From a virus: a stretch of DNA of 29,842 nucleotides. Both the position numbers and the translations under genes were made by a program. The notes under the pieces were generated by a model. The model was given only the letters and a program-made list of their open reading frames with translations, was not told where the DNA came from and did no database searches. Where the stretch lies: the IMG/VR virus record IMGVR_UViG_3300028678_000171, positions 1 through 29,842 of that record. The stretch is one strand, 5' to 3'. Positions 1 through 29,842 of this stretch are shown in pieces. Position 1 is the first letter of the stretch; each line of letters starts with the position of its first letter.

Positions 1-216
1 ATGAATGAAGAAACTTTTAATTGGACCACTACTCACACAGTAGATAGAATGATCCACAATTTTGGAAACGGTTTTCAAATTGTGGTTGACCTGAAAACTA
101 AAATTGCATATAAACTGAATCTGGACGAAGTGAAAGACAGTTTTTCAATAGTTGAAATGAAACTTACAACGTACGAACAGATTTTAGCCAATTTTGCTAA
201 GCTAGTACAATCCTAA
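1..216 (+). CDS. Small hypothetical protein at window edge
   Basis: An open frame of 71 codons begins with ATG at the first base of the window, so the true start could lie upstream. I do not recognise the family. The product is short, mixed in charge and has no membrane segment or signal peptide. It lies 51 bases before the transposase gene on the same strand, where transposable phages carry small early or regulatory genes, but nothing in the sequence shows a DNA-binding motif. A regulatory role would be position-based guesswork. Confidence 0.5.
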   Translation: MNEETFNWTTTHTVDRMIHNFGNGFQIVVDLKTKIAYKLNLDEVKDSFSIVEMKLTTYEQILANFAKLVQS

Positions 217-225
217 ATGGTTTAA

Positions 226-244
226 CCGGGGTTCGATTCCCCGG
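226..244 (+). other. tRNA T-arm-like hairpin
   Basis: Bases 226-231 pair perfectly with 239-244 (6 bp) and enclose the 7-base loop TTCGATT, which fits the universal T-loop pattern TTCRANY. The following bases would be the 3' acceptor strand and discriminator of a tRNA. The matching 5' acceptor strand, D-arm and anticodon arm are absent upstream, where the preceding gene lies. It is therefore an isolated T-arm mimic or a tRNA 3' fragment, 24 bases before the transposase start. Confidence 0.4.
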
Positions 245-267
245 ATGGAACAAAAGATTTTAAAATT

Positions 268-2247
268 ATGGTTGAATATTATAATAACATGTTGGCAATT
301 CAGTCAAGAAGCCTTATTGATAATGGCATAATGAGTGAAGATACATATAGAAAGCTAACAGTAAGGAAACAAATCAATGTGATTAGGCGGGGATGCTATG
401 GTACTCCAGCATTGATTGACTATAAAACCATGCCTGAGCGCTTTCGGAAGAAAATAGAAATGGAATTTGGTGATATCACCAAAAAGACCATAACGAATGT
501 ACTTCAACAATTGATTATTCAGGATTCGGCAGCGATGGAGTTTTATAGCTCATATGAAGTTGAGCCGGACAGATACCTGCCGGCATCGGAGGACAACAAT
601 GTAGTAAAAGAATACTATACCAATGCAATCGTACTGAATGCTATTCATAGTTTGATTTCTGACCGTGTAACAATGCGCAGGGCTTTGGGTGGAACTACAA
701 CAGGTATTTGGAATGATATAGCCAAGCGAGTGATGGACCTAGACCGAAAAGAATACCCTCATACATTGCCTAGCAATGACAGAAGACTACATGAAAAATA
801 CAAACAGTACCTGAAAGAGGGATATGGATGTTTGATTCACCGTAATTTCTGCAATAAGAATTCTGCCAAGGTAAATGATGATCAAAAACAATCGATTCTA
901 AATGAATTACTAGCTGATCCACGCAATTTGGATAATGAACAGGTAGCAGGATTGTACAATATGATTGCATCCACCTTGCAGTGGGATAAAATTACCGGTG
1001 CTGCTGTGGCTAAGTGGAGAAAGAAATATGCAACACAAATATTCGCAGGAAGACGCGGAGCTGTTGAATTCAGAAACAAAAAAACAATGCAGGTGAAACG
1101 ATCTGCCCCGACATGTCCACTTTATTACTGGACATTGGATGGTTGGGATGTGGAACTATTGTTTCAGCAGTTTGAAAATGGTAAAACAACCTATCATCAC
1201 CGGCCAACGGTGGTTGTAGTGCTTGACCCAAGTGTAAAATATATTATTGGTTATGCAATAGGTACCCATGAAACTCCGGAGTTGATTACAATGGCTCTAC
1301 GGAATGCGGAATGCCACACAGCGCAACTATTTGGAAAGATGTACCGGACACACCAGATACAAAGTGACCGATACTCCATAAAGAAAATGACTCCATTTTA
1401 CGAGGCAGTATCAGAACTGAGCACTCCCGCCCGCGCCAAGAACGCAAAAGCAAAGGTTATTGAACCCTATTTTAAAAGCATTAATCACGATTATTGCCAA
1501 TACGAAAAGAACTGGAGCGGTTACGGTATCACCTCTGCCAAAGACAAGCAGGCAAATACGGAATATCTGAACAAATACAAGAATGAATTTCCCGATTATG
1601 CAGGCGCATGTGCCCAGGTTGTTCAGATCATTGAAAAAGCAAGGGAAAAAAAGATAGATGAATATATGAAGTTGTGGGAAGCTACGGCGGAAGATAATAA
1701 ACTGGAAATGTCCATAGAAAACTACCTGTACACATTCGGAGAAACAAAAGGAAAGCCCAACCAACGTGAAAGTGATGGGTTACACAAAACAATCAACGGT
1801 ATAAAACACACGTGGGAGTGTTGGAATCCAAATTTCAGAAATTACGATCACCTGAAGTTTGACATATACTTTGACCCTACAAATATGGATAAGGTATTAG
1901 CGGTTAGCGAAGATAAAACACACCGGTTCCTGCTTGAAAAAGTATATGTGCAGCCAATGGCATTGAAAGACAGAAAGCCGGGTGATAGTGGAGAAATACA
2001 ACGGGTACGAGAGTTCAACGCCAACCTTGAAAAGCAAGTATCTGATTTCAGAGCACAAAATATACAGAACATGGCTGATATCATGCCTGTATTGCTCCAA
2101 AACGATACGCTTCAGAAATTCTGTATAACAGACTCTAAAGGACAGCATAAAAACAATAGGAATGAAGGACGATCGAATACAAAAAAACTGAAAGCTGCCG
2201 CTGTAGACGTTCAGGATGAAGAGCAAGATATTTACAACATATACTAA
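268..2247 (+). CDS. MuA-like DDE transposase
   Basis: This 659-residue protein would catalyse strand transfer for integration and replicative transposition of the phage genome. The length matches MuA (663 residues). The central RNase H-like rve domain carries the likely catalytic triad D291 (in TLDGWD), D367 (in IQSDRY) and E399 (in KVIEPYF). The N-terminal ~280 residues would hold the DNA-end-binding helices, and the lysine-rich C-terminus suits the MuB-contacting domain III. MuB follows 14 bases downstream, which supports the call. The ATG at 268 has no strong Shine-Dalgarno, as is usual in Bacteroidota. The assignment is by motif order and context; the family fit is strong. Confidence 0.93.
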   Translation: MVEYYNNMLAIQSRSLIDNGIMSEDTYRKLTVRKQINVIRRGCYGTPALIDYKTMPERFRKKIEMEFGDITKKTITNVLQQLIIQDSAAMEFYSSYEVEPDRYLPASEDNNVVKEYYTNAIVLNAIHSLISDRVTMRRALGGTTTGIWNDIAKRVMDLDRKEYPHTLPSNDRRLHEKYKQYLKEGYGCLIHRNFCNKNSAKVNDDQKQSILNELLADPRNLDNEQVAGLYNMIASTLQWDKITGAAVAKWRKKYATQIFAGRRGAVEFRNKKTMQVKRSAPTCPLYYWTLDGWDVELLFQQFENGKTTYHHRPTVVVVLDPSVKYIIGYAIGTHETPELITMALRNAECHTAQLFGKMYRTHQIQSDRYSIKKMTPFYEAVSELSTPARAKNAKAKVIEPYFKSINHDYCQYEKNWSGYGITSAKDKQANTEYLNKYKNEFPDYAGACAQVVQIIEKAREKKIDEYMKLWEATAEDNKLEMSIENYLYTFGETKGKPNQRESDGLHKTINGIKHTWECWNPNFRNYDHLKFDIYFDPTNMDKVLAVSEDKTHRFLLEKVYVQPMALKDRKPGDSGEIQRVREFNANLEKQVSDFRAQNIQNMADIMPVLLQNDTLQKFCITDSKGQHKNNRNEGRSNTKKLKAAAVDVQDEEQDIYNIY

Positions 2248-2261
2248 AAAAAACGATACAC

Positions 2262-3128
2262 ATGGAAACTATTCAGAAAAAACAAATCACAGAGACGCTT
2301 AGTGCATACATAGACCGATACGGAAGCCAGAACAAAGCGGCTAATTCATTGAAAAACGTAAGCTCGGCTACCTTAAGCCAGATGATGAATGGAAATTGGG
2401 AGCTAATTAATGATGATATGTGGCGCAATGTGGCCGCTCAAATAGGTCATCAGTTTGAAAAGTGGATTTATGCCGAAATAAGCACCACCCGTCAGTTGAA
2501 AATGATTTTGACTGACTCCAAAGAAAATCACCTGGTCAGTTCGGTGCTTGGTGATGCCGGAACGGGTAAAACTGAGTTTTTGAAACTTATTTCGAAAGAA
2601 AAAAACTCCTACCTGCTGAAATGTTCCGAATACTGGAATAAAAAGCAATTTGCCATTGAATTATTGCAGTCGCTAGGCAAAGAACCCGACGGGATGAACA
2701 TAAACCGAATGATGCAGGAGATCATTGCAACGCTAAAGCGTCAGGTAGACCCGATAATCTACATTGATGAAGTTGATAAGCTATCGGACGAACTGCTTTA
2801 TTTCTTTATCACCTTGTACAACGAACTGGAAGACTATTGCTCCATCATATTGACTTCAACATCTTATTTCAAAAAGCGTATTGAAAACGGAGTGGCAAAG
2901 AATAAAAAGGGATTCAGGGAAATTTGGAGCCGGTTAGGCAGAAAGTTTATTGAACTAACCGGAATAACAGCCAACGACATTACGGCCATTTGTGTGGCTA
3001 ATGGAATTTCAGAGAATAAAATAATCAGCGAAATAATTGAAGACAGCGAAGGTGATCTGCGACGGGTAAAGAAGAAAGCCCAATCGTATAAGCGGTCGAA
3101 AAGAAACAAAGAAAAGGGAATCAATTAA
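2262..3128 (+). CDS. MuB-like AAA+ target-DNA activator ATPase
   Basis: At 288 residues it is close to MuB (312). Residues 8-60 look like a lambda-Cro/MuB-type helix-turn-helix (TETLSAY...SSATLSQMMNG). A P-loop GDAGTGKT lies at 97-104 and a Walker B strand IIYIDE at 165-170. In Mu, this ATPase forms filaments on target DNA, delivers it to MuA and provides target immunity. The gene directly follows the transposase gene and precedes a second ATPase gene by 11 bases, so the three are probably co-transcribed. The C-terminus is lysine/arginine-rich, consistent with DNA contact. Confidence 0.9.
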   Translation: METIQKKQITETLSAYIDRYGSQNKAANSLKNVSSATLSQMMNGNWELINDDMWRNVAAQIGHQFEKWIYAEISTTRQLKMILTDSKENHLVSSVLGDAGTGKTEFLKLISKEKNSYLLKCSEYWNKKQFAIELLQSLGKEPDGMNINRMMQEIIATLKRQVDPIIYIDEVDKLSDELLYFFITLYNELEDYCSIILTSTSYFKKRIENGVAKNKKGFREIWSRLGRKFIELTGITANDITAICVANGISENKIISEIIEDSEGDLRRVKKKAQSYKRSKRNKEKGIN

Positions 3129-3139
3129 AAGGTGATTAA

Positions 3140-3772
3140 ATGGCAATTAAGAGAGCATTAACGGTACAGAATATTTTCGATAAAAAATACGATCTTTTTG
3201 ATTTTGAGGATGAGTGGTTTGATGCTTTCGATAGACCTGAAAAAACAGGAGTTTGGTTTATCTGGGGAAATTCAGGAAACGGAAAGACAAGTTTTGTGCT
3301 CCAGCTGATTAAATGCCTTGCTGACTTTATAGATCAAATACTTTTAGTTAGCCGGGAGGAAGGCACAAGCCACACACTGCGGAAATCATTCGAAAACTTT
3401 GGAATGAATGACGTGAAACGAAAGTTGCTGATAGTAAATGAAAACATGGCTGATCTTACAGCTAGACTGAAACAAAAAAAGAGTCCTAGAATAGTGATTA
3501 TAGACTCCTTTCAGTACACGCAGATGAGTTACCGTGATTATATCAATTTCAAATCTCAATTTCCAAACAAACTGATCATATTTATCAGCCATGCAGATGG
3601 AAAATCGCCCGCCGGACGTAGCGCTAAATCGGTAATGTATGATGCCTGTTTGAAAATACTTGTTGAGGGGTATGTAGCTTATTCGAAAGGCAGATATATT
3701 GGTAAAACAGGGCATTATGTAATTTGGAGAGAACGAGCAGAGAAATACGGAATAAAAAATAATAACGAATAA
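3140..3772 (+). CDS. RecA/DnaB-fold P-loop ATPase
   Basis: A 210-residue single-domain ATPase with Walker A GNSGNGKT at 43-50, a Walker B-type strand RIVIID at 117-122 and a third core strand LIIFISH near 145-151. This order (P-loop, hhhhD, then a polar-ended strand) is that of RecA/KaiC/DnaB-like ATPases and not of the AAA+ MuB next door. Mu itself has no counterpart between B and the early accessory genes. A role in loading replication machinery or in recombination on the transposed DNA is plausible but inferred. It sits in tight succession with MuB and the GemA-like gene. Confidence 0.75.
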   Translation: MAIKRALTVQNIFDKKYDLFDFEDEWFDAFDRPEKTGVWFIWGNSGNGKTSFVLQLIKCLADFIDQILLVSREEGTSHTLRKSFENFGMNDVKRKLLIVNENMADLTARLKQKKSPRIVIIDSFQYTQMSYRDYINFKSQFPNKLIIFISHADGKSPAGRSAKSVMYDACLKILVEGYVAYSKGRYIGKTGHYVIWRERAEKYGIKNNNE

Positions 3773-3786
3773 AAAAATCGACACAC

Positions 3787-4239
3787 ATGGCAACAAAAAC
3801 TTTTATGGAAAAACAAAAAACGGCACTTGTAAAAAAATTGCATGTGCTACTTGGAAAGGCCGGAATTGATAACGACGGAAAACTGGCTATACTGGCGCAA
3901 TATGGAGTGGTTACGTCGCTTGATCTAACGATCGATCAATTGATACAGGTATGTGATGCACTTGATAAGAAGGTGAACCCCGTACTTGACGAACTTGACA
4001 AAATGCGGAAACGGCTTATTGCCTCCATTTTTGCATGGCGCAAAGCAATGGGATGTACAAGCTCAATGAATGAAGTGAAAGGTATAGCCTGTAATGCTTG
4101 TTCTGTATCGGATTTTAATCAGATTCCAAAAGAAAGGTTGCAAAGCTTGTATTATGCCTTTAATAACAAAACAAAGGACCTGAATAAGGTGACAGCAATG
4201 ACACAGGATCAGGTTGACTATTTGGCAACTTTAAATTAG
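3787..4239 (+). CDS. GemA/gp16-like (DUF1018-type) early protein
   Basis: The 150-residue product has an N-terminal helical region with the pattern K.LHVLLGKAGI...YGV..S.DLT..QLIQVCD.L, which resembles the Mu gp16/GemA regulatory family (DUF1018). The C-terminal half (LIASIFAWRKAMG and LYYAFNNKTKDL) resembles the extra domain I associate with versions from Bacteroidota phages. GemA in Mu modulates host gene expression and replication; that role is carried over from the family and not shown here. The gene is 14 bases after the RecA-like ATPase and 5 bases before the next gene. Confidence 0.55.
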   Translation: MATKTFMEKQKTALVKKLHVLLGKAGIDNDGKLAILAQYGVVTSLDLTIDQLIQVCDALDKKVNPVLDELDKMRKRLIASIFAWRKAMGCTSSMNEVKGIACNACSVSDFNQIPKERLQSLYYAFNNKTKDLNKVTAMTQDQVDYLATLN

Positions 4240-4244
4240 ATGAT

Positions 4245-4784
4245 ATGAAAAAATTAGGTTCAGAATTCGAAACGCCAGAATTACTTCGGATTCGCCTTTC
4301 GGCAAAAAAATGCATTCGTAGAAAAAGAGCTAAAAAGCTAGGCATTTCGCTTGAAGAATATGAAGAGCGCCTAAAAACGAAGAATACGCGTAGACCAATA
4401 ACCCCTGAAGAGCGGTTAAAACTTCAGAATGCAATACGCCTGAAATGGTATCATAGAAAGCGTGCAAAAGAGCTTGGAATGTCGCTTGAAGAATATGAGA
4501 GTGACGGAATTTATAAACGAGTGGAAACAATGGTAATAATGGAAGAGGAAGAACTTAGAAAGGTGAATTCTAATAAGCGGTTGCAGGAAATAAATGCTAA
4601 GATACAACGGGTAGTTGAATGGTTTGAAGAAAATTCAATAACTCATCCGGATTATGAGGCAAAATGTAGCGAGTTACATTGTTTAGAAGTGAAATTTTAC
4701 ACGCGTAATGAGAGTGTAAATACAAGTTTATCCGGAGGAATTGAGGAACTATCTACTTTTAAAATAAAAAGCGATGGAAGATGA
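4245..4784 (+). CDS. Basic protein with internal sequence repeat
   Basis: A 179-residue protein I do not recognise. Residues 11-43 and 54-88 are two copies of a unit whose best-conserved part is RKRAK.LG.SLEEYE, an arginine/lysine helix followed by a short turn and an acidic helix. This layout is reminiscent of small DNA-binding modular repeats in phage proteins, but I cannot assign a family. The second half is predicted helical and acidic. Its last 11 bases overlap the start of a 39-codon frame, suggesting translational coupling. Confidence 0.65.
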   Translation: MKKLGSEFETPELLRIRLSAKKCIRRKRAKKLGISLEEYEERLKTKNTRRPITPEERLKLQNAIRLKWYHRKRAKELGMSLEEYESDGIYKRVETMVIMEEEELRKVNSNKRLQEINAKIQRVVEWFEENSITHPDYEAKCSELHCLEVKFYTRNESVNTSLSGGIEELSTFKIKSDGR

Positions 4785-4893
4785 AAAAATACCGTTTTGG
4801 AAGGTTCTACAAGGATTGATATTACTTTTTATATTCAATCTTTTCATATTGGACAGAGTATTAATATTAATAACAAATTTGATAAAAAAATGA
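4774..4893 (+). CDS. Putative 39-residue single-pass membrane peptide
   Basis: An ATG at 4774 opens a 39-codon frame. It overlaps the end of the upstream gene by 11 bases and the ATG of the DUF3164 gene by four (ATGA at 4890-4893). The product has a short polar N-terminus (MEDEKIPFW), an almost uninterrupted hydrophobic stretch at residues 10-35 rich in Leu, Ile and Phe, and a lysine tail. The double overlap with neighbours and the clean transmembrane pattern argue that it is translated. Function unknown; superinfection exclusion or membrane anchoring are only guesses. Alternatively it could be a chance frame in AT-rich DNA. Confidence 0.5.
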   Translation: MEDEKIPFWKVLQGLILLFIFNLFILDRVLILITNLIKK

Positions 4894-5510
4894 CACAAAC
4901 AAGTAAAAATGAAACGTGGGTAGATGAGTCCGGGACTCGAATACCATACAAGCGCGTGACAAAAGCTGAGCGGCTTATGGAAGTTCATTCAGCCCGATTG
5001 GCAAAAGATGCACTGGCGGTAAATGGGCGTTTAATTGCCTTTAAAAAGGAGATTAAACAGCTATGCGAAGAGGCTGAACAGGCTTTCTTAGATGAAAATA
5101 AGTTAACCCGCGATGAGAAGTTTAAAGGTAATTATACCTGGTACAATTTCGACAGATCAATAAGAATTGAAAGGTCCGTTAATGAGGCTTTGCAATATGA
5201 TGATCAGACGATCATGGCAGCAAAAGAAATTTTGCATGAGTTTCTGAGTGAAAGCCTTGATTCATCAAAGGATTTCGTGAAAGAAATGATTCTTACAGCA
5301 TTTGAGAACAAAAACGGTAAGTTGGACCCTAAAAAGATAACGCCCCTTACCCGTCACGAAAAACGGGTAAATGACCCACGATTTACAGAGGCCTGTAATC
5401 TGATTAAAAAAGCTGAGCGTCGACCCGATTCGAAAGTTTATTACCGGGTATCTACCAAAAACGTTGCGGGCGCTTACGAGGCTATTGAATTGAATTTTTC
5501 TAATATATAA
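4890..5510 (+). CDS. DUF3164 family protein
   Basis: The chosen ATG at 4890 gives 206 residues starting MTQTSKNETWVDESG; an open frame continues upstream to 4797, but that part overlaps the small membrane peptide and looks non-coding in this frame. The pattern TWVDESGTRIPYKR near the N-terminus, FKGNYTWYNFDRSIRIER in the middle and the C-terminal YYRVSTKN are what I know from DUF3164, a family common in the early region of Mu-like phages. Its biochemical role is not established. It follows the membrane peptide by ATGA overlap. Confidence 0.75.
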   Translation: MTQTSKNETWVDESGTRIPYKRVTKAERLMEVHSARLAKDALAVNGRLIAFKKEIKQLCEEAEQAFLDENKLTRDEKFKGNYTWYNFDRSIRIERSVNEALQYDDQTIMAAKEILHEFLSESLDSSKDFVKEMILTAFENKNGKLDPKKITPLTRHEKRVNDPRFTEACNLIKKAERRPDSKVYYRVSTKNVAGAYEAIELNFSNI

Positions 5511-5521
5511 TTATTAATCAT

Positions 5522-5543
5522 TGGGTGAATCGGAATTCGCCCA
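5522..5543 (+). repeat. YGGA-loop palindrome, copy B1
   Basis: Bases 5522-5530 pair with 5535-5543 (9 bp, one G-T pair) around the tetraloop CGGA, followed by TCC. It ends 19 bases before the DUF4494 ATG at 5563. Same architecture as copies at 9810, 9840 and 10583. Confidence 0.7.
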
Positions 5544-5562
5544 TCCTAAAAAACAAAAATTT

Positions 5563-5997
5563 ATGCATAATTGGTTCGAGTGTAAAATAAAGTTCGAAAA
5601 AACAGGCGAAGAAGGTAAAATCGCAAAAGTGAGTGAAACTTATTTGGTAGATGCGCTATCGTTTACCGAGGCGGAATCGAGAATTATTGAAGAAATGAGG
5701 CCGTTTATCAGTGGTGAATTCACAGTAACAGCTATTCGTAGGGCAAAGATCAACGAAATGTTCTTCAATGAAAACGGAGATAAATGGTATCGCGCAAAAG
5801 TAATGTTTATCTGCTTGGATGAAGACAAGGGTGTTGAACGTAAAACAGCTGTAACTATGTTGGTACAGGCTAATGATACCAAAGAGGCTAATGCAGGCGT
5901 AGTGGAAGGAATGAAAGTTTCTATGGCTGACTACGAAATAGCTGCTATTACGGAGACTCAGATAATGGACGTATACATTTACGATGCCGTCGGTTAA
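5563..5997 (+). CDS. DUF4494 family protein
   Basis: From the ATG at 5563 the product is 144 residues beginning MHNWFECK. An in-frame TTG at 5521 would add 14 residues, but those come from the palindrome B1 and are unlikely to be native. The motifs YLVDALSFTEAESRIIEEM, FISGEFTVTAIRRAK, FFNENGDKWYRAKV and the C-terminal TETQIMDVYIYD match my knowledge of DUF4494, a family found in Bacteroidota and their mobile elements with no assigned function. The last 14 bases overlap the next gene. Confidence 0.8.
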   Translation: MHNWFECKIKFEKTGEEGKIAKVSETYLVDALSFTEAESRIIEEMRPFISGEFTVTAIRRAKINEMFFNENGDKWYRAKVMFICLDEDKGVERKTAVTMLVQANDTKEANAGVVEGMKVSMADYEIAAITETQIMDVYIYDAVG

Positions 5998-6271
5998 GGA
6001 ACTTCAAAGAAAAGCCTATCGACAAAAGGCTAATGAACTTCACGAAAAGAAAATTCACGAAGAGGAATTACAAAAGGTGATGGGCTTTTCTTGTATGCTT
6101 TTAGTTCTTGACAATTACGTGTTGAAAAAAGATGATTTTAAAATAACACTGACTGCTTACAAGAACTTATTTAGCAAAGACTTTGAGGCTGAACATATTT
6201 ATGATCTAGTTGAGCCTGTTGGACAATGGATGTGTAAACTCCCAAAGGGAGTATGGGAAGAAAAACAATAA
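5984..6271 (+). CDS. Hypothetical protein, 95 residues
   Basis: Unrecognised family. The N-terminal 30 residues are strongly basic and helical (KELQRKAYRQKANELHEKK). The rest is mixed helix with two cysteine-free hydrophobic blocks and a C-terminal WMCKLPKGVW. The start overlaps the DUF4494 gene by 14 bases, and the first DGR target gene begins 12 bases after its stop, so it is probably co-transcribed with both. No catalytic motif is visible. Confidence 0.6.
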   Translation: MPSVKELQRKAYRQKANELHEKKIHEEELQKVMGFSCMLLVLDNYVLKKDDFKITLTAYKNLFSKDFEAEHIYDLVEPVGQWMCKLPKGVWEEKQ

Positions 6272-6283
6272 AAAAACAATTCA

Positions 6284-6754
6284 ATGAAAACAATACAGAT
6301 TTCAGAACAAAATGCAAGGAGGTTGTACAAGGATGCAACTCCGGAATTCAAGGCAGCACTTGAAGATACTTTTGGAAAAGCTTTCTTTTCCGAAAACATT
6401 ATGGATCGTATAAAATCATACGAAGACGCCTGTTTAGAGCTGGGCGAAACGCCACTAGACGAATCCAATTTCAAACTACTTAGTTTTACCGATGATGAAA
6501 TCACATATCGGAAAATAAAGACTATCACACGCGCATTGAATGAAGGATGGAAGCCTGACATGCTAAACGCTGATCAATATAAGTGGTATCCTTGGTTTAA
6601 AGTGTCTGCCGGCGGGTTCGTTTTCCATGCTACGTATTGCGCTTGCTCGTCTGCGTCTGCGGGTTCCGCCTCGCGCCTTTGCTTTAAGAGTGACGAATTA
6701 GCCACTTATGCAGGGAAACAATTCTTACAATTATATTCATATTTTATTAAATAA
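6284..6754 (+). CDS. DGR target protein 1 (carries VR1)
   Basis: A 156-residue protein whose residues 108-133 are encoded by variable repeat VR1. Domains in order: a variable helical N-terminus; a linker with WKPDMLNADQYKWYPWF (residues ~89-105) that is conserved in target 2; the VR segment opening SAGGFVF and ending SRLCF; and a closing helix ELATYAGKQFLQLYSYF. The VR is internal, not at the extreme C-terminus as in classic C-type-lectin DGR targets. There is no signal peptide or membrane segment, so a cytoplasmic or virion-internal protein is the simplest reading. Its diversified residues presumably form a binding surface. Function unknown. Confidence 0.85.
   Translation: MKTIQISEQNARRLYKDATPEFKAALEDTFGKAFFSENIMDRIKSYEDACLELGETPLDESNFKLLSFTDDEITYRKIKTITRALNEGWKPDMLNADQYKWYPWFKVSAGGFVFHATYCACSSASAGSASRLCFKSDELATYAGKQFLQLYSYFIK
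6605..6683 (+). repeat. DGR variable repeat VR1
   Basis: This 79-base segment aligns gap-free to the TR at 7201-7279. There are 17 differences, all at TR adenines (TR positions 22, 26, 31, 35, 38, 40, 41, 46, 47, 52, 53, 57, 61, 62, 64, 71, 75). The first 21 bases, which lack adenine in TR, are identical. Shared identity starts 3 bases earlier (GTG at 6602-6604 matches 7198-7200). Confidence 0.96.
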
Positions 6755-6785
6755 TCAGCCGAAAGGCACAAACAATTTTGAACAC

Positions 6786-7169
6786 ATGGAAAAAGTAGAA
6801 GTAACACAAATGGAAAGCATCAAAACAGTAGAAGATGCTTTGAACGTAACAGGTATGCCTGCAACACCTGAATTCAACGAAGTACCTGAAGAACTTCGCG
6901 AATATTTCAAAGCCGTGTATGAAGCGGTAGTAATCACCAAAGCGTTAGTTGGAAATTGGAAGGCTGACTGGAACGACTGGGATCAACGTAAATGGTTTCC
7001 TTGGTTTGATATGCAGTCTGCCGGCGGGTTCGTTTTCTTTGCTGCGAGTTACGATTACTCGACTGCGCGTGCGGGTGACGCCTCGCGCCTTTGCTTTCCC
7101 ACTGAGGAAATGGCAGAGTATGCAGGTAAAACGTTCACAGACGTTTATTCAAGAATGATCTTGAAATAA
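6786..7169 (+). CDS. DGR target protein 2 (carries VR2)
   Basis: From the ATG at 6786 the product is 127 residues; an upstream in-frame start at 6708 would overlap target gene 1 by 47 bases and is less likely. It is a paralogue of target 1: the linker WKADWNDWDQRKWFPWF, the VR-encoded SAGGFVF...ASRLCF (residues 78-104) and the closing helix EMAEYAGKTFTDVYSRM all correspond, while the N-termini differ. The gene lies 31 bases after target 1 and 31 bases before the TR, in the target-TR-RT order typical of DGRs. No secretion or membrane signal is seen. Confidence 0.85.
   Translation: MEKVEVTQMESIKTVEDALNVTGMPATPEFNEVPEELREYFKAVYEAVVITKALVGNWKADWNDWDQRKWFPWFDMQSAGGFVFFAASYDYSTARAGDASRLCFPTEEMAEYAGKTFTDVYSRMILK
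7017..7095 (+). repeat. DGR variable repeat VR2
   Basis: Gap-free 79-base match to the TR with 14 differences, every one at a TR adenine (TR positions 22, 23, 26, 28, 32, 40, 47, 52, 53, 57, 61, 64, 71, 75). Seven changes are identical to those in VR1, four of them grouped at the 3' end (57, 64, 71, 75). Confidence 0.96.
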
Positions 7170-7182
7170 TCAAAATAGGCTG

Positions 7183-7298
7183 TTTGTCTTTGTGAGGGTG
7201 TCTGCCGGCGGGTTCGTTTTCAATGATACGAATTACGATAACTCGAATGCGAATGCAGGTAACACCTCGCACCTATGCTAAAAATATACAAAGACAAA
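7183..7298 (+). ncRNA. Putative structured DGR template RNA segment
   Basis: An 11-bp perfect inverted repeat brackets the TR: TTTGTCTTTGT at 7183-7193 and ACAAAGACAAA at 7288-7298. Beyond a small internal loop, GGC at 7178-7180 can pair with GCC at 7300-7302. A second small hairpin (5-bp stem 7303-7307/7312-7316) follows. DGR template RNAs are known to be structured around the TR; that this stem forms in the RNA is inferred. Confidence 0.55.
7201..7279 (+). repeat. DGR template repeat TR
   Basis: The donor repeat is recognised because it keeps adenine at all 20 positions where either VR differs and lies between the targets and the RT, 106 bases before the RT start. Read in the VR frame it has six Asn codons AAT/AAC, the codon class that gives the widest amino-acid choice after adenine randomisation without producing stops. 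It has no start codon and meets TAA at 7279-7281, so it is not itself a gene. Confidence 0.95.
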
Positions 7299-7385
7299 GG
7301 CCTTGGCACTTGCCAAAAAATAACAAACTTCAAAAGGTGCTGGTAGGGTAACCGAACGCTCCGATACGAAAAGCAAAGAAATGCA

Positions 7386-8369
7386 ATGAAAAGATACAAT
7401 AACTTGTATGATCAGGTATGCAGCGAGGAAAATATGGTTCTCGCTTACGAAAAAGCCCGAAAGGGCAAAGCGCATACATATGGTGTTCGGCTCTTTGAAA
7501 AAGAGTTGGAAAGCAACATGAGACAGTTACAGGATGAATTGATAAACGGAACTTACCGGACTTCGGAATATAGCGTATTTACCATTTATGATCCGAAAGA
7601 GAGGGAAATTTACCGATTGCCATTTCGGGACAGAGTAGTCCATCATGCTATTATGAATGTGATGGAGCCAATATGGACAAGTATTTTCATTCAGCATACA
7701 TACAGCTGTATTAAAGGACGTGGAATACATGCCGTTTTAAAAGCGATTAAACGGGATTTAAAAGACCTTGAAAATACACAGTTTTGTCTGAAAATGGATG
7801 TAAGAAAGTTTTATCCGTCAATTGATCATGATGTACTGAAAGGAATTATCAGGCGAAAGGTAAAAGATAACCGGTTGCTTGAATTGCTTGATCTGATTAT
7901 TGACAGTGCGCCAGGCGTTCCAATAGGTAATTATTTATCGCAGTTTTTTGCGAACCTGTATCTGAGTTATTTTGATCATTGGTTGAAAGAATCTAAGCAA
8001 GTAAAATATTACTACCGATATGCCGATGACATGGTGATACTGGCACCCGATAAGCCTTATTTACACGGTTTACTGGTTGATATAAACGATTATCTTACAG
8101 ACAAGCTAAACCTACAACTAAAGGGCAATTATCAGGTATTCCCTGTCGATTCTCGCGGTATTGACTTCGTGGGTTACAAATTCTATCATACGCATATATT
8201 GATGCGAAAATCGATTAAAAAACGGCTTTGCAGAAAGGCTGCAAAGTTGAATAAAAAGGATATTGATGCAAAAAGTTACCGGATGCAAATAGCTCCCTGG
8301 TTAGGGTGGGCGAAACACTGCGACTCGAAGCATCTACTTAAAAAAGTACTAAATGAAAAAGTTCTCTGA
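7386..8369 (+). CDS. DGR reverse transcriptase
   Basis: A 327-residue RT. Motifs in order: an N-terminal RLPFRDRVVHHAI region (77-89); motif A with catalytic D138 in LKMDVRKFYPSID; the DGR-type motif 4 PIGNYLSQ (179-186), where group II intron RTs usually have a QG-type sequence; the catalytic YADD box at 212-215; and a thumb-side GIDFVGYKF near 258. It would reverse-transcribe the TR RNA with errors at adenines and supply cDNA for replacement of VR1 and VR2. No maturase or endonuclease domain is fused. Its last 17 bases overlap the next gene. Confidence 0.95.
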   Translation: MKRYNNLYDQVCSEENMVLAYEKARKGKAHTYGVRLFEKELESNMRQLQDELINGTYRTSEYSVFTIYDPKEREIYRLPFRDRVVHHAIMNVMEPIWTSIFIQHTYSCIKGRGIHAVLKAIKRDLKDLENTQFCLKMDVRKFYPSIDHDVLKGIIRRKVKDNRLLELLDLIIDSAPGVPIGNYLSQFFANLYLSYFDHWLKESKQVKYYYRYADDMVILAPDKPYLHGLLVDINDYLTDKLNLQLKGNYQVFPVDSRGIDFVGYKFYHTHILMRKSIKKRLCRKAAKLNKKDIDAKSYRMQIAPWLGWAKHCDSKHLLKKVLNEKVL

Positions 8370-8670
8370 TTTGGGCGTAAAGCCGCCTGAAGATAAAAAT
8401 ATATTCAATGTTCCGGTAATTTCTATACAAGACGTAATAAACGTCGAAATACAAGTGCTGGACTTTGAAGCAAACGTAAAGACAGCACATGGAGATGGAC
8501 GCTATATTTTGAAAGTGAAGCATGAAGACAGGGAGTGCAAGTTTTTTACGAATGCTACTCCCATAAAACAGGCACTTGAACAGATTAATAAAAATGATCT
8601 TCCATTTACAACAATCATTAAACAACAACGATTCGGCAGCGGATCGGGTAAAACATTTTATTTTACATGA
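8353..8670 (+). CDS. Small protein overlapping the RT gene, candidate DGR accessory
   Basis: Unrecognised 105-residue protein. After a short lead, residues ~25-105 look like alternating beta strands with basic patches (YILKVKHEDRECKFFT) and a glycine-rich turn near the end (RFGSGSGKTFYF). This pattern would suit a small nucleic-acid-binding barrel, but I cannot name a family. The start overlaps the RT gene by 17 bases, which suggests translational coupling with it. Because no Avd-type helical-bundle gene is visible near the TR, this is the best positional candidate for an RT partner. That role is inference. Confidence 0.6.
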   Translation: MKKFSDLGVKPPEDKNIFNVPVISIQDVINVEIQVLDFEANVKTAHGDGRYILKVKHEDRECKFFTNATPIKQALEQINKNDLPFTTIIKQQRFGSGSGKTFYFT

Positions 8671-8674
8671 TATT

Positions 8675-8905
8675 ATGGCAAAAATTGATATATCGCAAGA
8701 TCAGAATACAGTCAGAATAGATGAGAATGAATATCATGAATTCTACAGTTATTCTCAGCTTCCAACAAATCACATGAGTGATCCATGCAACAAATGTAGT
8801 TTGAAGAGGTATTGTGTTGAATTGGGTGCCGATTTACCCTGTGATGATGAATCGAGAGATGATGGACTTTGTGGAGTCTTTAAAAAAACATATAAGGGGA
8901 AATAA
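8675..8905 (+). CDS. Cys-rich putative zinc-binding protein
   Basis: The ATG at 8675, 5 bases after the upstream stop, gives 76 residues; the open frame upstream overlaps the previous gene. Cysteines at 38, 41, 47, 56 and 66 (CNKC, then RYC, LPC, GLC) form a cluster that could bind a metal. The rest is acidic at the N-terminus and basic at the C-terminus. I do not recognise the family. The next gene starts within 2 bases of its stop, and the 3' end of this gene supplies the Shine-Dalgarno-like AGGGGAA for it. Confidence 0.6.
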   Translation: MAKIDISQDQNTVRIDENEYHEFYSYSQLPTNHMSDPCNKCSLKRYCVELGADLPCDDESRDDGLCGVFKKTYKGK

Positions 8906-8906
8906 A

Positions 8907-9455
8907 ATGAAAAATAAAATTAAAATTAAAACATTCGTGATAATGGTTAGCCGGACATTTCCGGCATATCACCCACAAAAAGGTAAATATACCGATTTTA
9001 TAGAACTTATTCAATTGGGTTTGGATAGAGACATTAAATTCAATAATAGAAAAATACATACTTTCCGAGGTAATTTTCCTCTTTGGAAAAAACGAATTGA
9101 CGAAGTGTTGGCCGGTAATGCGGTAATAGTGCTTAAGTATCACACACTCGGCCGATACGTGAAAGGAAATAAGCAGGTGGAGTTTGCACGATTGGATAAA
9201 GATAGCGGCGTAGGAGTTCAGGAAGCTATTTATCAATCAGAATTTGAACAGCCTTATGACGGTATGGCCATTAAGTGTGAGGGGGGAATATTTCGCGATT
9301 TTCCGTTTTACATGACTGCTGAAAATGACGGGTTGTCACAAAGGGATTTTAGAGATTGGTTTGAAAAAGGAAAATACAATCTTACTGAACCAATGGCGTG
9401 TATCCATTTTACAAGTTTTAGATATGGCAGAACAACACTACCAACCCCGAAGTAA
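8907..9455 (+). CDS. ASCH-like domain protein
   Basis: The ATG at 8907 is preceded by AGGGGAA and follows the upstream TAA at once; it gives 182 residues. The order KIHTFRGNFPLWKKRIDEVLAG, AVIVLKYHTLGRY, KQVEFARLDKDSGVGVQE, AENDGLS...FRDWF, MACIHFTSFRY resembles a family of phage proteins from Bacteroidota with an ASCH/PUA-like beta-barrel, thought to bind RNA or modified nucleotides. The assignment is from remembered pattern and not from a profile search. The last 32 bases overlap the next gene. Confidence 0.6.
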   Translation: MKNKIKIKTFVIMVSRTFPAYHPQKGKYTDFIELIQLGLDRDIKFNNRKIHTFRGNFPLWKKRIDEVLAGNAVIVLKYHTLGRYVKGNKQVEFARLDKDSGVGVQEAIYQSEFEQPYDGMAIKCEGGIFRDFPFYMTAENDGLSQRDFRDWFEKGKYNLTEPMACIHFTSFRYGRTTLPTPK

Positions 9456-9906
9456 GGGAACATGGGGACGTGAAGAGGCTAAAACGGCTGAGGAACTTAA
9501 CCGGTTATGCAATGATTTCTTTGAAAAACTGGTAGTTCCTAAGGAATGGAAATTTATGGGGTGGAATAATGCAATAGAAAACCCCTCAGGAGTTCTGCTT
9601 TCAGTTGGTAAGTTGTTTCGGGATATGCGGACAAGTGGCCTGAATTTGATGCATTACAGAGTGTTTTTCAATAGTTTTTCCTGCATGGGCGGTATTGTTT
9701 CAAAAACGGTTATTGACTTCGGAAAATACAAGTATCATTGCGAGGTGAGCAATAAAACAGTTGATAAGCTGAATGAATTTGTAAATGATAGGTATGGGGA
9801 GATAAATAAGGTTGAGTTGGAACTCAACCCTCCCGATAAGGGCGATTTGGAAATCACCCCTCCCGGTGATGATGGATTGCAAAAATTTAGAGATAGGTTT
9901 AAATGA
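9424..9906 (+). CDS. Hypothetical protein with palindrome-encoded C-terminus
   Basis: From the ATG at 9424 the product is 160 residues; it overlaps the upstream gene by 32 bases and the next by four (ATGA at 9903). The globular part (1-128) is unrecognised; it has an aromatic core (WKFMGWNNA, MHYRVFFNSFSCMG). Residues ~130-147 are encoded by two adjacent palindromes (B2 and B3), giving the tandem LNPPDKGD / ITPPGDDG. The C-terminus therefore looks recently extended or remodelled by repeat DNA. Confidence 0.65.
   Translation: MAEQHYQPRSKGTWGREEAKTAEELNRLCNDFFEKLVVPKEWKFMGWNNAIENPSGVLLSVGKLFRDMRTSGLNLMHYRVFFNSFSCMGGIVSKTVIDFGKYKYHCEVSNKTVDKLNEFVNDRYGEINKVELELNPPDKGDLEITPPGDDGLQKFRDRFK
9810..9829 (+). 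repeat. YGGA-loop palindrome, copy B2 (inside a gene)
   Basis: Eight-bp perfect stem (9810-9817 with 9822-9829) around loop TGGA, followed by C and TCCC at 9830-9834. Lies inside the 9424-9906 coding frame. Confidence 0.7.
9840..9859 (+). repeat. YGGA-loop palindrome, copy B3 (inside a gene)
   Basis: Eight-bp stem with one C-A mismatch (9840-9847 with 9852-9859), loop TGGA, followed by CTCCC. Ten bases after B2 and in the same coding frame. Confidence 0.65.
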
Positions 9907-10160
9907 AGAAAACATGCGAAACACAGTTGGTATTAAAGTTTGGGGTAATCCCTCCGCTTTGCTCGTCCCCTTTAAAGGGGACAACTGAACGCATGCGGGA
10001 TTCGGAGGGACGGTTTACATCGGGGGACTGTGAGGACGTGGGTGACGATGTAGAGAGAATTAAGAGAGAAAATGAGATGCTAACACGGAAATATTTAGCG
10101 GTGTCTAAATTGCTGGCATCGGCTGAACGAGAAATTTTAAAATTAAAAGAGAAAATATGA
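9903..10160 (+). CDS. Small coiled-coil protein with embedded palindrome
   Basis: An 85-residue frame coupled at both ends by 4-base ATGA overlaps (9903-9906 and 10157-10160). Residues ~17-27 are encoded by palindrome A1 (IPPLCSSPLKG). The C-terminal 35 residues (ERIKRENEMLTRKYLAV..., then LKLKEKI) form a probable coiled coil. The N-terminal half looks like read-through repeat DNA, so the functional part may be only the coiled coil. Function unknown. The tight overlaps on both sides argue that the frame is translated. Confidence 0.5.
   Translation: MKKTCETQLVLKFGVIPPLCSSPLKGTTERMRDSEGRFTSGDCEDVGDDVERIKRENEMLTRKYLAVSKLLASAEREILKLKEKI
9950..9982 (+). repeat. CCCCTCCGC-type palindrome, copy A1
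   Basis: CCCTCCGC, TTTGC TCG, then CCCCTTTAAAGGGG palindrome and AC. Same layout as copies at 13617, 13799, 19194 and 23434. Lies within the 9903-10160 frame. Confidence 0.75.
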
Positions 10161-10546
10161 TTATTGCAATTGACTTTGATGGGACGATCGTAAAGGATGA
10201 ATTTCCCGAAATAGGGGAAATGATACCGGGGGCAAAAGATACTATTAATAAGCTTAAGTATGAAGGATACACCATAATTATATGGACATGCAGAACTGGT
10301 GTAGAACTGGCAAAGGCTGTATTGTGGCTTGCAGAAAACGAGATCAAATATGACTACATAAATGAAAGTTGCAAAATCAATGTAGCCAAATATGGCGGGG
10401 TAGACACCCGAAAGGTTTATGCTTCGCTCTATATTGATGATCGCGGGTTAATGAGACCTTTACCTACATGGGAGGAATTGTACTGGCATGTACATGATGT
10501 GGTTCCGACGTATGCGGACAAGGTGGGAAGAGACGGATTTTTGTGA
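10157..10546 (+). CDS. HAD-superfamily phosphatase-like protein
   Basis: 129 residues with the four HAD motifs in order: DFDGT (nucleophile D6 and acid/base D8), T44 in IIWTCRTG, K86 in the DTRKVYA region, and the metal-binding DD pair D94-D95 in YIDDR. It has no large cap domain, as is usual for short phage HAD phosphatases. The substrate cannot be read from sequence; nucleotide or nucleic-acid 3'-phosphate processing is a family-level possibility. It overlaps the upstream coiled-coil gene by four bases. Confidence 0.8.
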   Translation: MIIAIDFDGTIVKDEFPEIGEMIPGAKDTINKLKYEGYTIIIWTCRTGVELAKAVLWLAENEIKYDYINESCKINVAKYGGVDTRKVYASLYIDDRGLMRPLPTWEELYWHVHDVVPTYADKVGRDGFL

Positions 10547-10582
10547 GTATAAAAATTGTATTTAAAAACTGATTAAAACGCT

Positions 10583-10602
10583 GACAGAATCGGAATTCTG
10601 TC
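10583..10602 (+). repeat. YGGA-loop palindrome, copy B4
   Basis: Perfect 8-bp stem (10583-10590 with 10595-10602), loop CGGA, followed by CTCCC at 10603-10607. The next gene's ATG is at 10611, so the hairpin would occupy the ribosome-binding region of that gene. Confidence 0.7.
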
Positions 10603-10610
10603 CTCCCAGT

Positions 10611-10847
10611 ATGGCTAAAAAACATCCGAAACATATAAGCCGACGTATTTCGGCTGAAAAAATAAAAGCTATTATTAAAAAAGAATATGAGCCCGGAAGA
10701 CAAGATAAGTGCAAGCTTTGGGTGTATAGAAACTATGTTTTTCCAGCAACAGGTATTAGTGAAAGGACATTTTGGCGTTATCAGAAGGCTGTAGATGACG
10801 AAATGAAGCCGGATGATGATCCTAATCAATTGAAATTATTTGAATAA
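10611..10847 (+). CDS. Small basic HTH-like protein
   Basis: 78 residues, basic N-terminal half (MAKKHPKHISRRISAEKIKA) and a central segment TGISERTFWRYQKAVD that reads like a recognition helix of a helix-turn-helix. A DNA-binding or regulatory role is suggested by this and by its position at the end of the early block, as with late-gene activators of transposable phages, but that role is not demonstrated. The start is only 8 bases after the stem of palindrome B4, so there is no room for a normal Shine-Dalgarno. Confidence 0.55.
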   Translation: MAKKHPKHISRRISAEKIKAIIKKEYEPGRQDKCKLWVYRNYVFPATGISERTFWRYQKAVDDEMKPDDDPNQLKLFE

Positions 10848-10858
10848 CATATAATATT

Positions 10859-11173
10859 ATGATAACAATATTTGACTTGAATGCTGCTGTATTACAGACT
10901 AGAAGAAATCCGAATATTTCAATATGCAGCTTTATTATAAGTACTTTAGACAGGTCTAGTTTAGAAAAATCAGCAACTTATTATCTTCTTGGAATAGATT
11001 GTTTGAAAACCGGGCTCTTTGATGATAAACCAAATTTCAAAGGAATACCTATTTATTATTCTAAAGAATTATCTGAATATGAAATAAAGATTAATTATCA
11101 GGATATAACATATAGTATAATTGAACCTATGGGTCCTTCTACAAGATATGAATCAATGGCGGATGAAAAATAA
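10859..11173 (+). CDS. AT-rich hypothetical protein
   Basis: 104 residues, family unrecognised. The first half has a hydrophobic/beta character (ISICSFIIS, YYLLGIDCLK) and the second half short polar strands (YEIKINYQDITYSIIEP). No signal peptide. Base composition is visibly more AT-rich than in the early genes upstream, and the same holds for the next gene, so the pair may have entered together as cargo. Confidence 0.5.
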   Translation: MITIFDLNAAVLQTRRNPNISICSFIISTLDRSSLEKSATYYLLGIDCLKTGLFDDKPNFKGIPIYYSKELSEYEIKINYQDITYSIIEPMGPSTRYESMADEK

Positions 11174-11182
11174 TTTAAGGAG

Positions 11183-11217
11183 TTTGCTTGTTTATTCAGG
11201 TAAACTCTTTAATTTTG
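11183..11217 (+). promoter_or_regulatory. Bacteroidota-type promoter candidate
   Basis: TAATTTTG at 11210-11217 fits the -7 consensus TAnnTTTG of Bacteroidota. TTTG at 11183-11186 and CTTG at 11187-11190 are candidate -33 boxes, 23 and 19 bases upstream respectively. It lies 25 bases before the ATG of the secreted-protein gene. Confidence 0.5.
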
Positions 11218-11241
11218 TGGAATAATTTAAAAATCAACATC

Positions 11242-11736
11242 ATGAAAAAAATACTGATAATAATATTATTGTTTAATTGTTTTCTTTCTTTTTCTCAAAA
11301 TGATAGTATATGTAATATTTTACCGTCAAAGGATGGAAAAGTATGTTATGAATCAGTTGTTCAAATTGATAAATCTAGTGGAGCACAAATTTACAGTAAT
11401 TCAAAAATATGGATTGGAAATACTTTTAAAAATGCTAAAGCTGTTATTCAATCGGATGTTGAAAATTCATCTTTAGTTATTAAAGGAAATATCAAAGAGG
11501 ATCAATATTCAATTTACACTTTTACATTAACTTTACAATTTAAAGATGGAAGGTATAAATATACTTTTACTGATATTCATTCTATTTTCACGATGGGTAC
11601 TGAAATAGATAAAAAAATTGAAGATTTACCAGCATTATCGTCATGTAAAAAAAATACACTTTTAAAAATGGACTTAATATTTAATTCTTTTTTGAACAGT
11701 ATGAAAAATGGACTAAGTAAGAATAATGACTGGTGA
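11242..11736 (+). CDS. Secreted DUF4468-like protein (cargo gene)
   Basis: From the ATG at 11242 the product is 164 residues with a clear N-terminal signal peptide: MKK, a hydrophobic run IIIILLFNCFLSF and a small-residue end before Q. The body pattern (GKVCYESVVQIDKSS..., then KIWIGNTFKNAKAVIQ, then LVIKGNI) resembles DUF4468, a TBP-like-fold family of exported Bacteroidota proteins. It is unlike anything needed for the phage cycle. It has its own promoter candidate, low GC (15 of 60 bases at 11281-11340) and a terminator after it. I read it as a moron that may alter the lysogen's surface. Confidence 0.6.
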   Translation: MKKILIIILLFNCFLSFSQNDSICNILPSKDGKVCYESVVQIDKSSGAQIYSNSKIWIGNTFKNAKAVIQSDVENSSLVIKGNIKEDQYSIYTFTLTLQFKDGRYKYTFTDIHSIFTMGTEIDKKIEDLPALSSCKKNTLLKMDLIFNSFLNSMKNGLSKNNDW

Positions 11737-11756
11737 CATTGATGACTATGTAGACA

Positions 11757-11791
11757 AAAAAGGCCTGTGCAGATTTGCACAGGTCTTTTTT
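11757..11791. terminator. Bidirectional intrinsic terminator
   Basis: Bases 11761-11771 pair with 11776-11786 (one G-T pair) around the loop GATT, flanked by an A-run on the left and a T-run on the right. It sits between convergent genes, 20 bases after the + strand cargo gene and just before the 3' end of the - strand head operon, so it can stop transcription from both sides. Confidence 0.85.
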
Positions 11792-11792
11792 G

Positions 11793-12245
11793 TTATAATG
11801 CTGTTCGATCTTCGAATTCGCATTTGAATGTGATGCGTTCCACATAGATGCCATCTTTTCGGTTTTCTTTGCGCTGTGAGACCCGATATAATGGGTCGAA
11901 GTCATCGGTACCCCATCCTTGCAATGCTGCGTAAGCGGCCGTAATGGTATCGTGAAATGCAAGGTCTTTTTCTCGAATGTCATCACCGGCAATGGATGAG
12001 GTTCGTTGTGTAGGTGTTTCGAATGCCAGACGTATAATTACGTTTGCTTTACACTCTTGTATTTTACCCCCAAAGTCCAGGTCTTTGCATTCGTTGAACT
12101 CAATGCCAATAATGGCACACGGGAACTTTACGGCAGGTCGTTCGCCTGTAGGTACGTCGAGTTGTCCCATCTCCTGATCAATCCAGGAGAGAGCCGGAAC
12201 GGTAGTTTTTAGTTGTGCCAGTATGGCGTTATAGATTACTTTCAT
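11793..12245 (-). CDS. Mu gp37-like head-tail/tail-terminator candidate
   Basis: The ATG at 12245 gives 150 residues (an in-frame GTG 9 bases upstream is possible). The N-terminus VIYNAILAQLKTTVP and the mid region FPCAIIGIEF followed by ANVIIRLAFET are of the type seen in short tail-terminator or Mu gp37 (DUF1834)-like proteins, which close the tail tube or join it to the head. The family call is from pattern and position as the last gene of the leftward head operon. Its stop abuts the bidirectional terminator. Confidence 0.5.
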   Translation of the reverse strand: MKVIYNAILAQLKTTVPALSWIDQEMGQLDVPTGERPAVKFPCAIIGIEFNECKDLDFGGKIQECKANVIIRLAFETPTQRTSSIAGDDIREKDLAFHDTITAAYAALQGWGTDDFDPLYRVSQRKENRKDGIYVERITFKCEFEDRTAL

Positions 12246-12250
12246 ATTCA

Positions 12251-12306
12251 ACACTAATTTTACGGATTAATACTAATTACACGAATTCAGACGAATTACA
12301 CTAATT
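12251..12306. repeat. ACGAATTA-type low-complexity spacer, copy D1
   Basis: The spacer is made of repeated units AC(A/G)AATT(A/T) and CTAATT with small variations. It resembles spacers at 20431 and 23471. Confidence 0.6.
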
Positions 12307-12801
12307 TGGTTTGAGTATTTTCTTTATTTCTTTTACTATTTTGTTTTCAATGTTTTCGCGTAGTACTTTTGATTCGCCCATGAATTTGCGTTTTTTCATG
12401 ATGAATGGTTTTCGGCCATATACGTTGGCACCTTCGCCAAAGTTATGAACTGAGGCGTACGGGGCAGCATCGGTAATTCGAACCCCACTTGCAATGTAAT
12501 TGTACGATATTGAATTTTGCAGCTCTTTAGTCTCTCCACTCAGAATTTTAGCCGTAGTACGTGCGGCTGAATACTTTCCTGTCTGACCTGAATGACCGTA
12601 CCACGGAGAATCCGGATTACGGCGTTTTACATCGGGCCATTTTTCTAAACTTTCATCGGTGAATCCTTCATTTTGAAATGATTCTTTGAAATGGTTTACC
12701 GCCTCAACACCCATAATGGTTTTGATGTCATCGCCCTGAACAAACTCATCGAGTTTTTTCATTTGGCCAGTGAATTGGGTTGAGAAATCGGCTATATCCA
12801 C
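12301..12801 (-). CDS. Phage virion morphogenesis protein (gpG/tail-completion type)
   Basis: 166 residues, apparently from a GTG start at 12801 because no in-frame ATG precedes it before a stop codon. The C-terminal part holds the signature of the virion morphogenesis family: YASVHNFGEG followed by basic KPFIMKKRKFMG. In Mu the homologue is gpG; in P2 the related protein is tail-completion gpS. It lies between the portal/F fusion and the gp37-like gene, as expected in a Mu-type head module. Confidence 0.75.
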   Translation of the reverse strand: MDIADFSTQFTGQMKKLDEFVQGDDIKTIMGVEAVNHFKESFQNEGFTDESLEKWPDVKRRNPDSPWYGHSGQTGKYSAARTTAKILSGETKELQNSISYNYIASGVRITDAAPYASVHNFGEGANVYGRKPFIMKKRKFMGESKVLRENIENKIVKEIKKILKPN

Positions 12802-12808
12802 TTTTTTA

Positions 12809-12834
12809 ATGATAAATTATGAATGATAAATTAT
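12809..12834. repeat. ATGATAAATT tandem spacer
   Basis: Two units of ATGATAAATTAT-type sequence between the virion morphogenesis and portal genes, partly overlapping the portal 3' end. Confidence 0.5.
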
Positions 12835-15077
12835 TTTCCTGTGTTCTTCTTACTTGAAAGATATTGTTCTAATAGTTTAGCAGCATCCAACATAACATCA
12901 TTACGAACGGATTCATCGGTATTGGTGTAATATGAATTATCCTCTATGTTTACAAAACTGGCGGTTTCAGCCGGGTTGTTTTGGAATTGAGGATCGACAT
13001 AATCACCATCCGGAACATCCGTTGGGTCTTTGTCGGATTGCTTTACCGAACATTGGCAATTCCAATCGCTTGGCGGCATGTGATCATCCCACCATGGATG
13101 ATTGAACGGTAATATAGTACCGACGTATTTTAAGTGCGATTCGCGCTCATTGGCTGCCGTACTTTCAACGTATTCCAAATTAGGGTACAGGTGTAAGGTT
13201 TTTTCATAACCCTTCAAATTAGCCGCTATACGAGCCGAACGAACAGCTTGATTGTATTCGGTCTGTAACCATCTACCATCATATTTTTCGGATACCTGCA
13301 ATGCCAGTTTTTTAAACTGACTGAATGAACGCAATTTTCCATTTTCATCGGTCAATAATGCAACTATCTCTTTTGTTTGCAGATGGTTTTTAAAGGCAGC
13401 AAAAACAGCCGTATTATTTTTAAACCTATCAACAAATTCGGAATCATCTACCGTCTTTAATGACGTGTCGATTCCAGCCTGCAACTTGTTATTTGTAACG
13501 TCAAACAGATTTTTGTTTATCAGTTCGTTGCGCTTTTCTTCGTCATCATACAACTCACGAATAGCCCGTTTTATCAGATCATTGATGTTGATGGTGTCAG
13601 ATAAGTCCAACTCAGAACCCCTCCGCGCTTCGCGCTCGTCCCCTTCGGAAGGGGACATCTTAATGTTTGTGGTTATATTGTTGTTCGATTTCTCGTTCAA
13701 GTTTGCCCGGCTCCCCAGCGTCCGGGCGTTTGCGAAAAAATCAACAATCCCCCGAATGAATTTATTTTCGGTGTCAGAAAGTTTGGCGGTTGGCTTAACC
13801 CCTCCGCTACGCTTGTCCCCTTTTTTCAAGGGGTCATTTGGGGACGGTGGTGACTTTGGCGACTTGTCAGGTACAGGCGGAATATCAACCGGTGGAACAT
13901 CAGTTGGTGGAACGTCCGTAGGCGAAACGGGTGCAGGTGAAGCAGCTTTTCGGGCTATAACATCTGTACCTTTTGCTTCGGGTATTCCGAACTTTTTCTG
14001 AAAATAATAAGCCGGGATTTCGATGATGTCAGATAGTGAAACTAATTCGTCAACAGTAAGGTCTTTGAGTGCTTTAGGGAAAACAAACGAACCACCATGT
14101 ACTTTGAATCCACGGGCTTCGAGTATTGGTTTTACTTTTTTATTCAGAATCCGTTGTACAAAACGCATGTCCTGTTTGTTGACTTCATCTTCTACATCCT
14201 GATGTACTTCGCTCTGCGAACGACTTGAACCGTCGAGTGTAGTCATTGTATTACTCAGGACCGTTACTAACATAGCCTCTTTGAGCTCCGACATAAAGTC
14301 TTTGTAAATAGACGAATTAGTAGAACGTCCATTGTCGGCCATCTCAACGTCCGTTTCTTTCGGAACGACCATACTGGCAGCAGCACCCTGTTCTTTGAAA
14401 GCCTGCTCTAACTGTTTGCGCGCTTCCTGATCGTAGATGCTATATTTACCAATTCGCTGAGGCATTCCAAAGAGTTCGACCATTTGTGCCCAGTCGGAAA
14501 TACCACCCCTCATCATGATGACGTAGGGAGCTGCACGAAGCAATAAACCGTACTTATCTTTACGGTCGAGTACTTCGACAATGTTTTGAAGTGATTCGTA
14601 AGATATGGAACCGTCGATGTCATTTTGCATGACAGCCACTGTTTTAGTAAGTGGACGTATGTGTTTGCGTGGAACGCTAAAAACCTGTAGTCCGTCGGAA
14701 AAATCTAATTGAATCAACGAAACCCGTTGAAAAATTGCCATTAGTATTTCATGTAGTAAATACTCGAAATCGTCGGTGTCGATGAGGTCGATTATTTCCT
14801 GTACTTCAGTTCCGTCGGCTAACTGGAACGTAAGATCGGAAGATGTAACCGCCCTGATGCGACGTTCTACGGCATCCCAAAGACGACCGTCGGTAAGTAT
14901 TCCTTCATACAAATCATACAGCAATGTCCACCGGTCCATTTCGGCGCTTTGAAGTGCGGTTTTCCACTTACCCATATCAAGCAGTTGCCTAACTACTCTG
15001 TTTACGGATATCTGATTTATAATTATACCCTGCGGTGCTTTCTCCGTTGGAACTAAGTCTACTTTATTTTTAGCCAT
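12831..15077 (-). CDS. Portal (DUF935, gp29-like) fused to Mu F-like head protein
   Basis: This 748-residue protein joins two functions that are separate genes in Mu. Residues ~1-385 are a DUF935/gp29 portal (GILTDGRLWDAVERRIRAVT, MVELFGMPQRIGKY). A proline-rich linker at ~385-415 has repeated PTDVPP units. Residues ~590-715 match the Mu F minor head protein (YNQAVRSARIAANLKGYE, WWDDHMPPSDWNCQC). Two A-type palindromes are read through in frame, encoding ~415-427 and ~475-488. The first lies at the end of the linker; the second sits in a low-complexity stretch. The fusion would tether F to the portal ring. It lies 11 bases downstream of the gp36-like gene. Confidence 0.85.
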   Translation of the reverse strand: MAKNKVDLVPTEKAPQGIIINQISVNRVVRQLLDMGKWKTALQSAEMDRWTLLYDLYEGILTDGRLWDAVERRIRAVTSSDLTFQLADGTEVQEIIDLIDTDDFEYLLHEILMAIFQRVSLIQLDFSDGLQVFSVPRKHIRPLTKTVAVMQNDIDGSISYESLQNIVEVLDRKDKYGLLLRAAPYVIMMRGGISDWAQMVELFGMPQRIGKYSIYDQEARKQLEQAFKEQGAAASMVVPKETDVEMADNGRSTNSSIYKDFMSELKEAMLVTVLSNTMTTLDGSSRSQSEVHQDVEDEVNKQDMRFVQRILNKKVKPILEARGFKVHGGSFVFPKALKDLTVDELVSLSDIIEIPAYYFQKKFGIPEAKGTDVIARKAASPAPVSPTDVPPTDVPPVDIPPVPDKSPKSPPSPNDPLKKGDKRSGGVKPTAKLSDTENKFIRGIVDFFANARTLGSRANLNEKSNNNITTNIKMSPSEGDEREARRGSELDLSDTININDLIKRAIRELYDDEEKRNELINKNLFDVTNNKLQAGIDTSLKTVDDSEFVDRFKNNTAVFAAFKNHLQTKEIVALLTDENGKLRSFSQFKKLALQVSEKYDGRWLQTEYNQAVRSARIAANLKGYEKTLHLYPNLEYVESTAANERESHLKYVGTILPFNHPWWDDHMPPSDWNCQCSVKQSDKDPTDVPDGDYVDPQFQNNPAETASFVNIEDNSYYTNTDESVRNDVMLDAAKLLEQYLSSKKNTGK
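13617..13656 (+). repeat. CCCCTCCGC-type palindrome, copy A2 (inside portal fusion)
   Basis: Two nested palindromes: GCGC-TT-GCGC type at the left and CCCCTTCGGAAGGGG at the right, ending ACAT. Read on the - strand it encodes SPSEGDEREARRGSE-like sequence in the portal fusion. Confidence 0.8.
13799..13834 (+). repeat. CCCCTCCGC-type palindrome, copy A3 (inside portal fusion)
   Basis: CCCCTCCGCTACGCTTG then CCCCTTTTTTCAAGGGG, degenerated in the centre. Read on the - strand it encodes DPLKKGDKRSGGVK-like sequence just after the proline-rich linker. Confidence 0.75.
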
Positions 15078-15088
15078 TATAAATTTAT

Positions 15089-15514
15089 TTAAAACTGGTT
15101 ATCTCGTTTAGGATTTGAACTAAAAGTAATAAGATCGGTTTTTTGTTCCACAGGAAGAGGTGGAAGATCGGGTATGAATTCACCCCGTTGAACTCCTTTA
15201 AGCCATGATACAGCCCGGTTATATCTATCTTCCCGAATTGTCATACTTATATTTACATTACAAATATTGATAAAATGCCATACTGCAATGTCTTTTACAA
15301 AAATGATTAGCAGTGCATTTCGTGTATCTGTATCGTTATTTGTCGGCTTTGATTTAGCAAACTCGGTGGCAATATCAAAAGCAGATAGGTAACTTTTAGT
15401 TTCGACATACGCACCGTCGATAGCAGCCTGCAACATGGTTTCATCTCCATTGCTAATAGCTTCAATAGAATCAACGCCAAGGTGGGTTGTTATTTCGTCA
15501 GGACTAATGTACAT
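15089..15514 (-). CDS. DUF1320 / Mu gp36-like protein
   Basis: 141 residues. The N-terminus YISPDEITTHLG and the following helical pattern (LQAAIDGAYVETKSYLSAFDI, LLIIFVKDIAVWHFIN, YNRAVSWLKGVQRGE) fit the DUF1320/Mu gp36 family, a head-completion or connector protein. ATG at 15514. It lies 11 bases before the portal fusion on the same strand. The family fit is good; the exact structural role is inferred from Mu-type order. Confidence 0.75.
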   Translation of the reverse strand: MYISPDEITTHLGVDSIEAISNGDETMLQAAIDGAYVETKSYLSAFDIATEFAKSKPTNNDTDTRNALLIIFVKDIAVWHFINICNVNISMTIREDRYNRAVSWLKGVQRGEFIPDLPPLPVEQKTDLITFSSNPKRDNQF

Positions 15515-15555
15515 GATAGTTGATAGTTTACAGTTGATAGTTGAAAGTGATAGTT
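15515..15555. repeat. TGATAGTT tandem spacer
   Basis: Imperfect repeats of TGATAGTT (five recognisable units) fill the 39-base spacer between two - strand genes. Confidence 0.55.
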
Positions 15556-15940
15556 ATTTTAAGTCTTTAAATCGTTTATATATAATGTCAATACCTTTCA
15601 CTTCCATGTTGGTATAAGTAGGGTGTGAGTTTACGTGTCCCTGTGTGTCGTACAATTGTATTCCTACCATCTGAGAGACTTTAAGACCCGTACGAACGCC
15701 TTTGGTATGGTTGCGCCAGTATTGTATTTGTTTTCGGTTTAATGCCCTGTATTTACCTCCGATGAAATAAATATAGGTTCTCCGCCCTCCACTATTATAT
15801 GATACATGAAAAGTAGATGAGGCTAATTTCTCAGCCTGTTTAATGGCTTTTTCGAAATGATATCGGTTTCCTCTCCATTTGATAATTACCGTTGCGATAC
15901 GTGGAGCCAGCCACATAATAAATTTTTGTTGTGCGTTCAT
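15554..15940 (-). CDS. Hypothetical head-module protein
   Basis: From the ATG at 15940 the product is 128 residues, 19 bases after the terminase stop; the open frame upstream overlaps the terminase and is not likely used. The protein is strongly basic and aromatic (IIKWRGNRYHFEKAIKQAEK, RRTYIYFIGGKYRALNRKQI). I do not recognise it. Its place between large terminase and gp36-like gene suggests a head or packaging accessory, but nothing in the sequence proves this. Confidence 0.6.
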   Translation of the reverse strand: MNAQQKFIMWLAPRIATVIIKWRGNRYHFEKAIKQAEKLASSTFHVSYNSGGRRTYIYFIGGKYRALNRKQIQYWRNHTKGVRTGLKVSQMVGIQLYDTQGHVNSHPTYTNMEVKGIDIIYKRFKDLK

Positions 15941-15959
15941 GTGTGTTTTGAATTTGTAT

Positions 15960-17498
15960 TTAGTATCTGTTATTCCGTGATTTTCCGAATCCGGAAATAA
16001 GGCTTTCACCAGTTCCGGTAACGGATAATATTTTATTGTTGCAAATAAATACTCCACCTTCAATAGCATCAGGTCCATCGGCGGGGGCTTTCATGGTGGC
16101 GCTAAAAAGTTTAAATTGCTCTTTCAGGCGTTGCATGTGCGGATTATTTTCCTCTTTTATATTGAAGACTAATCTTCCGGTACGAACCAACATTTCTAAT
16201 CCGCCCTCTATACGACTAAACTTATCTGGTTTTTTACGTTCGTCGGGTATTATACCAATATGTCCGCGCTCAGCACCTTTGGTGTAAAACAGTGGCATAA
16301 ATACCTGTTCGAAGAAAGGACCCTGCAAGGTATTATTTTCGATGTAATTGTACACTTGTGTACGGTCTTTCACATAGTCGCGTATAAAGTAAAACCAGTC
16401 GACAAATTCATCATTAGTAACCCTATCAAGATAACCGGTGATGACATAAAACTTATTATCCAGGTATCCAATGAGCCAAAGAGCTTTTGTGGAATTCTTA
16501 CGTTCTCCTGTATTATTGCTTGGACTTGGGTCGGCATAGGCAACCAGAAAACGGAATTTATTTAAAGGCGGAATATCACTAAATGTGAGTTCTTTGAAAA
16601 CATCGCCCACAGAAATGGGATTATTCATGTATTCACCCTCGAATGCCATTGTACTCATGGTTGACCGAATGCGTTCAATATTTTCTTTGCTGTTCTTTTC
16701 CGGCCAAGAGCTTTCACCTTTCTTGTCGACAATATTGATAATATCAACTTTATCGGCTTTGGCACATGCACGTACTACGCAGCAATCATTTGCAATCTTA
16801 TTACCCAACCAAACTACCTGAAAAGGTTTAGAAATTGACCGAGTTGGATATACGGCTTTTTCGTACCATTCCCATCGCTTATCAATTACATCTTTATTGC
16901 GTACATCTTCGTCCGTGTCAATATCCGATATAATTATTTTATCGGGTCGTACTTCCTCGTTACGGCTTCCACGTGGTGATTGTCCGGCTCCAATAGCTAA
17001 AAAAGAAACTCCCTGTGTGGTTACAAAATCGCCCGATGACCAGCTTCCCGGATTCTGTTGAACGCCATAATCATTAATGATACGTTCGTTTCTTTCCAGA
17101 TTGATTTTAAAAGGTTCTAACAGGTTTTCAGCCTTATCATAACTATTTGAAATAAAAAGGATATTCCGTTTTACTCCGGTTAGCGTTTGATAAAGAGTAT
17201 TCATCATTTCCACCACATCCTTAGCAAGTTCGCGCGCCCACATACGTACTTCTATCCATTCGGGATTATCAAGTTCTCGCTTCGTTGCTGCTTTGTGAAA
17301 GGATGCTGCTGGTGCATAGCAGTATTTAGGAAAATAATATCGCTTCCATTCTTCGGGATTCGATTCTAATTTGGCAACACGTTTTTTTCGCTGATCTTCA
17401 CTTTCGTTTTGATCAGCTGATACTGATTCTAAGAAGTTGGAAAAATAAATATTCCAATCCTGAACAGCTTGTTTATCCATTGCCTTAGTTGCTGCCAT
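15960..17498 (-). CDS. Terminase large subunit (Mu gp28-like)
   Basis: 512 residues. The ATPase part has a degenerate P-loop WARELAKDVV (87-96), followed by strand NILFISNSYD and Walker B-like IIISDID (188-194) with acidic D192/D194. The nuclease part starts at FLVAYADPSPS, with the first metal-binding aspartate D323, and ends with DGPDAIEGG (D477 is a likely third acidic residue). It would package phage DNA headful from the integrated or transposed copy. The small terminase gene lies 2 bases upstream. The order small-large-portal is standard. Confidence 0.88.
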   Translation of the reverse strand: MAATKAMDKQAVQDWNIYFSNFLESVSADQNESEDQRKKRVAKLESNPEEWKRYYFPKYCYAPAASFHKAATKRELDNPEWIEVRMWARELAKDVVEMMNTLYQTLTGVKRNILFISNSYDKAENLLEPFKINLERNERIINDYGVQQNPGSWSSGDFVTTQGVSFLAIGAGQSPRGSRNEEVRPDKIIISDIDTDEDVRNKDVIDKRWEWYEKAVYPTRSISKPFQVVWLGNKIANDCCVVRACAKADKVDIINIVDKKGESSWPEKNSKENIERIRSTMSTMAFEGEYMNNPISVGDVFKELTFSDIPPLNKFRFLVAYADPSPSNNTGERKNSTKALWLIGYLDNKFYVITGYLDRVTNDEFVDWFYFIRDYVKDRTQVYNYIENNTLQGPFFEQVFMPLFYTKGAERGHIGIIPDERKKPDKFSRIEGGLEMLVRTGRLVFNIKEENNPHMQRLKEQFKLFSATMKAPADGPDAIEGGVFICNNKILSVTGTGESLISGFGKSRNNRY

Positions 17499-17500
17499 GC

Positions 17501-17953
17501 TTAAATCCTTTTTAAAACATGTTTAATAAAGTCATCGAAAACACTTGCCACTATTTTCGAATTTCCGGGATTAATAGGGCGAAGCCAGTTCAGCACACGT
17601 TTACATACTTCGACTATATCGGCAATGCTTGCCTCGGTTTCCATTGATTTAATGGCATTAGTCAATTTTCCGATTGTGTCTGCTTCTTTTGAATTGGCGA
17701 AACGGCTTCCCGGCTCGCGCCCCATTATATTAGTTGTCAACTCATCGAGTTGAGCATACAACCTGTTTAGTTGAGATTCGCGGGTAATAAGCATTGATTG
17801 TTTGAGCGTTTTCCACTTGCCAACCTCTACCCACTTATTAATGGTTACAGCAGAACAGCTAACCTTTTCGGCTATTTCTTTTTGCGTTAAGCTTCCTTTT
17901 AAATAGAGTTCTTTTGCCCACTCCTTTTTTTGGTCGTTTTTTAAATCTGACAT
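17501..17953 (-). CDS. Terminase small subunit-like HTH protein
   Basis: The ATG at 17953 (MSDLKNDQKKEWAKELYLKG) gives 150 residues; an upstream in-frame TTG is less likely. Residues ~20-45 are a helix-turn-helix (LTQKEIAEKVSCSAVTINKW) of the type found in small terminases of Mu-like phages (DUF1804/gp27-like). The C-terminal half is helical and would oligomerise. It is the first gene of the leftward operon and ends 2 bases before the large terminase start. Confidence 0.75.
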   Translation of the reverse strand: MSDLKNDQKKEWAKELYLKGSLTQKEIAEKVSCSAVTINKWVEVGKWKTLKQSMLITRESQLNRLYAQLDELTTNIMGREPGSRFANSKEADTIGKLTNAIKSMETEASIADIVEVCKRVLNWLRPINPGNSKIVASVFDDFIKHVLKRI

Positions 17954-18169
17954 TATGTCTTTATTAATTTGAAGCAAAATAACTGCTTTTAAGGCATACG
18001 ATAAAAAATACAGGACAAAATGGCAGTACTTTTTTGGTAGGTGATTTTTATAGAGTTTTTTTGCAGTGTAATTAAACAGACAGGGAAACTACTCCGATTT
18101 GATCATTTCCTAAATGGGGACAATTGGGACGGGGACGACAATTAAAAACCAATTAAACGACAATTAAAG
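17954..18169. promoter_or_regulatory. Divergent intergenic region between head operon and capsid/tail operon
   Basis: The 216 bases separate the start of the - strand terminase operon from the start of the + strand protease gene, so they should hold two outward promoters. I see AT-rich blocks but no clean TAnnTTTG box. Near the minus-strand start a TTATTTTG sequence is one base short of the consensus. A phage-encoded late activator would explain weak boxes. Bases 18116-18167 are a spacer repeat. Confidence 0.45.
18116..18167. repeat. GACAATT-type spacer repeat, copy E1
   Basis: Repeated GACAATT and GGGGAC units just before the protease gene; a related block precedes the spanin gene at 21592. 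Confidence 0.5.
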
Positions 18170-19171
18170 ATGGATGCAATACCATACGTAATATTAGATT
18201 CGAGTGTGCTGACAAATGGTATGCGTGTGATGGTAGATGGAGTTGACACAACCCAATTTGAAAAAAATCCGGTAATGCTATATGACCATAACGATTGGAA
18301 CTTACCACTTGGACGTTGGGAAAATATCAGAAAAGAAAACGGATTGCTATTGGCAGATGCTGTATTTGATGAAGGTGATACCGATGAACAAGTAAAACGA
18401 ATTATCGGAAAAGTATCACGCGGATTTTTAAAAGCATGTACGCCCGGACTTGTTGATTTGGAAGGTACAATTGATCCTATGTATGTATTGGATTGCCAAG
18501 ATGGACCTACAATAACGAGTTGTCGGTTACGTGAGGTATCAATAACGCCAATAGGGAAAAACTTTAATGCACTCAAACTTTATGACAAACAGGGAAAAGA
18601 GATTGAATATAAAGAAAACCCTACATTATTACTCTCCGATTTTATTGTATCACCAAAAATAGAAACAAAAATGGACAAAATTTATTTATCAAAACTGAAT
18701 CTAAGCGAAAAAGCGACAGATACGGAAATTGACACCGCAATTGGATTGCTTCTTTCAGATAAACAAAAAGCTGATGAACGCGCTACAAATGCAGAAACTG
18801 AACTTAATGCATTGAAACTTTCGGATAAAACAGCCAAGAAATCGGCTTTTGAGGCTGAACTGGATGTTGCGTTTAAAGATGGCAGATTGAGTGAAAAACC
18901 CGTAGGTGATAAACTTACACCAGTACGTGATAGTATGTTGAATTTATTCGACAAAGACCCTGAAGGAACGCACGCGATGTTGGGATCAATAGCGGTGCCT
19001 ACCAAGTTGGATGGTTTGCAATTGGGAGATAAAACAACCCAACGTGAGCAGCTTGAAAAAATGAGTTTTCAGGATATTGATAAGGCCGGAAAGCAATTGC
19101 TTTTGAAAGACAGTTACCCGGACTTGTATAAGATCAAGTTTAAAGAAGCTTACGGGAAAGAACCGAAATAA
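18170..19171 (+). CDS. Prohead protease fused to scaffold
   Basis: 333 residues. Residues 1-~150 look like an HK97-type prohead serine protease: H40 in MLYDHNDWNLPLGRW and S124 in REVSITPIGKNF are the expected catalytic His and Ser. Residues ~165-333 are charged and helical (KADERATNAETELNALK), typical of scaffold. An in-frame ATG at 18671 opens the scaffold part, echoing Mu, where the scaffold is the separately translated C-terminus of the protease gene. It is followed by the major capsid gene. Cleavage of scaffold and capsid N-termini is a family expectation. Confidence 0.8.
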   Translation: MDAIPYVILDSSVLTNGMRVMVDGVDTTQFEKNPVMLYDHNDWNLPLGRWENIRKENGLLLADAVFDEGDTDEQVKRIIGKVSRGFLKACTPGLVDLEGTIDPMYVLDCQDGPTITSCRLREVSITPIGKNFNALKLYDKQGKEIEYKENPTLLLSDFIVSPKIETKMDKIYLSKLNLSEKATDTEIDTAIGLLLSDKQKADERATNAETELNALKLSDKTAKKSAFEAELDVAFKDGRLSEKPVGDKLTPVRDSMLNLFDKDPEGTHAMLGSIAVPTKLDGLQLGDKTTQREQLEKMSFQDIDKAGKQLLLKDSYPDLYKIKFKEAYGKEPK

Positions 19172-19232
19172 CCCCTCCGCTTCGCTCGAATAACCCCTCC
19201 GCGCTTCGCGCTCGTCCCCTTAGGAAGGGGAC
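19172..19232 (+). repeat. CCCCTCCGC-type palindromes, copies A4a (partial) and A4b
   Basis: A truncated unit at 19172-19188 starts directly after the protease TAA stop. A complete unit at 19194-19232 follows, with the nested GCGC palindrome and CCCCTTAGGAAGGGG. Both begin after TAA. Confidence 0.8.
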
Positions 19233-19287
19233 AGATGTAAGGTATAAAGTGTAAAAAAAAGAAATAAACAAATAAAATTTTTAAGGT

Positions 19288-20340
19288 ATGAAAAAGATTG
19301 TTGCATTAATGTTTAACCTCGTTATTGGGGTAGTATTAGCTTCCGCAATGGGTGGAGGTGGAATGGTTGCACTTGGAATTGGTGGAGGTTTATCTCTCAT
19401 CAAATCGGGTGGTGAAGGTCTGCATATGGCCATCCAAAAAGAAATCTGGCAAAATGATATTATCGAAGCTTTGTGGGCTGATAATGCTTTTTTGAATTTT
19501 GCATTTAATGCAGATCAATATGTGTTGGCCGGTAAAGTGGTACATATCCCACAAGCAGGGACTTCCGTATCGGCAACTACAAATCGTTCAAGTTTGCCCG
19601 CATCGGTTACTATTCGTACAGATACCGAGATTAATTATTCGCTCGATGAAATAACCACCGATCCTATTTTAATTCCGAATGCAGATACTGTGGAGTTAAG
19701 CTATGATAAACGTAATTCAGTACTTGCTGATAGCAAACAAGCTATCTCTGAAAGCGCCGCATTGAATTTATTATTTAAATGGAATCCAACAGTAGCCGGA
19801 AATATTGCACGAACTACAGGAACCGCTGTAGCAGCTCATACAGATAGTGCTACCGGAAATCGTAAAGCCTTTTGTGTAGCCGATGTGAAAGCTGCTAACA
19901 AGCAGTTCAACAAATGGAATATTCCGACAACTGATCGTTATATGATTCTTGATGCTGACATGTATGATCAATTGATGAGTGATTTATCGGCAACTCAATA
20001 CAGGGACTTTTCGTCTTCTCTTGATCAGGCTAATGGTGTTGTAGGTAAATTGTATTCATTCAACATTATGCAACGGTCAAATGTAGCCCGCTATACTAAT
20101 GCAACTGTTCCCGTTCCCGTATCCTGGGCAACCGCAGGTGCAGCCACTCATAATGCTGCTGCCCTTGCATGGCATAAAAACTCTGTAGAACGTGCTTTGG
20201 GTATGGTAGATTTCTTTGAAAAACTGGGAGACCCAACTTACTATGGCGATATTTATTCTGCCCTGGTTCGTGTAGGTGGCCGTATTCGTCGCTCAGATGC
20301 CAAAGGTATTCTTGCCATTGTACAAGATACAGCCGCTTAA
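19288..20340 (+). CDS. Major capsid protein
   Basis: 350 residues, just downstream of the protease/scaffold and upstream of a strong terminator, as expected for the most abundant product. Central elements FNADQYVLAGKVVHIPQAG, IRTDTEINYSLDEITTDPI and the C-terminal FFEKLGDPTYYGDIYSALVRVGGRIRR fit a HK97-fold capsid family I associate with Bacteroidota phages. Unusually, the first ~40 residues look like a signal or membrane segment (MKKIVALMFNLVIGVVLAS, then Gly-rich). This is probably a propeptide removed by the protease. The family call is from context plus pattern. Confidence 0.8.
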   Translation: MKKIVALMFNLVIGVVLASAMGGGGMVALGIGGGLSLIKSGGEGLHMAIQKEIWQNDIIEALWADNAFLNFAFNADQYVLAGKVVHIPQAGTSVSATTNRSSLPASVTIRTDTEINYSLDEITTDPILIPNADTVELSYDKRNSVLADSKQAISESAALNLLFKWNPTVAGNIARTTGTAVAAHTDSATGNRKAFCVADVKAANKQFNKWNIPTTDRYMILDADMYDQLMSDLSATQYRDFSSSLDQANGVVGKLYSFNIMQRSNVARYTNATVPVPVSWATAGAATHNAAALAWHKNSVERALGMVDFFEKLGDPTYYGDIYSALVRVGGRIRRSDAKGILAIVQDTAA

Positions 20341-20360
20341 AAATATAAACCCGTGTGTGT

Positions 20361-20430
20361 AAAGGGGCGGGAATGATATTAGAGACAAGGAGTACCTTGT
20401 CTCTACGGAACCGCCCCTTTTTGTTTTTAA
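20361..20430 (+). terminator. Composite terminator after the capsid gene
   Basis: The outer 10-bp stem 20361-20370 (AAAGGGGCGG) pairs perfectly with 20411-20420, followed by TTGTTTTT. Its loop holds a second perfect 10-bp hairpin (20381-20390 with 20395-20404, loop AGTA) of the GAGACAAGG repeat type. It would limit read-through from the capsid gene into the lysis genes. Confidence 0.75.
20381..20409 (+). repeat. GAGACAAGG palindrome, copy C1
   Basis: AGAGACAAGG / CCTTGTCTCT with the trailer ACGGA. It shares its right end TTGTCTCTAC with copy C2 at 22190. Inserted in the terminator loop. Confidence 0.7.
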
Positions 20431-20469
20431 CCACGAATTATACGAATTAAAACGAATTACGCGAATAAA
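20431..20469. repeat. ACGAATTA-type spacer, copy D2
   Basis: Units ACGAATTA, ACGAATTAAA, ACGAATTAC, GCGAATAAA fill the space between terminator and lysozyme gene. Confidence 0.6.
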
Positions 20470-20470
20470 T

Positions 20471-20989
20471 ATGGCAAAGATAGATTCTCTTATTCCTATT
20501 GAATTTCACGTTGAAGGCGGTAAGGTTAATAATCCTAACGATAAAGGACGTGCAACAAACATGGGCGTTACGTTGGCCACATGGAAGAGCCAAGGATATG
20601 ACAAGGACGGTGACGGTGATATTGATGCTGATGATTTGAATTTGATTAATCACGCTGACGTAGTGAAAATCCTATCGACGTATTGGAACCGATGGCAAGC
20701 GGATAAAATCAACAATCAAAGTATTGCCAATCTACTTGTTGACTGGGTTTGGAATTCAGGTGCATGGGGAATTAAAAAGCCACAGATTGCGCTAGGTTTG
20801 GATCCTGATGGCGTAGTTGGTCCAAAAACGATAGTTGCTATCAACAGTGGTGATCAAAGCGAAATATTCAAAAAAATATGGATAGCCCGTAAAAACTTCT
20901 TTGAAGATATTTGTAAGCGTGATCCTAGTCAGTTGGTTTTTATCAAAGGTTGGATTAATCGGTTGAACTCATTTAAATTTCAAGCATAG
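20471..20989 (+). CDS. GH108-type endolysin with EF-hand loop
   Basis: 172 residues. The N-terminal motif HVEGG..NNPNDKGRATNMGVT is that of glycoside hydrolase family 108 lysozymes; E15 is the expected catalytic acid. The C-terminal part (GLDPDGVVGPKTIVAIN) is the peptidoglycan-binding_3 type domain. Residues 44-55 (DKDGDGDIDADD) form a canonical calcium-binding EF-hand loop inserted in the catalytic domain. It degrades peptidoglycan at lysis. It has no signal peptide, so it depends on a holin; a holin-like gene follows. Confidence 0.88.
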   Translation: MAKIDSLIPIEFHVEGGKVNNPNDKGRATNMGVTLATWKSQGYDKDGDGDIDADDLNLINHADVVKILSTYWNRWQADKINNQSIANLLVDWVWNSGAWGIKKPQIALGLDPDGVVGPKTIVAINSGDQSEIFKKIWIARKNFFEDICKRDPSQLVFIKGWINRLNSFKFQA

Positions 20990-21000
20990 ACCCCAAGCCC

Positions 21001-21030
21001 CTCCCGATAAACATCGGGATAAATGTCGGG
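21001..21030. repeat. CCCGAT hairpin spacer
   Basis: CCCGAT at 21003-21008 pairs with ATCGGG at 21013-21018 (loop AAAC), and a further GTCGGG follows at 21025-21030. It lies between the endolysin and holin-like genes. Confidence 0.5.
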
Positions 21031-21049
21031 TAATTAAATTAGTAAAGTT

Positions 21050-21265
21050 ATGAAACAGCTTATTGACCGTTGGAAAGCAGAATCGCCTGCATTTTTTATT
21101 CAGTTGAAAAAACTGGCTTTTAAAGTCGGTGGTTCTTCAGCGGCTGTATTGGTCGCCAATTCGTCCATGGGTTTGAATTTAAACACTGTTTTATTGACTT
21201 GTTTAGGATATGTGGTTGCTGCATGTGTAGCAATTGCCGGTACCGCACAACTTACAAAGGAATAG
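21050..21265 (+). CDS. Holin-like small membrane protein
   Basis: 71 residues. After a basic amphipathic N-terminus (MKQLIDRWKAE...KKLAFK) there is a small-residue hydrophobic stretch (SSAAVLVANSSMG) and a strong transmembrane helix (VLLTCLGYVVAACVAIAG), ending in a short polar tail. Size, topology and its place between endolysin and spanin-like genes fit a holin. No known holin family is recognised with certainty. The next gene starts 1 base after its stop. Confidence 0.65.
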   Translation: MKQLIDRWKAESPAFFIQLKKLAFKVGGSSAAVLVANSSMGLNLNTVLLTCLGYVVAACVAIAGTAQLTKE

Positions 21266-21266
21266 T

Positions 21267-21590
21267 ATGAACGTTTTAACTATCCTGACACCGTATGTTT
21301 TGTCTATTCTGTCCGTCATTGTCGGATGGTTTATAGGTAAACGAAAAAGGAACAATGATTTTATAAGCGAATTACAAGCTTCAATTGATCTTTTAAGTGA
21401 GAAGTATACCGAAACACTCAAAGAATTGATATCGGTAAAGAAGCAAAATGCAGAATTGATGATTAATCAAAATTCGATGGCGCTTGACATGAAAGAATTG
21501 AGAACTGAAAATGCCGGTTTGAAAAGGGAAATAGAAGACCTTACGACTAAACTTCAAGATGTGAAAATTATAACACGGCAAGCAAAGTGA
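21267..21590 (+). CDS. Membrane-anchored coiled-coil protein (Rz-like)
   Basis: The ATG at 21267 gives 107 residues. One N-terminal transmembrane helix (VLSILSVIVGWFIG) is followed by KRKR and then by a long coiled coil to the C-terminus. This is the layout of inner-membrane spanins (Rz). Because the next gene has both a lipobox and a C-terminal membrane helix, it could be a complete spanin alone, so this protein may be a regulator or a second spanin-type component. It is near-contiguous with the holin-like gene. Confidence 0.6.
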   Translation: MNVLTILTPYVLSILSVIVGWFIGKRKRNNDFISELQASIDLLSEKYTETLKELISVKKQNAELMINQNSMALDMKELRTENAGLKREIEDLTTKLQDVKIITRQAK

Positions 21591-21591
21591 C

Positions 21592-21627
21592 GGGGGACAA
21601 TTAAGACAATCGGGACAATCGGAAGAT
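21592..21627. repeat. GACAATT-type spacer repeat, copy E2
   Basis: GGGGGACAATTAAG followed by ACAATCGGG and ACAATCGG units, similar in style to 18116-18167. Confidence 0.5.
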
Positions 21628-21646
21628 TGGTACAATTAAATTTTAA

Positions 21647-22183
21647 ATGATGAAAAGACTAATTATAATCACTCTTATTGCTGTTTTGGCATTCGGTTGC
21701 AGAACTACTAAATCGGTGTTTAAAGAGCATTTAAAAACGGATTTGACAATACACGTTGATTCTACTGCTTCGTTGAGTGTAACTCAGCATGCTGTTATTG
21801 ATTCGAATGTTGTTGATCATTCTATTTTGACCGACAACAGTACGGAAGTGATTACTCAGATAAACTATGCTCTTCCAGATTCGACAGGTAAACAAGTTGT
21901 CTTATCAAAAATTGTAACGGAGCGTACCCGCGGACTGGCTTCACAAAAGAACGTGAATACAACTGTAAATACTACGAATACGACAGATAATAAGCAGCAT
22001 GTAACACTTGGTAAAGAATCCAAGCAAATAACAGAATCAAAAGTAAAAACAACAACTAAAACCAGCTGGTCAATACCGTGGTGGGTTTATTTAATTTCAG
22101 CCGCAGGTATCTGTTTCCTTATTTTTCGATTTGACTTACTTACGAAAATTTATTCGCTGATTAAACGACTTTTAAAAATTTGA
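21647..22183 (+). CDS. Putative unimolecular spanin (lipoprotein with C-terminal membrane anchor)
   Basis: 178 residues. N-terminal lipoprotein signal MMKRLIIITLIAVLAFGC with lipobox cysteine C18; a periplasmic beta/Thr-rich region (NVNTTVNTTNTTDNKQHV); and a C-terminal transmembrane helix (WWVYLISAAGICFLIFRF, ~146-164) with a basic cytoplasmic tail. An outer-membrane lipid anchor plus an inner-membrane helix in one chain is the defining layout of u-spanins such as T1 gp11, which fuse the two membranes at the end of lysis. Its position after endolysin and holin-like genes agrees. The protein family is not recognised by sequence. Confidence 0.7.
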   Translation: MMKRLIIITLIAVLAFGCRTTKSVFKEHLKTDLTIHVDSTASLSVTQHAVIDSNVVDHSILTDNSTEVITQINYALPDSTGKQVVLSKIVTERTRGLASQKNVNTTVNTTNTTDNKQHVTLGKESKQITESKVKTTTKTSWSIPWWVYLISAAGICFLIFRFDLLTKIYSLIKRLLKI

Positions 22184-22189
22184 TTATTA

Positions 22190-22213
22190 AGACAACGCAT
22201 GCGTTGTCTCTAC
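22190..22213. repeat. GACAACGCA palindrome, copy C2
   Basis: A perfect 10-bp inverted repeat without spacer (22190-22199 and 22200-22209), then CTAC. It shares the right border TTGTCTCTAC with copy C1. Lies just after the spanin stop. Confidence 0.65.
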
Positions 22214-22256
22214 AAATCAACAAACAAATAAATCAACAAAACAAACAAACAAAATT

Positions 22257-22766
22257 ATGGCAGAAAGAGTATTAACAACGCTACGTGTGGCTAAAATTGA
22301 ATTTGCGCCACCAATTGCTACCGCTGACGGCATTGCTTCCGCTGTGTGGGCAGAACAACCATTGACACTTCGTGATGATGCTGTGGAAATTGTAGAAGGT
22401 GATCCTACAGCTGTGGAAACCTATTCACATGAAAATGATTCTCCGGAAGATTATCAATTGACCGGAGTAGGTTTGACTGCTCAGGGTTCATTTATCAATG
22501 CCACATTTGTACAAATGGCAGCTATTATGGGCGGAATTGTAACGGGTACCGGAGATGCAAAAATGTACGAACATTCTTCGACGAAAACTATGCTTCACAC
22601 AGCAATTCGCTACACACTTAAAAATGGTGGTTACTTTATTATCCCAAATGCTAAAGGAAGTGTTCAGTTGAATGCTAATGTTGGTAAGGATGGTAAGATG
22701 AAACACCCATTCAAATTCCGTGTATTGGCTCAACCAGATTGGGATGCTGATTTCATTATTATGTAA
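22257..22766 (+). CDS. Major tail tube protein candidate
   Basis: 169 residues of mostly beta character (TLRVAKIEFAPP at the start, then VGLTAQGSFI, and a C-terminal PFKFRVLAQPDWDADFIIM). Small all-beta proteins at the head of the tail module, followed by an assembly chaperone and the tape measure, are tail tube proteins in long-tailed phages. No sheath gene follows, so the tail is probably non-contractile. Called from size, composition and order. Confidence 0.65.
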   Translation: MAERVLTTLRVAKIEFAPPIATADGIASAVWAEQPLTLRDDAVEIVEGDPTAVETYSHENDSPEDYQLTGVGLTAQGSFINATFVQMAAIMGGIVTGTGDAKMYEHSSTKTMLHTAIRYTLKNGGYFIIPNAKGSVQLNANVGKDGKMKHPFKFRVLAQPDWDADFIIM

Positions 22767-22768
22767 TC

Positions 22769-23221
22769 ATGGAAATTGATAAACGATTAGCAGCCGCTAA
22801 TTTGTTACTAGAACGGGGCGTGCGGTTTAATATAACGGATGCCCCGTTTTATTTTCGGTTTATCGGACTGAAAACTATTATAATTCGTCCTCTTTATCCT
22901 GGTACCATTATGGAACTATCGCGGGTAATACTAGAGGATGGACTGGAAAAAATAGATTCGGAAAAAGCTGTTGAAAAGATGGAATCTGTTTGCCGGGTAA
23001 TAGCAATAGCTATGCTGAATGACCGAAATAAAATTAAGCGCACGGAAAGACTTACACACACCCTGATGGATAAAGTGCCACTGGCAACATTGATACGCAT
23101 ATTTCTGCATATCGCAGACATTAACGGTGTGATGGATTTTACACTTATTACCAGCTACTTCAGCGGTCTGATGAATCAGATGATGACGGTGAAGAATCTG
23201 GGTCAGATAGAGGGGAGTTAA
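22769..23221 (+). CDS. Tail assembly chaperone, upstream frame
   Basis: 150 residues, helical, 2 bases after the tail tube stop. Position between tail tube and tape measure, mainly helical content and a following short frame in the -1 phase are what is expected of the lambda G/GT-type chaperone pair. The frame ends ...ATA GAG GGG AGT TAA at 23219-23221; a GGGG run directly before the stop could serve as slip site. I do not recognise the family by motif. Confidence 0.6.
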   Translation: MEIDKRLAAANLLLERGVRFNITDAPFYFRFIGLKTIIIRPLYPGTIMELSRVILEDGLEKIDSEKAVEKMESVCRVIAIAMLNDRNKIKRTERLTHTLMDKVPLATLIRIFLHIADINGVMDFTLITSYFSGLMNQMMTVKNLGQIEGS

Positions 23222-23229
23222 CAGGCTAC

Positions 23230-23433
23230 ATGGATGGTCTCCATAGCCCCTTTGGAATATTAGGACAATTGAAAGAAAAACGCGGACTTACACACGAACA
23301 AATTATGTGGAGTCAGCCCTGGGCGATGCTCCTATTGGAGATGGCCGACGAACCACGCTACATGAAAGGAAGACGTCCAGCACCGGTGGTGGACAATGCA
23401 GATGATTTGAGAAAAGTATTGGGAAAAAGATAA
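23230..23433 (+). CDS. Tail assembly chaperone, downstream frame (possible -1 frameshift product)
   Basis: 67 residues from the ATG at 23230, but the same frame is open back to 23125, overlapping the upstream gene by 97 bases in the -1 phase. The overlap segment reads as an acidic linker (DESDDDGEESGSDRGE), which looks like coding sequence. It may therefore be made as a C-terminal extension of the 22769 product by ribosomal frameshift, by re-initiation at 23230, or both. The segment MWSQPWAMLLLEMADEPRYMKG is the most conserved-looking part. Confidence 0.6.
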   Translation: MDGLHSPFGILGQLKEKRGLTHEQIMWSQPWAMLLLEMADEPRYMKGRRPAPVVDNADDLRKVLGKR

Positions 23434-23468
23434 CCCCTCCGCTACGCTCGTCCCCTTGGTAAGGGGAC
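23434..23468 (+). repeat. CCCCTCCGC-type palindrome, copy A5
   Basis: Begins directly after the TAA stop of the chaperone frame: CCCCTCCGCTACGCTCG then CCCCTTGGTAAGGGG. Confidence 0.8.
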
Positions 23469-23470
23469 AA

Positions 23471-23502
23471 TATTACACGAATTAAAACTAATTACACGAA
23501 TT
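23471..23502. repeat. ACGAATTA-type spacer, copy D3
   Basis: Units TTACACGAATTA, AAACTAATTACACGAATTA immediately before the tape-measure ATG. Confidence 0.6.
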
Positions 23503-26500
23503 ATGGAACCTGTAGAAATTGACATACAAATGAAGCAAAATGTCACCGAGGAAAGCAAAAAAGCTACCGACGGGATTAATGACATAAGTGCGGCCACAGA
23601 CAAAACGAATGCGGCTATGGGTAGTATTGTTAATTCAGGTAAGCAAGCCGTGGCAGCGGCTAAAGAAGCCGTACAGGAGCAGGTGAATGTAGTTAAGCAA
23701 ATTGAAGCGGACATAAAAAATATTGAAAGTCAACTAGGAAAGGCCGCTCCCGGTAATGCTAAGAGTGCGATGGTTCAGGAGTTGAATTCTGCTAAGCAGG
23801 CATTAGCTGAAGAAAAGGCAGCACTTGGGGAATATTCAGCTAAAGTAGATGAGGCTGCCAGTTCGAACGTCAGACTCCGTACACAAGTGATGAATGCCAA
23901 GCAAACACTTGATGAAATGGCACAGGCCGGATTGCGTGGCACTGATGCTTATAAAGCTCAACAAACTGCATTAGGAGATTTAACTGCCCGTATGAATGCA
24001 GCCAATAAGCAAGCAAAAGTATTGGGAGACCCACAAGGTGGATTGCATGCAGTTACACAAACGGTAACCGGACTGTCGGGGGCATTCACAGCCTCGGTGG
24101 GTGTTATGTCGTTGTTTGCCGGAAAAAATGAAGACCTCCAGCGCATACAAATGCGATTACAGGCTGTAATGGCCATCACCATTGGACTAACACAAACAGC
24201 AGAGATGCTGAATAAAAACAGCTATTTCACGCTAAAAATTCTTATACCTGCTAAGGAAATGCTAGCGGCTGCTGAATTGAAAGTAGCAGGTGCAATGGGA
24301 ATTTCTACAGTTTCCGCTCAAATACTGATGGGTACATTGACCCTTGGTTTGACGGCAGCTATTGCCGGGGCTATTTATGTATTCAATAAGCTAAGTGATG
24401 CATCGGCTGAAAATGCTAAGAAAATGAACTTGGCTAATGATTTACGAAAGGAAGCCAATAAAGATGCATCGGCCGAGATGTCTAAGATAAAGGTTTTACA
24501 AGCTGTAGTGGAAAGTGAGACGGCTAGTTATGAAGAAAAAAGTAAAGCAATTAAGAAGCTAAAAGATACAGTTCCCGGCTATATTGCTCAATTAGACTCT
24601 ACAGGTAGATTGGTTCGTGAAAATACGAAGGCAATTGATGATTATGTAGTGGCTTTGAACAAAAAAGCAATGGCAGAGGCTGCACAAAAAGAGTTGGAGA
24701 AAGTTTTCAATCAGCAACTTGATATTGAACTTGAAAAACAAAAACTTCAAACAGAACGGGCTAAATGGGTAGTGAAAAAAGATACTCGAACAGAACGTGC
24801 CGGACAAATTTCTCCGGGTATGATTCAAAAGACGGAAGCAGATGTAGCTCCTACTATGATATCAAAAATTGACAGTCAGATTAAAGAATTGGATGATAAG
24901 AAAAATAAATTACAATCTACAGTTAATAGTATTGATAAAATAATAGGGGATAATGCTGCCGGATTATTTATGGACGATAAGGCTCCTAAGGTAAAAAAAG
25001 AAAAGGCTACCAAAGAGCAATATAATGCTGCTGAAGAACTTCAAAAACTATTGCTTGATATCAACGATAAGACCTCAACCCTGCTGATAAAACAACAAGA
25101 AGATGGCTTGCAAAAACGTCTGGATGAAATAGATCACGAAAAAGAAGCTGAAGTACGAAAAATAACTGAAAAGGAAACAGCTATAATCGAAGCATATAAC
25201 CGGAATCACCGTACAGATAAAGGTTTTAAACCTTTGTCGACGAAACCGGAAGATTTGCAGAGTTCTTTAAAATCTGTTGATCCGACAGATACTAAGGCTA
25301 TCAATCAGGCAATGCTTGATTTAGATAAATCTTACCAGTCGAAACGAATAGAAGCAACCGAACAATGGGGACAAAAGATGTTGGACCTTGCCGGGGAACT
25401 TGCTGATAAACGAGTGAAAATTGAAGATGAATGGAATAAAAAGATTAATCAAATAGATACACAGGCTCAGTTTTTAGACTCTAAGGCATCCACCGAAACT
25501 GATCCAGCATTAAAGAAAAAATATGAAGACCAGGCCGCCTATTTGCGTGCCGGAGAGGAAGCCGATAAGACCGAAAGGAATAAACGTGTAAGTGAGGTTA
25601 CACTCAGCTATATTAAAGAAACTGAAGCTTACAAGCTTGCTACCGATCAGCAATTAAACTTAGGTAAGAAACTGAATGATGATCTGGTAAAACAAATAAA
25701 AGAACGTGTAAATGCAGAGGTTGAAGCTGGTAAGTTGACTAAAGATGACGCCAATAAAATACTGGAAGCTGTAGATAAATCGCAAGCAAAAAAGGTGAGT
25801 GGTTCGCTCAGTGATCTGATCGACTCCTATTCTAAATTACAGAAAGCTAAAGAGTCACTTTCTACAGCTCAAAAGAACGGTGATGCTGATGGTGTAATTA
25901 AGGCAACACAAGATGTAAATAATTATACAAAAGCTGTTGAGACCAGTTTCCAGAAGGTTCAGAAAGCATTTTCGCAAGCAAGTTTCTTTGCTAATGAAGC
26001 TGTGGGATTGCTCAATGCTATATCAACAAAGGATGGTGATGCAGCCAGTTCGGCCGCTAAAAGTATAACTGCTGTTATGAATATTGCCTCATCAACGATG
26101 CAAGGATATGAACAGGGTGGACCAATCGGCGCTGTAGCTGCATTTGCTACCTCTACACTGACACAGATATTCAGTGCCGAGAAAGTACATCGGGAAGCAT
26201 TGGAAGCGCTGGCTAAAGCTAAACTGGCAACACAAAAAGAATACAACGATTTGCTTATGAAGCAAAACGACTTGCTTAAAGCCGCTGAAGGTATTTTTGG
26301 TACTGATTCCTATGCTCAGGCTAATGTATATGCCAATCAGATGGCTAGCTATAGCACTGCAAAACAAAATGCCGTAGCTGGATTATCGACAGCTACCGTG
26401 CAAACAGGTAGTCATAAAACAGGGTTGTTTGGATGGGGAGGTGAAAAAGCCGATTATTCCAATTTATTGAGTCAATATCCGCAGCTTATTGATGCTCAGG

Positions 26501-27267
26501 GAAACCTGAATCAAGAATTAGCACAATCTATATTGGATAATCAGAAATTGGATGATACCAGTAAAGCTGCTTTGCAATCGGCATTGGATTATACAAAAGA
26601 TTATGAAGATGCCCTTTCTAATCTTCAAAGTTATCTGAATAGTATTTTCGGGTCACTGGGTAAAGACCTTATGACTTCTATTGTAGATAATCTGAATGAT
26701 TCGAAGGCTGCTATTGATGAATTCAAAGACTATGTGGGTGATGCAATAAAAACAATGATATCGGACATCGCAAAATCTATATTCTTTACCGATCAGCTGA
26801 ATGCTTTACAGTCGAAAATAACAGATATTTATACGGATACTACTCTAACCGCAAAACAAAAAGAGGCTGATATTAATGCAACGATGAGCAATTTTGTAAA
26901 CGGATTAGACGTGACAGGAGCGCAGAAATTTATTACAGATGCTTACTCGGCTTGGCAAGCGGCAACCGGTCAGGATTTGACGGCTAGTACTACCCGAACC
27001 GGAACAACAAAGGGTATTGCTACAGCTTCACAAGATTCAATTGATGAATTGAGTGGTGGTGTATATGCATTACGTACCAGTGTGGCCGATATTCGGAATT
27101 TTGCAAAAATACAAGCTGATTCCGCTAAGGAACAACTTGCCATAAACCAGACAATGACTGATCAACTTTCTCAATTGATTGACAATACATCTTATTGTAA
27201 ATTACTGGATAATATCAATAAAAAGTTTGATGATTTGGTGTTGAAAGGGATAAAGATATATACGTAG
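23503..27267 (+). CDS. Tail tape measure protein
   Basis: 1254 residues, the longest gene in the window and in the canonical position after the chaperone. It is rich in Ala, Lys, Gln and Asp/Glu, with long coiled coils (residues ~45-170 and ~310-680) and small hydrophobic stretches, the clearest being LTLGLTAAIAGAIYVF near 278-294. The C-terminal region (residues ~770-1254) is helical with hydrophobic Ala-rich blocks. By the usual ~0.15 nm per residue rule the tail would be near 190 nm; this is inference. No lytic or peptidase domain is recognised. Confidence 0.88.
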   Translation: MEPVEIDIQMKQNVTEESKKATDGINDISAATDKTNAAMGSIVNSGKQAVAAAKEAVQEQVNVVKQIEADIKNIESQLGKAAPGNAKSAMVQELNSAKQALAEEKAALGEYSAKVDEAASSNVRLRTQVMNAKQTLDEMAQAGLRGTDAYKAQQTALGDLTARMNAANKQAKVLGDPQGGLHAVTQTVTGLSGAFTASVGVMSLFAGKNEDLQRIQMRLQAVMAITIGLTQTAEMLNKNSYFTLKILIPAKEMLAAAELKVAGAMGISTVSAQILMGTLTLGLTAAIAGAIYVFNKLSDASAENAKKMNLANDLRKEANKDASAEMSKIKVLQAVVESETASYEEKSKAIKKLKDTVPGYIAQLDSTGRLVRENTKAIDDYVVALNKKAMAEAAQKELEKVFNQQLDIELEKQKLQTERAKWVVKKDTRTERAGQISPGMIQKTEADVAPTMISKIDSQIKELDDKKNKLQSTVNSIDKIIGDNAAGLFMDDKAPKVKKEKATKEQYNAAEELQKLLLDINDKTSTLLIKQQEDGLQKRLDEIDHEKEAEVRKITEKETAIIEAYNRNHRTDKGFKPLSTKPEDLQSSLKSVDPTDTKAINQAMLDLDKSYQSKRIEATEQWGQKMLDLAGELADKRVKIEDEWNKKINQIDTQAQFLDSKASTETDPALKKKYEDQAAYLRAGEEADKTERNKRVSEVTLSYIKETEAYKLATDQQLNLGKKLNDDLVKQIKERVNAEVEAGKLTKDDANKILEAVDKSQAKKVSGSLSDLIDSYSKLQKAKESLSTAQKNGDADGVIKATQDVNNYTKAVETSFQKVQKAFSQASFFANEAVGLLNAISTKDGDAASSAAKSITAVMNIASSTMQGYEQGGPIGAVAAFATSTLTQIFSAEKVHREALEALAKAKLATQKEYNDLLMKQNDLLKAAEGIFGTDSYAQANVYANQMASYSTAKQNAVAGLSTATVQTGSHKTGLFGWGGEKADYSNLLSQYPQLIDAQGNLNQELAQSILDNQKLDDTSKAALQSALDYTKDYEDALSNLQSYLNSIFGSLGKDLMTSIVDNLNDSKAAIDEFKDYVGDAIKTMISDIAKSIFFTDQLNALQSKITDIYTDTTLTAKQKEADINATMSNFVNGLDVTGAQKFITDAYSAWQAATGQDLTASTTRTGTTKGIATASQDSIDELSGGVYALRTSVADIRNFAKIQADSAKEQLAINQTMTDQLSQLIDNTSYCKLLDNINKKFDDLVLKGIKIYT

Positions 27268-27299
27268 TTGGTAGTCGTAAGTGGGTAGTAGGTAGTAAA
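27268..27299. repeat. GTAGTAGG-type tandem spacer
   Basis: Units TTGGTAGTCGTAAG, TGGGTAGTAGG, TAGTAAAG between the tape measure and distal tail genes. Confidence 0.5.
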
Positions 27300-27314
27300 G
27301 AAAGGAAAAAATAA

Positions 27315-28175
27315 ATGGCTGGAAGTTGTATAATAAATAATATTGATATATCCACATTAGGGATGTTTGTTCTCAAAGGTGGCGATTCTGATCTGCTTAC
27401 TTTCCCCGATCGGAAAGAGCCAAAAAATAATGATTGGTTTGAATATGATGGTTTGGATGTCGATTTGTCTGAAATCTATTTTAATGCTAAAAAAGTAACG
27501 ATTAAATGCTATTTAAATGCTGCTACAACGCATGATTTTTTGACAAACTTGAATGCATTTAAAGCATTGATTACGTCTTCTGAAAATAAGTCTATTTATT
27601 TACGTGAGTTCAATAAGACATTTTTGCTTCGTTATGTTTCTTGTCAGCAATTCACTTTTAAAGGCGGTTTGATTAAAACGCCACCTAAGTCGGCAGAGAT
27701 AGATGTTCAATTTTCGGATGATACGCCACTGCTTATGTTTGACAGAACCATAACAGCTCCGATATCGACGAAAATAATGCCTACGTATGTATATTTAAAT
27801 GATATTGAGTTGAAAAATTTCGGTGTTATTGTAAAAAATATATATGATTCAGCATTGCAGTTTTCTGATTCAAAAGAAGGTCTTATAATCACTCAGGAAC
27901 GGAATAGCGGACAGGTTGTTTATCCAAGTTCAAAACTGAAATCGAAAAAGATAACAATTGAATGTGCCATGTTGGCAGACACACGGGATGAGTTTTATAC
28001 TAACTATTATGCATTGTTTAATCAGCTAACCATATTACAGGCTTTACAGCTTCGGTTGGCAGATGGAACTACACGGAATTGCTATTATTCAAGTATGACA
28101 AATTTTTCAAAGATTAAACCCTTTTCAAGCGGTATACACATTCAATTCACTCTCAATTTAGTTGATATATTATGA
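27315..28175 (+). CDS. Distal tail protein with duplicated domain
   Basis: 286 residues, directly after the tape measure. The protein consists of two similar halves: INNIDISTLGMFVLKG...KKVTIKCYLNAATTHDFLTNLNAF (about 7-85) and LNDIELKNFGVIVKNI...KKITIECAMLADTRDEFYTNYYAL (about 156-240). Each looks like a Dit-type beta domain. Such proteins form the ring joining tail tube to tip. The last 4 bases (ATGA) overlap the next gene. The function is assigned from position and domain pattern. Confidence 0.7.
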   Translation: MAGSCIINNIDISTLGMFVLKGGDSDLLTFPDRKEPKNNDWFEYDGLDVDLSEIYFNAKKVTIKCYLNAATTHDFLTNLNAFKALITSSENKSIYLREFNKTFLLRYVSCQQFTFKGGLIKTPPKSAEIDVQFSDDTPLLMFDRTITAPISTKIMPTYVYLNDIELKNFGVIVKNIYDSALQFSDSKEGLIITQERNSGQVVYPSSKLKSKKITIECAMLADTRDEFYTNYYALFNQLTILQALQLRLADGTTRNCYYSSMTNFSKIKPFSSGIHIQFTLNLVDIL

Positions 28176-29842
28176 TCATATACGATAAAGATGGAAATCA
28201 AATAGTAGATGTGCTTACCTATGATAAAAGTTACCGGTACAAAGCTATTATGGGTGAAAATACACTTACATTGTATTTTTCGTCTCCTACTTTCTATGAG
28301 ATAGCTGAAGGCGCTTATATTGATTTCAAAGAAGAGCGATATTTTTTATTAAAGCCTGAAAATTTTACACAGCACCATAGCCAAAATTTTGAATATACGC
28401 TTTTGCTGGATTCGTATCAGAGTCTAACAAAATATGTTAAGTTCAAATATTTCACGATGGCCGACGGAGTAGTAAACAGTGCTTATGAACTAAAGTTCTC
28501 GCTTACATTTACACCAACACAATTTGCACAATTGTTGGTTGATAACATGAATATAGCTGATTCAGCAGGTGGATGGACCGTGGGAACCTGTATAACTGCT
28601 GATCCGATTGTATTGGACTTTAATCACGATTATTGTTTTGATGTATTGGCTAAGTTGGTTGCTTCAGATGCTTTTGATACGGAATGGGAAATAACGAATA
28701 AGACGATTAATATCGGAAAGGTAGAAAAATTGAAAGATACTCCACTACCACTTAAATATGGATATAACTGTGGACTTATACCCGGTACATCACGCGTTAA
28801 TTTAAGTACTTCGAATGCTATTACCCGATTATTTATTGAGGGATCGGATAAAAATATTGATGAAAGCACCTATGGTAGTTCGACGCTTAGAATGCCAAAG
28901 AATACAACTATTGTTTATGAAGGTATAAGCTATAAAACTGATGCTACAGGTACGTATATTGAACGCGTAACGCCTACCGGAAGACTGGTTGAGGACAGTT
29001 TGGATGTCACAAAAATATACCCAAAACGGATCGGTACGGTTAGCCAAGTGAATACAGTGAACGCCACAACTAATCTGTATGATATTATTGATTCATCTAT
29101 TCCGGATGAATTGGATTTTTCGAAACAGGTAATTGCCGGGGAAACAATGACTATCATTTTTCAGACCGGGCAATTAGCGGGTAAAGAATTTAATGTTGCC
29201 TATTATTCAACCACTAAACGATTTGAAATAGTACCAACATCGGATAATGGAAACTATTATCCATCGGGTTCACTTATTCCAGAAGTAGGAGACAAATATG
29301 CTGCTTTTCATATTGGTTTACCAACTACATACACCACAACTGCCGAAACGGATGTATTGAATGCAGCTGTGAAATATCTGTATGAAAATGAAACGCAAAA
29401 ATACACCTATACCTGTACACTAGATGAAATATATGCAAAACGTAATTGGTTGACAATTGGAGGTTTTTTAGATTGTGGTTACTTTGTGGCATTATCATCT
29501 GACCAGTTTTTAATTGATCCCGTAAACATTCGTATAACGGCAGTTAAAGAGTATTTAAACAAGCCTAAACAGCCGGAAATAACGCTATCGAATGAAGTAA
29601 CCGGAACAACATTAAGTACTACGCTGAATAAGATTCCGACTCAAGAGCAGGCAACGGATAGAAAGGATGATGAAACGGTCCGTTTTGCCCGCCGGCAGTT
29701 TGCTGATGTGAAGCAAACAACAGAAATGCTTCAAAGTTCTCTTTTGAATTTCAGTAGCTCTATTTCACCATTGACGGTCGAAACAATGCAGTTGATTGCC
29801 GGTGATGAAACGCTGCAATTCGAATTTTTCAATGATTCTGAT
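28172..29842 (+). CDS. Tail tip / tail-associated protein, incomplete at 3' end
   Basis: An ATG at 28172, overlapping the previous stop by four bases, opens a frame of at least 557 codons that runs out of the window without a stop. The beta-rich N-terminus (IYDKDGNQIVDVLTYDKSYR, GENTLTLYFSSPTFYEIAEGAY) and the FEYTLLLDSYQSLTKYV region resemble baseplate-hub or Tal-type proteins that follow Dit in siphovirus tail modules. No peptidase or lysozyme motif is seen in the visible part. Residues after ~470 become helical. Confidence 0.75.
   Translation, partial: MIIYDKDGNQIVDVLTYDKSYRYKAIMGENTLTLYFSSPTFYEIAEGAYIDFKEERYFLLKPENFTQHHSQNFEYTLLLDSYQSLTKYVKFKYFTMADGVVNSAYELKFSLTFTPTQFAQLLVDNMNIADSAGGWTVGTCITADPIVLDFNHDYCFDVLAKLVASDAFDTEWEITNKTINIGKVEKLKDTPLPLKYGYNCGLIPGTSRVNLSTSNAITRLFIEGSDKNIDESTYGSSTLRMPKNTTIVYEGISYKTDATGTYIERVTPTGRLVEDSLDVTKIYPKRIGTVSQVNTVNATTNLYDIIDSSIPDELDFSKQVIAGETMTIIFQTGQLAGKEFNVAYYSTTKRFEIVPTSDNGNYYPSGSLIPEVGDKYAAFHIGLPTTYTTTAETDVLNAAVKYLYENETQKYTYTCTLDEIYAKRNWLTIGGFLDCGYFVALSSDQFLIDPVNIRITAVKEYLNKPKQPEITLSNEVTGTTLSTTLNKIPTQEQATDRKDDETVRFARRQFADVKQTTEMLQSSLLNFSSSISPLTVETMQLIAGDETLQFEFFNDSD

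Follow-up and report, generated by a model that had tools for sequence, protein, structure and literature searches.

A diversity-generating retroelement with one template and two adjacent paralogous targets among the early genes of a Mu-like phage

Phage diversity-generating retroelements (DGRs) are usually explained by switches in host tropism. A cassette in the early region of a phage, in which a single template repeat (TR) appeared to serve two adjacent paralogous genes, raised the question of what such a DGR diversifies and to what end. We analyzed this cassette in its window, which denotes here the whole 29,842-base IMG/VR record. PHROG profile matches revealed a Mu-type transposase (268-2247; phrog_310, E = 2.6e-33) and a DNA transposition protein, the transposition ATPase (2262-3128; phrog_296, E = 6e-47), together spanning 268..3128 on the plus strand. 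The window phage, a phage of Bacteroidota, thus carries MuA/MuB-type transposition genes and is Mu-like, as the first-pass annotation had proposed. Other recognizable genes encode portal/head, terminase, major head protein, endolysin and tape measure. The neck, portal/head and terminase genes (11793-17977) lie on the minus strand, and the early, capsid and tail genes on the plus strand. The cassette is located downstream of the transposition genes among the early genes, which agrees with the early-region placement of the targets given in that annotation.

The TR (7201-7279) and two variable repeats, VR1 (6605-6683) and VR2 (7017-7095), align without gaps over 79 bases. All 17 differences between TR and VR1 and all 14 between TR and VR2 fall on TR adenines (20 in the 79 positions), exactly as had been counted from the sequence beforehand; the chance of every difference landing on these adenines is 1.4e-14 for TR-VR1 and 3.1e-11 for TR-VR2. 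VR1 and VR2 differ from each other at 13 positions, each of them a TR adenine. Under free extension, VR1 (6602-6687) matched TR 7198-7283 over 86 bases with 19/19 differences at TR adenines, while VR2 (7016-7095) matched TR 7200-7279 over 80 bases with 14/14; the alignment to VR1 gives the fullest extent of the TR (7198..7283), and all three repeats are on the plus strand. Downstream lies a DGR-type reverse transcriptase (RT) of 327 aa (7386..8369, plus strand; phrog_1423, E = 3.3e-134; PF00078, E = 1.4e-14), which contains the IGNYLSQ and YADD motifs previously read from it and is 37% identical over 97% to Brt of phage BPP-1. The window cassette is a DGR. It shares with the BPP-1 system (mtd-VR, avd, TR, brt) a DGR-type RT, a TR just before the RT, TR/VR differences confined to adenines and a structured TR-RT spacer. 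It differs from BPP-1 in having two small targets rather than the tail protein Mtd, a predicted OB-fold gene after the RT with no bAvd found, a stem that closes the TR and a position among early genes.

The first target gene, T1 (6284..6754, plus strand, 156 aa, phrog_11581), carries VR1 near its 3' end. The second, T2 (6786..7169, plus strand, 127 aa from the ATG at 6786; phrog_11581, E = 2.4e-16), contains VR2 and is a T1 paralogue, 42% identical in alignment. phrog_11581 is a family of unknown function, and no Pfam family matches T1 or T2. An AF2 model of T1 is helical (pLDDT 86), with the VR part modeled at low confidence (about 53) between an N-terminal helical part predicted with confidence and helices at the C terminus. 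Comparison of this model with the PDB gave no significant match and no fold with Z >= 3, and in BFVD it matched only uncharacterised phage proteins. PDB sequence searches with profiles of the targets and the OB-fold protein gave weak matches only, and NCBIfam held nothing useful for either.

T1 has a homologue in gp84 of phage BI-TP1, to which it is 28% identical along its entire length (E = 4e-18). gp84 is itself a DGR target, and the TR that serves it, ~55 kb away, also serves an Mtd-like tail protein. Because one TR serves both, a lectin-type receptor-binding surface could accommodate the variable segment; for this reason, and because the VR part of the model has low confidence, we do not claim a non-lectin fold for T1 from its helical AF2 model. 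The neighbors of gp84 are methyltransferase, resolvase and tRNA-ligase genes, a setting that matches the description of the non-structural DGR target of Quimbyvirus, for which the authors drew a link to phage-host conflict (PMC8008677). The window cassette has in common with BI-TP1 and the Quimbyvirus type (PMC8008677) a DGR target apart from the structural genes and near methyltransferase, tRNA-ligase and repair genes. In those phages, however, the one TR is shared by an Mtd-like tail protein and a distant second target, whereas in the window both targets are of non-structural type and adjoin the RT.

Related cassettes in phages that lack Mu genes nearby occupy comparable neighborhoods: one adjoins a DNA primase (L057), and others lie beside an Erf annealing protein, helicase and methyltransferase (L066), ParB-like genes and terminase (L114), or an antirepressor, methyltransferase and helicase (L118). 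An N-terminal hydrophobic stretch was found in 0/124 aligned target-family members. The replication and regulation setting, the missing hydrophobic stretch, the homology to gp84 and the likeness to Quimbyvirus favor an intracellular role for T1 and T2. We lean, by a modest degree, towards this role as the better-supported reading over a virion adhesin, gene position being no proof. The same DGR could instead diversify virion or surface adhesins that switch host tropism, like Mtd of BPP-1, which we consider an appreciable though lesser possibility. Most viral DGR targets in a large survey carry a tail-protein annotation (PMC8144416), the BI-TP1 TR is common to the Mtd-like tail protein and gp84, and the T1 homologue in phage Versailles is annotated 'tail protein'. 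The Versailles gene, however, also sits among recombination genes, and T1 and T2 are small, are without tail or export features, and lie beside transposition, replication and regulation genes both in the window and in unrelated phages. These points shift the balance towards intracellular targets.

We next consider how common the twin-target layout is. RT searches yielded 80 viral and 64 genome loci, which clustered at 95% RT identity into 99 clusters, 84 of them with complete flanks. At least two target-family ORFs were present in 53/84 of these clusters, and 51/53 twin-target clusters also had the OB-fold gene. The two-target layout is therefore the most frequent one in this sample of relatives of the RT; since the sample was built around this RT type and is hence biased, 53/84 should not be read as the proportion among DGRs at large. 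Spacing is nearly constant in relatives, with VR2 mostly ~180-190 and VR1 mostly ~560-660 bases before the TR. Two-target cassettes are also found elsewhere, making up about 13% of DGR cassettes by a figure cited in PMC10743442. The first-pass annotation had singled out one TR with two adjacent paralogous targets as unusual, a view that these frequencies overturn.

On the RT tree (midpoint root, some long branches), the twin layout occurs not only in Bacteroidales but also in early-branching lineages assigned to Chitinophagaceae, Flavobacteriaceae, Weeksellaceae, Leadbetterellaceae and Spirosomataceae; the cassette layout recurs across many Bacteroidota families. Nested among the twin-layout lineages is a group of 19 rows (97/94 support) that lacks this target family and in which many members have TRs of ~116 nt. 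The twin layout as a single clade was ruled out, because the label needs 13 changes on this midpoint-rooted tree with its long branches. Several loci depart from the standard arrangement. L118 and L128 possess extra VR-bearing target-family genes at a distance of 3.7-9 kb from the TR; those of L118 are found on both sides of the RT. In L037 and L038, a third target-family ORF without a detected VR lies upstream of T1, while in L080 and L081 the RT match is split in two pieces and adjoins three VR-bearing targets. L007, L008 and L009, whose RT is 89% identical to the window RT, have one target-family ORF and no detected TR/VR pair, possibly a one-target or decayed cassette.

Other characterized systems resemble the window cassette in part. 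The Hankyphage DGR (PMC6199706) likewise belongs to a Mu-like transposable Bacteroides phage; it differs in having a single VR in a lectin-domain protein of >2,200 aa, 117-bp repeats and an Avd-like small ORF. The tentaclins (PMC10743442) and the Bacuni phages (PMC8143477) share the use of one TR for two targets, but their targets are C-type lectin proteins interpreted as host-adhesion or receptor-binding proteins. The tentaclin targets further differ in being of different topologies (PMC10743442), and the Bacuni phages in carrying an Avd gene and in placing one target a long way from the RT (PMC8143477).

Comparison of relatives revealed whether the VRs are rewritten. L013 and L014 match without a difference in the TR and in 1,910 aligned flanking bases, and their sole differences are at 6/21 VR2 adenine positions. 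L032 and L033 differ at 11/20 VR1 adenine positions and at no VR2 position, while L032 and L034 differ at 9/20 VR2 adenine positions and at no VR1 position. All three pairs have 0 differences at VR non-adenine positions and 0-8 bases of difference in the flanks, and the restriction of VR changes to adenines in these near-identical pairs has p values of 4e-11 to 1e-15. Because one VR changes at a time, VR1 and VR2 are rewritten independently, in line with the separate rewriting suggested by the first-pass annotation and with the 13 differences between them in the window. Across 98 distinct TR/VR pairs from relatives, compared position by position, mismatches at non-adenine TR positions were found in just 22/5,849 cells. 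Neither of the two patterns that had been named as arguing against a working DGR, namely many non-adenine substitutions in relatives and invariant VRs across sister phages, was found. In a related single-target DGR with a 116-nt TR (L079 and L091, around 7530-7845), 1,918 flanking bases are identical and 14/29 VR adenine positions differ. These results demonstrate DGR activity in the lineage: in relatives, VRs are rewritten while the TR stays fixed.

For the window's own phage, two contigs (L002 and L003) are identical to the window across the region, both VRs included, so present activity in this phage is only inferred. The earlier description of the cassette as 'active-looking' thus holds for the lineage, as near-identical relatives show, while exact copies of the window phage's own region display no variation. 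The three identical copies would fit a DGR that is dormant in the window phage, with old VR/TR differences; however, identical contigs may represent one population sampled repeatedly, assembly loses some VR variants, and the RT, TR, spacer and stem are all intact. Moreover, sister L004, whose flanks are 9% diverged from those of the window, differs from it at 12/24 VR1 and 14/20 VR2 adenine positions and at 0/24 TR adenines. We consider dormancy improbable. That the VR differences are assembly chimeras or the product of ordinary strain recombination without DGR action is a very slim prospect, because, even though many loci are metagenomic contigs in which repeats assemble poorly, the changes are confined to template adenines and affect a single VR at a time, the TR and all VR non-adenine positions being unchanged in three pairs, and the adenine-only pattern extends across the 98 TR/VR pairs.

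The same 98 pairs uncovered a stretch near the 3' end of the TR (7257..7275, plus strand) with four positions at which the TR has A and the VR a fixed non-A base. In VRs of relatives, TR adenine 7257 is G in 80/80, 7264 is G in 84/90 (with A retained in 5), 7271 is G in 92/92 and 7275 is T in 62/62. At the core TR adenines, by comparison, A is retained in ~15-70% of VRs and the remainder is spread over the other bases. Positions 7257, 7264, 7271 and 7275 are fixed TR/VR differences without mutational scatter. Removing them leaves a core of 16 adenines, changed at 13/16 in VR1 and 10/16 in VR2, and all 13/13 differences between VR1 and VR2 fall in this core. Thus, although the counts of 17 and 14 differences were exact, only 13 and 10 of them represent true diversification. 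In the window, two of the four fixed differences are synonymous (GCA/GCG and CTA/CTT). Selection on the protein alone is therefore not a sufficient explanation, and 7257 is flanked by diversified positions, which makes the fixed differences more than a boundary effect. By analogy with IMH*/IMH of BPP-1, the four positions look like marks that separate TR from VR.

Between TR and RT, the spacer is occupied by a full-length match to the Rfam RT-17 RNA (RF03020; 7299..7380, plus strand; 50.8 bits against a gathering threshold of 40.4, E = 1.1e-8), which includes a hairpin at 7305-7314 whose pairs covary. The Rfam model is limited to the portion 3' of the TR. Outside it, we found a stem that encloses the whole TR in its loop: the 5' arm (7178..7193, plus strand) begins 9 nt past the T2 stop codon and forms 14 pairs with the 3' arm (7288..7302, plus strand), which overlaps the first bases of RT-17. 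Across 42 sequences, both-sided changes occur in 10/14 pairs and 93.5% of cells are paired, in an alignment that was built without structure from the same sequences in which the stem was first spotted. The covariation score of the stem and adjoining hairpin together was 0.413, against 0.186 (sd 0.011; 0/500) for shuffles, which ignore relatedness, and 0.10-0.14 for slid versions, which keep it. Minimum-energy folding of the window RNA recovers the stem as well. The BPP-1 spacer serves to recruit RT-Avd and to prime cDNA, whose synthesis is ended by a motif within the 3' end of the avd mRNA (PMC12875486). The 5' arm of the stem could be a counterpart of this stop motif.

The Avd accessory protein is present in most DGRs, though not all, and HRDC- or MSL-type factors are known alternatives to it. 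The Avd model PF05635 was uninformative (the BPP-1 control was undetected), and we used PF22296 (bAvd) instead. With this single Pfam model, which a diverged Avd could escape, bAvd was absent from the window and from 15 other phage records of the RT lineage, while the BPP-1 control was detected at 2e-37. Whole bacterial genomes with the cassette had few PF22296 matches above the cut-off, counted irrespective of linkage to the cassette. The gene that overlaps the RT end (8353..8670, plus strand, 105 aa, phrog_19665), and that in relatives usually begins near the RT end, encodes a predicted OB-fold protein and candidate accessory factor. Its AF2 model (pLDDT 90) has the order strand-strand-strand-helix-strand-strand and matches mostly OB proteins (PRD1 P12, Z 5.2; SSB, Z 5.1; RPA, PriB and LEF-3), these matches being modest (all Z < 8, Foldseek E > 0.2). 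We found no OB-fold DGR accessory in the literature consulted, a scope that leaves out the 2018 survey of DGR accessory genes. From its modeled fold, this protein is probably a cDNA or RNA binder that substitutes for Avd.

A functional DGR in the order T1(VR1)-T2(VR2)-TR-spacer RNA-RT-OB protein is very probably the explanation of the locus. The TR would be transcribed in an RNA whose TR flanks pair into the TR-closing stem, followed by the RT-17 spacer structure, pairings demonstrated by covariation. If the steps follow the BPP-1 model, the spacer would recruit and prime the RT, which would make an error-prone cDNA copy of the TR, the errors falling on template adenines. At the TR edge, synthesis may be halted by the 5' side of the stem, and the OB-fold protein would probably handle the cDNA or RNA as an Avd substitute. 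The cDNA would then replace the matching end of T1 or T2, each gene separately, an outcome seen in the variation between relatives, with the fixed differences towards the 3' end probably acting as IMH*/IMH to protect the TR. The products would be two small early proteins, probably located in the cytosol, whose recognition surface varies. We would give them slightly better than an even chance of acting within the cell against host factors that themselves vary, defence systems for example.

The twin layout is ordinary for this group. The less ordinary features are the small, non-structural-type target pair without signal peptide, the predicted OB-fold neighbor without detectable Avd and the covarying TR-closing stem. 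More tentatively, and at somewhat less than even chance, these cassettes may constitute a phylum-wide, self-contained type of Bacteroidota-phage DGR, in which paralogous intracellular early targets are hypermutated for an intracellular arms race rather than for receptor binding, an OB-fold protein replaces Avd and a stem closes the TR. If the only targets are two small, apparently non-virion early proteins, phages would also hypermutate proteins that act inside the cell, for which the literature we consulted so far holds one suggestion (Quimbyvirus). The T1/T2 pair makes this idea testable, through the binding partners of the two proteins and through whether their variation alters escape from host defences. 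The OB-fold neighbor and the TR-closing stem, in turn, are concrete candidates for template and cDNA handling in DGRs without Avd.
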